From Hyphomonas sp. (GTDB lineage Bacteria > Pseudomonadota > Alphaproteobacteria > Caulobacterales > Hyphomonadaceae): DNA of 64,000 bases. The translations under genes and the position numbers were made by a program. The DNA lies in the NCBI RefSeq assembly GCF_016125515.1, contig NZ_WGLO01000010.1:124001-188000 (forward strand). Direction: 5' to 3'. The notes beneath the pieces are model-generated. The model was not told the DNA's origin. It saw only the letters and a program-made list of their open reading frames with translations, and ran no database searches. How positions within the stretch are numbered: the first letter of the stretch is position 1; the number at the start of each line of letters is the position of its first letter. Of this stretch, positions 1-64,000 are shown in pieces.

Positions 1-284
1 TCGGCCCAGGACTGGTCGAACACGAACTCGCCCCGCGAATGGCTCTTGAACCACATCGGCATGGCGGCGCGCAGGCGTCCGCCCGGTTCGTGCACGAGAA
101 TATGGCTGCCGCGCCAGCCGGTGCGCGGCGTGGCGGCGCCAGAGCGCTCCATCGCTTCAAGGAATTCCCAGGTCAGGAACGGATCGTAGGGCAGGCCCGG
201 CGGGTTTGCGACCGCGTTCCAGGCGACCGGGTCCACGGCCGCGAAGGTGTTGATCTGGCTGATGCGAGGATTGACGGCGTCCAT
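1..284 (-). CDS. FemAB-like / DUF482 (GNAT-fold) protein, N-terminal part only
   Basis: This is the first 94 codons of a minus-strand gene that runs off the left edge. The ATG is at 282-284 and the frame stays open to base 1. The visible protein has the pattern of the DUF482 family (peptidogalycan biosynthesis/recognition, FemAB-like GNAT fold): a PFLTWEFLEAME stretch near residues 37-48, then TGWRGSHI, and a MWFKSHSRGEFVFDQSWA block at the cut. The family is widespread in alphaproteobacteria and its substrate is not settled. It starts 9 bases after the stop of the glycerophosphodiesterase gene on the same strand, so the two are probably cotranscribed. The family call is from remembered motifs. 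Confidence 0.75.
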   Translation of the reverse strand, partial: MDAVNPRISQINTFAAVDPVAWNAVANPPGLPYDPFLTWEFLEAMERSGAATPRTGWRGSHILVHEPGGRLRAAMPMWFKSHSRGEFVFDQSWA

Positions 285-293
285 GCCCTGAAC

Positions 294-1016
294 TTAGGGC
301 GCCGCAAGCGCCGGGTCGATATGCTCGAAGATGATTGCTGGATTGTAAGGCCGCGCAGCCGCCAGATCGGCCTCGCTGCGCACGGTCCAGACCACGAATG
401 GCAGGCCGGCCGCATCGGCCAGCGCAGCCGCCCGCGCCGTATCGGTGTAGTGGACCGCAAGATAATTGATCTCGTCGCGGATGGCGTTTTGGACGGTCTC
501 ATCGAACCGCGCCTCGCCCGCATGCACCACCGGCAGCACCAGCTGCCCGCGCATGATTGTCGAGGGCAGGGCGCGCACGGCTTCTTCCGAAAAGCTCATC
601 GCAGCAGCGGGGCCGCGCCAGCCCGCCAGACGGTCTGCGATGGTTCGCGCGAATAGGGCCGGATCGGTCGTGCCGTCGATTTTCATCTCGCAGAGCAACG
701 GCAGGTCGTCCGGCCAGACGTCCAGCAGATCGTCAAAGGTGGGGATCGGCTCATCGCCGCCATTGATCCGCATGGTCTTCAGCCGGTCCGCGCCGAAGGT
801 TTCAAACACGCCGCTCTCGGTCGTCATCCGGTCGAGCAGCGAGTCGTGGAAGATCATCGCCGTTCCGTCTGAGGCGGGCCGCAGGTCGAACTCGATGCCC
901 AGCCCGGCCTTTGCCGCCGCCCTGAAACCCGCGAGCGAATTCTCGGGCGGTCCGTCCTTCAGCCAGAGGCCGCGGTGGGCATAGGCATAGGCCTTGAGGT
1001 CGAACGCGGTCGCCAT
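294..1016 (-). CDS. Glycerophosphodiester phosphodiesterase (GDPD family)
   Basis: A 240-residue enzyme predicted to hydrolyse glycerophosphodiesters to glycerol-3-phosphate and an alcohol, using a TIM-barrel GDPD domain. The catalytic signature is visible: AHRG at residues 13-16, an acidic metal-binding IEFDLR near residue 41, and FHDSLLDRMT shortly after. There is no signal peptide, so it is probably the cytoplasmic type (UgpQ-like). The start ATG at 1014-1016 lies 3 bases after the stop of the upstream RidA gene, which suggests a RidA-GDPD-FemAB-like operon. Exact substrate unknown. Confidence 0.9.
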   Translation of the reverse strand: MATAFDLKAYAYAHRGLWLKDGPPENSLAGFRAAAKAGLGIEFDLRPASDGTAMIFHDSLLDRMTTESGVFETFGADRLKTMRINGGDEPIPTFDDLLDVWPDDLPLLCEMKIDGTTDPALFARTIADRLAGWRGPAAAMSFSEEAVRALPSTIMRGQLVLPVVHAGEARFDETVQNAIRDEINYLAVHYTDTARAAALADAAGLPFVVWTVRSEADLAAARPYNPAIIFEHIDPALAAP

Positions 1017-1019
1017 GGC

Positions 1020-1478
1020 TCAGCCGATCTCGAACACGCCGTCCACTTCGACGGCCACGCCCAGAGGCAGCGTGGGGCAGGCGACGGCCGAGCGGGCATG
1101 CTTGCCGGCCTCGCCGAACACTTCGACCATCAGGTCCGAACAGCCATTCACGACCTGCGGAATATCCACAAAGGACGGTGCGCAGTTCACGAAGCCGCCA
1201 AGCTTCACGACCCGTTTGATGCGCGACAGCTCGCCAACGGCGGCCTTGCACTGCGCGATCAGGTTGATGCCGCAGATACGGGCGGCATGCTGGCCAGCCG
1301 AAAGCTCCATGTCATCGCCGAGACGGCCGAGAATGCGGCCCTCGGGCGTCGCGCTGACCTGGCCGGAGACGTAGAGCAGATCACCCGTGATCACGTAGGG
1401 CACATAGGTCGCGACAGGCTTCATCGGCGCGGGCAGCACAATGCCGAGGGCGTCGAGTTTTGCTTCGGGGGTGGGCAT
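1020..1478 (-). CDS. RidA family protein (YjgF/YER057c/UK114)
   Basis: A 152-residue RidA-superfamily protein. The family's best-known activity is hydrolysis of reactive enamine/imine intermediates from PLP enzymes, but this longer subgroup (about 150 residues, starting with a P-E-A-K-L-x-x-L-G-I pattern) is less well characterised. Visible family features are LLYVSGQV near residue 34, an ARICGINLIAQCKAAVG helix, and RIKRVVKLGGFVNC. The canonical RidA arginine is not obvious, so deaminase activity should not be assumed. It lies directly upstream of the GDPD gene with a 3-base gap. A second RidA-like gene, broken and lipoprotein-type, is at 6382. Confidence 0.88.
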   Translation of the reverse strand: MPTPEAKLDALGIVLPAPMKPVATYVPYVITGDLLYVSGQVSATPEGRILGRLGDDMELSAGQHAARICGINLIAQCKAAVGELSRIKRVVKLGGFVNCAPSFVDIPQVVNGCSDLMVEVFGEAGKHARSAVACPTLPLGVAVEVDGVFEIG

Positions 1479-1533
1479 GGGCAGGCTCCGTGATCTGTTT
1501 CGCGCACCGTCCTAGCCTGCGCGGCCCCGCAAG

Positions 1534-2808
1534 TCAGCCCTTGTCCTTGCGCGCCATCTTCGCCGCGCGCCCGGTGATCACAGCGTCCCGTCCGAACTTC
1601 GCGCGCGCTTTGTCCGAGGCGCGTTCGGCAGCGGCGCGTTTGGCGACTTTCGGATCGATCAGGTCAACGCCGTCGGCCTTGTAGGCGGAGAGGCCGGACA
1701 GGCCGACGCCGATCAGCCGGTACCGGACTTTTCCGTTGGCCTCCTTGGCCAGCAACGGCCGCGCGGTGCGGAACACTTCCTGCGCCAGCTGGGTCGGTTC
1801 GTGGAGCGAGATCCGGCGCGTGACCTGTTTGAAATCGGAGGTCTTCAGTTTCAGCGTCACGACCACGCCGACAACGCCTTCGGCCTTGGCCCGGTCGGCG
1901 GTTTTTACGCTGAGGCGCCAGAGATGATCCTCGAGTACGGAGAGGTCGCTGGTGTCTTCGAAGAAGGTTGTCTCGCTGGAAACCGACTTGCGTTCGTCAT
2001 GCGCGCTGACAGGCCGATTGTCGCGGCCATGGGCGCATCGCTTCAGCCAGTCTCCGGTTTCGCCATAGCGTCGGATCAGGTCCTTGAGCTCCGCACGCTG
2101 AAGATCGGAAATGACGTGAAACCCGTCACGGTTCAGGGACTCGGCGAACTTGGGTCCAACGCCATGCAGGAAGCCGACTGGCTTGTCGGCGAGAAAGTCC
2201 TCCGCATCTTCCGGCGCCAGCACGGCAAAGCCGCGGGGCTTGTCGAGCTCGCTGGCCGTCTTGGCCAGGAACTTGTTGGCCGACAGTCCGATGGAAACGG
2301 TGACACCCACCTGTTGCTCGACGTCGATGGCCAGCCGCGCCAGGCTGGCGGCCGGCGGCACGCCATGCAGGCGCTCGGTGCCGGAGAGGTCGAGATACGC
2401 CTCGTCGATCGATACCGGCTGTACGAGCGGGGTGAGCTCGTCCATCCGCGCACGGATGGCGCGGCCCGCCTCATGGTACTTGCGGAAATCGGGCGGTACC
2501 ACCACTGCCTCGGGGCAGAGCTTCAGCGCCTTGAACATCGGCATGGCCGAACGCACCCCATACAGCCGGGCCATATAGCAGCAGGTCGTCACCACGCCCC
2601 TCGTGCCCCCGCCGACGATCAGCGGTTTGTCCCGCAACGCCGGATTGTCCCGTTGCTCGACCGCTGCGTAGAAGGCATCGCAATCGACATGTGCGATGGC
2701 CAGCGAATCGAGTCTTGGGTGGCTGACCACACGCAGACGGCCACAGGTCGGGCAGCGCTCGAAATCCTCTGTCTTTACAGCGAGACAATCGCGGCAGAGG
2801 GTTGTCAT
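1534..2808 (-). CDS. dinB: DNA polymerase IV (Y-family), with N-terminal zinc finger
   Basis: Translesion polymerase of 424 residues. The Y-family palm is clear: HVDCDAFYAAVEQ near residue 40, the SIDEAYLDLSG catalytic motif, a helix-hairpin-helix at FLHGVGPKFAESL, and the little-finger domain after it. Ahead of the polymerase is a short C-x2-C...C-x2-C module (Cys5, Cys8, Cys19, Cys22) that Escherichia coli DinB lacks. I place the start at the ATG at 2806-2808, because the 19 residues of open frame upstream do not look like protein and the zinc finger follows at once. An SOS operator was not recognised upstream. It is divergent from divK. Confidence 0.93.
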   Translation of the reverse strand: MTTLCRDCLAVKTEDFERCPTCGRLRVVSHPRLDSLAIAHVDCDAFYAAVEQRDNPALRDKPLIVGGGTRGVVTTCCYMARLYGVRSAMPMFKALKLCPEAVVVPPDFRKYHEAGRAIRARMDELTPLVQPVSIDEAYLDLSGTERLHGVPPAASLARLAIDVEQQVGVTVSIGLSANKFLAKTASELDKPRGFAVLAPEDAEDFLADKPVGFLHGVGPKFAESLNRDGFHVISDLQRAELKDLIRRYGETGDWLKRCAHGRDNRPVSAHDERKSVSSETTFFEDTSDLSVLEDHLWRLSVKTADRAKAEGVVGVVVTLKLKTSDFKQVTRRISLHEPTQLAQEVFRTARPLLAKEANGKVRYRLIGVGLSGLSAYKADGVDLIDPKVAKRAAAERASDKARAKFGRDAVITGRAAKMARKDKG

Positions 2809-2944
2809 TGCTCGGTTTTCCCGCCCTTTTGATGAATTGCCGCAAACGTGCCGCCGGTCCGGCATAAATGCGTGTTAACTTTTGACAGTATAACTGAAAA
2901 TCAGCGGTCGGTATCCGCGCGAATCGTCAGCAAACTCGAGTATC

Positions 2945-3334
2945 ATGTCCAAAGATCGTTCCAGAACAGTGTTGGTGGTTGAGGACAATGAACTCAACAT
3001 GCGCCTGTTTTGCGACCTGTTGGGCGCCTATGGCTTCAAGACCTTCCAGTGCCGCGACGGCGCCAAGGCCGTGGAAATCGCCCGTAAGGAGCTGCCCGAC
3101 CTCATCATCATGGACATCCAGCTGCCGGAAGTGTCGGGGCTCGACATCACCCGCTGGCTGAAGGACGACAAGAAAGTCGCGCACATCCCCGTCCTCGCAG
3201 TGACCGCCTTTGCGATGCGTACGGACGAACAGCGTGTGCGTGAAGCGGGCTGCGAAGGCTATCTTTCAAAGCCCATCCAGATCGCCTCCTTTATCCGGGC
3301 GGTGGAAGCGCTGATGCCGAAAGAGGCGGCATGA
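2945..3334 (+). CDS. divK: Single-domain response regulator DivK
   Basis: A 129-residue stand-alone receiver domain. DivK is the cell-cycle and polarity regulator of Caulobacterales, phosphorylated by DivJ and dephosphorylated by PleC, and it feeds into the CckA-CtrA pathway. The receiver residues are present: acidic pair in VVEDNE near residues 12-14, phospho-acceptor Asp in LIIMDIQLPE, Thr in VLAVTAFA and Lys in GYLSKPI. Its stop overlaps the pleD start by 4 bases (ATGA), the arrangement known from Caulobacter. No output domain is fused. Confidence 0.96.
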   Translation: MSKDRSRTVLVVEDNELNMRLFCDLLGAYGFKTFQCRDGAKAVEIARKELPDLIIMDIQLPEVSGLDITRWLKDDKKVAHIPVLAVTAFAMRTDEQRVREAGCEGYLSKPIQIASFIRAVEALMPKEAA

Positions 3335-4698
3335 GCGCACGGATCCTGGTTGTCGATGATATCGAAGCGAACCGGCGGCTCCTGCAGGCCAAGCTGGAAG
3401 CGCAGTATCATTCTGTACTTCTTGCGAGCAGCGGTCCGCAGGCCATCGAGATCGCCAATGCGCATGATCCAGAGATCATCCTGCTGGACGTGATGATGCC
3501 AGGTATGGACGGCTACGAAGTTTGCCGCCGCCTCAAGGCAAATCCGGCGACCAGCCACATTCCCGTTGTCATGGTCACGGCGCTTAGCGATGCGGAAGAC
3601 CGGGTGCGCGGCCTTGATGCGGGTGCGGAGGATTTTCTCACCAAACCTGTCGATGACTTCCTGCTGAATTCGCGCGTCAGCACGTTGATGCGTTACAATG
3701 CTGTCACGTCCGAGCTTCGCAAGCGCGAGGCGAGCGGGCTCAAGACCGGCGCGGTCGAAGCGGCGTTGGTTGATGAAGCGACTGTTTCAGCCCGGGTCTT
3801 TCTGATCGACGACAATCCGCGCAGCTCGTCCCGGATCGCGGGGATGCTGCGCGAACAGGGCCACCGGGTGATGACGCTTCTGGAATCGGGAAGCATGGGC
3901 GATCTCGCCAAGGAGCGCACCGATGTGCTGCTCATCTCCCTTTTGAGCACCTCTTTCGATCCGCTGAAACTGTGCGCCCACTTCAAGACCAGTGAAGTGA
4001 CGCGCGCCGTATCCATTCTTCTCATCTGCGATCCGCTTGAGCGAGCGAAGGCGGTCAAGGGCCTCGAGATCGGCGCCAGCGACGTGATCATGGCCCCGAT
4101 CGACAAACAGGAGTTGCTTGCCCGCGTGCGCACACAGACGCGCCGCACACGCTATGTCGAGATCCTGCGCGAGCGGGTCGACCGCGGCCTGGAGCTCTCG
4201 GTGATCGACCAGCTCACGGGCCTTTATAACCGCCGCTACATGAACAACCAGCTGCAGCAGTTCATGCATCGCGCGGTGATCGGCAACAAGCCCTTGTCGG
4301 TGATGATGCTCGACATCGATCATTTCAAGCACATCAACGACACCTATGGTCACCAGGCTGGTGACGAGGTGTTGCAGGAAATCGCCGAACGCCTGCGCCA
4401 GAACGTGCGTCCGATGGACGTCGTCTGTCGGCCGGGCGGCGAGGAGTTCCTTGTTATCCTGCCGGACACATCGGGCGATCTGGCCTGCGCGGCGGCAGAG
4501 CGTGTGCGCCGCGCGGTTGCTGCGGGCACGTTCAGCGTGCTCGGCGATTCGCGTCATGTATCAGTCACCATCAGCGCCGGCGTCTCCAGCCTGAACGGGG
4601 TGGACGACACGATGGCCGAACTGATGGGCCGTGCTGACAGCGCGCTCTATCAGGCCAAGTCCGCCGGTCGCAACCGAGTTGAAAGCATCGCGGCCTGA
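3331..4698 (+). CDS. pleD: Diguanylate cyclase response regulator PleD
   Basis: A 455-residue REC-REC'-GGDEF protein that makes cyclic di-GMP at the stalked pole in Caulobacter. The first receiver has DD at residues 9-10, the phosphorylated Asp in IILLDVMMPGMDGYEV and Lys in FLTKPVDD. The second receiver (about residues 150-280) is the adaptor type. The GGDEF domain carries an intact GGEEF active site (in CRPGGEEFLV), and the product-inhibition I-site RxxD is preserved as RPMD just upstream, so both catalysis and feedback control look intact. Length matches the Caulobacter protein. Translationally coupled to divK by a 4-base overlap. Confidence 0.97.
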   Translation: MSARILVVDDIEANRRLLQAKLEAQYHSVLLASSGPQAIEIANAHDPEIILLDVMMPGMDGYEVCRRLKANPATSHIPVVMVTALSDAEDRVRGLDAGAEDFLTKPVDDFLLNSRVSTLMRYNAVTSELRKREASGLKTGAVEAALVDEATVSARVFLIDDNPRSSSRIAGMLREQGHRVMTLLESGSMGDLAKERTDVLLISLLSTSFDPLKLCAHFKTSEVTRAVSILLICDPLERAKAVKGLEIGASDVIMAPIDKQELLARVRTQTRRTRYVEILRERVDRGLELSVIDQLTGLYNRRYMNNQLQQFMHRAVIGNKPLSVMMLDIDHFKHINDTYGHQAGDEVLQEIAERLRQNVRPMDVVCRPGGEEFLVILPDTSGDLACAAAERVRRAVAAGTFSVLGDSRHVSVTISAGVSSLNGVDDTMAELMGRADSALYQAKSAGRNRVESIAA

Positions 4699-4734
4699 TT
4701 GACAGGCCCGCCGCCGCGCGCGACAGCGGGCGCC

Positions 4735-5973
4735 ATGTCAAACCGTTTCGCGGCCTTCCGGCACTCGTCCTATAGCCGGTATTTCCTGTCCCGGTTCCTG
4801 ACATCCTTTTCGGCACAGATCGTTTCGGTCTCTGTCGCGTGGCAGATGTACGACGAGACGCGCAATCCGGCCCTGCTCGGTTGGATCGGCCTGGTGCAGT
4901 TCCTGCCGGCGCTGCTGCTCGTCGTGGTCACCGGCAACGCGGCCGACCGGCTGGGCCGGCGGCTGGTCATGGGCTGCGGCGCGCTCGTGATGATGAGTTG
5001 TGCGGCCAGCATCCTCTTCCTCGTCCTCAACCAGCGGTTCGAGCCTACACTCGTGCTCGCCATTCTCACGCTGTTCGGAACGGCCCGCGCCTTTTACGGC
5101 CCGGCGGCGACCAGTCTCGCGGTCAATCTCGTGCCGCGCGAAGATTTCGCCAATGCGGTGGGTTGGATCACGTCGTCCTGGCAGCTCGCCAGCATCGCGG
5201 GGCCGGTTGTCGGCTCGCTGCTCTACGGGCTCGCGCCTCAGGCCGCCTATGGCACTGCCACGAGCCTCTTCGTGCTCGCCGCTGCCCTGATCTTCTCGAT
5301 CCCGAAACCAGCCCAGAAGATCAACCGCGAGCCGCCCACGCTGTCCAGTATTCTCGGCGGCTTTCGTTATATCTGGCGGGAAAAGGTTGTTCTCGGCGCG
5401 GTCTCGCTCGACCTGTTTGCGGTTCTGCTCGGCGGCGCGGTCGCGCTCATGCCGGTCTATGCCCGTGACATCCTGCAAGTCGGGGAGCTTGGTCTTGGAC
5501 TGCTGCGCGCGGCGCCCGGCGTCGGCGCAATCATCGGGATCGCCCTGATCACGGCCTTTCCGATCCGCGATCATGCGGGCTGGATCCTGATCGTTTCGGT
5601 CATCTTCTTCGGGCTCGCGACCGCCGTATTCGGCCTGTCAACGCTCGCTTGGTTGTCCATCCTGGCCCTGATGTGCGTCGGCGGGTTCGACATGGTCTCA
5701 GTTTATGTGCGCGAGATAATCCTTCAGCTCTGGACGCCGGATGACGTGCGGGGCCGGGTGAATGCTGTGAATTCGATCTTTGTCGGCGCCTCCAACGAAC
5801 TCGGCGAGACGCGGGCGGGCTTCATGGCGGCCGCAATCGGGCCCGTGGCGACCGTGGTGCTGGGGGGATTCGCGGCAATGGGTGTCGCAGCGGCCTCATT
5901 GGCTATTTTCCCCCGCCTGCGGGATATCCGGCACCTGAACGAGGATCAGGACGCGAAGACCCGGATCACGTGA
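4735..5973 (+). CDS. MFS transporter, EntS/MFS_3 type
   Basis: A 412-residue, roughly 12-helix major facilitator protein of the type that includes enterobactin exporter EntS. It begins MSNRFAAFRHSSYSRYFL and carries the loop 2-3 signature GNAADRLGRR after the second helix. I chose the ATG at 4735; the frame stays open upstream through a TTG at 4699, but those 12 residues are not family-like. The gene lies 36 bases after pleD and ends at a terminator shared with rpmG. Its substrate cannot be told from sequence. This neighbour of divK-pleD and rpmG appears to be conserved in Caulobacterales (recollection, not checked). Confidence 0.87.
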   Translation: MSNRFAAFRHSSYSRYFLSRFLTSFSAQIVSVSVAWQMYDETRNPALLGWIGLVQFLPALLLVVVTGNAADRLGRRLVMGCGALVMMSCAASILFLVLNQRFEPTLVLAILTLFGTARAFYGPAATSLAVNLVPREDFANAVGWITSSWQLASIAGPVVGSLLYGLAPQAAYGTATSLFVLAAALIFSIPKPAQKINREPPTLSSILGGFRYIWREKVVLGAVSLDLFAVLLGGAVALMPVYARDILQVGELGLGLLRAAPGVGAIIGIALITAFPIRDHAGWILIVSVIFFGLATAVFGLSTLAWLSILALMCVGGFDMVSVYVREIILQLWTPDDVRGRVNAVNSIFVGASNELGETRAGFMAAAIGPVATVVLGGFAAMGVAAASLAIFPRLRDIRHLNEDQDAKTRIT

Positions 5974-5979
5974 ACGGAA

Positions 5980-6006
5980 AAACCCGCGCCTTGCGTGCGC
6001 GGGTTT
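5980..6006. terminator. Bidirectional intrinsic terminator between the MFS gene and rpmG
   Basis: Perfect 10-base inverted repeat AAACCCGCGC (5980-5989) and GCGCGGGTTT (5997-6006) with a 7-base loop, flanked by A-rich and T-rich runs. It lies between two convergent stop codons and can serve both strands. Confidence 0.8.
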
Positions 6007-6033
6007 CTCTAAATTCCTAAAAGGAACAAAATC

Positions 6034-6201
6034 TTACTTGATCTTGCCTTCTTTGAAATCGACGTGCTTTTTCGCGACCGGGTCGTATTTCCGCTTCACC
6101 ATTTTCTCGGTCATGGTGCGCGGGTTTTTCTTCGTCACGTAGAAAAAGCCGGTATCTGCCGTCGAATTCAGGCGGATCTTGATGGTGGCGGGTTTTGCCA
6201 T
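6034..6201 (-). CDS. rpmG: 50S ribosomal protein L33
   Basis: A 55-residue basic protein read from the ATG at 6199-6201 to the TAA at 6034-6036. It starts [20 protein letters not shown] and continues [15 protein letters not shown], the standard bacterial L33. No Cys pairs are present, so it is the zinc-independent (C-minus) form. It is monocistronic and convergent with the MFS gene. Confidence 0.96.
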
Positions 6202-6381
6202 GGGACGGCTCGCTTGGGCTAAGGGTGTATCTCGAAAGGGCGCTTATTGGCGGGGCAGACCGGCAAAGTCAAGCCATTCGCCTGCACGATCGCGCATGTT
6301 CCGATTTGCGCTGTCCAGAGCCGGGGCAGGGGCGTACGAAGGACGTTAACGCTGGAGGATGCCAGCGCGGAGGAAACGACC

Positions 6382-6938
6382 ATGAACACGAGACCCAACA
6401 CATTGGCGGCGCTGGCCTGTCTGTCGCTCGCAGCGCTATCTGGCTGCGCGAGCCTGCAGAGCCCGAGCCCGAAAATGCATGATCCGGAAATGCACGAAGC
6501 TCACATGGCTGAGATGATCGCAAAGATGCAGCATGCACGAACAATGGCGGAAGCACCCCAGTTTTTCGAGCTGCGTCCGGCAGTCGAACAAGCCTACGGC
6601 TACACCCATGCATTAAAAACGGCGCCGACCTCAAGATCTCCGGCGCGGTGAGCATGGATGATGCGGGAAATCCCACAGCGGTTGGCGACCTGGACCAGCA
6701 GATGAAGAATGCTTATGCCGACCTTGGAAAGGTGCTCGCCCACTATGGCTACACGTTCGATGACGTTGTGGTCGAAAACGTTTTCACCACCGACATGGCG
6801 AAATTTCTAGAAGTCTCCGGTTATCGTAGCACAATCTATCCCAACCGTTTTCCGACCGGGAGCTGGCTTGAGGTCAAGGGTCTGGCGCTGCCCGAGTTCA
6901 TGATCGAGATCGAACTCGAAGCGCACAAGGCCGAATAG
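6382..6938 (+). pseudogene. RidA-like lipoprotein gene, frameshifted at an A5 run
   Basis: The first frame (6382-6651) encodes a lipoprotein signal (hydrophobic core, lipobox LSGC with Cys22), then a His/Met-rich spacer, and enters a RidA-type domain at EQAYGYTHALK. It then runs out of frame and stops at 6649-6651. The rest of the same RidA domain continues in the -1 frame: GADLKISGAVSMDDAG through the FPTGSWLEVKGLALPE signature to the TAG at 6936-6938. The break falls at five adenines, 6615-6619; one extra A would restore a continuous 186-residue protein. It could be a real decayed gene, a homopolymer sequencing error, or -1 ribosomal slippage on A-AAA. The second half alone has no plausible start with a ribosome site. 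Confidence 0.8.
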
Positions 6939-6943
6939 GCTGG

Positions 6944-7669
6944 CTAAAGCCGGTCCGTCTGATGCCCGGTTCTGGTCCAGCGCAGGAAGGGCGGGCTGAG
7001 CGGTGCACTGGGCTTTTCCAGGCGTTCGCCGATTTCGCCCAGCATGAACCGCGTGACCGACGGCAGGTCGAGCTTCATGGCATCGGCCAGCGTTACCCAT
7101 TGCAGGTCTGACAGCTCCGCCCCGTCGACCGGTGGCCGTTCATCGATCAGGGCGAGTTCGGCTTCCGCCATGAAGAAACGCGCATCGAACCGCCGTGGCC
7201 GGTACGGCGGCGTCACCGCCCGGCCGATGAACACAAGCGGCGAGAGGTCCGGCGCCACATCCAGCGCATGGAACTCTTCCCAGCCGGCAGGGCCGGCCGC
7301 CGGCATCTCGGCGGATCGCCCGACGATCAGCCCGGTCTCCTCGAACGTCTCGCGGATCGCGGTCAGCGCGAAGGCACGCGGATTACGCCGCGACTGGATG
7401 CGCAACTTTGCCTCCACCTCGGGGCGCAGCTCGTCCCAGGCGATGGCTTTTCCGTCATGCGGATCCACGCGCCCGCCCGGGAATACATACTTGTCGGGCA
7501 TGAACGCGCTGCCGCCGGCGCGCTTGCCCATCAACACGCGCGGCTGCGCGCCATCGCGGCGAACGAGGATCAGGGTTGCGGCGTCGCGTGGCCGGGGGCT
7601 GCGCCCACCGGAGATCAGCACGTCGCCGTCTTCTTCTTTATCGAATGCTTTCTTCAACATGGATGGCAT
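6944..7669 (-). CDS. Nudix hydrolase
   Basis: A Nudix-fold protein of about 241 residues. The Nudix helix is visible as AIRETFEETGL, giving the REuxEExGu half of the box, but the upstream Gly-x5-Glu half is not conserved: the position expected to be Glu falls in RNPRAF. YVFPGGRVDP, the usual lead-in, is present. The substrate is unknown. The start is uncertain: ATG codons lie at 7669 and 7660 and a GTG at 7687, none with a strong ribosome site. It follows rnr on the same strand after about 60 bases. Confidence 0.85.
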   Translation of the reverse strand: MPSMLKKAFDKEEDGDVLISGGRSPRPRDAATLILVRRDGAQPRVLMGKRAGGSAFMPDKYVFPGGRVDPHDGKAIAWDELRPEVEAKLRIQSRRNPRAFALTAIRETFEETGLIVGRSAEMPAAGPAGWEEFHALDVAPDLSPLVFIGRAVTPPYRPRRFDARFFMAEAELALIDERPPVDGAELSDLQWVTLADAMKLDLPSVTRFMLGEIGERLEKPSAPLSPPFLRWTRTGHQTDRL

Positions 7670-7728
7670 CTTTGGTGCCAAAACCACGAAAGCAAGACGT
7701 CAGTGAAGGTGACGTTGCGTGAAGCCTG

Positions 7729-10032
7729 CTATTTCCGGCGCTTCTTCTTCGTGGCTCCCGGCGGCAGGGACCGCTTGTCGAATTTCGGCTTGCCGCGCCG
7801 GGGCGGGCCCTGGCCGCCGCCACCACCACCGCCACGGTAACCGCGCGATCCACCCGACTCGCGGGTGAGCGCCTTGCGGGCTTCCAGCCGACCTTTGGGG
7901 GCGGGCAGGGGTTCAGACAACATTTCCAGCAGCAGTCCACCCTGAAGGGGGGTCACCTCCAGCAGCCGCACACGGACGATCTGCCCAAGCGAGAAGGTCT
8001 TGCCCGACCCGCGCGCATACACCGCCATCGCGGCGGCATCGTGCACCCAGTATTCGTCCGACAGCGACGAGATCGGCACGAAGCCATCCGCGCCCGACCC
8101 CGCCAGCGCAACGAAAAGCCCCGCCGGTGTGACGCCGGTGATCCGGCCTTCGAATTCCGCGCCGACACGGTCGGCCAGGAAGATCGCGAGATATCGATCT
8201 GTGGCGTCCCGCTCGGCGGTCATCGACCGGCGCTCGGTTGTGGAGATGTGCTCGGCAATCTCTTCCAGCCGCGCGGCAGAGCGTTCCGACAGACCGTCCG
8301 GTCCAAAGCCATGCGCCGAGATCAGCGCGCGGTGCACCACGAGATCCGCATACCGCCGGATCGGTGAAGTGAAGTGCGAGTAGCGCTCAAGGTTCAGGCC
8401 GAAATGGCCGAGGTTCTCTTCTGAATAGATTGCCTGCGCTTGCGAACGCAGCACCATCTGCTGGATCATGCCCTCATAGTCGCCCCCGCGGATTTCTGCG
8501 AGCAACTTGTTGAACTTGTGCGTCTGCGGACGTTCCCCGATGCCCCATTTCAAGTCCAGCGTCTGCAGGAAATCCGCAAACGCCGCGATCTTCGCATCCG
8601 ATGGTGTGTCGTGCACGCGGTACATGACAGGGCTCTGCTTCTGTTCCAGCGTTTCGGCGGCGGCCACGTTGGCCTGGATCATGAACTCCTCGATCAGCCG
8701 GTGCGCTTCTAGGCGCTCCTTCGTCAGGATGCCGACGATCTCGCCCTTGTCGTCGAACTGGATACGCCGCTCGGGCAGGTCCAGATCTAGCGGGCTGCGC
8801 TTGTCGCGGGCGCGGGAAACGGCGGCATAGGCGCCCCAAAGTGGTTTCAGTACATTGTCCAGTAGCTCGCCGGCCTTGCCGCCCGGCTTGCCGTCGATGG
8901 CAGCCTGCGCCTCTTCGTAGGCCAGTTTCGCCGCTGAGCGCATCGTGGCGCGCAGGAAGCGGTGGCTCTTTTTGTGCCCGTCCTTGGCGAAGATCATTTC
9001 CACCGCAAGGCAGGGGCGCAGCTCGCCTTCCTTCAGCGAGCACGCGTCTGCCGACAGTTCAAACGGCAGCATCGGCACCACACGGTCCGGGAAATAAGTC
9101 GAATTGCCCCGCTTTTCGGCTTCCTTGTCGAGCGCGGAGCCTTCGGTCACGTAGGCCGACACATCAGCAATCGCTACGATGACCTTCCAGCCATCGTCCA
9201 GTTCCTCTGCGTACACGGCATCGTCATGGTCGCGCGCGTCGTGCGGATCGATGGTGATCAGAGGCACACGGGTCAGGTCGGTGCGTTGCACATCTGCCGG
9301 CTGTTTCGTCTTTGCCTCTTCGATCACCGCATCGGGGAACTCGTAGGGAATGTCGTTGGCGTGGATCGCGATCAGGCTGGCCGAGCGGGCATCCGTGATG
9401 TGTCCGATCACCTCGGTGATCACTCCGAGCGCTGGGCCATATTGGCGGCGCCCTTGCGGCTTTGGAATGGCCACCACGAGGTCGCCATCCTTCGCGCCCT
9501 TGCGATCCGCTTCCTGGATCAGGAATTCGCGCCGCTCCTTTCGGCTCGCCGGTGTCACCCGCCCGCCATGCGGCGTCTTGTTGTACAGCCCGACGATCTT
9601 GTCGGCGACGCGCTTCTCCAGCAGCGTCACCACATAGGCGCGCCACTCGCCATCATTGCGCCCTGCAATCTTGCACATCGCCCGGTCGCCCTTGGCCGGC
9701 GCTCGGCTGCGGCTCTTGCCCGACGGGCCGCCATAGACCAGCTCGGGCCCGAACAGGCCATTGTCGCCGACGCACTGGCCGATCAGGTCGCCGTCGCGGG
9801 TGACGCGGGTGAATTCCACAAGGCCGGTCGGGGGCGGGCGGTCAGCCTGCGCAAAGCTGCGCTTGCCGGTCCGCTCAAGGAGGCCCTCGCGTTCCAGCTC
9901 TTCCAGAACCTCGCGCAGGATTGCGCGTTCGCGCCCCTTCACCTTCAGCCCCTTGGCTATGTCGGCTTTGGAGGTGGCGGCGGGGTTTTCCTTCAGGAAA
10001 TCAAGGACGGTCTGTCGGTCTGGAAAGCTCAT
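7729..10032 (-). CDS. rnr: Ribonuclease R
   Basis: A 767-residue 3'-5' exoribonuclease of the RNB family, which degrades structured RNA and takes part in rRNA and tmRNA-linked quality control. N-terminal winged-helix region (residues 1-70), cold-shock/OB segment, then the RNB catalytic domain with the acidic cluster ITIDPHDARDHDDAVYAEE. An S1 domain begins near FEGRITGVTPAGLFV. The tail after about residue 735 is a Gly/Arg-rich, Lys-ended low-complexity stretch of the kind that helps bind RNA in this family. Upstream is an M23 peptidase gene on the same strand, and downstream a Nudix gene. Confidence 0.96.
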   Translation of the reverse strand: MSFPDRQTVLDFLKENPAATSKADIAKGLKVKGRERAILREVLEELEREGLLERTGKRSFAQADRPPPTGLVEFTRVTRDGDLIGQCVGDNGLFGPELVYGGPSGKSRSRAPAKGDRAMCKIAGRNDGEWRAYVVTLLEKRVADKIVGLYNKTPHGGRVTPASRKERREFLIQEADRKGAKDGDLVVAIPKPQGRRQYGPALGVITEVIGHITDARSASLIAIHANDIPYEFPDAVIEEAKTKQPADVQRTDLTRVPLITIDPHDARDHDDAVYAEELDDGWKVIVAIADVSAYVTEGSALDKEAEKRGNSTYFPDRVVPMLPFELSADACSLKEGELRPCLAVEMIFAKDGHKKSHRFLRATMRSAAKLAYEEAQAAIDGKPGGKAGELLDNVLKPLWGAYAAVSRARDKRSPLDLDLPERRIQFDDKGEIVGILTKERLEAHRLIEEFMIQANVAAAETLEQKQSPVMYRVHDTPSDAKIAAFADFLQTLDLKWGIGERPQTHKFNKLLAEIRGGDYEGMIQQMVLRSQAQAIYSEENLGHFGLNLERYSHFTSPIRRYADLVVHRALISAHGFGPDGLSERSAARLEEIAEHISTTERRSMTAERDATDRYLAIFLADRVGAEFEGRITGVTPAGLFVALAGSGADGFVPISSLSDEYWVHDAAAMAVYARGSGKTFSLGQIVRVRLLEVTPLQGGLLLEMLSEPLPAPKGRLEARKALTRESGGSRGYRGGGGGGGQGPPRRGKPKFDKRSLPPGATKKKRRK

Positions 10033-10089
10033 GACCGGGCATATAGGCGAGTTCGCGCCGGAATGCTTGGGGTTTTTCTGGAGTTGGCC

Positions 10090-10773
10090 TCAGCTCTTTG
10101 CCTTTGCGCTCGCCGCAGGCAACTTCATCGGATCGACGGGCGTCAGCGCGAAGGAGCCGGCTTGTGAGCCCCATTCCCCGGTCAGCACTTCAAAGTGCAG
10201 ATGGTTGGCGACATTGTATTTCGAGGTGTGGCCCATATGGCCGATCACGTCGCCCGGTTTCACCATGGCGCCTTGAGCAAGGCCGGTGGTGAAATCCTTG
10301 AGGTGAGCATAGCGCGTGAAAACGCCGTCACCATGGTCGATCACCAGCATGTTGCCGAAATCGTCCCGGTACGTCTTTTCCCGCACCACGCCGGCTGCGG
10401 CGGCATAGATGTCGACCGCATCGGGGCTGTAGAAGTCGATACCCTTGTGGTTGCCGAAGCTGCGCGCGCCGAATCCGGATGAGAAGCACGCGGCCTGCAC
10501 CGGCGCGGTCGCCAGCGTCACCTTGCCGTTGACCTGGACGAAGGGGCTAAAAGCGGTGATCATCAGGTCTGCGTCCGTGGCCGGACGGTTCGCGACCGTC
10601 ATGCCCGGGCAGACAGACATTGTCAGCGGAAACACGTTCCCGACCGGTGCAGGCTCGGGGACGGAAACCGGCGCCTCGGCTGGGGTCGGCTTCACCGCCT
10701 GTGTCGTCGCACAGGCCGCCGCAATGAAGGCGACCGCAACCGTTAGCGCGTGATAGGGCTTGAACGTCAGCAT
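10090..10773 (-). CDS. M23 (LytM) family metallopeptidase, putative lipoprotein
   Basis: A 227-residue protein with an N-terminal hydrophobic signal ending in AAAC, a plausible lipobox, so probably anchored in the cell envelope. The LytM zinc site is visible: NHKGIDFY supplies His and Asp of the HxxxD motif, and NHLHFEV supplies the HxH motif. With all zinc ligands present it may be an active peptidoglycan endopeptidase rather than a degenerate activator such as EnvC. Between signal and domain is a Pro-rich linker. The start ATG is at 10771-10773. Confidence 0.9.
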   Translation of the reverse strand: MLTFKPYHALTVAVAFIAAACATTQAVKPTPAEAPVSVPEPAPVGNVFPLTMSVCPGMTVANRPATDADLMITAFSPFVQVNGKVTLATAPVQAACFSSGFGARSFGNHKGIDFYSPDAVDIYAAAAGVVREKTYRDDFGNMLVIDHGDGVFTRYAHLKDFTTGLAQGAMVKPGDVIGHMGHTSKYNVANHLHFEVLTGEWGSQAGSFALTPVDPMKLPAASAKAKS

Positions 10774-10867
10774 GGCGGGCCTTTTGAGAGACAGGCCCTA
10801 ACGTAGCGTGAAGATTGCAAGCGGACAATCCGTCCGCGCGCTTACAAGCCTGTCATGTGGCTGGTCC

Positions 10868-13468
10868 TCAGGCTTCGGACGGCTTCTTGGCAGCGGCTTT
10901 CTTCTTTGCAGGGGCTTTCTTGGCCGCTGGCTTCTTGGCGGCTGCCTTTTTCGGCGCGGCTTTCTTCTTGCCGGTGCCGGACCCGGCCTTGGCGTTCACC
11001 AGCTCCAGCGCCGCTTCCAGGTTCACCGTCTCCGGCGCCATGTCCTTGGGCAATGTCGCGTTGACCTTGCCCCACTTCACATACGGACCATAGCGCCCAG
11101 CGAACACTTCCACCGGCCCGCCGTCCGGGTGTTCACCAAGGCTTTTCAGCGCCGCCACACCGCCGCGTCCGCCGCCCGCCGCCGCCTTCGCGCGCTTCTC
11201 GGCGATCAGGTCCACAGCGCGGTTGATCCCGATCGAGAACACCTCGGTCGGGTCCTTGAGGTTCGCGTAGGTCTTGCCATGTTGAACATACGGGCCGAAC
11301 CGGCCGAAGTTCGCGAGGATCATCTCGCCATCTTCCGGGTGCGGACCGATCTCGCGCGGCAGGCTCAGCAGCTCCACCGCCCGCGCCAGCGTCAGCGTGT
11401 CCGGGCTGTCCTGCTTGCCTAGGCTCGCGCGTTTCGGCTTGTCGCCATTTTCCATCTCGACATACGGCCCGAACCGGCCGGACTTCAAGAGGATCATCAC
11501 GCCCTTCTCAGGGTGAATACCGATCTCGTTGCCATCCGGGTTGATCGCGGCGCTGTCGCCGCCCTCGGACGAGAATTGCCGGGTGTACTTGCACTCCGGA
11601 TGACGTGAGCAGCCGACAAAAGCGCCGAACTTGCCGAGCTTCATCGACAGTTCGCCTTCCTTGCACAGCGGGCAGAGGCGCGGGGTCTCGATCGGATTGC
11701 CATCGGCATCCTTGCGCGGGAACACGTGCGCGCCGAGGGTTTCATTGAGCGCATCGAGCACTGCTGAAACGCGCAGGTCCTTCGTGCCGTCGATATCGGC
11801 GGCAAACTGTCTCCAGAACTCGGCCAGGAATTCCTTCCAGTTCAGTTTGCCGTCCGAAATGACGTCCAGCTTCTCTTCGAGACCGGCGGTGAAATCGTAT
11901 TCCACATAGCGCGCGAAGAAGTTTTCCAGGAACGCCGTGACCAGGCGTCCCTTGTCCTCCGGCACCAGCGCCTTGCCGTCGAGCCGGACATAGCCGCGGT
12001 CTTCCAGCGTCGACATGGTCGATGCATAGGTCGACGGGCGGCCGATGCCGAGCTCTTCGAGCCGCTTCACCAGCGATGCTTCGGTATAGCGCGGCGGCGG
12101 GGTCGTGAAAGACTGGTTGGCTTCGGCCTTCATAAGATCCGCATGCTGACCTTCCGCCATCTTCGGCAGCCGGCCTTCGGCGTCGTCATCATCCTCCCCG
12201 GCATCATGGCCTTCGGTGTAGAGCTTGATGTAGCCGTCGAAAACCAGCACCTGGCCGGTCGCGCGCAGAGCGGCGCGCTTGTCCTTCGACGCAAGGTCGA
12301 TGGTCGTGCGCTCGAACAGCGCTGTCTCCATCTGCGAGGCCACTGCGCGGCGCCAGATCAGCGTGTAGAGTTTCTTCAGGTCGCCGTCGCCGTGATACTC
12401 TTCCGGACGAAGGTTGAAGTCAGTCGGGCGAACCGCCTCGTGCGCTTCCTGCGCGTTCTTCGCTTTGGAGGAATATCGCCGCGTGTTTTCCGGCAAGTAG
12501 CGCGCACCATAGTTCGACTGGATCATCTGGCGGGCGGCGGCATAAGCCTCTTCGGCCATGTTTACGCCGTCGGTACGCATGTAGGTGATGCGGCCTTCTT
12601 CGTAGAGTTTCTGCGCCGCCTGCATCGTCCGCTTCGCGCCGAAGCCCAGCTTGCGGCTGGCTTCCTGCTGCAGCGTCGATGTGATGAATGGCGGCGGCGG
12701 GTTGCGCTTCACCGGCTTCGCCTCGACGCTCGACACCGAATAGCCGCCGGTCTTGACGATCTCCAGCGCGCGGTCTGCGTCGCCCTTGTTGCCAAGGGTG
12801 AATTTTTTTAGGGTCTCGCCGTCGAGGCTGTAGAGGCGCGCCGTGAAGGCGGTGCCATCGGGCGCGCGCAGCTCGCACTCGATGTTCCAGTATTCCTGCG
12901 GGCGGAACATCTCGATTTCGTTCTCGCGGTCGCAGACGATCCGCAGCGCCACCGACTGCACACGCCCCGCCGAACGCGAGCCCGGCAGCTTGCGCCACAG
13001 CACGGGCGAAAGATTGAAGCCCACCAGATAGTCCAGCGCCCGGCGGGCGAGGTAGGCGTCCACCAGTTCGGCATCGATCTGGCGTGGGTTTTCCATCGCG
13101 GTCGTCACCGCGTTCTTGGTGATCGCGTTGAACACCACGCGCTCGACCGGGGTATCCTTCTTGAGGGCCCGGCGCTTCTTCAGCGCCTCGACAAGGTGCC
13201 AGCTGATGGCCTCGCCTTCGCGATCCGGGTCAGTCGCCAGGATGAGCGTGTCGGCGTCCTTCAGGGCGTTGGCGATATCGGAAATGCGCTTTGCAGATTT
13301 CGAATCCGCTTCCCACACCATCTCGAAGTCATTGTCGGGATCGACCGATCCGTTCTTCGAGGGAAGGTCCCGGATATGCCCATAGGACGCGAGGACTTTA
13401 TAGTCCTTCCCCAGGTACTTGTTGATCGTTTTGGCCTTGGCGGGCGACTCTACGACGACAAGTTTCAT
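10868..13468 (-). CDS. topA: DNA topoisomerase I
   Basis: An 866-residue type IA topoisomerase that relaxes negative supercoils. The Toprim domain opens with MKLVVVESPAKAKTINKYLG and includes ATDPDREGEAISW. The catalytic tyrosine is Tyr296 in RITYMRTDG. One four-Cys zinc ribbon is visible (CPLCKEGE ... GCSRHPEC), followed by three GRFGPYV/GRYGPYV repeats typical of alphaproteobacterial enzymes. The last 40 or so residues are almost only Lys, Ala and Pro, resembling a histone H1 tail. It is preceded on the same strand by lptG about 70 bases away. Confidence 0.97.
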   Translation of the reverse strand: MKLVVVESPAKAKTINKYLGKDYKVLASYGHIRDLPSKNGSVDPDNDFEMVWEADSKSAKRISDIANALKDADTLILATDPDREGEAISWHLVEALKKRRALKKDTPVERVVFNAITKNAVTTAMENPRQIDAELVDAYLARRALDYLVGFNLSPVLWRKLPGSRSAGRVQSVALRIVCDRENEIEMFRPQEYWNIECELRAPDGTAFTARLYSLDGETLKKFTLGNKGDADRALEIVKTGGYSVSSVEAKPVKRNPPPPFITSTLQQEASRKLGFGAKRTMQAAQKLYEEGRITYMRTDGVNMAEEAYAAARQMIQSNYGARYLPENTRRYSSKAKNAQEAHEAVRPTDFNLRPEEYHGDGDLKKLYTLIWRRAVASQMETALFERTTIDLASKDKRAALRATGQVLVFDGYIKLYTEGHDAGEDDDDAEGRLPKMAEGQHADLMKAEANQSFTTPPPRYTEASLVKRLEELGIGRPSTYASTMSTLEDRGYVRLDGKALVPEDKGRLVTAFLENFFARYVEYDFTAGLEEKLDVISDGKLNWKEFLAEFWRQFAADIDGTKDLRVSAVLDALNETLGAHVFPRKDADGNPIETPRLCPLCKEGELSMKLGKFGAFVGCSRHPECKYTRQFSSEGGDSAAINPDGNEIGIHPEKGVMILLKSGRFGPYVEMENGDKPKRASLGKQDSPDTLTLARAVELLSLPREIGPHPEDGEMILANFGRFGPYVQHGKTYANLKDPTEVFSIGINRAVDLIAEKRAKAAAGGGRGGVAALKSLGEHPDGGPVEVFAGRYGPYVKWGKVNATLPKDMAPETVNLEAALELVNAKAGSGTGKKKAAPKKAAAKKPAAKKAPAKKKAAAKKPSEA

Positions 13469-13536
13469 GCGGTTTCCCTCTTTAAGGGCGGCAGGAATGG
13501 TCCGGGCGGGGAGGCCATGTCAAGGCCGTCGCAGAG

Positions 13537-14649
13537 TCAGCCGTCTTCTCGGTAGGCAATGAAGGCCAGGGCGGCGAACAGCACGAACAGGGGGGGCGAC
13601 CAGGCTGCAATCGGCGGCGGGGCCGCGCCTGTGGCTCCAAGACTGGCCGAAAATTGGGTGAAGAAATAGAGGCCTACAGCGGCCAGAACGCCGGTGGCTA
13701 GAAGTCGCGATGTGCCCCCCAGTCGTTGCAGTCTCAGGCACGCGAGCGCCCCGATCAGTGACATGGCGATGAACAGGATGGGCGTCGCGGTGAGGGCATA
13801 CCAGCGCATCGTGTAGCGCGAGGCATCGAGCCCGGCATTGCGCGTTTCGTGGATAAAGCCAGGCAGGGCCCAGAAGCCGATCGTGTTGGGCGAGGCGAAC
13901 TTATCCAGCAGTGTTACGGCGTCCAGCGTGGTCGGAATCGCCAGGTTCTCCTTCCGCTCGGGCGGTTGGTTCGGCAGGTTCTCGACCAGGTTCTCGAACT
14001 GCCAGAACCCGTCATTCAGCGTCGCACGTTCGGCATCGATGCGGCGGACGAAGGCAAAGTCGCTGGTCGGCCTGCGGCCGACATAGAGGCGCTGTTCCTC
14101 GATCAGCTTCACGTCGAGCAGCGTCCGGCCGGCATCCTCGACCTTGCGGGCATGGATCACGAACTGGCTCGTATCGTCGCCCTGACGCAGCCAGATGCCG
14201 GTATCCGCCACAGCCAGAGTTTCCTGCCCGATCTGCAACAGGCGGGCGCGTTCAAATTCGAAAGATTGGGTCAGGCGCGCCGCAAATGGGTTTAGTACGA
14301 GCGCCGAAAACAGCCCCAATCCTCCTGCAAGCACCATCACGGGCGTCAGGAATCGCCAGGCCGATAGGCCGCTCGCTCGAATGATCGACAGCTCCGAGCG
14401 CCGGTTCAGCTGCATGAAAGCCAGCATGCAGGCCGCCAGCAGCGCAAAGGGCAGGGTCTGCTCTATCAGCAGTGGCAGTTTCATCAGTGACAGGCGCAGG
14501 GCGCTGAGCAGGCTGAGGCTGACATCGCCGCCGACTGTGCGCAGCTGTTCCACCACGTCGATCAGCAGGATCGCCAGCACCAGCAGGCCGAGCACGATGG
14601 CCAGGCCGGATAGACATTGCTTCAGGATGTAGATCTGGATGCGCGACAT
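13537..14649 (-). CDS. lptG: LPS export ABC transporter permease LptG
   Basis: A 370-residue inner-membrane protein of the YjgP/YjgQ family. With LptF it forms the permease of the LptB2FG complex that extracts lipopolysaccharide from the inner membrane. It has N-terminal helices (IYILKQCLSGLAIVLGLL), the conserved coupling-helix region QLNRRSELSIIRASGLSAWRF with its last third shortened here, a periplasmic beta-jellyroll in the middle, and C-terminal helices. The start codon overlaps the lptF stop by one base within ATGA. The lptB gene is not in this window. Confidence 0.94.
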   Translation of the reverse strand: MSRIQIYILKQCLSGLAIVLGLLVLAILLIDVVEQLRTVGGDVSLSLLSALRLSLMKLPLLIEQTLPFALLAACMLAFMQLNRRSELSIIRASGLSAWRFLTPVMVLAGGLGLFSALVLNPFAARLTQSFEFERARLLQIGQETLAVADTGIWLRQGDDTSQFVIHARKVEDAGRTLLDVKLIEEQRLYVGRRPTSDFAFVRRIDAERATLNDGFWQFENLVENLPNQPPERKENLAIPTTLDAVTLLDKFASPNTIGFWALPGFIHETRNAGLDASRYTMRWYALTATPILFIAMSLIGALACLRLQRLGGTSRLLATGVLAAVGLYFFTQFSASLGATGAAPPPIAAWSPPLFVLFAALAFIAYREDG

Positions 14650-15791
14650 CAGGCGAGCGCCTCACGTCGGGAGTCGATTAGGCTGCCGCCCGGTGTCGAG
14701 CGTCCGCCGATATGGCGCCCTCGCCTGAAATAGATCCAGGACAGCGCGCTGATGACCCCAAGCGGCACCGCCCATTGGGCTATGTTCAAGACCGGGTCAT
14801 CCGCCGCCGCCGATTGCAGAGCCAGCTGCACCACCAGCACCAACGCTGCGGCACCGGTCGCATAGCCGATCCGGCGGCCATAGCCTTGCCGGCTGAAATC
14901 CCCACCAAGGATCGCAAGAATGGCCAGCAGTGCCATCACGATGTTCAGCAGCGGTGTCGTCAGGCGGGCGTTGGCTTCCGCCATGAACGAGTCGGCTTCC
15001 TTGTTTTCAAAGTAGTTCTTCCGGTCCACGAACACGAGTTCGTAGAGATATTTGTCGGACGCCTTCAGGATCAGCTCGGAATCTTCCTTCATGAACTCGG
15101 TCAGGTCGAACATGTACTGGTCGAATTCGAGGATCGACAACTGCTGGTTCGAGTCCAGTTGCTGGCTGAGGGCGTCGCGCAGCAGCAGCGTGGGTTTGCC
15201 CTCGACGCTGACCAGCGCGGCACTGCGCGCCAGGATGTCTGTCGGGTAGTCCGGATCGGTCATGTCCGAGATCAGGACGCCGCGCAGCTCGCCGCCTACC
15301 TGTTCGCGGGCATAGAAAGTCAGGCGCTCCCCATTCGTGGTGAACTGGCCGGGCCGGATCAGCGCCGCCGCAAGGTCCGCGCGTGCCATCGCCACCGCTT
15401 CGCGCATCGTGCGCTGCGCCGCCGGCTGGACCCAAAGGTTCACGCCCAGGTGCAGCACGGCGCACATCACCGCCAGGCGCATGATCGGCGAGGCGACCTG
15501 CCAACGCGTCATCCCGGCGGCCTGCGCCACCACAATCTCGGAATCCTTGTGGATACGGTTCAGCGACCAGACCGCGCCAACGAAGATGGCCAGCGGCGTC
15601 AGCAGCGCCACGACCTGCGGCGAGCCAAGCATAACAATATAGAAGTAGGTCAGCGCGGACTGCCGGTTCTCAAGGATCAGGTCTGTGCGTGACAGGCCTT
15701 GGGCCAGCAGCGCCATCATGACGAGACCGCCGACGATGATTACCACCGCCTGCAGTACCTGACGGAAGAGATGGGCCTGGATTTTGGTCAT
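14649..15791 (-). CDS. lptF: LPS export ABC transporter permease LptF
   Basis: A 380-residue paralogue and partner of LptG. Six transmembrane segments are expected, three on each side of a periplasmic jellyroll. The coupling region reads LNRIHKDSEIVVAQAAGMTRW. It is first in the lptF-lptG pair and transcribed away from pepA; the promoter should lie within 15792-15915, shared with the divergent pepA. Family members are recognised by this order and by the overlap with lptG. Confidence 0.94.
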   Translation of the reverse strand: MTKIQAHLFRQVLQAVVIIVGGLVMMALLAQGLSRTDLILENRQSALTYFYIVMLGSPQVVALLTPLAIFVGAVWSLNRIHKDSEIVVAQAAGMTRWQVASPIMRLAVMCAVLHLGVNLWVQPAAQRTMREAVAMARADLAAALIRPGQFTTNGERLTFYAREQVGGELRGVLISDMTDPDYPTDILARSAALVSVEGKPTLLLRDALSQQLDSNQQLSILEFDQYMFDLTEFMKEDSELILKASDKYLYELVFVDRKNYFENKEADSFMAEANARLTTPLLNIVMALLAILAILGGDFSRQGYGRRIGYATGAAALVLVVQLALQSAAADDPVLNIAQWAVPLGVISALSWIYFRRGRHIGGRSTPGGSLIDSRREALA

Positions 15792-15915
15792 GTCCGGATG
15801 GGTGCGACACTCTATCGTGTAAAAAACAGGCAGTTAGGACGTGCGAATTCCCTTGCTAACGAGTTGCGCTTGGCGCGTCGATGCTTAGTTTCCGCTCACA
15901 ACGGAGTTTCCACAT

Positions 15916-17379
15916 ATGAAGATTACATTCGCAGAAAGCGCCAAGGCCGATATCGCCGCATTCATCGTTGATGAGGGCGACAAGCTGCCGGAAGCGGCCG
16001 CTGCGCTGGACAAGGCGTCCGGCGGCCTCCTGTCCGAGGCGCTGGAAGGCGGCCGGTTCGACGGCAAGACCGGCCAGCAGGCCGTGGTAGTGCTGCCGAA
16101 AGGCCTCGATGCACGCCGTGCCGTCCTGCTCGGCGGCGGCAAACCGAAGAAGCGTGACAGCCGCGGGCTGGAGAATATCGGCGCCAATCTGGTCAAGGCC
16201 GTCGGCTCCAGCGGCTTCAAGTCGGCCTCGATCGTGGCCGGCGATGCCGAATCAGCCGCGCGCGTTGCGGTCGGCGCCAAGCTCGCTGCCTATCGTTTTG
16301 ATACCTACTTCACCAAACTGAAGCCCGACCAGAAGCCCAGCCTGTCCGGCCTCACAATTCTTTCGACCGATCCGAAAGCCGCCAAGGCCGCCTATGCGCC
16401 GCTGGATGCGGCCACCGACGGCACCTATCTCGCCCGCGACCTCGTGAACCTGCCGCCGAACGACCTTTATCCGGCCTCGTTCGCCGAGAAGATCCAGGAA
16501 TTGGCTTCGCTCGGCGTCGAAGTCGAAGTCCTCGGCGAAAAGCAGATGGCCAAGCTCGGCATGGGCGCGCTGCTTGGCGTGGGGCAGGGCTCGGTCAAGG
16601 AAAGCCAGCTCGGCATCATGAGATGGAACGGCGGCAAGCCGGGCGAGGATCCCGTCATCCTCGTCGGCAAGGGCGTCTGCTTCGACACCGGCGGTATTTC
16701 GCTGAAGCCGGGTCCGGGCATGGAAGAGATGCGCGGCGACATGGGCGGTGCAGCCGCCGTGACCGGCACCATGCGCGCCCTCGCGCAGGCGAAAGCCAAG
16801 GTCAATGTCGTCGGCCTGATCGGCCTTGTCGAGAACATGCCGGACGGCAATGCCATCCGCCCGGGTGATATCCTCCGCTCGGCTTCGGGCCAGACCATCG
16901 AAGTGCAGAACACCGACGCTGAGGGCCGCCTCGTCCTGTGCGACGTGCTCTGGTACGCGCAGGAACATTTCAAGCCGAAAGCGATCGTCGATCTGGCCAC
17001 CCTTACCGGCGCCATCGTCATCTCGCTCGGCCACCACCATGCCGGCCTCTTCTCGAACAGCGACGACCTCGCTGAGGAGCTGACCAAGGCCGGCCTCGCC
17101 GAAGGCGAGCGCGTGTGGCGCCTGCCGCTCGGCCCGGAATACGACTCCCTGATCAAGTCCAAGTTCGCCGACATGCGAAACATCGGCGGCCGCGCAGCCG
17201 GCTCGATCACGGCGGCGCAGTTCCTGAAGCGCTTTGTCAAGGATGGCGTGCGCTGGGCCCATATCGACATTGCCGGCGTGGCCTGGGTCGAAGGCGAAAA
17301 AGCCCCGACCGATCCGAGCTGGGCGTCCGGCTTCGGCCCGCGCCTCCTGACCAAGTGGATCACGGAAAATTATGAGTGA
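15916..17379 (+). CDS. pepA: Leucyl aminopeptidase (M17)
   Basis: A 487-residue cytosolic aminopeptidase. The M17 signature NTDAEGRLVLCD is present in the C-terminal catalytic domain, and the metal-binding Lys/Asp cluster appears in VLVGKGVCFDTGGISLKPG, so the enzyme looks active. In enterobacteria the protein also binds DNA; that role is not established here. The gene overlaps holC by 8 bases, an association common in proteobacteria. The start ATG at 15916 has only a weak ribosome site upstream. Confidence 0.95.
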   Translation: MKITFAESAKADIAAFIVDEGDKLPEAAAALDKASGGLLSEALEGGRFDGKTGQQAVVVLPKGLDARRAVLLGGGKPKKRDSRGLENIGANLVKAVGSSGFKSASIVAGDAESAARVAVGAKLAAYRFDTYFTKLKPDQKPSLSGLTILSTDPKAAKAAYAPLDAATDGTYLARDLVNLPPNDLYPASFAEKIQELASLGVEVEVLGEKQMAKLGMGALLGVGQGSVKESQLGIMRWNGGKPGEDPVILVGKGVCFDTGGISLKPGPGMEEMRGDMGGAAAVTGTMRALAQAKAKVNVVGLIGLVENMPDGNAIRPGDILRSASGQTIEVQNTDAEGRLVLCDVLWYAQEHFKPKAIVDLATLTGAIVISLGHHHAGLFSNSDDLAEELTKAGLAEGERVWRLPLGPEYDSLIKSKFADMRNIGGRAAGSITAAQFLKRFVKDGVRWAHIDIAGVAWVEGEKAPTDPSWASGFGPRLLTKWITENYE

Positions 17380-17845
17380 AACGGTCCGGCCCGAATGGTG
17401 GTTCTACCATCTTTCGCGCACCGCGCTTGAAGCCGCCGCGCCGCCTCTGATGCAGAAATGCCTCGAGGCGGGGTGGCGGGTTCTCGCGGTCTCACCGGAC
17501 ATGGAGCGCCTCGCCAAGCTCGACGCCGCGCTCTGGGCCTTTGACGAGGCCTCCTTCCTGGCCCACGGACAGGCTGAAGCCCCCGGCCTCGACGCCGCGC
17601 GCCAGCCGGTCCTGCTCAGCGCCAAGCTCAAGAACGCCAACAACGCGGATGCGCTCGTCCTGATGGACGGTACGGACTCGCCCATCGAGGCGCCGTTCAA
17701 GCGCTGTATGGTCTTGTTCGAAGACCGCGACCAGGCCGCCCGCGCCAAGGCCCGCGAACAGTTCAAGGCCGCCAAGGACTCCGGCCTCGTCACCCGCTAC
17801 TTTCAGCAAACCTCCGCAGGCGGATGGAAAGAGGCCGGGGTTTGA
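17372..17845 (+). CDS. holC: DNA polymerase III chi subunit
   Basis: A 157-residue protein of the HolC family, which links the clamp-loader complex to single-strand binding protein. Typical features are EWWFYHLSRTALEAAAPPLMQKCLEAGWRVL near the N-terminus and the DALVLMDGT motif with RCMVLFEDRD after it. The start overlaps the end of pepA by 8 bases, supporting cotranscription. Weak conservation is normal for this subunit; the context with pepA is strong support. Confidence 0.92.
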   Translation: MSETVRPEWWFYHLSRTALEAAAPPLMQKCLEAGWRVLAVSPDMERLAKLDAALWAFDEASFLAHGQAEAPGLDAARQPVLLSAKLKNANNADALVLMDGTDSPIEAPFKRCMVLFEDRDQAARAKAREQFKAAKDSGLVTRYFQQTSAGGWKEAGV

Positions 17846-17909
17846 TGCTGACTTGCCGGCCGCGCTCGTCCGGCGGGACGGCGGAGAAGAGCTGGCGGGG
17901 CTTTGACGT

Positions 17910-18245
17910 CTAAGCCTTCTTCACAAACTCGGACTTCAGTCCCATCGCGCCGATGCCGTCGATCTTGCAGTCAATGTCGTGGTCGCCGTCCACCAAGCGG
18001 ATGTTCTTCGCCTTGGTGCCGCGCTTCACCACCAATGAGCTACCCTTCACCTTCAGGTCCTTGATCACCGTGACGGTGTCGCCATCGGCCAGCGGATTGC
18101 CCACCGAATCCCGGATCACCTTCTCGCCCGCAGGGGCGCTGGCCGCCGCCGCCCATTCATGCCCGCACTCCGGACAGATAAACAGGGGGCCGTCCTCATA
18201 GGTGAGGACGGATTCGCATTCGGGGCAGGGTGGCAGGTCGGTCAT
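17910..18245 (-). CDS. yjdM: Zinc-ribbon protein of the PhnA/YjdM family
   Basis: A 111-residue protein with an N-terminal zinc ribbon (CPECESV ... CPECGHEW, four Cys) followed by the conserved PhnA domain ([28 protein letters not shown]). Despite the historical PhnA name it is not shown to act in phosphonate use; its function remains unclear. I used the internal ATG at 18243-18245 because the zinc ribbon follows immediately; the frame upstream lacks family residues. Confidence 0.9.
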
Positions 18246-18285
18246 GCAGGCTGGCCTAACGGCCGCGCGGCCTACGCGCAAGGCC

Positions 18286-18720
18286 TCAGACCTTTGGCCG
18301 CAGGACCATCTGCGAGCAGCGGAACAGCGCCATCCGCTTGCCCTTCTCGCTGGTCACCTCGCAGTCCCACACCTGCGTCGAGCCGCCGATATGCACCGGC
18401 GTCGCCACCGCAAGCACGCGACCTTCCAGCGCGGTCGAAAAGAAGTTGGTCTTCAATTCGATCGTCGTGAAGCCCGTCGCGCCGTCTTTGATATTGGCGA
18501 CCGTGCCATAGCCGCAAAGGGAGTCGGCAAGCGTCACGAGACCGCCGGCGTGGAGGAAGCCGTTCGGCGCATGATGATGTGGCCGGATGTCGAAATACGC
18601 CTCGAACCGGTCGCGCGCGGCATGGGTCACCACTATGCCGATATGGCCAGGCAAGGCTCCGGCGCCACGTGTGTTGAACCGCTCCGGCGTCAGCTCGCTG
18701 TCAGGCAAAGTATAGGTCAT
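18286..18720 (-). CDS. PaaI-family hotdog-fold thioesterase
   Basis: A 144-residue hotdog domain protein predicted to hydrolyse acyl-CoA thioesters. The PaaI-type active-site segment is visible as [22 protein letters not shown], with the expected Asp, and the strand [15 protein letters not shown] follows. The start is the ATG at 18718-18720, preceded by a GGAG ribosome site about 9 bases upstream. Substrate unknown. It is 40 bases upstream of the yjdM gene on the same strand. Confidence 0.88.
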
Positions 18721-18815
18721 CGGCAAACTCCGTTCTTTTTCAGAACTTACGTTCGCCGTGTTCCGCAGACAAGCCTGACGCCGCGCAATGTTCCAGCAAC
18801 GTCAATTGAGGCGCG

Positions 18816-20102
18816 CTATTCCGCCGCCCGCGCTGCGTCCCGGCGGTAATTCTTCGTCGCCATCAGGAGGCAGACGATGCTGGCCAGGTTGAACAGCAGG
18901 ATCAGTTCCAGCGACCGGGCTAGTGGGTGTGCCGCGCCGGTGGACGCAAAATGATCCGACAGCAGGCCCGCGATCCAAGGACCGCAGCCGATGCCGATCA
19001 GCGTCAGGCAGAACAGCATGAACGCCGACGCGAACGACCGCATACGGAGCTTCACCAGTTCCTGCGAGGCGGTATAGGCCACGCTCGCATAGATCAGGCC
19101 GATGAAGCTTGGCACCACGTTCCACGCATAGGCCATCTCCACGTTCGGCGCGCGCAGGAACATCCAGGCAAAGGGCAGGGCGATCGCCGCGCAGATCGCA
19201 ATGATCAGCGGCCGCCAACGCAGGTCTTTCTTCGACAGCGTGTCACACACTCGGCCCAGAACAACCGCGCCGATACTGCCGACACCGCCAATCAGCACGC
19301 CCAGCGGCAGCGACACCTGGCCCGGCGAAAGTCCATAGGTGCGCTGCAGGTGGCTGGAGGTGAACACGAGGAAGGCGTTCGCCGAGATGCAGATCAAGAG
19401 GCAGCCCGCCAGCAGCCAGAGGTAAGACGACTGGCCGAATACGAACTTCACGGTCTCCGCCAACGTTGGCGCCGGTCCGTCATCCTTGCGCTGGTCCGCC
19501 AGTCCGCGCACCGGCTCAGGAATGGCAAAGCGGACCGTCAGGGCAAGGAGCAATCCCGGAATACCCGCCACGAAGAAAGCCGCCCGCCAGCCCCAGAGTT
19601 CGTACACATAGCCGCCCAGTGCAAAGCCGGCCATGATGCCGAGGCCTATACCGCTGGTATAGACGCCGAGCGCTGTGGCGCGTTCCTGCGGCGGATAGAG
19701 ATCGGCAATCATCGAGGTCGCCGGCGGCGTGCCGCCCGCTTCCCCCACGCCGACGCCCATCCGCGCCAGCAGGAGGTGCCAGAACGTCTGCGCCAGGCCG
19801 CACAGCGCCGTCATCGCAGACCAGATCGTCAGCGCCAGAGCGATGATGTTGCGCCGGTTGCCACGGTCCGCCCACATCGCGACTGGAATGCCGAGCGTTG
19901 CATAGAAGGCCGCGAAGGCGAGCCCGGTCAGCATGCCCAGCTGGCTGTCCTGCAATCCGAGTTCGTTCTTGATCGGCTCCAGCAGGATCACCAGAATCTG
20001 CCGGTCCACATGGTTGAACGTATAGGTCAGCGTCAGCACCGCCAGCACCCAGGCCCGGCCGGAAATCTTCGGCGCCGCAGTCGGAATCGTTGTTGAGATC
20101 AT
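18816..20102 (-). CDS. MFS transporter (spinster-like / sugar-phosphate or aromatic-acid type)
   Basis: A 428-residue, 12-helix major facilitator. It begins MISTTIPTAAPKISGRAWVLA and shows the Caulobacterales and sphingomonad spinster-type signature YTFNHVDRQILVILLEPIKNELGL, plus the DRGNRRN loop. The start ATG at 20100-20102 overlaps the stop of the upstream alpha/beta hydrolase gene by 4 bases, so the two are translationally coupled. Such transporters are often encoded beside TonB-dependent receptors and hydrolases. The substrate is unknown; context suggests an ester or amide product released by the hydrolase. See the operator motifs upstream. Confidence 0.87.
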   Translation of the reverse strand: MISTTIPTAAPKISGRAWVLAVLTLTYTFNHVDRQILVILLEPIKNELGLQDSQLGMLTGLAFAAFYATLGIPVAMWADRGNRRNIIALALTIWSAMTALCGLAQTFWHLLLARMGVGVGEAGGTPPATSMIADLYPPQERATALGVYTSGIGLGIMAGFALGGYVYELWGWRAAFFVAGIPGLLLALTVRFAIPEPVRGLADQRKDDGPAPTLAETVKFVFGQSSYLWLLAGCLLICISANAFLVFTSSHLQRTYGLSPGQVSLPLGVLIGGVGSIGAVVLGRVCDTLSKKDLRWRPLIIAICAAIALPFAWMFLRAPNVEMAYAWNVVPSFIGLIYASVAYTASQELVKLRMRSFASAFMLFCLTLIGIGCGPWIAGLLSDHFASTGAAHPLARSLELILLFNLASIVCLLMATKNYRRDAARAAE

Positions 20103-20974
20103 GCCTTGGTCTCCAGGCGTGTGAGGAATTCGGGGAGGGCGGCAACCGCCTCCGGCTCGTCGAGGATCGGCGCATGGCCGACGCGCGGCACGGTCACGAG
20201 CTTCGCGTCCGGATGCCGGCGCACCATCTCGCGTGCCGTCTTGTCGGATAGCAGATCGGAAATCCCGCCGCGCACCACCAGCAGCGGCGCCTTCTTCAGG
20301 CTTGCGAACAGGCGCCACAGCGCAAAGTGCGCCAGGACGCCCGGCTTCACCTTGCCCAGTCCACGCGCAATGTTCGGGTCATAGTCCAGCACTACCTGAC
20401 CATCGGGCAGTTCGCGATAGGTGCGCCGCGCGAAGTCCATCCAGCGCGCCTCCGGCATGTCGGGGAAGGCCGCGCCCTGGATGGTTTTCACGGCCTCGGC
20501 GGCGCTCTCCCATCCGGTCACCGGGCGAACCTTGCCAGCATAGCCGGCGATGCGCGTGATCCCGGTTTTCTCGACGACCGGGCCGACATCATTCAGCACC
20601 ACGCCGGCGATCCTCTCAGGCATCTGTCGCATCATCAGCAGCGAGATCAGGCCACCCATGGATGTGCCGACCAGCGCCACGCGGGTCAGGCCCAGCTGGT
20701 CAAGCAGGCGGCGCATGTCCTTGGCATAAACGCGCGGATCGTAATTGTCGGGGTTCGGGTCATGCGCCGAGCGTCCACGCCCGCGCACGTCCACCGCTAT
20801 GAAGCGGAACGACCGGGGCAAGGCGGCGATCATCGGTTCGAAATCCTGATGGTTACGCGTCAGGCCATGCAGGCACAGCACGGTCAGTTTCGCGGTCCCG
20901 GGACCATAGGCTCGCGCGTAGAGAGAAAGGCCGTCCTCAGACGTCCAGTGTATGTCCTCTGCCTCAAGGTTCAT
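20099..20974 (-). CDS. Alpha/beta hydrolase
   Basis: A 291-residue alpha/beta-fold hydrolase. The oxyanion HGLTRNHQDFEP and DVRGRGRS precede the nucleophile elbow GTSMGG (Ser), and the catalytic His is in VGHAPILDEPE near the C-terminus. The start is the ATG at 20972-20974, with a strong GGGAGAGAG ribosome site. It is the first gene of a two-gene operon with the MFS transporter and faces the tetR gene. A TCAAC-N4-GTTGA palindrome lies 40 bases upstream. Specificity unknown; esterase, lactonase or carbon-carbon hydrolase are all possible. Confidence 0.88.
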   Translation of the reverse strand: MNLEAEDIHWTSEDGLSLYARAYGPGTAKLTVLCLHGLTRNHQDFEPMIAALPRSFRFIAVDVRGRGRSAHDPNPDNYDPRVYAKDMRRLLDQLGLTRVALVGTSMGGLISLLMMRQMPERIAGVVLNDVGPVVEKTGITRIAGYAGKVRPVTGWESAAEAVKTIQGAAFPDMPEARWMDFARRTYRELPDGQVVLDYDPNIARGLGKVKPGVLAHFALWRLFASLKKAPLLVVRGGISDLLSDKTAREMVRRHPDAKLVTVPRVGHAPILDEPEAVAALPEFLTRLETKA

Positions 20975-21013
20975 CGCATCTCTCTCCCTGGCTCCGGACA
21001 CTTCCGGTCCGTT

Positions 21014-21027
21014 TCAACGCCTGTTGA
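21014..21027. promoter_or_regulatory. Putative TetR operator 1 (TCAAC-N4-GTTGA)
   Basis: Inverted repeat TCAAC-GCCT-GTTGA between the divergent hydrolase and tetR genes. The same half-sites and spacer recur twice in the TonB-dependent receptor promoter at 24344-24357 and 24364-24377. The position, 40 bases upstream of the hydrolase start, suits a repressor site. Assignment to the adjacent TetR protein is inference from proximity and symmetry. Confidence 0.6.
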
Positions 21028-21138
21028 GGACTTTGCAGGAAACGAACAATCGTGCAAGCTTCTGAAGCCCAGCCTACTTTGACTCTCCGGCCTGCAAGGG
21101 TCCATAACACCCACAAGAACAATTATGAGGATACGCCT

Positions 21139-21846
21139 CTGAGCGCTCGCAAGCCCCCCACGCCGCCCAAGACAGATCGGGCTGCCGCGATCCTCGATGC
21201 TGCCGAAGCCGAATTCAGCGCTCATGGTTTCGACGGCGTCACGCTGCGCACCATCGCCAAGCGAGCGGGCGTCGATGTCGCGCTGCCGCACTATTACTTC
21301 GACTCGAAGGACAATCTCTTCGTCGCGGTCTTCGACCGGCGTGCGAAGATGCTGAACGACTGGCGCGAAGAGGCGCTGATTGCGGCCATCGATGCCGCCC
21401 GGCCAAAGGCGCCCACCGTAGAAGCCATCGTGCGGGCCTATCTGGAGCCGCTGCTGAAAGGCCCGCACCTCGCCGAGCCGGGCTGGAAATACTATTACGC
21501 CCTCGTCGCCTACGTGAACAACGCGCCGGGCTGGGGCGGCCGGCTGATGGGTGAGCATTTCGATCCGCTCATCCGCAAGTTCCTGGATGCCTTGCGCCTC
21601 GCGATTCCCGGCATCGATCCGAAGGATCTCTACTGGGGCTATCATTGCTTCTCCGGCGCGCTCACGCTGGCCCTCGCCCAGACGGGCCGTATCGACAAGC
21701 TTTCGGGCGGCTTCGTGCGGTCTGAAGATCTCGCAGACGCCTGTGAGCATATGGTGCCCTTCATCACCGCCGGTTTCGAGGCGGCTAAGAAAGCCGTTCC
21801 GCCGGCCCGTGCCAAGGCCGCGCGCGTCAAAAGCTCAGCCCACTGA
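21139..21846 (+). CDS. TetR/AcrR family transcriptional regulator
   Basis: A regulator of about 235 residues with an N-terminal HTH (AAAILDAAEAEFSAHGFDGVTLRTIAKRAGVDVALPHYYF) and a C-terminal ligand-binding domain resembling the CecR/YbiH group. The family-like N-terminus SARKPPTPPKTDR follows a CTG at 21139 that has a GAGGA ribosome site 8 bases upstream, so I place the start there. A GTG at 21052 would add 29 residues that do not look like a TetR N-terminus. A 5-codon minigene (ATG at 21125, stop at 21140) ends over the CTG and could be coupled to it. It is divergent from the hydrolase-MFS operon and probably controls it. Confidence 0.85.
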   Translation: MSARKPPTPPKTDRAAAILDAAEAEFSAHGFDGVTLRTIAKRAGVDVALPHYYFDSKDNLFVAVFDRRAKMLNDWREEALIAAIDAARPKAPTVEAIVRAYLEPLLKGPHLAEPGWKYYYALVAYVNNAPGWGGRLMGEHFDPLIRKFLDALRLAIPGIDPKDLYWGYHCFSGALTLALAQTGRIDKLSGGFVRSEDLADACEHMVPFITAGFEAAKKAVPPARAKAARVKSSAH

Positions 21847-21865
21847 TCGCACCTTCCACGCCAAG

Positions 21866-21885
21866 AAAAAGGGGCGACGCCCCTT
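21866..21885 (-). terminator. Intrinsic terminator downstream of the TonB-dependent receptor gene
   Basis: On the minus strand, AAGGGGC-GTC-GCCCCTT is followed by a T run (the A run 21866-21870 on plus). It lies between convergent tetR and receptor genes. A second hairpin, GGTCCTGCC (21916-21924) paired with GGCAGGACC (21933-21941), is nearby without a clear T run. Confidence 0.65.
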
Positions 21886-21965
21886 GGACACCGCCCCAGT
21901 CTTGAGGCTCCCGGCGGTCCTGCCACTGTTGCGGCAGGACCTGGGAGGAAACGCGCCAGGCGCCC

Positions 21966-24302
<2,337 letters not shown>

Positions 24303-24341
24303 TGATTGTCCTCCCGGGACTCGTGTGTGAGCTTTTATGTG

Positions 24342-24359
24342 CCTCAACATATGTTGAGG
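24342..24359. promoter_or_regulatory. Putative TetR operator 2, perfect 18-base palindrome
   Basis: CCTCAACATATGTTGAGG is an exact 18-base palindrome lying 40 bases upstream of the receptor start. Its core TCAAC-ATAT-GTTGA matches the site at 21014-21027. Its centre is 20 bases, about two helical turns, from that of operator 3, which would allow two dimers to bind the same face. Confidence 0.65.
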
Positions 24360-24381
24360 ATTTTCAACAGTCGTTGAAAAT
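24360..24381. promoter_or_regulatory. Putative TetR operator 3
   Basis: A perfect inverted repeat, ATTTTCAAC (24360-24368) and GTTGAAAAT (24373-24381) around a 4-base spacer AGTC. The core TCAAC-AGTC-GTTGA matches operators 1 and 2. Confidence 0.65.
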
Positions 24382-24545
24382 GCACAGGTCTTCTGTGCTG
24401 TCAATTGTTCCCGCCTCAGGGACGAAATCCTTCCGGCGGGCGTTGCATTCGGGAGACAGGTCACCGCCTCTGCCCTGTTGCAGGGAGGGGGGCAGACCGC
24501 TATAGGCCCCCCAAATCCCACAACCCAATCAGTCAGGAAGCCCCC

Positions 24546-24968
24546 ATGGCCGCGCAGCGCACCTTTTCCATCATCAAGCCGGACGCCACCGAGCGTAACC
24601 TTACCGGCGCCATTAACGCTGTTATCGAGAAGGCCGGCCTGCGCATCATCGGCCAGCGCCGCATCCAGATGACCACCGCCCAGGCCGAGCGCTTCTACGG
24701 CGTGCACCGCGAGCGCCCCTTCTTCCGCGAACTTGTTGACTTCATGACCTCGGGACCGGTCGTCGTTCAGGTCCTTTCCGGCGACGACGCGGTCGCGAAA
24801 TACCGCGAAGTGATGGGCGCCACCAACCCGGCCGACGCCGCCGAAGGCACCATCCGCAAGCTCTTCGCCAAGTCGATCGGCGAAAACTCGGTCCACGGTT
24901 CGGACTCGGCCGAGAATGCCGAAATCGAGATCGCTCAGTTCTTCTCAGAAGCCGACATCGCCGGCTGA
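24546..24968 (+). CDS. ndk: Nucleoside diphosphate kinase
   Basis: A 140-residue enzyme that transfers the gamma phosphate from ATP to NDPs through a phosphohistidine. The family signature NSVHGSDS contains the active His, near residue 117, and [13 protein letters not shown] opens the fold. The ribosome site AGGAAG precedes the ATG at 24546. A strong terminator follows at 24992. It is divergent from the receptor gene and appears monocistronic. Confidence 0.97.
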
Positions 24969-24991
24969 GCCCATCTGCTCCCATTCCAGAC

Positions 24992-25024
24992 AAAAGCCGG
25001 CCGGGTCCCCCAGCCGGCTTTTTT
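24992..25024 (+). terminator. Intrinsic terminator of ndk
   Basis: AAAAGCCGGC paired with GCCGGCTTTT around an 11-base loop, followed by further T residues. It begins 24 bases after the ndk stop. Confidence 0.85.
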
Positions 25025-25199
25025 ATGCCCGCTTGAACTTAACCCCTGCCGCTCATCCCGGCGAACACAAAAGCCCGGACCCAGACTTGAGCCAAGCCCG
25101 TCCTTCCGGCTTTCGCCGAGATGAGCGGAGGTTCGAAAACTCGAGCACCCTGAAAACACCGACCAGAACCGAACCCAGCGTCCGGGCGCCCGCGCAGCG
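25025..25199. other. Non-coding stretch between the ndk terminator and the epoxide hydrolase stop
   Basis: 175 bases with no reading frame I would defend and no repeat or RNA fold that stood out. Open frames crossing it have no ribosome site or family features. Likely 3' untranslated and spacer sequence. Confidence 0.6.
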
Positions 25200-26366
25200 T
25201 CAAACCTCGCGCGCCCAGGCGCGCAGGTCTTCGACATAGATCTCCGGCACTTCCATCGCGGCGAAATGGCCGCCGCGCGGCATATCGGTCCAGCGGGTCA
25301 GGTTGTAGGTGCGCCGCACCCAGCTTTGCGGCGGCGCGAGGAGGTAGCGCTCGCCCGGATAACTGGCAAAGGCCGTCGGCGTCTCGCACCGTTCGCCCTC
25401 TGCAAGGGCATTCCCGCCCTCCTGGAACAACGCATTGTAATACCACACGCTGGTCGCAATCGCATCGTTCACCAGATAGAGCATCACATTGGTCAGGAGC
25501 TGGTCGCGCGTGTAGACATCGAGAAGTCCGCGTTCGGACAAATCGCTCCAGCCATGGAACTTCTCGAGGATCCATGCGGCCGTTCCCATCGGCGAATCCA
25601 TCAGCGCCATGGCCAGCGTCTGCGGCTTGGTCGCCTGTTGCATCAGGTAGGCGCCCTCGGCCTGCATCATGGCTTGCGCAGCCTGTGCCCAGGCGGCTTC
25701 CTCCGGGGTCTGAGGAAGGGCCGGCGTCGGTCTCAGCGCCATCATGTTGAGATGGATTGCCCGTGTGCCGCCCTTGCCATCCACGGTGCCATGGTTCTTG
25801 CCGAGCCAGGACGTGACCATCGAGCCCCAGTCGCCGCCTTGCGCCAGATAGGTCTCGTAGCCGAGCACGTCGCGCATCAGCTTGTCCCACAGCGTCGCCG
25901 TCGCGCGCTGGCCGAGCGGCGAGGCCGGCTTGCCGGAGAAGGCATAACCGGGCAGTGACGGAATCACGAGATCGAATGCGTCTTCCGGCCTTCCTCCGTA
26001 TTCCGATGGAAAGGCCAGCGGTCCGATAACCTGCCAGAACTCGTAGATGCTGCCGGGCCAGCCATGGGTGACCAGCAAGGGCCGCTTGCCCTTCGCCTCG
26101 CCGAGGACATGCACGAAATGGATGGATAGGCCGTCAACTTCTGCCGTGAAGTGCGGCCAGCGGTTCAGCTCGTCTTCGGCTTTACGCCAGTCATACGTGT
26201 CCAGCCAGTAGCGTTGGAGGTCCTGCATCACCGGTGTCGACATGCCATAGGCGAAGCCCTGCTCATTGGCCGGGGCAGGGAACCATCTGTACGCTTCGAC
26301 CCGTGCGCGGATGGCGGCGAGTTTTTCGTCGGGGATGTTGATGGTAAAAGGATGTGGTTGAGTCAT
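25200..26366 (-). CDS. Epoxide hydrolase (microsomal/juvenile-hormone type, EHN domain)
   Basis: A 388-residue enzyme with the N-terminal EHN lid domain (FTINIPDEKLAAIRARVEAYRWF, tied to the WPHFTAEV motif) and an alpha/beta core. The oxyanion HGWPGS, the nucleophile Asp in QGGDWGS and the His in MPRGGHFAAMEVPE are visible. It should open epoxides with water to give diols. The start ATG is at 26364-26366. Neighbours do not form an obvious pathway with it, though a CYP153-like P450 that could make epoxides from alkenes lies 8 kb away. Confidence 0.9.
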   Translation of the reverse strand: MTQPHPFTINIPDEKLAAIRARVEAYRWFPAPANEQGFAYGMSTPVMQDLQRYWLDTYDWRKAEDELNRWPHFTAEVDGLSIHFVHVLGEAKGKRPLLVTHGWPGSIYEFWQVIGPLAFPSEYGGRPEDAFDLVIPSLPGYAFSGKPASPLGQRATATLWDKLMRDVLGYETYLAQGGDWGSMVTSWLGKNHGTVDGKGGTRAIHLNMMALRPTPALPQTPEEAAWAQAAQAMMQAEGAYLMQQATKPQTLAMALMDSPMGTAAWILEKFHGWSDLSERGLLDVYTRDQLLTNVMLYLVNDAIATSVWYYNALFQEGGNALAEGERCETPTAFASYPGERYLLAPPQSWVRRTYNLTRWTDMPRGGHFAAMEVPEIYVEDLRAWAREV

Positions 26367-26414
26367 GGCGCGCAGTTTAGGCCGCTGCGATCCAAGCGCA
26401 ATCGTGCCCGTAGG

Positions 26415-27194
26415 TCAGGCCAGCTGGCGCTTCAGCAGATTCACGGCCGCCGAGAGAAACGCGCTGCGTGACGTGTCCGGTAGCAGATCGATCGCCTTGT
26501 GCGTCATGTCGGTCCGCGCGGTATTCGCAAATGCCCACTCTGTGAGGCCTGCGATGTCCGGCACAGGTTTGTCTTCGCCGAGGTGTGTCTTTTCTGAAAG
26601 CAGATAGCGCGGCAAAGCTCCGCCAACGAGCAGGGCGTAGTGGGCTTCAATCGGCGCACAAGGCGTGATGAAGTCGACAAGCAGCGACGTCGTCTCGCCG
26701 GGTGTTGTGACAACCTGAATGCTTGTAATCGGCATCGGTTCGCCCGGCGTGCGAGCCACGACCCCGGCGATCTGTTTCATTGTTTGGGCCTGCCAGCCAT
26801 CTAGCCTGGTCGACAGGATCTCGATGGCTTCAGCCGGTCTGTTCAGGAACCACTCCGGCAGGAAGGCGTGCTGAAGTGCGTAGAAATCAGGTCGCGCCTT
26901 GGCGCGCACAGCCTGCGCGTTCGGAGGCGTGCCGGCATCCGGCAAGCTGATCGTCACCGAGCAGGATTTCTTGCAGCGGCTGCAATCGAGCGTCTGTCCA
27001 TACATCCAGACGGCGTCAGGCCGCTGCGCGGCTTTCACGAGTTCCGCCGCATTGGGGGGAAGCAGCCCGCCCGGCGTCAGCTCGGCGCCCGATGGGCAAA
27101 CCAAGGCCGACACGGCCTGTCGCGCCTGCTCTGCATTCTGAGCCACGATGGGGGCGAAAGCCGGAGCGGCGTTGCATTTCTTCTTGCCGAACAT
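26415..27194 (-). CDS. Hypothetical protein with Cys cluster
   Basis: A 259-residue protein I do not recognise. It begins MFGKKKCNAAPAFAP, has a Cys-x2-Cys-x3-Cys cluster (CSRCKKSC) near residues 70-78, and three other Cys residues spaced along it. There is no signal peptide or membrane helix. The pattern suggests metal or redox chemistry, but no catalytic motif is clear. A GAGG ribosome site precedes the ATG at 27192-27194. It lies between erpA and the epoxide hydrolase on the same strand, with 75- and 48-base gaps, so an operon with erpA is possible but not shown. Confidence 0.75.
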   Translation of the reverse strand: MFGKKKCNAAPAFAPIVAQNAEQARQAVSALVCPSGAELTPGGLLPPNAAELVKAAQRPDAVWMYGQTLDCSRCKKSCSVTISLPDAGTPPNAQAVRAKARPDFYALQHAFLPEWFLNRPAEAIEILSTRLDGWQAQTMKQIAGVVARTPGEPMPITSIQVVTTPGETTSLLVDFITPCAPIEAHYALLVGGALPRYLLSEKTHLGEDKPVPDIAGLTEWAFANTARTDMTHKAIDLLPDTSRSAFLSAAVNLLKRQLA

Positions 27195-27269
27195 AGCGAA
27201 GCCTCGATTACGGTTTTGTCACACACTACCGTGGCCGATGGCCGCCGCAATGGCGCCACTGCTGCGGGC

Positions 27270-27611
27270 TCAGACCGAAAAGCTGGTGCCGCAGCCGCAT
27301 CCCGATGTCGCATTCGGGTTCTTGATCTTGAAGGCTGCGCCGATCAGTTCGTTCGTGAAGTCGATCTCGGCGCCTTTCAGGAATTCGAGGCTCATCTCGT
27401 CGATCACTACCCGCGCGCCGTCGTGCTCGACCACGAGATCGTCTGGATTCGCCTCGGGGGCGAAATCGAACTTGTAGGAAAACCCGGAACAGCCCCCACC
27501 TTCGACGGAAACACGCAGGAATGCCGCGCCGTCCTGTTTGGCGAGAATCGCGTTAATCCGCTTCGCAGCCGAGGCTGTAAGGGTCACATCCGGGGTAGAA
27601 ACTTCGGTCAT
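27270..27611 (-). CDS. erpA: Iron-sulfur cluster insertion protein ErpA (A-type carrier)
   Basis: A 113-residue A-type carrier that hands iron-sulfur clusters to apo-enzymes. The three ligand cysteines are present: GGGCSGFSYKF and the C-terminal SGCGCG. Close to ErpA/IscA in length and layout; I prefer ErpA over IscA because there is no isc or suf gene beside it, which is inference. Divergent from dgt, with start codons 27 bases apart. Confidence 0.9.
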   Translation of the reverse strand: MTEVSTPDVTLTASAAKRINAILAKQDGAAFLRVSVEGGGCSGFSYKFDFAPEANPDDLVVEHDGARVVIDEMSLEFLKGAEIDFTNELIGAAFKIKNPNATSGCGCGTSFSV

Positions 27612-27638
27612 GGGCAGAACATAAGGACGAAACCGGCC

Positions 27639-28811
27639 ATGGAAAAGAGAGCCCCGTTCTCAACCCGGCACGAAGCGAGCCGCGGACGCTTCTTCGAGGA
27701 GGCGCCTTCTGCGACCCGCACGCCGTTCCAGCGGGATCGCGACCGCATTATCCATGCCACCGCTTTTCGCCGCCTGAAGCAGAAAACCCAGGTTTTCGTG
27801 GCCCATGAGGGGGATCATTTCCGCACAAGGCTGACCCATTCGCTGGAAGTGGCCCAGATTGCCCGCACGATTTCCCGCACGTTGGGCCTCGACGAGGACC
27901 TCGCCGAAACCCTCGCGCTCTGCCACGATCTCGGCCATCCGCCCTTCGGCCATGCCGGCGAAGACCAGCTCGACGCCTGCATGCGCCCTTATGACGGCTT
28001 CGACCACAACGCCCAGTCCTTGCGCATCGTGACCCGGCTGGAGCGGCGCTATCCGCAATTTGACGGGCTGAACCTGACCTGGGAGACCCTCGAAGGCCTG
28101 GTCAAGCATAACGGTCCGCTGACCGGTCCGGACACCTCGATCAACGACCTTCCGGCCGCCTTCCGGGACTTCCCGCATCTCGCTGCTCTGGAAATCGACC
28201 AGTTCGCCGGGCCCGAGGCCCAGGTGGCCGCCCTGTCGGACGACATCGCCTACAACAATCACGACATCGACGACGGCATCGCCGCCGGCCTGTTCACGGT
28301 CGAGGACCTGATGCCGCTGCCGGTCGTGGGGGATGTGTTCCGGGGTGTGCGGCTGGAATTTCCGGAAATCGACGACCGGATGGTCTCCTACGAGGCCGTG
28401 CGCCGCCTGATTGGCCTGTGGATAAATGACCTCGTCGGCGAGACCCGCGCCCGGGTGAAGCGGCACAAGCCGAAATCGGCCGCAGAGGTGAGGGCGATGG
28501 ACGCTCCCCTGATCGCCTTTTCGGACGCGCTGGAGGGGCCGCAACGGGCCCTGCGGAGCTTCCTGTATGCGCGGATGTACAAGCACTACAAGGTCAACCG
28601 GATGCGTTCGAAGGCCAAGCGGGTGCTGGAGGACCTGTTCGGTGTGTTCCTCACCGAACCGCAGACCCTGCCTCCGCCCTGGAGCGGATTGGCAATCCCT
28701 CTTCCGGAGGATCAGCGCGCCCGCGTCGTGTGCGATTATATCGCCGGGATGACCGACACGTACGCCCTTGAGGAACACCGCCGACTGTTCGATTCGCGCA
28801 GCCTCGTCTGA
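27639..28811 (+). CDS. dgt: Deoxyguanosinetriphosphate triphosphohydrolase-like protein (HD domain)
   Basis: A 390-residue HD-domain dNTPase that releases triphosphate from dNTPs. HD-superfamily metal residues are visible in HSLEVAQIARTI, LCHDLGHPPFGHAGE and the later DDIAYNNHDIDDG. The start is the ATG at 27639, with AGGAC 9 bases upstream. The same frame is open back to 26868, but that part is antisense to erpA and the hypothetical gene and should be ignored. Followed 104 bases later by the SPOR-domain gene. Adjacency to erpA is common in alphaproteobacteria. Confidence 0.94.
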   Translation: MEKRAPFSTRHEASRGRFFEEAPSATRTPFQRDRDRIIHATAFRRLKQKTQVFVAHEGDHFRTRLTHSLEVAQIARTISRTLGLDEDLAETLALCHDLGHPPFGHAGEDQLDACMRPYDGFDHNAQSLRIVTRLERRYPQFDGLNLTWETLEGLVKHNGPLTGPDTSINDLPAAFRDFPHLAALEIDQFAGPEAQVAALSDDIAYNNHDIDDGIAAGLFTVEDLMPLPVVGDVFRGVRLEFPEIDDRMVSYEAVRRLIGLWINDLVGETRARVKRHKPKSAAEVRAMDAPLIAFSDALEGPQRALRSFLYARMYKHYKVNRMRSKAKRVLEDLFGVFLTEPQTLPPPWSGLAIPLPEDQRARVVCDYIAGMTDTYALEEHRRLFDSRSLV

Positions 28812-28915
28812 CCTCTGAAAACACAGCGAAAACTGGCGAAATCGCCGGTCTTCAAGGCTCGTTAAGGAAACGGGCCTAGTTGTTAACCTCACGGATTCTA
28901 AGCAGGGAGCGACCC

Positions 28916-29722
28916 ATGAGCCGAGCAAGCTCACACGGTGAGGACTATTCCCCTTTCGACGACGACTATCGCGGTTTCGATGTGCGCGAGGACGAAACGG
29001 CGCGCGGCCCGCTGATCCTGACGCTGGCCATCGGCGTGCTGCTGATTTTCGGCGCGGTCGTCTGGAACACCTACCGCCAGGGCGTGCGTCCGGACGGCGA
29101 GGGCCTGCCCAGTGTGCTGGCCGAGGCCGAACCGTTCAAGCAGGTGCCGGCCAATCCCGGCGGCGTGGAAGTGCCCAATACCGACAAGCGGTTCTATGAC
29201 GAGATGGACGCCACCGCGCGCGAGCCAGTGGCTGAGCCACCGCCCGCCGCACCGCTGGAACTGGCCGGGGCCGGCGCCGTCAGCGACGGCGAGCCGACCC
29301 AGCTGCGCCGCGGCCCGGTCGAGCCGGTGACCGACCTGACCCAGACGCCCGGCATGCCGGCGCCGGCAGAGACCACTGTGCTGACCCCGTCCAATGCGCC
29401 CGTCGAGGTGGCCGAGCCTGTGGCCACGCCGCAGCCGCAAGGCCCGCGTGCCCGCTTCGCCTTCACCGCCAACGGTGACTACCTGGTCCAGATCGCCGCG
29501 CTGCGGTCTGAAGAGGCTGCCGAGACGGCCTGGAAACGGGTGACCAATTCGGCGCCGGAACTCTACTACGGTGCCACCAAGGTGATCCAGCGGGCCGACC
29601 TCGGTTCGGAGGGTGTGTTTTACCGGTTGCGCGTCGGCGCCTTTGCCGACAGATCGGAGGCTTCGGCCTTCTGTGAAGCGATCAAGGAAGCCGGTGCCAA
29701 CTGCATCGTGGTGAACGGATAG
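28916..29722 (+). CDS. SPOR domain-containing membrane protein
   Basis: A 268-residue bitopic protein: cytoplasmic acidic N-terminus, one membrane helix (PLILTLAIGVLLIFGAVV, residues 33-50), a Pro/Glu-rich periplasmic linker and a C-terminal SPOR domain (YLVQIAALRSEEAAETAWKRV...FYRLRVGAF). SPOR domains bind denuded peptidoglycan at the septum. A GGGAG ribosome site precedes the ATG at 28916. Its stop overlaps the GTG start of nagZ (TAGTG), and the run continues nagZ-scpA-scpB. In Caulobacterales this gene stands in the same place. Confidence 0.9.
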   Translation: MSRASSHGEDYSPFDDDYRGFDVREDETARGPLILTLAIGVLLIFGAVVWNTYRQGVRPDGEGLPSVLAEAEPFKQVPANPGGVEVPNTDKRFYDEMDATAREPVAEPPPAAPLELAGAGAVSDGEPTQLRRGPVEPVTDLTQTPGMPAPAETTVLTPSNAPVEVAEPVATPQPQGPRARFAFTANGDYLVQIAALRSEEAAETAWKRVTNSAPELYYGATKVIQRADLGSEGVFYRLRVGAFADRSEASAFCEAIKEAGANCIVVNG

Positions 29723-30759
29723 TGGTCAAAGCCTGCATTCTCAGCGTGTCCGGGCCGGTGCTTCTGCCGGCCGAAGCGGCTCTTTTCCGGGCTGAACATC
29801 CTTGGGGCGTGATCCTCATGGGCCGGTCCTGTTTGAGCCGCATGCAGGTGCGCCGCCTGGTGGCCGACATCTGGGACGCCACAGGCCGCGAGACGCTGAT
29901 CTTCATCGATCAGGAAGGGGGCCGGGTCGCCCGCCTCAAAGCGCCCGAATGGCCGCTCTTCCCGCGCGGTGCCGACTACGCGGCGGTCCATTCAGCAGAT
30001 CCCGAAAAGGGCCGTGAAGCGGCCTGGCTGGGCCACCGGCTGATCGCGTCGGAACTGGCCGGCCTCTCTATCCATGCCGACTGTTCGCCTGTGGTCGATC
30101 TGTCTGTGCCGGGCGCCCATGACATCATCGGCGACCGCGCCTTCGGCACCGAGCCGGTCGCCATTGCAGACCTCGCCGCCGCCGCGCTGAAGGGCCTGGC
30201 CGATGGCGGCGTTGCCGGCGTTATCAAACACATCCCCGGCCATGGCCGCGCCTATGCCGACAGCCATCTGGAACTGCCGCGCGTCACCGCCGGCGACAAC
30301 GAACTCGCCAAGGATTTCGACGCCTTCGCCCGGGTGGCCCACGCGCCGATGGCGATGACGGCCCACATTTCCTACGACGCTTTCGATGCCGGCAAGGCCG
30401 CCACCGTCTCGCGGATCATGATTCAAGACGTCATCCGGGGCCGAATCGGGTTTGATGGCCTCCTGATGACGGACGATCTGGGGATGAAGGCGTTGGGCGG
30501 CACCTTGACCGAGCGGGCGGACGCCTCGATCGCGGCGGGCTGCGATGTCCTGCTGCACTGTTCGGGCTTCCTGAAAGACCCTGCCGAAATCCTCGCCGAG
30601 ATGACCGAAGTGGCCAAGGCTGCGCCCGTCCTCAAAGGCAAGGCCGAAGCGCGCGCCGCCGCAGCGGACGCCATCGGCCGCCGCAGCGAACCGTTTGAAG
30701 CCGCCAAGGGCTGGCGCCGGTTCCACGACCTCTTCCCGCAGCTGGAGGCGATGGCATGA
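29722..30759 (+). CDS. nagZ: Beta-N-acetylhexosaminidase (GH3)
   Basis: A 345-residue cytoplasmic glycosidase of family GH3, which removes N-acetylglucosamine from anhydromuropeptides in cell-wall recycling. The signature KHIPGHGRAYADSHLELP, with the catalytic His of the NagZ loop, and the nucleophile Asp in LLMTDDLGMKAL are intact. The start is the GTG at 29722 in TAGTG, sharing a base with the SPOR-gene stop. Its own stop overlaps scpA by 4 bases (ATGA). Confidence 0.95.
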   Translation: MVKACILSVSGPVLLPAEAALFRAEHPWGVILMGRSCLSRMQVRRLVADIWDATGRETLIFIDQEGGRVARLKAPEWPLFPRGADYAAVHSADPEKGREAAWLGHRLIASELAGLSIHADCSPVVDLSVPGAHDIIGDRAFGTEPVAIADLAAAALKGLADGGVAGVIKHIPGHGRAYADSHLELPRVTAGDNELAKDFDAFARVAHAPMAMTAHISYDAFDAGKAATVSRIMIQDVIRGRIGFDGLLMTDDLGMKALGGTLTERADASIAAGCDVLLHCSGFLKDPAEILAEMTEVAKAAPVLKGKAEARAAAADAIGRRSEPFEAAKGWRRFHDLFPQLEAMA

Positions 30760-31586
30760 GCAATGACGCGATCTCCATCGATGCCCTGTCGGCCGACGTG
30801 GCCGATGCCGATGGCGTGAATGTCTTTTCGGTCGACGTGCCTGGCTATGAAGGCCCGCTCCATCTTCTGCTCGAACTGGCCCGGCGCCAGAAGGTGAACT
30901 TGCTGCAGATCTCGATGCTTCAGCTGGCCGAGCAATACCTGCACTTCATCGAGGATGCGCGCGCCAAGCGTATTGATCTGGCGGCGGACTATCTGCTGAT
31001 GGCATCCTGGCTCGCCTTCATGAAGTCGCGCCTGCTGCTGCCGAAGCCGGAAGCGCTCGATGATGACGCGCCAAGCGGCGAAGAAATGGCCGCGCGCCTG
31101 TCCTTCCGCCTGAAGCGGCTCGAGGCGATGCGCCAGGCTGTGCGTGAACTGGAAGCCGGCCCGGTGCTCGGCAATGTCGTCTTCCTTCGCGGTGCGCCAG
31201 TGCAGCCGAAGGTCGTCAAGCTGACCGAATACACGGCCTCGCTCTACGATCTCACCTCCGCGTTCGGAACCATCCGTGACCGGAAAGAAAAGGAAGCGCC
31301 CCACCGGATCGTGCAACAGCCGGTCATGCCGCTCGAAATGGCCCGAAACTCACTGCGCGGCCTTCGCAAACAGCTCGAGCAATGGTCGAGCCTCGACGAT
31401 ATCCGCACCGCCATGTCGGAAAACACGCCGGACGTGCCCGGCCGTTCCGTGACCGCCAGCGTGTTCTCTGCGGCGCTCGAATTGACCCGCGACGGCGAGG
31501 TCGATATGCGCCAGGACGCGCATTTCGCCCCGATCTACCTTCGCAATGCCGCTCGCGCCGGGGAGGCCCTCGATGCAACCGCTTGA
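30756..31586 (+). CDS. scpA: Segregation and condensation protein A
   Basis: A 276-residue kleisin that joins the SMC heads with ScpB to compact and segregate chromosomes. Family features are the N-terminal VDVPGYEGPLHLLLELARRQKVN block and the C-terminal winged-helix region FAPIYLRN. It overlaps nagZ by 4 bases and scpB by 14 bases. The smc gene is not in this window. Confidence 0.95.
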   Translation: MSNDAISIDALSADVADADGVNVFSVDVPGYEGPLHLLLELARRQKVNLLQISMLQLAEQYLHFIEDARAKRIDLAADYLLMASWLAFMKSRLLLPKPEALDDDAPSGEEMAARLSFRLKRLEAMRQAVRELEAGPVLGNVVFLRGAPVQPKVVKLTEYTASLYDLTSAFGTIRDRKEKEAPHRIVQQPVMPLEMARNSLRGLRKQLEQWSSLDDIRTAMSENTPDVPGRSVTASVFSAALELTRDGEVDMRQDAHFAPIYLRNAARAGEALDATA

Positions 31587-32574
31587 GAAATTCCAGATGA
31601 CCCACGACACGCCGGAAACGCACCGGGACGCCCTGAGCCAGCTATCGGACGCGCAAGCCCGCGCCGAGATGGATCTGCTCGGTGGTCGCGATGCGGCCCT
31701 GGCCGAAGGCGTGCGCCGTGCGGAAGCCGTTCTGTTCGCGGCCGGCGAACCGCTGTCTGCGGAGCAGGTGTCCGAGATCCTGCCGCAGGGAATCGAGGCC
31801 GGCGAAGTGCTGATGGCCCTGCGCGCGCTTTATGCCAAGCGCGGTGTGAACCTTGTTGAAGTCGCCGGCAAATGGCGGTTCCAGACGGCGCAGGATTTGT
31901 CCTACCTGTTTGTCGAAGAGCGTCAGGTGCAGAAGAAGCTCGGCCAGGCCGCGCTCGAAACGTTGGCGATCATCGCCTATGGCCAGCCGGTCACGCGCGC
32001 CGAAATCGAAGCCGTGCGAGGGGTGGCAGTCGCGAAGTCGGTCATCGACACGTTGCTGGAAACAGGCTGGGTACGTGTGCGCGGCCGCCGCAAGACGCCC
32101 GGACTGCCGATCACCTATGGCACCACCGACAAGTTCCTCGAACATTTCGGCCTCGAAAGCCTCGACACACTGCCGGGCAAGGCCGACCTTGAGGCCGAAG
32201 GTCTGCTCACGGACGTTATCCCGTCGGGCTTCCAGATGCCGGACGAAGAGGCGCTGTCGGAAGACGACACGTTGATCGACGATCTCGGCAGCCTCGAGGA
32301 TGTCGAAGCCTTCGTGACCGACTTCATGGAAGAGGAAGTTGTCGCCGCGCCGGCCGAAGCCGAGCCGGCGAACATGGCCGAAGCAGAGGTGGACGACGAC
32401 GACGACGATGACGACGGCGCCGTCAGCGTCTTCGCCTATACGCGCCCGGCGCCGAAGCCCATGGAAGCCCCCGACGCCTTCGACCGCGACGCCGTGCAGG
32501 CCGCCGTCCGCAAGCTGCGCAACGAAACCCGTATGCCGCAACAACCCATGCATACTTGGCGGGACGACGAGTAG
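31573..32574 (+). CDS. scpB: Segregation and condensation protein B
   Basis: A 333-residue ScpB that dimerises on the ScpA-SMC kleisin. It has two winged-helix domains, with the conserved ALETLAIIAYGQPVTRAEIEAVRG stretch near residues 130-150. The C-terminal third is a long acidic tail, with an eight-Asp run and no homology I can name; typical ScpB is shorter, about 190-240 residues. The ATG at 31573 has a GGGAGG ribosome site and lies inside scpA. In many relatives tatABC follows, but here it does not. Confidence 0.94.
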   Translation: MQPLEKFQMTHDTPETHRDALSQLSDAQARAEMDLLGGRDAALAEGVRRAEAVLFAAGEPLSAEQVSEILPQGIEAGEVLMALRALYAKRGVNLVEVAGKWRFQTAQDLSYLFVEERQVQKKLGQAALETLAIIAYGQPVTRAEIEAVRGVAVAKSVIDTLLETGWVRVRGRRKTPGLPITYGTTDKFLEHFGLESLDTLPGKADLEAEGLLTDVIPSGFQMPDEEALSEDDTLIDDLGSLEDVEAFVTDFMEEEVVAAPAEAEPANMAEAEVDDDDDDDDGAVSVFAYTRPAPKPMEAPDAFDRDAVQAAVRKLRNETRMPQQPMHTWRDDE

Positions 32575-32598
32575 GGCCGAGGCAAACAGGAAAGCCCG

Positions 32599-33207
32599 CT
32601 ACACCCCTAGCGGCGGGAACCGGAATCGCCGTGGCTGCTCATAGTCCGCGTACAGCTCATCTTCGCGTGTGCCGCCGCCGATGTTGTGGATGTACATCGC
32701 TGCGCCGGTCAGCGGGTCGTAGCCTGAGAAGATGGTGATATGCGGCAGACGCCCACCGAGGCGCATGGTCACGAGGTCGCCTACCTGCCAGTCGTCGCGC
32801 GTGCCGGGCGCATCGCGTTCATAGCCCTGACGTTCGAAATAGCGTTCGAGGTTCGGCACGCGGCGATGGTCGATGTTCTTGTCGGCGCGCGTCAGGCCCC
32901 ATGTCTTCGGATAGGCGCTGAAATTGGCGGCCATGTCGTCGTGCACCAGAACCTGCAGGTCCACGTCGAAGGCATCGCGGTAGGCGCGGATCACCACGTC
33001 CGTGCACACGCCCACCTCGCGCGGCACGTCGCCGCCCGGATAGTCGAGCCGCACATAAGCAGGATCATAGCTGACCGTGACGCCGATCTGCCTGCGCGCG
33101 GCCTTGATCAGCTTGCGTGGCCAAGCGTTCTCCGCCTCGACCAGGGGCAAGGGCGGCAGCAGAGGCCAGGCGAGCGCGGAAGCGAATAAGGCACGGCGTG
33201 TCCACAT
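32599..33207 (-). CDS. DUF1287 protein, exported
   Basis: A 202-residue protein with a twin-arginine-like start (TRRALFASALAWPLL) and a DUF1287 domain: RKLIKAARRQIG, the cysteine motif VCTDVVIRAYRDAF, KNIDHRRVPNLERYF and LPHITIFSGYDP. The family has an NlpC/P60-like layout of Cys and His, so a cell-wall amidase or peptidase is plausible but unproved. Convergent with scpB, 24 bases apart. Confidence 0.85.
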   Translation of the reverse strand: MWTRRALFASALAWPLLPPLPLVEAENAWPRKLIKAARRQIGVTVSYDPAYVRLDYPGGDVPREVGVCTDVVIRAYRDAFDVDLQVLVHDDMAANFSAYPKTWGLTRADKNIDHRRVPNLERYFERQGYERDAPGTRDDWQVGDLVTMRLGGRLPHITIFSGYDPLTGAAMYIHNIGGGTREDELYADYEQPRRFRFPPLGV

Positions 33208-33250
33208 GCGCCGATCAAAGCGCGCGCTTGCGGCAGGATTTTGTCCGAAA

Positions 33251-33922
33251 TCAGAACCCTCTGAACTCGGCGATCTCGTCGATCGATGCGCGCTCGGCGT
33301 AGAGACGGTTGGCTTTTTCGTTCGGGTCGGGCTTGCCGACGGCCATGCCGCACCAGACCATCTCGGTCGGGCCGAGGCCGAAATGGGCTTTCAGGGTCGG
33401 GCGCAGGATGCCCCAGCATTCCTGCATGCAGGTGCCCCATCCGCGCTCTTCGGCGAGCAGGGCCAGCGTCTGCAGGTACATGCCGGTATGGCCCCACTGG
33501 CCGTGGCCCATGCGTTCGTCGATGACGATGAAGACGGCGAGCGGTGCGCTGAAGAATTGGAAATTGTTCGAGAACCAGCGCAGGCGCGCGGCGCGGTCTT
33601 CCCGCGGAATTTCGAGGGCTTCGTACAGCATTTCGCCAACGCGGCGGCGGCGGGCTTCGTGCGGCTCCCAGAGGTCCTTTGGATAGATGGGGCGATCCGT
33701 CGGCTCGCCGGCGGGGTTGGTCGCCAGTTTGGCGGCCGCAATCTCGATCACCTGGTCCTTTTCGGCGCCGGTCACGACGATCACGCGCCAGGGCTGCGTG
33801 TTGCCGCCCGAGGGCGCCCGCTGCGCGGCGGTGAGCCAGGCCTTCACCTCGTCCAGCGCCAGCGGATCAGGCAGGAAGCCCCGGGTGGAAATGCGCTGCG
33901 CGACTGCCTTTGAAACGTCCAT
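33251..33922 (-). CDS. Nitroreductase family protein
   Basis: A 223-residue FMN-dependent oxidoreductase of the nitroreductase fold. RISTRGFLPDPLALDEVKAWLTAAQRAPSG, with NTQPWRVIVV, and the C-terminal GWGTCMQECWGIL match the family. The start is the ATG at 33920-33922, with GGGAGG 7 bases upstream. That ribosome site forms the downstream arm of the terminator that ends the P450 transcript. The natural substrate is unknown. Confidence 0.9.
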   Translation of the reverse strand: MDVSKAVAQRISTRGFLPDPLALDEVKAWLTAAQRAPSGGNTQPWRVIVVTGAEKDQVIEIAAAKLATNPAGEPTDRPIYPKDLWEPHEARRRRVGEMLYEALEIPREDRAARLRWFSNNFQFFSAPLAVFIVIDERMGHGQWGHTGMYLQTLALLAEERGWGTCMQECWGILRPTLKAHFGLGPTEMVWCGMAVGKPDPNEKANRLYAERASIDEIAEFRGF

Positions 33923-33923
33923 G

Positions 33924-33954
33924 AAAAAACCTCCCGTCATTCCTGACAGGAGGT
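33924..33954 (-). terminator. Intrinsic terminator after the P450 gene, overlapping the nitroreductase ribosome site
   Basis: On the minus strand, ACCTCC-T-GTCA, loop GGAA and TGAC-G-GGAGGT form a stem with one internal mismatch, followed by a run of U. The second arm is also the Shine-Dalgarno of the nitroreductase gene (plus coordinates 33929-33934). Stem arms on plus are 33929-33939 and 33944-33954. Confidence 0.65.
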
Positions 33955-33983
33955 CTAATCAGGTTACGCCGGAGCGCCAGACC

Positions 33984-35318
33984 TTACTTCGGGTGAAGCA
34001 GGACCGGCATCCACGTATAGCCGCGCACGAAAGCGCCCGAGGTGAATGACGGCTCAGCCAGCACTTCGATATGGTCGAAACGGGCCATCAGTTCTTCCCA
34101 AAGGATCTTCAGCTGCAGTTCGGCGAGGCGGTTGCCCACGCAGCGGTGGATGCCGAAGCCGAAGGAGAGGTGGGCCCGGGCGTTCTTGCGCTCGATGTCG
34201 TAGAGTTCCGGGTCTTCCTTCCAGAAGTTGGTGTCGCGGTTGCCCGAGACGTACCACATGGCAACCTGCTCGCCCTTCTTGATCGTCTTGCCGCGGATCT
34301 CCACATCTTCCAGCGCGGTGCGGCGCATGAAGGACAGCGGCGTCTGCCAGCGGATCGTTTCCGACACCATGTTCGGGATCAGCTCCGGATCGGCTTTCAG
34401 CTTGGCATACTGTTCCGGATACTTGTTGAGCGCATAGACCGAGGCCGACATCGTATTGCGGCTCGTGTCATTGCCGCCCACGATCAGCAGGATGACGTTG
34501 CCGAGCAGTTCCATCGGCGTCATGTTCTTGGTCTTGTCGCCGTGGGCGAGCAGGCTGATCAGGTCGCCTTTTTCCGCTTCCGCGCCGCGCTCCTGGAAAA
34601 TGCCCATGAAGGTGGTCAGGCACTGCATCATTTCCTGCTTCCACTGCTCCTCGCCGCCGGGGCAGATATCAGGGTTGTGCATGTTCGTGGCGATGTCCGA
34701 CCAGCGGGTCAGCTCGCGGCGGCGTTCTTGCGGGTAGCCGAACAGGGTGGCCAGCATCATGCCGGTCAGTTCGATCGACACGCGGTCCACCCAGTCGAAC
34801 GGTTCGCCGACCGGAAGGCTGTCGAGCACGGCCTGTGTGCGCGAACGGATCAGCGGCTCGTATTCCTTCAGCATGTTCGGCGCGACGGCCGGCTGGACGG
34901 TCTTGCGCTGTTCGGAGTGGCGTGGCTCGTCCATGGCGATGAACATCGGCATCTCGAAGTCTTCAAGCGGCGGCCCGAGGGTGATGCCGCCATACTCCCA
35001 GGAGGAGGAGAAGCGCTTGTGGTCAGTGTCGACCGCCATGATGTCTTCGTAGAGGGTGACCGACCAATAGGGGCCGACGAAGCTGTCCGGGGTGTAGTGG
35101 ACCGGGTCTTCCTTGCGCAGGCGCTCCAGGCGGTCCCAGAACTTGCCCTGACGCCAGACTTCGGGGTCAACCACGTCGAGGGTCGCCAGATCCAGCTCGG
35201 AAGCCGGTTTCACCTGGCCATAGGTTTCCGTGTAGCCCGGGTGCATCGGCTCGCGCGGCGTGACCTTCGGGCGTTCCATTGCGGGATGGTTCTCGAACGA
35301 GAAGGTGTCGGCAGCCAT
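33984..35318 (-). CDS. Cytochrome P450, CYP153-like
   Basis: A 444-residue soluble P450. The heme-thiolate loop is FGFGIHRCVG, the I-helix oxygen-activation motif is GGNDTSRN, and the K-helix ExxR is SETIRWQ. Blocks such as MFIAMDEPRH, FDWVDRVSIELT and TRWSDIATN resemble the CYP153 family, which hydroxylates medium-chain alkanes at the terminal carbon. A GGAGG ribosome site precedes the ATG at 35316-35318. No ferredoxin or ferredoxin reductase gene lies next to it, unlike many CYP153 operons. Substrate therefore uncertain. Confidence 0.87.
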   Translation of the reverse strand: MAADTFSFENHPAMERPKVTPREPMHPGYTETYGQVKPASELDLATLDVVDPEVWRQGKFWDRLERLRKEDPVHYTPDSFVGPYWSVTLYEDIMAVDTDHKRFSSSWEYGGITLGPPLEDFEMPMFIAMDEPRHSEQRKTVQPAVAPNMLKEYEPLIRSRTQAVLDSLPVGEPFDWVDRVSIELTGMMLATLFGYPQERRRELTRWSDIATNMHNPDICPGGEEQWKQEMMQCLTTFMGIFQERGAEAEKGDLISLLAHGDKTKNMTPMELLGNVILLIVGGNDTSRNTMSASVYALNKYPEQYAKLKADPELIPNMVSETIRWQTPLSFMRRTALEDVEIRGKTIKKGEQVAMWYVSGNRDTNFWKEDPELYDIERKNARAHLSFGFGIHRCVGNRLAELQLKILWEELMARFDHIEVLAEPSFTSGAFVRGYTWMPVLLHPK

Positions 35319-35436
35319 TATTTTTCCTCCGGAGTCGGGCCCATCTGCGGGGCGAATGAACGTTCGGCAAATTATTTAGCACACCTGATTTCAAAAAACC
35401 ATGACGCCTGCGTCATTTTTTGATGACGGGCTGTAT

Positions 35437-35922
35437 TCAGGCCGGAAGGCGCTCGGCACGGGCAGCGGCAAGGGCCTTGCGCAGGGCGCCGGCGAAGGAC
35501 TGGCGCTCCTCCGGGGTCAGGAACCGGCCGATCACGAAGGCCGTGCGGCCGTGTTCGATTCGCAGCCAGCTGGCATGGGTGACCGGTTCGGCCAGTTCCA
35601 CCCGGGCGAAAGCAGACGGCACCTCGGCCTCCTTCTCGCGGCCCTTGGGGTCGATGTGGTGCATCCGGATGCTGCGCGCGGTCACCACGACCCGCGTCTG
35701 CTCCCGCAGCTTGCGGAACGACAGGCGGAAGGCGAGCCACACGGCGAACATGTCGAGCCCGAAGAAGCCGAGGATCGGCACCGCCCCCATCGAGTAGAAC
35801 AACAGCCCCGTCAGGAAGAAGACCACCGCAATCACCGCCATGGCGATCGCGAAGCCGCGTTCGCTGAGCGACCGGTTGGGTGTCAGCGTCGCATCGAGGT
35901 AGATGGTTTCGCCGTGGTCCAA
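35437..35922 (-). CDS. DUF2244 membrane protein
   Basis: A protein of about 161 residues with two transmembrane helices near its N-terminus (FAIAMAVIAVVFFLTGLLFY and VPILGFFGLDMFAVWLAF) and a cytoplasmic C-terminal domain. This matches the alphaproteobacterial DUF2244 family, of unknown function. I start it at the TTG 35920-35922, because an AGAGGA ribosome site sits 5 bases upstream at 35928-35933; a GTG at 35952 is the alternative. It is divergent from nth, an arrangement often seen in the group. Confidence 0.82.
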   Translation of the reverse strand: MDHGETIYLDATLTPNRSLSERGFAIAMAVIAVVFFLTGLLFYSMGAVPILGFFGLDMFAVWLAFRLSFRKLREQTRVVVTARSIRMHHIDPKGREKEAEVPSAFARVELAEPVTHASWLRIEHGRTAFVIGRFLTPEERQSFAGALRKALAAARAERLPA

Positions 35923-36044
35923 GGCCGTCCTCTCGTTTGCTTGCCGGGTCACGCACGGGTGACCGTTCTCGCCGGTGCGGGCGGAAGGCGGTGCGCATTC
36001 GGAGAAATACGTAGCATGCCCTTGCGTCCGGAAAAGGGCGCTCT

Positions 36045-36779
36045 ATGCCTCAGTCCATGCCCCAAGCCGCCAAGCCCCGCAAAACTGCCGCGCCGCGCTC
36101 GAAAATGACGCGAGCTCAGGCGGCCGAACTGTTCGCCGCGCTCGCCGCCGACCGGCCGGACCCGCGCACCGAACTCGATTTCGTCAATCCCTTCACGCTG
36201 GTCGTCGCGGTGGCACTTTCCGCGCAGGCGACGGACGTGGGGGTGAACAAGGCGACGAAGAAGCTGTTCGCCGTGGCCGATACGCCGGAGAAGATACTCG
36301 CGCTCGGGGAGGACGGTGTCGCCCGGCATATCAAGACCATCGGTCTCTGGCGCAACAAGGCGAAGAACGTCATCGCGCTCAGCCGGAAAATCCTCGACGA
36401 TTTTGGCGGCGAGGTGCCGCGCACCCGCGAGGAACTCACCACGCTACCGGGCGTCGGCCGCAAGACCGCCAACGTCGTTATGAACGAGGCCTTCGGCGAG
36501 CCGACGATTGCCGTGGATACCCATATCTTCCGCGTCTCGAACCGCACCGGCCTTGCCCCCGGCAAAACGCCCGACCAGGTGGAAGCCATCCTCGAGCGCG
36601 TCACGCCGCCAGAATTCAAGAAGGGCGCGCACCACTGGCTGATCCTGCACGGGCGCTATGTCTGCAAAGCGCGGACGCCGGAATGCTGGCAGTGCGCGAT
36701 CCGTCATCTGTGTGCATACAAACCGAAGACGCCGGACCCGGGCAAGGTGGCCGGACTCGGGCCTCGGGTGGGGCGCTAA
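36045..36779 (+). CDS. nth: Endonuclease III
   Basis: A 244-residue base-excision-repair glycosylase/AP lyase that removes oxidised pyrimidines. The HhH motif LPGVGRKTANVVMNEAFG and the catalytic Asp in AVDTHIFRVSNR are present. The four-Cys cluster (C-x6-C-x2-C-x5-C in CKARTPECWQCAIRHLC) binds the 4Fe-4S center. The stop overlaps the convergent ATP-grasp gene by 3 to 4 bases. Confidence 0.96.
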   Translation: MPQSMPQAAKPRKTAAPRSKMTRAQAAELFAALAADRPDPRTELDFVNPFTLVVAVALSAQATDVGVNKATKKLFAVADTPEKILALGEDGVARHIKTIGLWRNKAKNVIALSRKILDDFGGEVPRTREELTTLPGVGRKTANVVMNEAFGEPTIAVDTHIFRVSNRTGLAPGKTPDQVEAILERVTPPEFKKGAHHWLILHGRYVCKARTPECWQCAIRHLCAYKPKTPDPGKVAGLGPRVGR

Positions 36780-37651
36780 AACCCAATCCGCCGCGCAACA
36801 CCCGCCGCCATCCGCTCGCCCAGTTCCGGGCCTTCGATCGGATAGAGGTACGGCTCCAGCACTTCCAGTTCCATCAACAACAGGCCTCCATCCGGTCCGC
36901 GCAGCATGTCGACGCGGCCGTAAAGCGGCGGCGCGTCCAGTGCGGCGATGATCGCGCGGGCAGCGGCCAGATCGTCCGTGGACGGCGTGATCTTTTCCTC
37001 GCGTCCGCCATAAGTGGACTGGATGCGGTAATCGCCGGGCTGGGCGCGCTTCACAAGCGCATGGCTGAATTCGCCGTCGATGAAGATGAAGGAGAGTTCG
37101 CCCTCGGTCTGGATCATCGGCAGGAAAGGCTGCACCATCATCGGGTGCGGCATCTCCGGGATCGGCTCGCCGCGCGTGAGGCGGTGCTGGCCCTTGGCGC
37201 CGGCCCCGATCTGGCGTTTGAACACGAGGTCATCGGCGCCCAGCGTGTCGAATGCGGCCCGGGCCGAGGCTTCATCCGCGACGTCGAGCCAGACGGTGGG
37301 GATCAGCTTTGCCCCCTTGGTTTCCAGCTCGCGCAGGTAGGTCTTGCGGATGTTCCAGGTGACCAGCGAGATCGGATTGAACAAGAGCGTCACGCTTTCT
37401 ATCCGGCGCAGCGTTTCGAGGAATTCGTCCAGCCGGTCCCAATAGTCCCACGTCGTGCCGATCAACACCGCGCTGTAGCTTGCCCAGTCGGCTTTCGGGT
37501 CGTCCCAGGAGATATCCTCGACCGTCATGCCGCGTTCGGCGAAGGGGCCGCGCAGGGCGTCCATCATGAAGTCGTGCTCGAACGCATCGGTGCGGCGCAC
37601 GAGGGAGCCGGGGATGGTCACGCGGCTGGCAAGATAGGCGATTTTCGTCAT
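36776..37651 (-). CDS. ATP-grasp domain protein
   Basis: A 291-residue protein whose layout matches the ATP-grasp ligases of the prokaryotic glutathione synthetase-like group (also seen in cycloserine biosynthesis protein DcsG). It has N-terminal TKIAYLASRVT, a KRQIGAGAKGQH glycine-rich loop, and the metal-binding RVDMLRGPDGGLLLMELEVLEPYL near the C-terminus. The product is unknown; I would not assign glutathione synthesis. Overlaps nth end to end; the downstream plus-strand gene starts 92 bases past its own start. Confidence 0.78.
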   Translation of the reverse strand: MTKIAYLASRVTIPGSLVRRTDAFEHDFMMDALRGPFAERGMTVEDISWDDPKADWASYSAVLIGTTWDYWDRLDEFLETLRRIESVTLLFNPISLVTWNIRKTYLRELETKGAKLIPTVWLDVADEASARAAFDTLGADDLVFKRQIGAGAKGQHRLTRGEPIPEMPHPMMVQPFLPMIQTEGELSFIFIDGEFSHALVKRAQPGDYRIQSTYGGREEKITPSTDDLAAARAIIAALDAPPLYGRVDMLRGPDGGLLLMELEVLEPYLYPIEGPELGERMAAGVARRIGF

Positions 37652-37742
37652 CCGGCGCGCTCTAATGAGGTCCGGGTCTTGTGTCTACAGCCCTGCTCTG
37701 GCAAGGCGCGGGGCTTCTGCAACGGCAAGGGAACGAGCAGGC

Positions 37743-38741
37743 ATGAGCAGCGCAAAATATGATGTGGTCGGTCTCGGCAACGCCATCGTGGACATCCTGG
37801 CCATCGCCGACGACGCCTTCCTCGCCGATCTGGGCATCGAGAAAGACGCGATGCAGCTGATCGAGGAGCCGCGCGCCCAGCAGCTGACCGAACTAGCCCG
37901 TAACCCCGTCATCACCTCCGGCGGCTCCGGCGCCAACACGATTGCCGGCCTCGCCAGCTTCGGTGGCTCGGCCGGCTATATCGGCAAGATCGCGGACGAT
38001 GAACTCGGCCACCAGTTCATGCGCGAGATGATGGCGACCGGCGTGCCCTTCCATACCCGCCCGCTGACCCATGGACCGGCCACCGCCCGCTCGATCATCT
38101 TTGTGACTGAGGATGGCCACCGCAGCATGAACACCTTCCTTGGCGCCTCGGTGCTTTTCTCGAAAGACGATGTCGATACGACGATGGTCCGTAATGGTCA
38201 GATCCTCTATCTGGAGGGCTACCTGTTCGACAAGGAAGAGGCGAAGACGGCCTTCGTCCATGCTGCCGAGATCGCAAAGGCGGCGGGCCGCAAGGTGGCC
38301 GTGACGATGTCGGACAGTTTCTGTGTCGACCGTCATCGGGCGAGCTTCCGCCAGCTGGTGAGGGGGTTTGCCGACATCGTGTTCGCCAATGAGGCCGAAC
38401 TGCTGTCGCTGTACGAGACTTCGGATTTCGACGCGGCCCTGTCCGCCCTGCATGCCGATTGCGCGGTGGCCGCTGTCACACGCAGTGCCAAGGGCTCGGT
38501 GGTGATCGGGGAGGGCGAGCCGATTGTGGTGGCCGCCGAGCCGGTGAAGAAGGTGGTCGATACGACCGGCGCGGGCGATCAGTATGCGGCGGGCTTCCTG
38601 TTCGGCCTCGCGCGGGGCCTGCCGCTGGCGACCTGTGCTCGGCTAGGCCATATCGCGGCCGCAGAAGTCATCTCGCATTTCGGTCCGCGCCCGGAGCAAT
38701 CCTATAAAGCGCTGGCCGAGGCGGCCGGTATTTACGTCTAA
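37743..38741 (+). CDS. Adenosine kinase-like PfkB family kinase
   Basis: A 332-residue PfkB/ribokinase-family enzyme. The ATP/anion-hole motif DTTGAGDQYAAGF with catalytic Asp and the N-terminal GLGNAIVDILAIADD are clear; GGSGANTIAGLASFGG is the substrate lid. Sequence character fits bacterial adenosine kinases more than sugar kinases. The start ATG at 37743 follows a weak AAGGGAACGAGCAGGC region. Convergent overlap of 4 bases with the isomerase gene. Confidence 0.87.
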   Translation: MSSAKYDVVGLGNAIVDILAIADDAFLADLGIEKDAMQLIEEPRAQQLTELARNPVITSGGSGANTIAGLASFGGSAGYIGKIADDELGHQFMREMMATGVPFHTRPLTHGPATARSIIFVTEDGHRSMNTFLGASVLFSKDDVDTTMVRNGQILYLEGYLFDKEEAKTAFVHAAEIAKAAGRKVAVTMSDSFCVDRHRASFRQLVRGFADIVFANEAELLSLYETSDFDAALSALHADCAVAAVTRSAKGSVVIGEGEPIVVAAEPVKKVVDTTGAGDQYAAGFLFGLARGLPLATCARLGHIAAAEVISHFGPRPEQSYKALAEAAGIYV

Positions 38742-39328
38742 GAGAGCGCCCGCTCCACATAGTCCAGACGGTCATGACCAAAGAACAGATCGTCCTCGAC
38801 GAAGAAGCTCGGCGCACCGAAGACGCCGCGTGAGATCGCCTCGTCCGTTGTGGCTTTCAGCTTTTCCTTGTTGGCCGGATCGGTCGCGAGCTGTGCAATG
38901 ACGGCGGGGTCGAACCCGTTCGCCTCGCACAGCGCGCCTACCTGCGCCATGTCGCCCAGATCCACCGGATCCGGCCGGCCCCAGCCGGCGTTGAACAGGG
39001 TGATCACGAAGCGGCGCTGTTCGGCCTTGTCGGTCATGCCCGTGGTTGCGCGCAAGACGGCCAGCGTGTTGATGGGGAAGGCGGGGTTCATGTGCATCGG
39101 GATGCCGATATGCGCGGCGCAGCGTTGCAGGTCCCGGGCGAGGTATTTCCCCTTGGCGGGCACAGTGCCGGGGGGCTTGTTGCCGGTGCCCTGCATGACG
39201 CCGCCAAGGAACATCGGCCGCAGCAGCATTTCCTTGCCGGTGCGCGCCTCGACACCCAGCGCCACTGGCATGGCAAGATAGGCTGTGGGGCTTGTGTAAT
39301 CGAAGAAAAACTCGAAGAAATCAGCCAT
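38738..39328 (-). CDS. 2-hydroxychromene-2-carboxylate isomerase family protein (GST-kappa/DsbA fold)
   Basis: A 196-residue thioredoxin-fold protein. The active-site segment FDYTSPTAYLA, with Ser in place of the DsbA Cys pair, and the C-terminal GVFGAPSFFVEDDLFFGHDRLDYVE are diagnostic of the isomerase NahD/GST-kappa family, which uses glutathione. In naphthalene degraders it isomerises 2-hydroxychromene-2-carboxylate; here the substrate is open. It faces the HxlR regulator gene across 60 bases and may be its target. Confidence 0.88.
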   Translation of the reverse strand: MADFFEFFFDYTSPTAYLAMPVALGVEARTGKEMLLRPMFLGGVMQGTGNKPPGTVPAKGKYLARDLQRCAAHIGIPMHMNPAFPINTLAVLRATTGMTDKAEQRRFVITLFNAGWGRPDPVDLGDMAQVGALCEANGFDPAVIAQLATDPANKEKLKATTDEAISRGVFGAPSFFVEDDLFFGHDRLDYVERALS

Positions 39329-39388
39329 GGCCCTGTTCCCTGCGTTTTGTTTTGGAACTTATTGCAAACTGGTTTAGAGGTGTCACGC

Positions 39389-39727
39389 ATGAAATGGTCA
39401 GAACTCTCGGATAACTGGTGCCCCGTCGCCCGGACCCTCTCTGTGGTGGGGGACCGGTGGACGCTGCTGATCCTGCGCGATGCCTATCTGGGCAAATCGA
39501 AGTTCGAGGAGTTTGCCGAGTCCAGCGGGATGACGCGCCATATCCTGGCCGAGCGGCTGAAGCGCCTCGTGGAAGAGGGCGTGCTCGAACGCCGGCTCTA
39601 TTCCAGCGCGCCCAAGCGCTACAACTATGTCCTGACCGATAAGGGCGAGGAACTCCGCCCGGCCCTGCGCATCATGAAGGACTGGGGCAAGAAACATATG
39701 CCCGTGCGCCGCGAGGCGAAGGCTTGA
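39389..39727 (+). CDS. HxlR family transcriptional regulator
   Basis: A 112-residue winged-helix regulator. NWCPVARTLSVVGDRWTLLILRDAYLG, followed by FEEFAESSGMTRHILAERLKRLVEEGVLER, is the HxlR/DUF24 signature. The Cys at residue 11, in the NWCPV position, corresponds to the redox- or quinone-sensing Cys of YodB/QorR/HypR proteins. The ATG at 39389 is used; a GTG at 39380 would add three residues. Divergent from the isomerase gene. Confidence 0.9.
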   Translation: MKWSELSDNWCPVARTLSVVGDRWTLLILRDAYLGKSKFEEFAESSGMTRHILAERLKRLVEEGVLERRLYSSAPKRYNYVLTDKGEELRPALRIMKDWGKKHMPVRREAKA

Positions 39728-39751
39728 GGCCTCGCCCAAAGAGACATAATC

Positions 39752-41059
39752 TCAAAGAATGAACTTCGACAGGTCCGCGTCGCCCGCGAGCGTGCCGACC
39801 TTTTCGTCGACATGGGCGGCGGTGATGGTGAAGATCTCGCCGGCCTTGTCCGGTGCGTCGAAGCTGATCTCGTCCAGCAGGCGTTCCAGCACTGTCTGCA
39901 ATCTCCGTGCACCAATATTCTCGACGGACTTGTTCACCGCTTCGGCGAGGTCTGCCAGACGGTCCAGCGCCGCGTCCTCAAAGACAAGTGTCACGTTTTC
40001 AGCCGCCATCAGCGCTTGGTATTGTTTGATCAGACTGGCTTCGGGCTCCACCATGATCCGGCGAAGGTCGTCGCGGGTGAGCGCGTCCAGTTCGACGCGG
40101 ATCGGCAGGCGTCCTTGCAGTTCGGGCAGCAGGTCCGATGGCTTGGATACGTGGAAGGCGCCTGACGCGATAAAGAGAATATGATCCGTCTTCACCGCGC
40201 CGCGTTTGGTGGAAACGGTCGTTCCCTCGATCAGCGGCAGCAGGTCGCGCTGCACGCCTTCGCGGCTGACATCTGCGCCGCCGCGATCCTTGCGGGCAGC
40301 GATCTTATCGATCTCGTCGAGGAAGACGATACCATCCTCTTCGACCGCGGCGAGCGCCTCGCGCACCACGGCGTCTTCATCGACCAGCTTGTCGGCTTCC
40401 TCGGTCAGCAGCGGCTTGTAGGCGTCCTTGACGGTCGTCCGTACACGCTTCGTTTTGCCGCCCATCGCCTTGCCGAGCATTTCGGACAGGTTGATCATGC
40501 TCATCGAGCCCTGCTGGCCGGGCAGGTCGAACATCTGCATCGGGTTGCTGCCGGATTCGGAAAAGTCGATGTCGACGTCCTTGTCGTCGAGTTCGCCGGC
40601 GCGCAGCTTCCTCCGGAAGACTTCGCGCGTCGAGCTTTGTGCTTCCTCGCCGACCAGCGCGTCCAGCAGGCGCTCTTCGGCCTTGTCCTGCGCTGCCTTG
40701 CTGACCGCGGCGCGCTTCTGCTCGCGCACCATGTTGACGGCCGCTTCCACGAGATCGCGCACGATCTGCTCGACGTCCCGGCCGACATAACCGACTTCGG
40801 TGAATTTCGTCGCCTCGACCTTCAGGAAGGGCGCGTTGGCGAGCCGGGCGAGGCGGCGGGCGACTTCCGTCTTGCCGACACCGGTCGGCCCGATCATCAG
40901 GATATTCTTCGGGGTGATCTCGCCGCGCAGGCTTTCCGGGGCTTGCTTGCGCCGCCACCGGTTGCGCAGCGCGATGGCGACCGCGCGTTTGGCGGCGTTC
41001 TGGCCAACGATGTGGCGGTCGAGTTCGGCAACGATTTCGCGGGGGGTAAGCTGGGTCAT
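39752..41059 (-). CDS. hslU: ATP-dependent protease ATPase subunit HslU
   Basis: A 435-residue AAA+ unfoldase of the HslUV (ClpYQ) protease. Walker [19 protein letters not shown] and Walker [17 protein letters not shown] flank the intermediate I-domain. The C-terminal SKFIL tail, which docks into HslV, is intact, so the subunit looks functional. Unusually, it is separated from hslV by a gene for a multi-pass membrane protein. Confidence 0.97.
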
Positions 41060-41142
41060 GAAAGGGCTCGGATTGATATCGAAAAGTCCATAAATCGGGA
41101 GGGGCTACGCGGCCGGTTTGTGGACAGTTTCTGGGCGGTTTT

Positions 41143-42264
41143 TCAGGCCGGCTCGGGCGGGAAAATTCGGGCGGCGATCCCGGTCTTCGGCATCCAGCCC
41201 AGCACCCAGCGCCGAGCCGAATGCCAGCCGCCGCCCAGCGCGATGATGCCGGTGCCGAGCAGGAGCGTGGTGGCGATGAACGTGTTCATGCCGCCGCCGC
41301 CCACGGCCTCGACGACCTGGCCGAGCGCCAGCCAGAAGCTGAGGAGGCTGGAGACGACGAGCGCCCGACGGTTGAGCGCCAGCGACAGGAAGCCCAGCCC
41401 CACGAGGCAGGCGAGTAAGGTCATCGCTTCAGGTGTGCTGGGCGTCGCAGTCGGAGCGCCCATGACAATGCCGCGCAGGCCGAGGATGATCTGCGGCGCT
41501 GCCGCGACGTGCAACCAAAATGCATTGTCCGACAGGCGGGTGATGCGGCCGGGATCCTGCTGGTCGAACCAGATCGCGGCGGCCAGCGTGGCAAAGCCGA
41601 TGAGTACCGACAGCAGGCCGCCGATGACGAGGCCCGCACTGCCGAAGAAACCGGCGAAGGTGTAGGCGGCCGCGGCGGTCGAGACCGCCATCAGGAACAT
41701 GCAGAAGGGTAGGCGGAAGCGCAGCCAGGCGACCAGCGCCGCGCCGCCGCAACCGAGGAAGGTGCTGATCCCGGTATTGCCCAGCGTCTCCCAGGCCTGG
41801 CTCAGGCTGCTGACGGTTTCGGGATTGGCGCCGGTCAGGCCGCTCAGCAGCATTCCGACCGACAGGCCGGAATACAGGGTGAAGACCGAGACGGCGGCCA
41901 TGGTCGGCAGGAGCATCCGGCGGCGGCCGCCGAAATACTCGGCCAGCAACCACATCACGCCGGCGACCGGCATCAGGATGACCGCCCCGAAGGCGCCGGC
42001 ATTACCGCCGGTGACCATCGACCAGAACTTCGGACCGAAGAAGAGGCCGGTGATTCCGGTCAGGCCCATCGCGAGGATGACGATGCCGATGGTGATGAAG
42101 ATGTCGTTGAAATTGTTGAGGAAGCGCAGGTTCTCGTCCGTGGCGACCGCGGTGCGCGGGTCGCGGATTGCGCGGCTGGCGAGGAAGGCTTCAAGGCGCG
42201 TGGCCTGATCGCGGGTGAGGATGCCCGCCTCGACGGCGGCGCGGATGTCGGACGGCTCAAACAT
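41143..42264 (-). CDS. Multi-pass membrane protein of unknown function, between hslV and hslU
   Basis: A 373-residue protein with about ten hydrophobic segments after a short helical N-terminal region ([20 protein letters not shown]). The N-terminus resembles the DUF2157-type start of putative membrane sensors, but I cannot assign a family firmly. Its start overlaps the 3' end of hslV by 8 bases, and hslU begins 83 bases after its stop, so it is likely cotranscribed with the protease genes. No enzymatic motif is visible. Confidence 0.8.
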
Positions 42265-42814
42265 CGAGGGTTTCCATAGTGAAGTGCGCGTTGGTGTACA
42301 CGCAGATGTCGGCCGCGATCTCCATCGCCTTGCGGCCGATCACCTCGGCATCCTGTTCGTATTCATAAAGGCCCCGCGCCGCCGAGAGGGCAAAATTGCC
42401 GCCCGAGCCGATGGCGACCACCGGATGCTCGGGCTCCAGCACATCGCCGGCGCCGGTGATGACCAGAGTGCTGGTCTTGTCGGCCACGATCAGCAGGGCT
42501 TCGAGCTTCTGGAGGTAGCGTTCGGTGCGCCAGTCCTTCGCCAATTCGACCGCTGCGCGCTGCAGCTGGCCGGGGAAGCGCTCCAGTTTCTGTTCGAGCC
42601 GCTCGAACAGGGTAAACGCATCGGCGGTGGCGCCTGCGAAGCCGGCGAGGATCTTGCCGTCGGCGATTCGACGCACCTTGCGGGCGTTGCCCTTCATGAT
42701 GGTGGCCCCCATCGAGACCTGGCCGTCTGAGAGCATCACGATCTTGTTGCCCTTGCGCACGGCGAGTACGGTCGTGCCATGCCAGCCCAGGCCGGAATTT
42801 TCTTGCGTTGTCAT
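42257..42814 (-). CDS. hslV: ATP-dependent protease subunit HslV
   Basis: A 185-residue threonine protease, the proteolytic core of HslUV. After a short propeptide ending in GWHG comes the mature N-terminal Thr ([20 protein letters not shown]); Lys in the fold and [13 protein letters not shown] are conserved. The internal ATG at 42812-42814 is preferred, since 12 upstream residues of frame are not family-like. The conserved AGDGQVTLG motif reads LSDGQVSMG here. Its promoter region faces the pst operon. Confidence 0.95.
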
Positions 42815-42883
42815 GGGTCTGAAAGTGGGGGAGTTGCGTATTTTACGCAAGGGACTGCAGCGGTATGCGGAATTGTGACGTTA

Positions 42884-42901
42884 CTGTCACATAACTGTCG
42901 C
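42884..42901 (+). promoter_or_regulatory. Pho box upstream of pstC
   Basis: Direct repeat CTGTCAC-ATAA-CTGTCGC, close to the E. coli Pho-box consensus (CTGTCAT twice, 11-base period). A third, weaker repeat TTGTGAC lies 11 bases further upstream at 42873-42879. A TTTTAT -10-like element follows at 42909-42914. It indicates PhoB activation under phosphate starvation. Confidence 0.85.
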
Positions 42902-42944
42902 ACGCTGCTTTTATGGGGTCACTTAAGTGGCCACAGGGTTCGTC

Positions 42945-44360
42945 ATGTTGCAACAGCTTGGCCAACTGCCGATGGGCTGGCTGCTGATCGCGCTGATCGC
43001 AGTTTTCGGTTCTGCAGCTTTCTTCCTCGGGCGTACCCGCGCGGAGCGTCTGCTTGAGACGTCGATCGGGCGGATGCATTCGCGCCCCAATTATCACGGT
43101 TACTACGTGGCGATGTGCACCGTTGTGCCTGTGCTGCTGATCGCCGTAGCCTACGCCATCTTCGCCGACGACCTCACGCGCAGCCAGCTGACGCGCGAAC
43201 TGCCGTCCTCTTTCGACCGCCTTTCGGCGCCCGAACTGCAAAGCTATCTCGACTCGGTACGCATGGCCGCTGGCACCGCCGCCAGCAGCGGGGCCGACCG
43301 GGTGTTCCAGGCGATCACCAACCGCTATCTCGAACTGCGCGGCTTCGTGAATGCGGCGACGCTGGTGTTGCTTGGCGCGCTGGCCGCCATTGGCATCTTC
43401 TGGTCGCAGAGCCGTCTTCGGCCGGACTTCCGCGCCCGCGCGCTGGTCGAGAACGGCATGCAACTGGTGCTGTTCCTGTGCGCCGGCGTGGCGATTGCGA
43501 CGACGGCCGGCATCGTCTTTTCTCTGCTGTATGAAAGCCTCCTGTTCTTCCAGAAGGTTTCGGCCTGGGACTTCCTGACCGGCACACGCTGGAACGCGCA
43601 GACCAATGCCGAGTTTGGCGCACTGCCGCTGTTCTTCGGCACGTTCATGATCGCGCTGATCGCCATGCTCGTCGCGGCGCCGATCGGCCTGTTCTCGGCA
43701 ATCTTCCTGTCGGAATATGCCTCACCCAAGGCGCGCGGCTGGATCAAGCCGGTGCTGGAAATCCTCGCCGGCATCCCGACCGTGGTCTACGGCTTCTTCG
43801 CGCTGCTTGTGGTGGCTCCGGCCGTCCGCCAGCTGGCGATCTGGATCAACGAGCTGATCATCCAGGTGGGCCTTTCGAGCGAACCGGTGCTGGCCGCGCA
43901 GCCGACGAGTGCGCTCGCGGCAGGGCTCGTGATGGGCATCATGGTGATTCCGTTCGTGTCCTCGCTGTCTGATGACGTGATCAACGCGGTGCCGCAGACC
44001 CTGCGCGATGCGGCGTACGCGCTGGGCGCGACCAAGTCCGAGACCGTGAAACAGGTTGTCGTGCCGGCGGCGCTGCCGGGCATCATCGCTGCGCTGCTGC
44101 TGGCAGTGTCGCGCGCCATCGGCGAGACAATGATCGTGGTGATGGCGGCGGGCAAGAGCGCGCGCATCTCGATGGACCCGACCTCGGACCTCACGACGAT
44201 CACGGTGCAAATCGTATCGCTGATGACCGGCGAAACCGGGTTTGACGATCCGAAAACCCTGTCGGCCTTCGCCTTGGGCCTTGTCCTGTTCGCTGTGACC
44301 CTCGCGTTCAACGTCGTCGCCCTGCGCGTCGTGAAGAAGTACCGTGAAAAATATGACTGA
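42945..44360 (+). CDS. pstC: Phosphate ABC transporter permease PstC
   Basis: A 471-residue permease. The ABC-permease coupling segment is in the C-terminal half (TLRDAAYALGATKSETVKQVVVPAALPG), with six core helices there; the N-terminal half adds helices and a periplasmic segment. I chose the ATG at 42945 (AGGG 6 bases upstream). A GTG at 42927 is possible, but it lies almost at the predicted transcription start. PstS, the periplasmic phosphate binder, is not in this operon or window. Next gene overlaps its stop. Confidence 0.95.
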   Translation: MLQQLGQLPMGWLLIALIAVFGSAAFFLGRTRAERLLETSIGRMHSRPNYHGYYVAMCTVVPVLLIAVAYAIFADDLTRSQLTRELPSSFDRLSAPELQSYLDSVRMAAGTAASSGADRVFQAITNRYLELRGFVNAATLVLLGALAAIGIFWSQSRLRPDFRARALVENGMQLVLFLCAGVAIATTAGIVFSLLYESLLFFQKVSAWDFLTGTRWNAQTNAEFGALPLFFGTFMIALIAMLVAAPIGLFSAIFLSEYASPKARGWIKPVLEILAGIPTVVYGFFALLVVAPAVRQLAIWINELIIQVGLSSEPVLAAQPTSALAAGLVMGIMVIPFVSSLSDDVINAVPQTLRDAAYALGATKSETVKQVVVPAALPGIIAALLLAVSRAIGETMIVVMAAGKSARISMDPTSDLTTITVQIVSLMTGETGFDDPKTLSAFALGLVLFAVTLAFNVVALRVVKKYREKYD

Positions 44361-45933
44361 CAAAGCGCGCTCCCCGATCACCAGCGCGGCTGCGGCCAAG
44401 CACCTCAAGCGCCGGCGCGCCGCCGACGGGCGCTTCCGCTATTACGGACTTACCGCGATCCTCACCGCGCTCGGCGCGCTGGCCGTGCTGGCAGTGTCCA
44501 TCGGGTCGCAGGCGCTTTCTGCCGCGACCTACAATGTCGTGCGCTATGACATCACACTCGATCCCGCCGTCGTGGCGCCGGAAGGCAAGAGCCGGCCGGC
44601 GGACATCTCGCGCAATGTGGAAGGCTTCTACAGCCTCATCCGCGACAACCTGCTGGACACGTTCCCGGAAGCCCAGGAAGACCGGGTGCTGCGGCGCGAG
44701 CTGTCGGACTTCGTGACCCGCCTGGCGGTCCTGCCGACAGCGCGCCTGGTGGCGAAGAACCCTGAGCTGATCGGCAGCCAAATCACCGTGACGGCGCCGC
44801 TCAACGACGACCTCGACCTCTACCTGAAGGGCGGCGGCGTGCGCGAGCGCAAGATCAGGACGGGCCTCATCGCATCGGTACAAGCCGGCGCGGAAGGGAC
44901 CTATGCCCTGCAGGGCGCCGGCGCCTTCGACAAGCTGATTGCAGGCCTCACCGTCGCCGGTGAAGGCCGCGCGACAGACGCGGTGCAGATGGACGTGCTG
45001 CTCACCTCGGGCGCTTCCACCGGACGCCTCACCAGCATCACGCCGGGCGCCGCGACGATGGAACTGCTGACCGGCAAGGCTGAGGATTTCACCAACGACC
45101 GTCCGACCGCGCGGATCATCCTGTCGCCGGAAAGCGAGCGCACGATTTCTGACCGCCAGATCGCCTGGACACTGGCGCTGAAGGACATGGGCCGGATCAA
45201 GCGCGAGCCGCGCTGGACCCTGCTGACCAATTCCGACAGCACCTATCCGGAACTCGCCGGCGGCCTGTCGGCGATTGTCGGCTCGCTGCTGACGATGCTG
45301 GTGACCGCGCTGGTCGCGATGCCGATCGGCGTGCTGGCAGCGGTCTATCTGGAGGAATTCGCGCCGCGCAACCGTGTGACCGAATTCATCGAGGTGAACA
45401 TCAACAACCTCGCCGCCGTACCGTCGATCGTGTTCGGCCTTCTGGGCGCGGCGTTGTACATCAACTTCCTGGGAATGCCGCGATCTGCGCCGCTGGTCGG
45501 CGGTCTGGTGCTAGCGCTGATGACGTTCCCTGTGGTAATTATTGCGTCGCGCGCCGCGCTGAAGGCGGTGCCGCCTTCGGTTCGCTCGGGCGCGCTGGCC
45601 GTGGGCGCCTCGCAGATGCAAACCGTGTTCCACCATGTGGTGCCGCTGGCCGCACCCGGCATCCTGACCGGCGCCATCCTCGGCATGGCCCGCGCGCTGG
45701 GCGAGACGGCCCCGCTGTTGCTGATCGGCATGGTGGCCTTTGTGGGCGACGTGCCGAAGAGCCCGATGGATGAATCGACGGTGATGCCGGTGCTGATCTT
45801 CAGCTGGTCGAACAATGCAGAAAGGTCGTGGGAACCCTTGACCGCTGCGATGATCGTGATCCTCCTGGCTTTCCTTTTGCTGATGAATGGCCTGGTGGTA
45901 TTCTTGCGGCGTAAATACGAACGGAGATGGTGA
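44353..45933 (+). CDS. pstA: Phosphate ABC transporter permease PstA, with DUF3333 N-terminal domain
   Basis: A permease of about 526 residues. The first helix ([19 protein letters not shown]) is followed by roughly 240 periplasmic residues of the DUF3333 type found in many alphaproteobacterial PstA proteins, then a standard permease domain with the coupling segment [23 protein letters not shown]. It is nearly double the length of E. coli PstA. The start overlaps pstC by 8 bases (ATG 44353; a GTG at 44344 is an alternative). Coupled to pstB by TGATG. Confidence 0.93.
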
Positions 45934-46763
45934 TGGATACGAGCCAGGGCATGTCCCCAGTGGTGGACAACAACCTCACACTGCCGCCGATTGCCGACGC
46001 CGCCGCTGCGCCGCGGATCGATTGCCGGAACATCAAGGTGTTCTATGGCGAGACGCAGGCCATCCATGATGTGTCGATGAGTTTCCCGGACCGCGCGGTG
46101 ACCGCGCTGATCGGCCCGTCGGGTTGCGGCAAATCCACCTTCCTGCGCTGCCTGAACCGGATGAACGACACGATCGAGAATTGCCGGGTCGAGGGCCAGA
46201 TTCTGATGGACGGCGAGAACATCAACGACGCCGATGTCGACCCCGTGCTGCTGCGTTCGCGCGTCGGCATGGTGTTCCAGAAGCCGAACCCTTTCCCGAA
46301 ATCGATCTATGACAACATCGCCTACGGTCCGCGGATCCACGGCCTTGCCAATGGCCGGGAAGACCTCGACGCCATCGTGGAGAAAAGCCTGCGTCGCGCC
46401 GGTCTCTGGGATGAAGTGAAGGATCGCCTTATGGCGCCCGGCACCGGCCTGTCGGGCGGCCAGCAGCAGCGCCTGTGCATTGCGCGCGCGATTGCGGTCC
46501 AGCCGGAAGTCATCCTGATGGACGAGCCGTGCTCGGCCCTTGACCCGATCGCCACGGCGCGGATCGAGGAACTGATCGACGAGCTGCGCAACCGCTACTG
46601 CATCGTGATCGTGACCCACTCGATGCAGCAGGCAGCCCGCGTGTCGCAGCGCACGGCCTTCTTCCACCTCGGAAACCTTGTCGAACTTGGCGATACGAGC
46701 CAGATCTTCACCAATCCGCGCGAGAAGCGCACCGAAGACTACATCACCGGCCGGTTCGGCTGA
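45933..46763 (+). CDS. pstB: Phosphate ABC transporter ATP-binding protein
   Basis: A 276-residue ABC ATPase with Walker [10 protein letters not shown], signature LSGGQQQR and Walker [14 protein letters not shown]. The His loop is [12 protein letters not shown]. Start at ATG 45933 (GGAG 6 bases upstream; an ATG at 45927 is too close to it), within TGATG that ends pstA. Followed by phoU after 11 bases. Confidence 0.97.
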
Positions 46764-46774
46764 GCGAGGACGCC

Positions 46775-47461
46775 ATGTCAGATCATATTGTTTCTGCCTA
46801 TTCGGAAGAACTGGAACGCCTCTCGGCCGACATCATGAAGATGGGCGGCATCGTCGAGACGATGATCGTCGATGCCAGCCGAGCACTGGGCGCGAACGAT
46901 CTCGAACTCGCCAAGGAAGTCGTGCTGCGCGACCCTCTGGTCGACGCTATCGAGGCCGATGCGGAGCGCCAGATCGTGTCGCTGATCGCGCGGCGCCAGC
47001 CGATGGGGCATGACCTGCGCATGATCCTCTCGGCGATGAAGATCTCGAGCGAGCTGGAACGGATCGGTGACCTCGCCAAGAACATCGCCAAGCGCGCCCA
47101 GCGCCTCGACGAGAACGTGAACCCGGAAATGCGCAATGCGATCATCCGCATGTCGCAGCCGGTATCGCGCCAGCTCAACGATGTGCTGAACGCCTACGCC
47201 ACCGCCAATGCCGACAAGGCCAAGGCGGTCTGGTCGTCGGACGACGACATCGACCACCACTACAATTCGGTGTTCCGCGAGATGCTGACCTATCTCGTCG
47301 AAGACCCGCGCCGGATCAGCGCTGGCGCGCATATGCTTTTCATGGCGAAGAACCTGGAGCGGATCGGGGATCACTGCACGAACATCGCTGAGTTCGTTTA
47401 TTACCAGGCTGTCGGGGATTACCTCTCCGAGCTTGAACGGCCGAAACAAAATCAGGTTTGA
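46775..47461 (+). CDS. phoU: Phosphate signalling complex protein PhoU
   Basis: A 228-residue protein with two three-helix PhoU repeats. The metal-binding E/D-rich repeats ELERIGDLAKNIAKRA and NLERIGDHCTNIAEFVYY are both present. PhoU couples PstSCAB to repression of the PhoR kinase when phosphate is plentiful. Between pstB and phoB, 11 and 39 bases apart. Confidence 0.97.
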   Translation: MSDHIVSAYSEELERLSADIMKMGGIVETMIVDASRALGANDLELAKEVVLRDPLVDAIEADAERQIVSLIARRQPMGHDLRMILSAMKISSELERIGDLAKNIAKRAQRLDENVNPEMRNAIIRMSQPVSRQLNDVLNAYATANADKAKAVWSSDDDIDHHYNSVFREMLTYLVEDPRRISAGAHMLFMAKNLERIGDHCTNIAEFVYYQAVGDYLSELERPKQNQV

Positions 47462-47500
47462 GCCCCCGAAGGGCCGCGCCAAAACTCTGGAGCCGACCCC

Positions 47501-48187
47501 ATGAAGCCCTATGTGCTGATCGCAGAAGACGAGAAGGCCGTATCGGAACTGCTGCTGTATAACCTCCGCAAGGAAGACTATGATGTCGGGATTGCGGGCG
47601 ACGGCGAAGAAACGCTGATCATGATCGATGAGCGCACACCGGACCTGCTGCTGCTGGACTGGATGCTGCCCAAGGTGAGCGGGATCGAGATCTGCCGCCG
47701 GGTGCGCACGACGGGCGTCAATCCCAACCTGCCGATCATTATGCTGACTGCGCGCGGCGAAGAGAGCGACCGCATTCGCGGGCTTGATACGGGTGCGGAC
47801 GATTACGTCACCAAGCCGTTCTCCACTACCGAGCTGATGGCGCGCGTGCGCGCTGTGCTGCGCCGCATCCGTCCGGGCCTGAAGGAAGATAGAATCACGG
47901 TCGGCGATATCGAGATTGATCGCGTGGCTCACCGGGTGACGCGCAAGGGCGAGGACATCCACCTCGGCCCTACGGAGTTCCGTCTGCTCGACTATTTCAT
48001 GCAGCACCCCGGCCGCGTGTTCTCACGCGAGCAACTGCTGGACACGGTCTGGGGCTCGGATGTCTATGTCGAAGCGCGCACGGTGGACGTGCATGTTGGG
48101 CGCCTGCGTAAGGCGCTTCGCAATAGCGGCGGGGATGATCCGATCCGTACAGTGCGCTCGGCTGGCTACGCGCTACGCGAGGACTGA
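47501..48187 (+). CDS. phoB: Phosphate regulon response regulator PhoB
   Basis: A 228-residue OmpR-family response regulator. The receiver has acidic residues in IAEDEKA, the phospho-Asp in LLLLDWMLPKVSG and the KPF Lys; the winged helix includes GPTEFRLLDYFMQHPGRVFSREQLLDTVWG. It should bind the Pho box at 42884 and drive its own operon. phoR, the cognate kinase, is not upstream of pstC here, unlike Caulobacter. Confidence 0.96.
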   Translation: MKPYVLIAEDEKAVSELLLYNLRKEDYDVGIAGDGEETLIMIDERTPDLLLLDWMLPKVSGIEICRRVRTTGVNPNLPIIMLTARGEESDRIRGLDTGADDYVTKPFSTTELMARVRAVLRRIRPGLKEDRITVGDIEIDRVAHRVTRKGEDIHLGPTEFRLLDYFMQHPGRVFSREQLLDTVWGSDVYVEARTVDVHVGRLRKALRNSGGDDPIRTVRSAGYALRED

Positions 48188-48210
48188 CAGGAGCCGCGAA
48201 CGGCCCCTGT
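48187..48210. terminator. Possible terminator between phoB and the dienelactone hydrolase gene
   Basis: ACAGG-a-GCCG, loop CGAA, CGGC-c-CCTGT between convergent stop codons: a stem with one mismatch and no clear U run. Low-confidence call. Confidence 0.4.
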
Positions 48211-48220
48211 CGCCTGTCGG

Positions 48221-48916
48221 TCAGCCGAGGACCTCGGCCAGGAACGTTTTCAGATAGGCAAAGCTGCGCCGGTCGGTATCGGCATGATACTGCGTTGCGT
48301 CACCAGCGGCGCCGACGGTCGTGAAGGCGTGGACGGCAAGACCGTGGGCGTGCAGCTGCCAGTCCGAACCGGCAAACTCCTTGGCGATGGCGAGCACATC
48401 CTCAGGTGTCGCCATCGGGTCGTTCCAGCCGTGCTCGATCAGCACCTTCGCCTTGATTATCGGTTGCGGGATGTTCTCGGCGGGGCGGAACAGGCCGTGG
48501 AACGAGGCAACGCCGAGGACATCCATACCGGCACGCGCCATGTCGAGTACGCAGAGGCCGCCGAAACAGAAACCGATGGCGGCCGTCTTCGAAGCGTCAA
48601 CGCCCTTTTGTGACTTGGCGGCAGCGATGCCGGCGGCGAGGCGCTTCTGCAATTCGGCGCGATCGCCGACGAGCGGATACATCAATGCTTCGCATTCAGG
48701 CTGGGTCGTGCCGCGCTTGCCCTTGCCGTAAACGTCGATGGCGAATGCCGCGTAGCCGAATTCCTCGGCAATGATCCGGGCCTTCTGCTTTTCGTTTTCA
48801 CCCACGCCCATCCAGTTGTGGCAGATCACCACCAGCGGCGCGTTCGCCTTTCCGGCCGGTGTCAGGAAGTAGCCTTCGTAAGTCTGGCCATCGATCGTGT
48901 ATTCCACTGCGCTCAT
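48221..48916 (-). CDS. Dienelactone hydrolase family protein
   Basis: A 231-residue alpha/beta hydrolase with a Cys nucleophile (GFCFGG), His in GLAVHAFT and CHNWMG near the oxyanion region, matching the dienelactone hydrolase family. Dienelactone hydrolases open lactones in chlorocatechol breakdown, but many members act on unrelated esters. The start ATG is at 48914-48916, with GAGG upstream. Not obviously part of a catabolic cluster; convergent with phoB. Confidence 0.9.
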   Translation of the reverse strand: MSAVEYTIDGQTYEGYFLTPAGKANAPLVVICHNWMGVGENEKQKARIIAEEFGYAAFAIDVYGKGKRGTTQPECEALMYPLVGDRAELQKRLAAGIAAAKSQKGVDASKTAAIGFCFGGLCVLDMARAGMDVLGVASFHGLFRPAENIPQPIIKAKVLIEHGWNDPMATPEDVLAIAKEFAGSDWQLHAHGLAVHAFTTVGAAGDATQYHADTDRRSFAYLKTFLAEVLG

Positions 48917-49062
48917 CGGAGGTTCCTCACTTTTGTTTCAGGGAACTGGATAGAGCGCATCCGCCCGTCATTTCAAGGTAAACCGCGATTAGTATGCGCT
49001 TTCTAGACTTATTCCGTAGAAGCAGTGCCGTGAACTCATTCAAGCTCGAAAAGGAGCCCACC

Positions 49063-49887
49063 ATGGCGAAGAAAGCCACCAAGACCACGACGAAATCCAA
49101 GACCCGCGCCAAAGCGGCCGCAATCGGCAAGCAGGTCGAAGCCCAATCGACCGAGATGGCCTACAAGATCTGGCTGGCCGGCGTTGGCGCCTATGGCAAA
49201 GCCTACGATACCGCTATGGCCGGCGCGAACGTGCTTAACAAGCAATCGGCCGACATGTTCGAAGAACTCGTGAAGCGCGGTTCGGAAATCGAACACGACG
49301 TGCGTGCCCGTCTGGCGGCCGGCGAGCGCGTGACCGGCGCGACGAAGCAGGTGTCCAAGACGCTCGAGACGGTCCGCGACATGCAGGTCCAGGCCCGCGA
49401 CCAGTTCGAGGCCCGCCTCGACCGGATGCGCGACCTGCTCGGCGTGAAAGGCTTCAGCTCGGTGCGCGAGACGGTTGCCCGCAAGATCGAGAAGCTGGAA
49501 GACGATGTCGCTGCCGTGACGTCAAAAGCCCGCGCAAAGGTCGGCGATGTGGACCTCAAGGCCCGCCTTGCCCGCCTGACCGCCGAGATCGAAGCGGTGG
49601 CCGGTGAGACCGGCGCTGACGTTGCCAAGACAGCGAAGAAGGCTGCCCGCAAGACGAGCAAGGCTGTGAAGGTGGCCTTTGCAGCGCCTGAAGGCGCTGA
49701 TGACCTGACCCTCGCGACCGGCATTGGCCCGGCGCTGGCGAAGAAACTCAACGCTGAAGGCCTGACCCGCTTCTCGCAGCTGGCGGCGCTGAAGAAAGCC
49801 GAGCTTGAAGTGCTCGACACGAAAGTCACTGGCCGCGGCCGCGTTGCGAAAGCCGAATGGTCGAAGCTGGCCAAGGCCCACGCCTGA
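49063..49887 (+). CDS. Phasin-like granule protein with C-terminal helix-hairpin-helix domain
   Basis: A 274-residue protein. Residues 20-150 have the amphipathic, coiled pattern of phasins that coat polyhydroxyalkanoate granules (EMAYKIWLAGVGAYGKAYD, resembling the PhaF/PhaI group). A Lys/Ala-rich hinge (residues 188-203) leads to DLTLATGIGPALAKKLNAEG, a helix-hairpin-helix domain (214-274) like those of COG3743. Pseudomonas PhaF also joins a phasin domain to a DNA-binding tail, although a histone-like one. AAGGAG precedes the ATG at 49063. It ends at a strong terminator and faces phaD. Confidence 0.82.
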   Translation: MAKKATKTTTKSKTRAKAAAIGKQVEAQSTEMAYKIWLAGVGAYGKAYDTAMAGANVLNKQSADMFEELVKRGSEIEHDVRARLAAGERVTGATKQVSKTLETVRDMQVQARDQFEARLDRMRDLLGVKGFSSVRETVARKIEKLEDDVAAVTSKARAKVGDVDLKARLARLTAEIEAVAGETGADVAKTAKKAARKTSKAVKVAFAAPEGADDLTLATGIGPALAKKLNAEGLTRFSQLAALKKAELEVLDTKVTGRGRVAKAEWSKLAKAHA

Positions 49888-49896
49888 CATTGAAAG

Positions 49897-49922
49897 AAGG
49901 GCGGACTGAAAAGTCCGCCCTT
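49897..49922. terminator. Bidirectional terminator between the phasin and phaD genes
   Basis: An 11-base perfect stem AAGGGCGGACT / AGTCCGCCCTT closed by a GAAA tetraloop, with A-rich and T-rich flanks. The second arm ends 1 base before the phaD stop codon on the other strand. Confidence 0.85.
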
Positions 49923-49923
49923 T

Positions 49924-50553
49924 CTACTTCGTATCCTTGAAGTGCCGGATCATCCGCCCGAGTGCGGCCGGCCCGTTGTCGCCCATGTAGGGCACCATCA
50001 GGCACATCACCTGGAACACCGTCTTGTGGATGAGGGCAGGGCCGTCATGGACCTCTTTGGTGAGTGCATCGCCCGCGAGCCAGAAGGTCAGGGTCATGAT
50101 GATCTGCTCGATCAGCGGATCCTCGAGACGGGCATCGACCTCCAGAAGTTTGAGGCGTTCCAGGTCTTTCAGTATACGGGCAATAGTGTCGCGCTTGGCG
50201 GCGACCAATTTTCGGAAACGGACGGCCAGGTCCGGGTAACGGGCCAGGAGGCCGGGCAGGTCGCGGTAGAAGAAGCGGAAGTCGTAGATCTCTTCCAGCA
50301 GGATGTAGATGTAGACCCAATTGTCCTCAAGCGAGGCCAGACCACCCCGGGAGCCTCGCAGAATGACCTGCATCTCCTCTTCGAACCGGTCGAACAGGGC
50401 CCGGATGATCGCGTCCTTGCCTTTGAAATGGTAGTAAAGGTTGCCGGGACTGATCTCCAGTGCGTTGGCAACATCAACAGACGAAAGCTCGCCTTCACCT
50501 TCCTCATTGAAGAGAAGGAGGCTGACTTCAAGTATCCGGTCGCGCGTTTTCAT
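49924..50553 (-). CDS. phaD: TetR family regulator, PhaD-like
   Basis: A 209-residue regulator. Its opening MKTRDRILEVSLLLFNEEG and SPGNLYYHFKGKDAIIRALFDRF follow the N-terminus of Pseudomonas PhaD closely. In Pseudomonas PhaD activates phasin expression and responds to an acyl-CoA-like signal. The start is the ATG at 50551-50553; a TTG 2 codons upstream is less likely. Divergent from phaC. The 13-base dyad CCTGT-TTG-ACAGG (50564-50576) just upstream may be an operator. Confidence 0.88.
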   Translation of the reverse strand: MKTRDRILEVSLLLFNEEGEGELSSVDVANALEISPGNLYYHFKGKDAIIRALFDRFEEEMQVILRGSRGGLASLEDNWVYIYILLEEIYDFRFFYRDLPGLLARYPDLAVRFRKLVAAKRDTIARILKDLERLKLLEVDARLEDPLIEQIIMTLTFWLAGDALTKEVHDGPALIHKTVFQVMCLMVPYMGDNGPAALGRMIRHFKDTK

Positions 50554-50563
50554 GGCCAAGACA

Positions 50564-50576
50564 CCTGTTTGACAGG
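50564..50576. promoter_or_regulatory. Possible PhaD operator
   Basis: Inverted repeat CCTGT-TTG-ACAGG in the phaD-phaC intergenic region, 11 bases upstream of the phaD start. Small dyad; the assignment to PhaD is inference. Confidence 0.4.
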
Positions 50577-50711
50577 AAAATCTGACTGTGGAACGAATTT
50601 TCCGGATAAATTTACCACGGTCTCTTTGCTGGATGGCAAGGGGCCGGGACTAGAACGGCCACTGGCAGGCTCCTGCTAGGAGAGACCGGCGATACCTGGG
50701 AGGAACTGGAA

Positions 50712-52400
50712 ATGACGACACCAAAGGACGAAATCGCCCAGAACGCGGCGCAGAGCACGACGGCTCTTAACCCGTTGATGGGCGGTGTTAACCGTCAGGA
50801 ATTGCTGGGCGCGGTGGCCATGATGCTGCGCTCGTCCGTGACGAACCCGGTCACCACGGCCAAGGCCATGCGCAAGATCGCAACCGAAAACACCCAGATC
50901 CTTCTGGGCAAGTCGACCCGCGAGGCCGACAAGAAGGACCGCCGGTTCAAGGATCCAGCCTGGGAGCACAATCCTTTCTACAAGCGCGGCATGCAGGCTT
51001 TCCTCGCCACGCAGGAACATCTCCATGAATGGGTGAGCGACATCAAGATGTCCGAACTCGAACATGCGCGGGCGAAGTTCGTCATGGGCATGATCACGGA
51101 TGCGATGGCGCCGACGAACACCCTGTTGGGCAATCCGGCCGCAACCAAGCGCGTCGTCGATTCCGGCGGCCTGTCGCTGCTGAAAGGCATGAAGAACCTC
51201 TATGACGACCTGACCAAGAATGGCGGCCTGCCGTCTCAGGTCGACAAGCGGCCGTTCAAGGTGGGCGAGAACCTTGCGGTGTCGAAAGGCGCTGTCGTCT
51301 GGAAGAACGAGATGCTGGAGCTCATCCAGTACACACCGACGACCGAGAAGGTCTACAAGACACCGATCCTGATCATCCCGCCACAGATCAACAAGTACTA
51401 CGCCATGGACCTGACGCCGATGACGTCGATGGTCCAGTTCCTGCTCGCGATGGAACAGCAGACCTTTGTCATCAGCTGGCGCAATCCGCGCAAAGAGCAC
51501 CGTAACTGGGGGCTCGCCGACTATATCGACAGTCTGGTGCAGGCGAGCGAAGTCGTGCGCAAGATCACCAAGTCGCCCAAGCTCAACGTGTCGGGCGCCT
51601 GTTCGGGCGGGATCACGACGGCGACGTTTGCGAGCCTGCTGGCGGCAGCCGGCGACAAACGGATCAACGCCATCACTTTCATGGTGTGTGTGCTGAACCC
51701 GCAGAAGGAAGACAGCGACATCGGCCAGATCGTGTCCGATGGCAGCCTCGAGATTGCGCGGAAGATGTCCAAGGCGCGCGGCATTCTGAAGGGCGACGAC
51801 CTGGCCCGGATGTTTGCCTGGATGCGGCCGAACGATCTCATCTGGAACTATGTCGTCAACAATTACCTGATGGGCGAAGACCCGCCGCCCTATGACGTGC
51901 TCTTCTGGAACAATGACACGACGAACCTGCCGGCGCAGCTGCATTCGGACTATCTGGACATCGCGCTCCATCAGCCGTTCGATCATCCGGGTACGGTGGA
52001 AGTCGCCGGTCATGTGGCGAACCTAAAGAAGGTGACGGCCGATGCATTCGTGGTGGCCGGTCTGACCGATCACATCACGCCGTGGAAAGCCTGCTACCGC
52101 ACGCCGGCGCTGCTCGGCTCGAAGAATGTCGAGTTCGTACTGTCGTCCAGCGGACACTTGCAATCCCTGATCAACCCACCTGGAAACCCGAAAGCGAAGT
52201 ATTTCCGCAGCACGGAAATGAAGCCGACACCCGATGAATGGGCCGCCAGCGCCGAAGAGCATAGCGGCTCCTGGTGGCCGCGCTGGGGTGAGTGGTTGAA
52301 GGAACGTGCGGGCACGCTTAAAGCGGCGCCGAAAGACGTCGGCAGCGAGGCCTTTCCGCCCCTCTATGCGGCGCCCGGCCATTATGTGTTCAACGACTAG
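50712..52400 (+). CDS. phaC: Poly(3-hydroxyalkanoate) synthase, class II-like
   Basis: A 562-residue PHA synthase. The modified lipase box GACSGG carries the nucleophile Cys297; Asp in GLTDHITPW and His in SSGHLQS complete the triad. SWRNPRKEHRNWGLADYIDSL and NVSGACSGGITTATF resemble Pseudomonas class II enzymes, which polymerise medium-chain (C6-C14) 3-hydroxyacyl-CoA. The GGGAGGA ribosome site precedes ATG 50712. Followed after 20 bases by phaZ. No phaE or phaR, so not class III or IV. Confidence 0.93.
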   Translation: MTTPKDEIAQNAAQSTTALNPLMGGVNRQELLGAVAMMLRSSVTNPVTTAKAMRKIATENTQILLGKSTREADKKDRRFKDPAWEHNPFYKRGMQAFLATQEHLHEWVSDIKMSELEHARAKFVMGMITDAMAPTNTLLGNPAATKRVVDSGGLSLLKGMKNLYDDLTKNGGLPSQVDKRPFKVGENLAVSKGAVVWKNEMLELIQYTPTTEKVYKTPILIIPPQINKYYAMDLTPMTSMVQFLLAMEQQTFVISWRNPRKEHRNWGLADYIDSLVQASEVVRKITKSPKLNVSGACSGGITTATFASLLAAAGDKRINAITFMVCVLNPQKEDSDIGQIVSDGSLEIARKMSKARGILKGDDLARMFAWMRPNDLIWNYVVNNYLMGEDPPPYDVLFWNNDTTNLPAQLHSDYLDIALHQPFDHPGTVEVAGHVANLKKVTADAFVVAGLTDHITPWKACYRTPALLGSKNVEFVLSSSGHLQSLINPPGNPKAKYFRSTEMKPTPDEWAASAEEHSGSWWPRWGEWLKERAGTLKAAPKDVGSEAFPPLYAAPGHYVFND

Positions 52401-52420
52401 ACCCAGGCAAGGACAGCGTC

Positions 52421-53260
52421 ATGGCCAATCCGCCGCGCAAGCCGGAGATCATCATGCAGGACGTCGATGGCGTCATCCTGCGCACGGCGCACTGGCCGGC
52501 GCCTGCCGGCAGCACGGGTGCGCCGCTGCTGTTCTTCAACGGCATCGGCGCCAATATCGAGCTGACGCTGGGCCTTGGCGCCATGTTTCCGGACCGCGAG
52601 ATCCTGACCTTCGACGTGCCCGGTGTGGGCCTCAGCCCGGTGACCCAGTGGCCATACCGGCACTGGATGGCCGCGCGGTGGGCGCGCAAGCTGCTGGACC
52701 TTTACGGCATCCTTGATGTGGATGTGATGGGCGTGTCCTGGGGCGGGGCGTTGGCGCAGCAGTTTGCGTTCCAGTATCGCGGCCGGGTCAACAAGCTGGT
52801 GCTGTGTGCCACGTCGTCCGGCATGACGATGATTCCCGGCCGGCCTGCATCGCTGTCGCGGATGGTCGACACCCGCCGCTACACGGATCCGGAGTTCATG
52901 CGCGAGAATTTCGCGACGCTTTATGGCGACATGGCCGACGACTCGGCGGGCACCCATATTGAGAATCTGATGCCGCCCGACCCGAAAGGCTACATCTACC
53001 AGCTCCTCGCCTTTGCTGGCTGGTCCAGCCTGCCGTTCATCCGCTTCCTGAAGATGCCGACGCTCATCGTGATGGGCGACAAGGATACGATCGTTCCGCT
53101 GGTCAACGGTCAGATCCTTGCTTGGGCGCTGCCGGATTCACGGCTGCACGTGGTTGAAGATGCGGGGCATCTGTTCATCGTCACGCGCGCGCCGGAAACC
53201 GCGTCCGTGATCAACGCGTTCCTTGAAGGCGCCGACGCCAAAGCTTCGAAGGCGGCCTAG
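52421..53260 (+). CDS. phaZ: Intracellular PHA depolymerase (Pseudomonas PhaZ-like)
   Basis: A 279-residue alpha/beta hydrolase. LLFFNGIGANIELTL, FDVPGVGLS and the nucleophile elbow GVSWGGALAQQFAFQY match the intracellular medium-chain PHA depolymerase of Pseudomonas closely; the acid is in MGDKDTIVPL and His in DAGHLFIVTRAPE. It would release 3-hydroxyacids from stored polymer. It is the second gene after phaC and ends overlapping the convergent ligase gene by 4 bases. Confidence 0.9.
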   Translation: MANPPRKPEIIMQDVDGVILRTAHWPAPAGSTGAPLLFFNGIGANIELTLGLGAMFPDREILTFDVPGVGLSPVTQWPYRHWMAARWARKLLDLYGILDVDVMGVSWGGALAQQFAFQYRGRVNKLVLCATSSGMTMIPGRPASLSRMVDTRRYTDPEFMRENFATLYGDMADDSAGTHIENLMPPDPKGYIYQLLAFAGWSSLPFIRFLKMPTLIVMGDKDTIVPLVNGQILAWALPDSRLHVVEDAGHLFIVTRAPETASVINAFLEGADAKASKAA

Positions 53261-54843
53261 TCGTTCATCAGCCTTTCGGCCTCAGTTCGCACGGCGCTGT
53301 AGTCGACCTTGCCGGTGCCGAGCACGGGGATCTGGGCCACCTTGAACACGCGGCGCGGCACGGAGATCTCCGGCACGCCGTGGTTTTGCGCCCAGGTCAG
53401 GATCGGGGTGCGTGAGGCTTCCGGCGCTTCGCTCAGCAGCACGACCTGTTCGCCCTTCTTGGGATCGGGCAAGGTGACCGCGGCGTGCATGTGATCCGGC
53501 CAGACGGCGGCGGCGCAGTTCTCGACAACGGCGAGTGAAACCATCTCGCCTCCGATCTTGGCGAACCGTTTGACGCGGCCGAGGATGCGGATGAACCCTT
53601 CCTCATCGACGTCCACAATATCGCCTGTGTCGTGCCAGCCATCGGGCAGGCGTTCGATTGCGCCGGGGTTGGAGGGGCGCAGGTAGCCCATCATGATGTT
53701 CGGGCCGCGGATGTGGAAACGTCCGCCTTCGGGCATGCCTTCGACCGGGACGAGTTTGTACTCCATGCCGGCCATCAAGCGGCCGACCGTGCCCGGCTTG
53801 TTGTTTTCCCACTGGTTTGCGGCGACGACCGGCGCAGCTTCGGTCGCGCCATAGCCTTCGAGGATCTCGATATTGAACTTGCGGCGCACATAGTCGCGCG
53901 TCTCGTCCTTGACGCGTTCAGCGCCGCATACCGCGAGGCGGATGGAATCCATGTCGCCGTCGGCGCCGGTGCGCGCGTACTGCGAGATGAACGTATCTGT
54001 GGCGAGCAGGATGGTTGCGCCGCATTCGCGGATACGCCGCACGATCTCTTTCGGCTGCAGGGGCGAGGGGTGGAAGATGACCTTCACACCCGCGATGATC
54101 GGCAGCAGCGCGCCGACGGTCAGGCCAAAGCAGTGGAAGGTCGGCAGCGGGTTGAACACAATGTCCGCATCCGGACTAAGCCCGATATGGGCGCGAACCT
54201 GCTCGACGTTGGCCATGATGTTCTCATGGCTGAGCACGACGCCTTTGGGTTCGCCTTCGGTGCCGGAGGTGAACAGCACGACGCCCGGCTGCTTGTGGCT
54301 GAGGCCGGCGCCGACGAAGGTTGGCAGGGCAGGGCCGGCAAGCGCTGCGAGCTTGTCGCCGATCGACAGCTTCTCGCGGACGTCTTCAAGGTAGACGATC
54401 TCCACAGATTTCGACAGCTCGGCAATCAGGCTTTCCAGACCGCCAAGCTCGACGAATTTGTGGGCAGTGACGAGACGCTTCACCTTGGCGGCGCGCATGG
54501 CCGATTTCAGGTTCCGCGAGCCGGCGGTGAAGTTCAGCATGGCCGGTACGCGGCCATAGGCCGTCAGTGCAAAGAAGCCGATCACGGCCCCGGCGCCAGT
54601 CGGCAGCATGACGCCGACTGATTCGCCGCGCTTCGTGCCCTTCTTCAGGGCAGAGCCGAGGCCGAAGACCGCCCGGATGATTTCCTTGTAGGTGAGGATG
54701 CGCTCATCGCCGTCCACAAGAATGGGTTTGTCCGCGCCGAATTCCCGCGAGGCCCGCAGCAGCGCGGAGAACAGGTTGATGCGCGTGCGCTCAGGCTTGT
54801 AGGCCAGCGGAGCCGGCACAAGCGGCTGGAGTGATTGCTGCAT
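53257..54843 (-). CDS. AMP-binding acyl-ACP/acyl-CoA synthetase, Aas-like
   Basis: A 528-residue adenylate-forming enzyme. The P-loop LFTSGTEGEPKGVVLSHEN, the acyl-binding region EILEGYGATEAAPVVA, and the DGWHDTGDI hinge motif are all present. It most resembles the ligase half of Aas (acyl-ACP synthetase), without the acyltransferase half or MFS half. It may activate fatty acids or hydroxyacids from PhaZ for reuse; that is inference from the tail-to-tail neighbour. Confidence 0.85.
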   Translation of the reverse strand: MQQSLQPLVPAPLAYKPERTRINLFSALLRASREFGADKPILVDGDERILTYKEIIRAVFGLGSALKKGTKRGESVGVMLPTGAGAVIGFFALTAYGRVPAMLNFTAGSRNLKSAMRAAKVKRLVTAHKFVELGGLESLIAELSKSVEIVYLEDVREKLSIGDKLAALAGPALPTFVGAGLSHKQPGVVLFTSGTEGEPKGVVLSHENIMANVEQVRAHIGLSPDADIVFNPLPTFHCFGLTVGALLPIIAGVKVIFHPSPLQPKEIVRRIRECGATILLATDTFISQYARTGADGDMDSIRLAVCGAERVKDETRDYVRRKFNIEILEGYGATEAAPVVAANQWENNKPGTVGRLMAGMEYKLVPVEGMPEGGRFHIRGPNIMMGYLRPSNPGAIERLPDGWHDTGDIVDVDEEGFIRILGRVKRFAKIGGEMVSLAVVENCAAAVWPDHMHAAVTLPDPKKGEQVVLLSEAPEASRTPILTWAQNHGVPEISVPRRVFKVAQIPVLGTGKVDYSAVRTEAERLMND

Positions 54844-54995
54844 GGGGTACGCCCTGTCTCGTTTCTTCCCGAACGTGTTTTGTGTAACATTCTGTCATCT
54901 AGCGTCATTCAAGCAAGCGATATTGCAAGTCTGCATATGCAGCCTGCGCTGGGAACAGCTTGCTGAATCGGCCGGCAAGCGCCATTTTGCCGGCG

Positions 54996-55964
54996 ATGGC
55001 AAACCTCATAGACCTGAAATCCAACGCCCCCCGTCCACGTCACCCCGAGAAACAGGGGCGGCCGGATACACCCTTGATGCGAAAACCGGACTGGATTCGC
55101 GTGAAGGCGCCGACCTCTCAAGGGTACGCCGATACGCGTGCGCTGGTGAAATCCAAGGGGCTTGTCACGGTCTGCGAGGAGGCGGGCTGCCCCAATATCG
55201 GGGAGTGCTGGGACAAGAAGCACGCCACGATGATGATTCTGGGCGAGGTGTGCACCAGGGCCTGTTCGTTCTGCAACGTGGCAACCGGCAAGCCGAAGCC
55301 GGGTGTGGACGCCGATGAGCCCCGGCGGGTCGGCGAGGCGGTGGCCGAGATGGGGCTCAGCCATGTCGTCATCACGTCTGTGGACCGCGATGACCTTGAA
55401 GACGGCGGCGCGATGCATTTCGTGCACACGATCCAGTCGATCCGCGAACGGGCTCCCGGCACGACCATCGAGATCCTGACGCCGGACTTCCTGCGCAAGG
55501 ATGGCTGGGAGAACCGGGTCATCGACGCGAAGCCGGATGTGTTCAACCACAACCTCGAAACGGTGCCGCGCCTTTATCTCTCGATCCGCCCCGGCGCGCG
55601 CTATTTCCATTCGCTCCGCCTGCTGCAGAAAGTGAAGGACCGTGATCCGTCGCAGTTCACGAAATCCGGCCTGATGGTCGGATTAGGTGAGACGAAGGAA
55701 GAGGTGATGCAGGTAATGGATGACATGCGCTCCGCCGGTGTCGACTTCATCACCATCGGCCAATACCTGCAGCCGACACGCAAGCACGCCGCCATCGACC
55801 GCTTTGTGACGCCGGACGAATTCAAGGCCTATGAAGAGATCGCGCGGGCGAAGGGATTCCTGATGGTGTCGGCAAGCCCGCTGACGCGGTCAAGCCATCA
55901 TGCCGGAGAGGATTTTGCGCAATTGCGGGCGGCGCGGGAAGCCTATCTCGCGGCGCGCGCCTGA
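54996..55964 (+). CDS. lipA: Lipoyl synthase
   Basis: A 322-residue radical SAM enzyme that inserts two sulfurs into protein-bound octanoate. The auxiliary cluster [12 protein letters not shown] and the radical SAM cysteines CTRACSFC are intact, as is [10 protein letters not shown] near the C-terminus. The ATG at 54996 is used because [10 protein letters not shown] is family-like; a TTG at 54960 adds 12 residues. Followed after 3 bases by the coq10-like gene. Confidence 0.96.
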
Positions 55965-55967
55965 GGC

Positions 55968-56432
55968 ATGCCGCGTTTTTCCCAATCGATCCGGGTGCCA
56001 TACGGGCCTGCCGACTGTTTTCTGCTGGTCTCGGACATCGCGCGCTATCCGCAGTTTATCAAATGGATCACGGCCATGCGCGTGACCGGGCTTCGGGACA
56101 TCGGTCCGGGCGTGACGGAATGCCAGGGTGAAGCGGTTGTCGGATTCAAGGGCTTCACTGAGCGCTTCACGACGCAGGTTGTGGCCGACGAAGCCGCTGC
56201 GCGCGTGACGGCCTCTCTGGTGCGGGGACCGTTCCGGAAGCTATTTGCCGAATGGCGCATTTTCGAGACCGTCGGCGGCGGCGCCGACATATCGCTCGAG
56301 ATCGACTACGAGTTCCGCAATCCAGTCATCGGCTTCCTCGCGGCGGCGAACCACGACCTGGCGGTGGACCGGATCCTGAATGCGTTTCTGGTTGAAGCGC
56401 AGGCAAGGTTTGGAAAGAATGCATCCCAATAG
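55968..56432 (+). CDS. Coq10/RatA-type START-fold protein (ubiquinone-binding)
   Basis: A 154-residue SRPBCC/START domain of the polyketide-cyclase COQ10 family. It begins SQSIRVPYGPADCFLLVSDIARYPQFIKW, the usual pattern. In mitochondria Coq10 carries coenzyme Q; the bacterial homolog RatA is a proposed toxin in Escherichia coli. The lipA-coq10 pair is common in alphaproteobacteria, supporting a respiratory role. Starts 3 bases after lipA. Confidence 0.9.
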   Translation: MPRFSQSIRVPYGPADCFLLVSDIARYPQFIKWITAMRVTGLRDIGPGVTECQGEAVVGFKGFTERFTTQVVADEAAARVTASLVRGPFRKLFAEWRIFETVGGGADISLEIDYEFRNPVIGFLAAANHDLAVDRILNAFLVEAQARFGKNASQ

Positions 56433-56442
56433 GGACCTGCAC

Positions 56443-56898
56443 ATGATCGACCTCAACGGGATTGCCCATATCCAGCTTTCCGTCACCGACCTGAAACGCA
56501 GCCGGGAATTTTACCACCGCATCCTGCACGAGACGTTTGGCATGACCATCCAGTATGATGATGCGACGACGTTCTATTGTATCGGCGGGCGTACCGGCAT
56601 CGTGATCCGGGAAATCAGCGAAGCGAACCGTGGTGTCGCGTTTGATCAGTGGCGGGTCGGGCTGCATCATTTCTGCTTCCGGCTACGTTCGCGTGAGGAT
56701 GTCGAAAGCCTCCATGACGTGCTGGTCGACATGGGGGCCAGGGTCATCCGGGCACCGGAGCCGGGCCCTTGGGCGCCAGGCTATCATTCTGTGCTTTGGG
56801 AAGACCCGGACGGCATCCGTCTGGAGGCCGTCTTCATTCCGGGTGCGGGCAATCTGTCGGTCATCAAGGACAAGCCCTTGGTCCCACCGATGGCCTAG
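56443..56898 (+). CDS. VOC (glyoxalase/bleomycin-resistance) family protein
   Basis: A 151-residue vicinal-oxygen-chelate protein, with two beta-alpha-beta-beta-beta modules. IAHIQLSVTDLKRSREFYHRILHE and HFCFRLRSREDVESLHD contain metal-type His, and VLWEDPDGIRLEAVF the terminal Glu. The ATG at 56443 has AGGGA 7 bases upstream; an ATG at 56419 is possible. Substrate unknown. It ends 4 bases within the convergent pncC gene. Confidence 0.87.
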   Translation: MIDLNGIAHIQLSVTDLKRSREFYHRILHETFGMTIQYDDATTFYCIGGRTGIVIREISEANRGVAFDQWRVGLHHFCFRLRSREDVESLHDVLVDMGARVIRAPEPGPWAPGYHSVLWEDPDGIRLEAVFIPGAGNLSVIKDKPLVPPMA

Positions 56899-57386
56899 CG
56901 CATCTGCGCCTGAATAAGGCTCAGCGCCGTTTCGACCGAGGCCATGCGGATAGCATCGCGGCTGAGCTCGCCCAGCTGAAGGTGTTCGTGGATGATCGCT
57001 CGGTTTTCGCGCGCGCAGGCGATGTGCACCGTGCCGACAGGTTTCATCTTGGTGCCGCCGCCGGGGCCGGCCACGCCGGTGATGCCCACAGAGATGTTGG
57101 CGCGGCTATTGGCGAGCGCGCCTTCCGCCATCATCCGAGCGACTGGCTCGGACACCGCGCCATAGTCCGCAAGGGCGTCGCCCGGGATCCCCAGCATCTC
57201 TTCCTTGGCGCGGTTCGAATAAGTGACAAAGCCGCGTTCGAATACGGAGGACGAGCCGGGGATTTCGGTGAACAATGCGGCCAGCAGGCCGCCCGTACAG
57301 CTTTCAGCGGTCGCGATCTTCAGGCGCGCCTGCTCGGCATCGTCGAGGATCAGCATGGCGAGGTTGCGGAGGCGTTCTGGAAACAT
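56895..57386 (-). CDS. pncC: Nicotinamide-nucleotide amidase (CinA C-terminal domain family)
   Basis: A 163-residue stand-alone CinA C-terminal domain. The active-site motif AESCTGGLLAALFTEIPGSS and GITGVAGPGGGTKMKPVG are intact. It hydrolyses nicotinamide mononucleotide to nicotinate mononucleotide in pyridine-nucleotide recycling. No CinA N-terminal domain is fused. Directly downstream of the enoyl-CoA hydratase gene on the same strand, 20 bases apart. Confidence 0.9.
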   Translation of the reverse strand: MFPERLRNLAMLILDDAEQARLKIATAESCTGGLLAALFTEIPGSSSVFERGFVTYSNRAKEEMLGIPGDALADYGAVSEPVARMMAEGALANSRANISVGITGVAGPGGGTKMKPVGTVHIACARENRAIIHEHLQLGELSRDAIRMASVETALSLIQAQMR

Positions 57387-57406
57387 GCGGCGACCCTATA
57401 GGGCGA

Positions 57407-58192
57407 CTAGCGCCCCGTGAAGACGGGATCGCGCTTCTCGATGAAGGCCGCCGCGCTTTCCTTGGCATCCTCGGTCAGCATCAACTTGCGGATTTCCGTG
57501 ATCGCCCATTTGCCGGTATCGCGCCAATCGGGATCCAGCGTCCGGCGCAGGCCAGCCTTCAGGGCGCGCACGGCTTGTGGCGGATTGGCCGCGATCTTCT
57601 GTGCAATGGCGACGGCGGTCGGCAGCAGATCATCTTGCGGCACGACGCGGCTGACGAGGCCGATTTCCTTCGCTTCCTGCGCGGTGATGATGTCGCCGGT
57701 GAACAGGAGTTCGCTAGCTTTCTCCCGGCCAACCAGCTGTGCCAGACGTCCGAGGCCGGGCGCGTCGCAGCAGAGGCCGCGCTTGACGAAGATTTCGCCC
57801 CACTTCGCGGTGTCGGCCATCACGCGGATGTCCGCCATGATCGACAGCTCCGCGCCCCAGCCAAGGGCGAAGCCGTTGATCGCGGCGATCACCGGGATGT
57901 CCGTATGCAGAAGAGCGTCCGCTGCAGGCGTGAGGCCGCCGGTGTCTTTCGCCTTCGCGGCGCGTTCGGGCGTGACCGGGGCGCCCTTGGAGAGGATCTT
58001 TTTGACATCGTCGCCGGAGCAGAATGCGCGGGTGCCGGCGCCGGTGATAACTATGGCGCGCGCCTCTGCTGTCCGCACGGCATCCTCAAGCGCGTCATAG
58101 AGATCATAATCGAGCGAATTCATCGCTTCGGGCCGGTTCAACGTCAGCACAGTTACATGGCCGTGCTGCGCTTTGAGCAGGATATCTGACAT
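57407..58192 (-). CDS. Enoyl-CoA hydratase/isomerase family protein
   Basis: A 261-residue crotonase-fold protein. HVTVLTLNRPEAMNSLD and AFCSGDDVKKIL form the CoA site, and ALGWGAELSIMADIRV holds one catalytic Glu. The second, the Glu of the usual PExxxG motif, is replaced (EIFVKRGLCCDAPG), while an Asp sits in CCDAPG as in PaaG-type isomerases. An isomerase or other crotonase reaction is as likely as hydration. The start ATG is at 58190-58192. Confidence 0.85.
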   Translation of the reverse strand: MSDILLKAQHGHVTVLTLNRPEAMNSLDYDLYDALEDAVRTAEARAIVITGAGTRAFCSGDDVKKILSKGAPVTPERAAKAKDTGGLTPAADALLHTDIPVIAAINGFALGWGAELSIMADIRVMADTAKWGEIFVKRGLCCDAPGLGRLAQLVGREKASELLFTGDIITAQEAKEIGLVSRVVPQDDLLPTAVAIAQKIAANPPQAVRALKAGLRRTLDPDWRDTGKWAITEIRKLMLTEDAKESAAAFIEKRDPVFTGR

Positions 58193-58261
58193 GAAGCTTC
58201 TCCCCGAATGTTTTGCCGGAGAGTGTCATGAAGCGCGTGGGCTGCAAATGTTGTCGCCGCG

Positions 58262-59392
58262 TCAGCGCGCCGGGGCGAGCACGGCGATGGCCTCGGCGGC
58301 GATGCCTTCGCGCCGGCCGGTGAACCCGAGGCCTTCAGTCGTGGTTGCTTTGACGCTGATGGCGTCCAGCGGCAGGCCCAGCAGCTCGGCGGTGCGGGTG
58401 CGCATGGCTTCGCGGTGGGGTTTCACTTTCGGCGTTTCGCAGATCACGGTGATGTCGCAGCTGTCGATGCGGTAGCCTTTTTCGGCCGCCAGGGTCTGGG
58501 CGTGTTTCAGGAACAGGCCGCTGTCGGCATCCTTCCAGCGCGGATCTGACGGCGGGAAGTGATCGCCGATATCGCCCAGGGCGACAGCGCCCAGGATGGC
58601 ATCGGTCAGCGCGTGCCAGGCGGCGTCGGCATCGGAATGGCCCTTCAGTTTGGCGGAGTGGGGGATGTGGACGCCGCAGAGCGTGACATGGTCGCCGGGT
58701 TCGAACGCGTGGACATCGAAACCCTTGCCGACACGCGGCGTACCAGAGGGCGAGAGCAGGCGGGACAACATGTCGAAATCCTCAGGGAAGGTGATCTTCT
58801 GTAGCCGGGCCGAGCCGGGAACAAGTGTGACACGCGCGCCGGTGGCTTCGAGTGCAGCGAGATCGTCGACCAGATCCGGCCCGGCGGCGGATAAGGCCTG
58901 CCGGATCTGGCCGAAGCGGAAGGTCTGCGGCGTCTGCAAGCGGTGCAGGCCGGTCCTGTCAACCGTTGCGAGCTTGCCTGCACGCTGAGCTTTCAGCGCA
59001 TCCGAAACGGGCAAGGCGGGTGCTGCGGCGTCGGCGGATGCCAATGCCTCGATCAGGGCAGTAATGGTGGCAGCGTCGATTCCGGGCCGGGCGGCGTCGT
59101 GGATGAGCACGATGGCGTGTTCCGGAAGGTCCAGTGCTGCGAGGCCGCTGAGAACCGACTGCGTGCGGGTTTCGCCCGGCTCAGCCCGCACGAACCGCTG
59201 TCCGGGGCCCGGCGGGCCCACCTCGCTGGCCGCCACGACAACTATGTCAGTCACGGCTGCATGGGCGCTGAATGCGTCAATCGACCAATCGATCACTCGG
59301 CGGCCGAGCAGGGGCTGCCACTGTTTGGGGGCATCCGGACCTGCGCGGTTTCCGCGGCCTCCGGCAACGATGATGGCGGCTACACGAGTCAT
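58262..59392 (-). CDS. ispDF: Bifunctional IspD-IspF isoprenoid enzyme
   Basis: A 376-residue fusion for steps 2 and 4 of the MEP pathway. IspD part (residues 1-220) has [14 protein letters not shown] and IHDAARPG; IspF (from about 222) has [15 protein letters not shown], with the zinc Asp and His, and [31 protein letters not shown]. The fusion is known in alphaproteobacteria and Campylobacter. Divergent from dusB. Confidence 0.96.
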
Positions 59393-59519
59393 CGTGCGCT
59401 TCTAATCGAGGCGCCGGGCTGTGACTACACTGCCGCACTCGACTCGCGATCTGCACGAATATTGTGCTGCCTATCAATTGTGCGCTTGCCGGAGCGTCAA
59501 AAGTCGTGAAGAATGAGTA

Positions 59520-60509
59520 ATGATCAAATTTCAGGCACCTCGAGTTTGGCTCGCGCCGATGTCCGGCGCAACCGACGCGCCGATGCGGCGTCAGGCCGTG
59601 CGCTTTGGTGTGCCGGCGGTCGTGTCCGAGATGGTCGCCGGGGAGATGCTGGCGAAGGCGCGCGCGGACGTGGTGCGGCGTACCTGCCGGCATGATGGCG
59701 GCGGGTACTGGATTGTCCAGCTTGCCGCGCGCCGCCCAGAAGACATGCTGGCGGGTGCGGCGCTGGTCGCGGACGCAGGCGTCGATGTGATCGACATCAA
59801 CATGGGTTGCCCGTCGAAACAGGTGACGGGCGGACAGTCCGGTTCTGCGCTGATGCGCGATCTCGGGCTGGCTGGCGAGATCATTGATGCGGCGATCGAA
59901 GGGGCGGGCGGGCGCCCGGTGACCCTGAAGATGCGTCTCGGTTGGGACGACGCGAACCTCAATGCACCTGAACTTGGCCGCATTGCGGAGGACAAGGGCG
60001 TTCAGATGCTGACCGTTCACGGCCGGACCCGGTGCCAGTTCTACACCGGCGCGGCCAATTGGCGGGCCGTCCGCGACACGGTCGAGGCCGTTTCGGTTCC
60101 CGTGATCGTGAATGGTGACATCCATGACGCCGCATCTGCCCGCAAGGCGTTGGCCGAGTCCGGCGCGCATGGCGTGATGGTGGGCCGCGCTGCGATGGGC
60201 CAACCCTGGTTGGTGGGTGAGATTGCAGCGGCGCTGGACGGGCGACGCTGGCGCAAGCCGGCGCTGGCCGAACAGTTCGACAGTCTCGCCGAGCAGGTTG
60301 CGGATGCGCAGGCGCTGTACGGCCCGAACCTGGGCCTGCGCATGGTGCGCAAACATGTTTCGGCGGCTGTCGATCATCTCGACTTACCGATGGCAGATGC
60401 CGAGCGCCGGGCGCTCCGCGCCGATCTTTGCCGGATAGAACGTCCGGCGGAACTAATCCGTACCCTGAAGGCAGTCTATCTCGACAGAACTCACGAGGAG
60501 TTGGTCTGA
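59520..60509 (+). CDS. dusB: tRNA-dihydrouridine synthase DusB (NifR3)
   Basis: A 329-residue FMN enzyme that reduces uridine to dihydrouridine in tRNA. LAPMSGATDAPMRRQAVRFG, INMGCPSKQVTGGQSGSAL (catalytic Cys), and TVHGRTRCQFYTG are the family signatures. It stands upstream of ntrB in alphaproteobacteria, the reason for the NifR3 name. It ends 1 base before the ntrB start. Confidence 0.95.
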   Translation: MIKFQAPRVWLAPMSGATDAPMRRQAVRFGVPAVVSEMVAGEMLAKARADVVRRTCRHDGGGYWIVQLAARRPEDMLAGAALVADAGVDVIDINMGCPSKQVTGGQSGSALMRDLGLAGEIIDAAIEGAGGRPVTLKMRLGWDDANLNAPELGRIAEDKGVQMLTVHGRTRCQFYTGAANWRAVRDTVEAVSVPVIVNGDIHDAASARKALAESGAHGVMVGRAAMGQPWLVGEIAAALDGRRWRKPALAEQFDSLAEQVADAQALYGPNLGLRMVRKHVSAAVDHLDLPMADAERRALRADLCRIERPAELIRTLKAVYLDRTHEELV

Positions 60510-60510
60510 A

Positions 60511-61572
60511 ATGCCGACGCTTGATCAAACAAGGCCTGCGAACCTGTCGGAGCTTGCGCCAGTCGCGCTGGTGCACATCGATGCCCGGCGCCGGATCTGC
60601 AACGTCAATGCGGCTGCGGAGTCGCTGTTGCAGCTGTCACGGCGGGCGCTGATCGACCGCCCGCTCAGCGAGGTGATCTATCACGACTCGCCCCTGTTCG
60701 AACTCATCGACCGCGCAGCGCGCGAGCCGGCGGAAATCACGGCGCCCTCGACCCCGGTGTCCGGCCCGTCGATCCCGACGCGCACGATCTGCGATGTGCG
60801 GGTGCGCAGTGTCGATGGCGGAGAATTCATTCTTGTGCTGGGCGATGCCCCGGCGCGCGATCCTTCCGAGGGCATTGCGGGCGCGGCCGGATTTGGGCGC
60901 ATCCTCGGTCACGAGGTGAAGAACCCGCTGGCCGGGATCATCGGCGCGGCGCAATTGCTGGAGCGTCAGGGACTGAAGGACCAGGCCGAACTCCTCGACA
61001 TCATCAAGGACGAGGCCCGCAGGATCGAGCGGCTCGTGAACCGGCTTTCGGCCTTCGAGTTGTTCTCCGCGCCGCGTATGCAGCCGTGCAACGTACACGC
61101 TCTGCTCGACAAGGTGATGGCGGCGGAGCGCGCCGCCGTGGGTCCGAAGATCGACTTCCGGCGGGAATTTGACCCGTCGCTGCCGGACGTGCAGGCCGAT
61201 CCGGACCACCTGCAGCAGGCTTTCCAGAACATCGTGCGCAACGCCGCAGAGGCGGCCTCCGAAGGCAACGGGCGCGGCGAGGTGACAATCCGGACCGCCT
61301 ATGCGGCCGGCCTTGCGATGCGTCAGGCCCGGCTCGGCTCTGGCCTGCGCCGCGCGATGCTGATCTCGTTCGAGGACAATGGTCACGGCATCCCGCGCGA
61401 GCGCCAGGCCACGATGTTCGATGTGTTCCAGAGCTCCAAGTCCGGCGGTCGCGGGCTGGGGCTGTCTGTCGTCAGCGAAGTGGTGTCCGCCCATGGCGGG
61501 CAGATCCGCGTCGACAGCCAGCCGGGCTCTACCCGTTTCACGATACTCCTGCCGCTTGTGGAGGCCACCTGA
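60511..61572 (+). CDS. ntrB: Nitrogen regulation sensor kinase NtrB
   Basis: A 353-residue soluble histidine kinase. N-terminal PAS region (VHIDARRRICNVNAAAESLL), H-box GHEVKNPLAGIIGAAQLL, N-box FQNIVRNAAEAA, and nucleotide loops DNGHGIPRE and GGRGLGLSVV are all present. It phosphorylates NtrC under nitrogen limitation and is controlled by PII proteins. Almost adjacent to dusB and to ntrC (start 1 base after its stop). Confidence 0.95.
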   Translation: MPTLDQTRPANLSELAPVALVHIDARRRICNVNAAAESLLQLSRRALIDRPLSEVIYHDSPLFELIDRAAREPAEITAPSTPVSGPSIPTRTICDVRVRSVDGGEFILVLGDAPARDPSEGIAGAAGFGRILGHEVKNPLAGIIGAAQLLERQGLKDQAELLDIIKDEARRIERLVNRLSAFELFSAPRMQPCNVHALLDKVMAAERAAVGPKIDFRREFDPSLPDVQADPDHLQQAFQNIVRNAAEAASEGNGRGEVTIRTAYAAGLAMRQARLGSGLRRAMLISFEDNGHGIPRERQATMFDVFQSSKSGGRGLGLSVVSEVVSAHGGQIRVDSQPGSTRFTILLPLVEAT

Positions 61573-61573
61573 C

Positions 61574-62947
61574 ATGGCTGATAAAACCGTCCTGCTCGCC
61601 GAAGACGATGCGAGCATCCGTCTTGTTGTAAACCAGACCCTTGTGTCGGCTGGGTACGAGGTGCGCGCGACCAGTTCGCCCGACGCGCTGCAGCGCTGGG
61701 TGCGCAATGGCGAAGGCGATGTCGTGGTCACGGACGTGTATCTTGGCGACACGTCGATCTTTGACTTGCTGCCTTCGATGAAGCTGGCGCGGCCTGATCT
61801 GCCGTTCATCGTGATGAGCGGCCAGAATACGATCCTGACGGCGGCTTCGGCGGCCGAGCATGGTGCGTTCGATTACCTTCCCAAGCCGTTCGACATCGAT
61901 GTGCTGTCGAGCCTGGTGCGCCGTGCGCTGAAGGCGTCGCCGAGCATTGAACGCCTCATCCACCCGGACGCCCAGAAAGCCGTCCAGGATGCCGGCCTGC
62001 CGCTGATCGGCCGGTCGGATGCGATGCAGGAAGTCTATCGTCTCATCGCCAAGGTGATGAACACGGACCTCACGGTTCTGATCGAGGGCGAAAGCGGTAC
62101 CGGCAAGGAACTGGCTGCGCGCGCGATTCATCAGTTGGGCCATTCCAAGAATGGCAAGTTCATCGCGCTGGATCTCGCTGCCATGCCGGCGGCGGAGATC
62201 AACCGCGAACTGTTCGGTGTCGATGGCTCTGATGGCGCCGTGCACATGAAAGGCGGCACGCTGTATCTGGATGAGATCGGCGACCTGCCAGCCGAAGCGC
62301 AGGCTCAGCTTGTGAAGCTGCTGCGTGAGCCGGGCGGTGCACGCCTGATTGCCTCGACGCGGCGCAACCTCGGAAAGCTGGTGGAAGAGGGCAAGTTCCG
62401 TGAGGATCTGTTCTACCGTCTGTACGTGATGCGGCTCGCCATTCCGCCGCTGCGCCACCGGAAGGAAGACATTCCCGAACTGGCGCGCGCCTTCCTGATC
62501 CGGGCTCAACGCCAGGGGCTGGCGGCGCGCACGTTCGAAAAGTCGGCGCTGGACCTGATGGCTGCCTACGACTGGCCGGGCAACGTGCGCGAACTCGAAA
62601 ACCTCGTCATCCGGCTCGCCGTGCTGAGTTCCGACACGATCATCACGCTGATGGATGTTGAGCGCGAGATGCGGATGGGCGCCTCTGAACAGGCGGGTAG
62701 TCATGCCGGTTTCGAGGCGGACGTCGAAGCCCTTCTGCACCGCTATGTGATGGGCGACCTTGTTTCGGGCGGTGAAAGCGGCGACTCTGCCGTCCACAGT
62801 TCGGTCATCGACCGAGTCGAGCGCCCGCTGATCCGGTTGGCCCTGTCCGTGACATCCGGGAACAAGGTTAAGGCGGCGCAGCTGCTTGGCATGAACCGCA
62901 ACACCCTGCGCGCCAAGATTAACGCGCTGGGAATTGCAGAAGACTGA
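61574..62947 (+). CDS. ntrC: Nitrogen regulation response regulator NtrC, lacking the GAFTGA loop
   Basis: A 457-residue REC-AAA-Fis regulator. The receiver has DD at 11-12, Asp54 in VVTDVY, and Lys in LPKPF. The AAA+ domain keeps Walker A GESGTGKE (172-179) and Walker B GGTLYLDEIGDLP (227-239), but between ELFG and GGTL are only 11 residues, where canonical activators have about 22 including GAFTGA, the sigma-54 contact. The C-terminal HTH KVKAAQLLGMNRNTLRAKI is intact. It should bind DNA and ATP but not drive sigma-54 transcription in the usual way, as known for Rhodobacter capsulatus NtrC. Confidence 0.93.
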   Translation: MADKTVLLAEDDASIRLVVNQTLVSAGYEVRATSSPDALQRWVRNGEGDVVVTDVYLGDTSIFDLLPSMKLARPDLPFIVMSGQNTILTAASAAEHGAFDYLPKPFDIDVLSSLVRRALKASPSIERLIHPDAQKAVQDAGLPLIGRSDAMQEVYRLIAKVMNTDLTVLIEGESGTGKELAARAIHQLGHSKNGKFIALDLAAMPAAEINRELFGVDGSDGAVHMKGGTLYLDEIGDLPAEAQAQLVKLLREPGGARLIASTRRNLGKLVEEGKFREDLFYRLYVMRLAIPPLRHRKEDIPELARAFLIRAQRQGLAARTFEKSALDLMAAYDWPGNVRELENLVIRLAVLSSDTIITLMDVEREMRMGASEQAGSHAGFEADVEALLHRYVMGDLVSGGESGDSAVHSSVIDRVERPLIRLALSVTSGNKVKAAQLLGMNRNTLRAKINALGIAED

Positions 62948-62976
62948 TTGACGATCCCTTAATCCGTGTCTTTAGT
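62948..62976 (+). promoter_or_regulatory. Possible sigma-70 promoter for ntrY
   Basis: TTGACG (62948-62953), 17-base spacer, TTTAGT (62971-62976), in the 106-base gap between ntrC and ntrY. Not supported beyond the match; -10 is weak. Confidence 0.35.
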
Positions 62977-63053
62977 GCATCAGTGTTGCATATAGGGCAC
63001 GTTAACTGTGTCCGGATTGCAACGGGGCCGGGGCCCTAACTGAGCCGGATCAA

Positions 63054-64000
63054 GTGTCGACGAGTACAAATTCCCAGACGCCCAAGGCAAGCTGGGCCCT
63101 GTTCGAGGGGCTCTTCATTATCGCGGCCCTGGTCGCGGTGTTCGCGACCTTCATAGCGATTTCCGGGGCTGCGCCGAACGATCCGACGGCCGGCGCCACG
63201 CCTTGGCTGCTTGGGCTCAACTTTGTTCTGCTGGTCGTGCTCGCGATCATCGTGGTGCGCGAATATTTCAAGATCCGGGGCAGTGATGGCACGGCGGGCG
63301 GTGGGCGCCTGGCCAGGCGCTTCGTTCTTCTGTTCGGCTTCTCGGCACTGATTCCAGCCATGGTCGTCGCCGTCTTCATGGGGGCGTTCATCACGCGCGG
63401 CCTCGACCGCTGGATCGGCGAGCGGGTCGATGAGCTGATGAAGCAGAATACCGAGATCTTCCGCTCCTATGTCGACAATTTCCAATCCACCTTCGATTCC
63501 GATACCCGCCTCGCGGCGATGGATGTCGAGAACTTTGCCAAGCAGGTCGATCAGTCGCTTGCGGGTGCAAGCGCTCCGGCCGCCGGAGAGCCGCAGGTGG
63601 AGAGCTATGCCTCGAAGGAATTCTTCGAAGGCCTGAAATCCGAACTTGCGATCCGTGAATTGCTGACCATCGCGATTCTCGGTCCTGACGGGGTCGACTT
63701 GATCGCCGAGGCGAGCGTGCAGGATCCCATCCTGATCTCGCCGCCCAAATCCGCCTTCACCGAAGCGGACAATGGCGAGGTTGCGACGACGCTCTATGAG
63801 GGGCGCGGCATCGCGACATCTCTCATCAAGATTTCGGCGCCGGTCGACGGCTACATCTATGCCGCCAAAGTGTTCGACCGGAACGCGGCGCGCTCCTTGC
63901 GCGAAGCGGAGACGGCGTTGGAGGAATACTACGCCGCCAAGCGCAACAGTGGCCGTCTGCAGGCGATCTTTGCGATCGGGTACACGCAGATCGTCGGCCT
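63054..64000 (+). CDS. ntrY: Nitrogen regulation sensor kinase NtrY, N-terminal part
   Basis: The open frame from a GTG at 63054 runs off the right edge. It encodes two N-terminal helices (WALFEGLFIIAALVAVFATF, LNFVLLVVLAIIVV), the RRFVLLFGFSALIPAMVVAVFM helix typical of NtrY, and the start of a periplasmic/extracytoplasmic region. The kinase domain is beyond the window. NtrY with NtrX forms the second nitrogen/redox two-component pair after ntrBC in this order. The GTG lacks a good ribosome site, so the exact start may differ. Confidence 0.9.
   Translation, partial: MSTSTNSQTPKASWALFEGLFIIAALVAVFATFIAISGAAPNDPTAGATPWLLGLNFVLLVVLAIIVVREYFKIRGSDGTAGGGRLARRFVLLFGFSALIPAMVVAVFMGAFITRGLDRWIGERVDELMKQNTEIFRSYVDNFQSTFDSDTRLAAMDVENFAKQVDQSLAGASAPAAGEPQVESYASKEFFEGLKSELAIRELLTIAILGPDGVDLIAEASVQDPILISPPKSAFTEADNGEVATTLYEGRGIATSLIKISAPVDGYIYAAKVFDRNAARSLREAETALEEYYAAKRNSGRLQAIFAIGYTQIVG

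What the first reader, a model, noticed from the sequence alone, without database searches (positions are those of the whole stretch)
20099..24381. Three copies of TCAAC-N4-GTTGA define a local TetR regulon around a receptor, hydrolase and transporter
The same 14-base dyad, with a fixed 4-base spacer, occurs between the divergent hydrolase and tetR genes (21014-21027) and twice in the TonB-dependent receptor promoter (24344-24357 and 24364-24377). The middle copy extends to a perfect 18-base palindrome, and the last to 9-base arms. The two receptor copies are centred 20 bases apart, about two helical turns. This links an outer-membrane receptor, an MFS transporter and an alpha/beta hydrolase under one regulator, and looks like an uptake-and-cleavage system for an unknown compound. 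I saw the dyads directly; the regulator assignment is inference.
Basis: partly seen in the sequence, partly recalled or inferred. Interest (0 to 1): 0.75.

Follow-up and report, generated by a model that had tools for sequence, protein, structure and literature searches.

The report
TetR regulon feeding acetoacetate metabolism
A short DNA switch in a marine bacterium appears to control, together, an outer-membrane importer, an inner-membrane transporter, an ester-cutting enzyme and a distant enzyme that activates ketone acids, so it probably helps the cell use a compound that breaks down to 3-hydroxybutyrate or acetoacetate.

Summary
The three TCAAC-N4-GTTGA dyads are real and not chance. Relatives sharpen the motif to TCAACRNNYGTTGA. 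The genome (Hyphomonas, judging by relatives) has five copies: three here, one upstream of scoAB (3-oxoacid CoA-transferase), one upstream of a solitary traG/virD4-like gene. In 12 close genomes 54 strict copies occur against 0 for the reversed control; 51 fall at these targets. The scoA promoter carries the dyad in 43 of 48 examined genomes with the TetR ortholog and in 0 of 28 examined without it, which ties this TetR to the dyad in trans. In Hirschia, scoA plus 3-hydroxybutyrate dehydrogenase (bdhA), or bdhA alone, start at the dyads beside tetR; in Asticcacaulis bdhA adjoins the cluster. I infer a repressor of uptake and hydrolysis of an ester yielding 3-hydroxybutyrate/acetoacetate, perhaps PHB oligomers. 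Binding, inducer and substrate are unproven. My searches of open-licence papers listed no description of it.

The parts
21014..21027 (.). dyad (operator) of the hydrolase-MFS operon
   Evidence: exact match; same place in 34 of 48 ortholog loci
24344..24357 (.). dyad 1 of the receptor promoter (18-bp palindrome 24342-24359)
24364..24377 (.). dyad 2 of the receptor promoter
   Evidence: a dyad at the receptor promoter in 33 of 33 receptor-bearing ortholog loci
24399..24404 (-). putative -35 box TTGACA of the receptor promoter, starting 27 bases before the dyad
   Evidence: TTGAC lies 27-33 bases before the dyad in 32 of 32 loci with sequence there; not experimentally mapped
21052..21057 (-). 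putative -35-like box TTGCAC of the hydrolase promoter
   Evidence: TTGC at a similar place in 30 of 34 loci; inference
21139..21846 (+). TetR regulator (TetR_C_30), probably starting at CTG 21139
   Evidence: start from conservation in 16 loci
20099..20974 (-). alpha/beta hydrolase
   Evidence: closest solved structure 3bwx, 233 bits
18816..20102 (-). MFS transporter, overlapping the hydrolase stop
   Evidence: nearest solved structure 6e8j, 216 bits, then SPNS2
21966..24302 (-). TonB-dependent receptor

Best explanation
The TetR protein is a repressor that binds TCAACRNNYGTTGA. It controls (a) the hydrolase-MFS operon, (b) the TonB-dependent receptor, (c) in trans scoAB (3-oxoacid CoA-transferase) and, in a few Hyphomonas, (d) a solitary traG/virD4-like gene. 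At the receptor the dyads lie about 27 bases after the start of a -35-like box, over the expected -10/start region, so bound TetR should block RNA polymerase. With inducer present (I guess 3-hydroxybutyrate, acetoacetate or the imported ester), receptor and MFS import a compound, the hydrolase cleaves it in the cytoplasm, 3-hydroxybutyrate dehydrogenase oxidises released 3-hydroxybutyrate, and ScoAB makes acetoacetyl-CoA. Shown by computation: motif, targets, co-inheritance with this TetR. Inferred: binding, repression, inducer, direction of transport, substrate. My estimates: TetR-dyad regulon 0.93; feeding acetoacetate metabolism 0.8; substrate 3-hydroxybutyrate oligomers or similar esters 0.4.
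For: Exact dyad at the receptor promoter in 33 of 33 receptor-bearing ortholog loci and on the hydrolase side of tetR in 34 of 48. In 12 close genomes 54 strict copies against 0 control matches; 36 in the cluster, 12 upstream of scoA, 3 upstream of the traG-like gene, 3 elsewhere. scoA promoter: dyad in 43 of 48 examined carriers of the TetR ortholog, 0 of 28 examined non-carriers. Nine of 12 orphan-tetR genomes keep the exact scoA site. Hirschia G033 and G034: scoA then bdhA run from two dyads; G035: bdhA alone; these three bdhA proteins pass the TIGR01963 cut-off. Asticcacaulis L271: bdhA beside the MFS gene with a one-mismatch dyad upstream. Near-constant -35-to-dyad geometry. Paralog TetRs with other recognition-helix residues have other palindromes upstream in part of the loci.
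Against: No binding, expression or enzyme data. G035 lacks the dyad at scoA; orphans G069 and G071 have one mismatch there and G073 none; G042's lies about 630 bp upstream; non-carrier G021 has a one-mismatch site. The own genome's bdhA has no dyad within one mismatch near it. PF10503 (PHB depolymerase esterase) is over its cut-off in 8 of 37 genomes that keep the cluster or part of it and in 19 of the other 68, so not enriched. The hydrolase scores 64.7 bits against a cut-off of 300 for intracellular PHA depolymerase. scoAB lies next to tyrosine-degradation-like genes and may serve that pathway. In L269, L271, L272 and L275 genomes the strict motif occurs once each (control 0, 0, 1, 0), so scoAB is not an exact-site target there. 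Genome counts are not independent events.
Confidence: 0.7

Rival explanations
1. Same regulon, other substrate: TetR senses a 3-oxoacid or acyl compound, and the imported molecule is another ester or lipid-like compound whose acid product is activated by CoA transferase or, elsewhere, by a CoA ligase.
For: An acyl-CoA-ligase-like gene lies between dyad and hydrolase in L060 and L063, between hydrolase and tetR in L272 and L275, and between hydrolase and receptor in L276 (only the L272 protein was tested with profiles). TetR resembles PsrA, a fatty-acid regulator by its family name. No PHB-depolymerase link.
Against: bdhA and scoA linkage in Hirschia, bdhA in Asticcacaulis.
Confidence: 0.4
2. 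The dyad is read by another regulator; the neighbouring TetR only travels with it.
For: No binding data. Many genomes have further TetR proteins; paralogs at 39-47% identity occur in the family.
Against: 0 of 28 non-carriers have the scoA dyad, although 9 of them hold such a paralog at 40% identity or more (G007, G030, G053, G070, G077, G090, G091, G092, G098). Orphan tetR genes keep company with the scoA site in 9 of 12 genomes. Paralogs have other palindromes.
Confidence: 0.05
3. Efflux or detoxification: TetR derepresses an exporter and a detoxifying hydrolase.
For: TetR-MFS pairs often serve efflux (general knowledge); the MFS has weak, below-cut-off matches to efflux families, and also to uptake families.
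Against: Co-regulated TonB-dependent receptor in 33 of 33 loci and scoAB/bdhA targets point to uptake and catabolism.
Confidence: 0.08
4. Chance repeats.
For: A 10-base-specified motif is expected roughly once per genome; many cluster-less genomes show 0-3 copies.
Against: Fixed promoter positions in 33 of 33 receptor loci and 51 of 54 copies at the same targets with 0 control matches.
Confidence: 0.005

Closest known systems
PsrA-type TetR regulators (fatty acid degradation)
   Same: TetR with TetR_C_30 domain; NCBIfam PsrA profile is the best match, 79.2 bits; PDB 2fbq, which I recall to be PsrA, is third by sequence. By recall, PsrA also binds a 5-N4-5 type dyad.
   Different: Far below the PsrA cut-off of 300 bits. 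The dyad differs from the PsrA sequence I recall (GAAAC-type arms). Targets are scoAB, receptor, hydrolase and MFS rather than beta-oxidation genes.
NicR (nicotinate degradation repressor)
   Same: Best solved structure by sequence, 5fgl, E 3e-18; a local catabolic repressor (recalled).
   Different: Other pathway; no nicotinate genes seen here.
TonB-dependent receptor catabolic systems, e.g. for a lignin-derived aromatic (PMC6874591, listing and start of abstract seen)
   Same: Non-iron nutrient import by a TonB-dependent receptor linked to catabolic genes.
   Different: Substrate class; here inferred 3-hydroxybutyrate/acetoacetate esters.
Spinster-type MFS of solved structure 6e8j (recalled to be from Hyphomonas neptunium)
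   Same: Best PDB match of the MFS, 216 bits.
   Different: A moderate score, not an ortholog-level match; its substrate cannot be carried over.

Membership tests
TetR family of repressors | TetR_N helix-turn-helix domain over the Pfam cut-off | tested here: met
   56 bits against 24
TetR family of repressors | binds a palindromic operator at its target promoters | tested here: inconclusive
   dyad co-inherited with the TetR in cis and trans; no binding assay
PsrA | NCBIfam PsrA model NF053516 over cut-off | tested here: not met
   79.2 bits against 300
PsrA | controls fatty-acid degradation genes | not tested
   none of the dyad targets identified is a beta-oxidation gene, but such genes were not surveyed
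Intracellular short-chain PHA depolymerase (NF050089) | hydrolase over the equivalog cut-off | tested here: not met
   64.7 bits against 300
3-oxoacid CoA-transferase (scoAB) | TIGR02429 over cut-off for subunit A | tested here: met
   260.9 bits against 128.5 for the own-genome scoA
3-hydroxybutyrate dehydrogenase (linked bdhA in Hirschia) | TIGR01963 over cut-off | tested here: met
   342.3, 351.9 and 358.5 bits against 307.05; the Asticcacaulis L269 protein misses it (267.4) but passes NF009093 (265.9 against 258)
TonB-dependent receptor | Plug and beta-barrel domains | tested here: met
   both over cut-off

The most novel reading that the evidence does not exclude
A dedicated TonB-dependent uptake system for 3-hydroxybutyrate oligomers (or acetoacetyl/3-hydroxybutyryl esters), repressed by a ketone-acid-sensing TetR that couples outer-membrane import, inner-membrane import, cytoplasmic hydrolysis and CoA activation, and that in some Hyphomonas also switches a solitary type IV coupling-protein gene.
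Probability: 0.35. Interest if true: 0.7.

Novelty: new member of a known kind. Interest (0 to 1): 0.5.

Why it matters
Many TonB-dependent receptors of aquatic alphaproteobacteria have no known substrate (general knowledge). Here the regulator's distal and linked targets (scoAB, bdhA) point to a metabolite class and give concrete compounds to test. If right, it names a nutrient route for fragments of a common storage polyester and a ligand class for a TetR branch. The repeated loss of the transport genes with retention of tetR and its scoA site is also a clean case of regulon shrinkage.

Tried and rejected
Helical phasing of the receptor pair as a constraint: rejected, the offset varies.

The own genome's bdhA as a direct target: no site within one mismatch near it.

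Weaker sites genome-wide: 8 one-mismatch sites in the own genome against 7 control matches, treated as chance. Three of 54 strict sites in close genomes (G052 C52; G057 C14 and C46) share no target.

PHB depolymerase as partner: PF10503 not enriched.

Flanking epoxide hydrolase and thioesterase genes: no dyad there in the window.

Plasmid relatives of the TetR: all 114 records below 60% identity. One neighbourhood had no annotation; the other has a receptor and oxidoreductases but no annotated matching set.

Papers: PMC13273656 read as passages, an IclR regulator with another motif. PMC5343134 read as passages, PsrA given for fatty acid degradation; its main text has 0 occurrences of Hyphomonas, 'acetoacet' and 'CoA transferase'. 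The rest were seen only as listings with starts of abstracts. Structure prediction was not used.

Full report
OBSERVATION. The three dyads are exact at the stated places and the middle one is an 18-bp palindrome. The genes are an MFS transporter overlapping an alpha/beta hydrolase, a TetR protein with a TetR_C_30 domain and a TonB-dependent receptor. The genome has 5 exact dyads and 0 control matches. The two outside the window lie 118 bp upstream of scoA and 48 bp upstream of a traG/virD4-like gene.

RELATIVES. The TetR search matched 60 of 105 family genomes. 49 of these hold a match of 54% identity or more, which I call the ortholog. I fetched 47 of the 48 non-window ortholog loci (all but G055, of which only a short locus was held) and 13 paralog loci. 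With the window this makes 48 ortholog loci. 28 have receptor, hydrolase and MFS; 7 have one or two of them; 13 have none. 34 of 48 have an exact dyad on the hydrolase side of tetR. The 14 without are 12 of the 13 empty loci ('orphans') and G041 and G034, which have one-mismatch sites. The thirteenth empty locus, G087, keeps an exact dyad by tetR. 33 loci have a receptor, and 33 of 33 have an exact dyad at its promoter. Comparing copies gives TCAACRNNYGTTGA. I analysed 10 of the 50, from outside these genera (Asticcacaulis, Litorimonas, Robiginitomaculum and three MAGs labelled Gammaproteobacteria). The dyad is near tetR or the receptor, exact in 8 of 10 and within one mismatch in 10 of 10.

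DISTAL TARGETS. In 12 close genomes the strict motif occurs 54 times and the control 0 times: 36 copies in the cluster, 12 upstream of scoA (in G042 about 630 bp upstream), 3 upstream of the traG-like gene, 3 elsewhere. I read 400 bp upstream of scoA in 76 of the 98 genomes with scoA. Exact dyad in 31 of 33 receptor-bearing genomes (G055 counted here on its likeness to G056), 3 of 3 partial ones (G034, G087, G089), 9 of 12 orphans, and 0 of 28 without the ortholog. The five misses are G042 (site further upstream), G035, G069 and G071 (one mismatch each) and G073. G066 was dropped (partial scoA). Among the 21 non-carriers not read, comparing coordinates by eye shows no exact dyad at scoA in 17; 4 were not checked. 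Non-carrier G021 has a one-mismatch site. These are counts of genomes, not events, but carriers and non-carriers occur within one genus: 28 of 32 against 0 of 8 in the window's genus, and 4 of 4 against 0 of 9 read in g3.

ORPHANS. The TetR tree puts the 12 orphans in four groups, each among cluster-bearing genomes (read). Their flanking genes are shared with cluster-bearing relatives in each of the four groups (read). So the transport genes were probably lost about four times while tetR stayed, mostly with its scoA site. I infer that scoAB control is the more durable job of this TetR.

LINK TO 3-HYDROXYBUTYRATE. In Hirschia G033 and G034 scoA, followed by bdhA, runs from two dyads. In G033 the receptor starts on the other side of these dyads; in G034 no receptor was found at the locus and tetR is next. 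In G035, whose scoA lacks the dyad, bdhA lies opposite the receptor. The three bdhA proteins pass the TIGR01963 cut-off. In Asticcacaulis bdhA adjoins the MFS gene; in L271 a one-mismatch dyad precedes it, and in L269 the locus is cut there. Five loci have an acyl-CoA-ligase-like gene in the set: L060, L063, L272, L275 and L276 (profile test only for L272). I infer that the imported compound is hydrolysed to an acid that is then activated with CoA, in Hyphomonadaceae probably via acetoacetate.

MECHANISM. At receptor promoters TTGAC lies 27-33 bases before the first dyad in 32 of 32 loci with sequence there; at hydrolase promoters TTGC stands at a similar place in 30 of 34. The traG-like promoter has TTGAC directly before the dyad, exact in G000, G051, G072 and G061, with one mismatch in G067, and degraded in G068, G069 and G073. 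G068 lacks the TetR ortholog; G069 and G073 are orphans without an exact scoA site. This geometry suits a repressor. Paralog TetRs have other palindromes upstream: TTCACTC-N6-GAGTGAA in L088, L093 and L094 (not as such in the similar L090 and L092), and TTTATTCAT-N2-ATGAATAAA in L089 and L091.

NOT SHOWN. Binding, repression, inducer and substrate. The hydrolase is not recognised as a PHA depolymerase, PF10503 enzymes do not travel with the cluster, the own genome's bdhA is not a dyad target, and four more distant genomes show only one strict site each. I hold the specific substrate at 0.4.

NOVELTY. Eight searches of open-licence papers listed nothing that describes this regulon; papers of subscription journals are mostly not held. 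TetR-controlled catabolic regulons are a known kind; this is a new member with an unusual target set.

Noticed in passing
21127-21141 and the tetR starts of L038-L052: tetR of this clade seems to start at CTG: 16 of 16 loci have CTG there, mostly after a GAGG-type ribosome site; 6 of 16 have no ATG/GTG/TTG between the upstream stop and it, and 3 of these (L044, L049, L050) have none in the next 20 codons either.
   Followed up: partly
L006:4737-6311 (own genome C1): A solitary traG/virD4-like gene (T4SS-DNA_transf over cut-off) has the dyad just after a TTGACA box; the site is kept or decayed in step with the TetR system in 8 close relatives looked at. Why such a gene should be co-regulated is unexplained.
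   Followed up: partly
L045, between the dyad and tetR: The interval between dyad and tetR is about 560 bp longer than in sister genomes; the extra stretch was not identified.
   Followed up: no
L074 (G087), upstream of tetR: tetR keeps an exact dyad although receptor, hydrolase and MFS are all missing at the locus; what the dyad controls there is not known.
   Followed up: no
L060, L063, L272, L275, L276: An acyl-CoA-ligase-like gene sits in the cluster, perhaps doing the CoA activation that ScoAB does elsewhere.
   Followed up: partly
L088, L093, L094; L089, L091: Paralogous TetR clusters with receptor and/or MFS genes have other palindromes upstream (TTCACTC-N6-GAGTGAA; TTTATTCAT-N2-ATGAATAAA), possibly sister regulons.
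   Followed up: no
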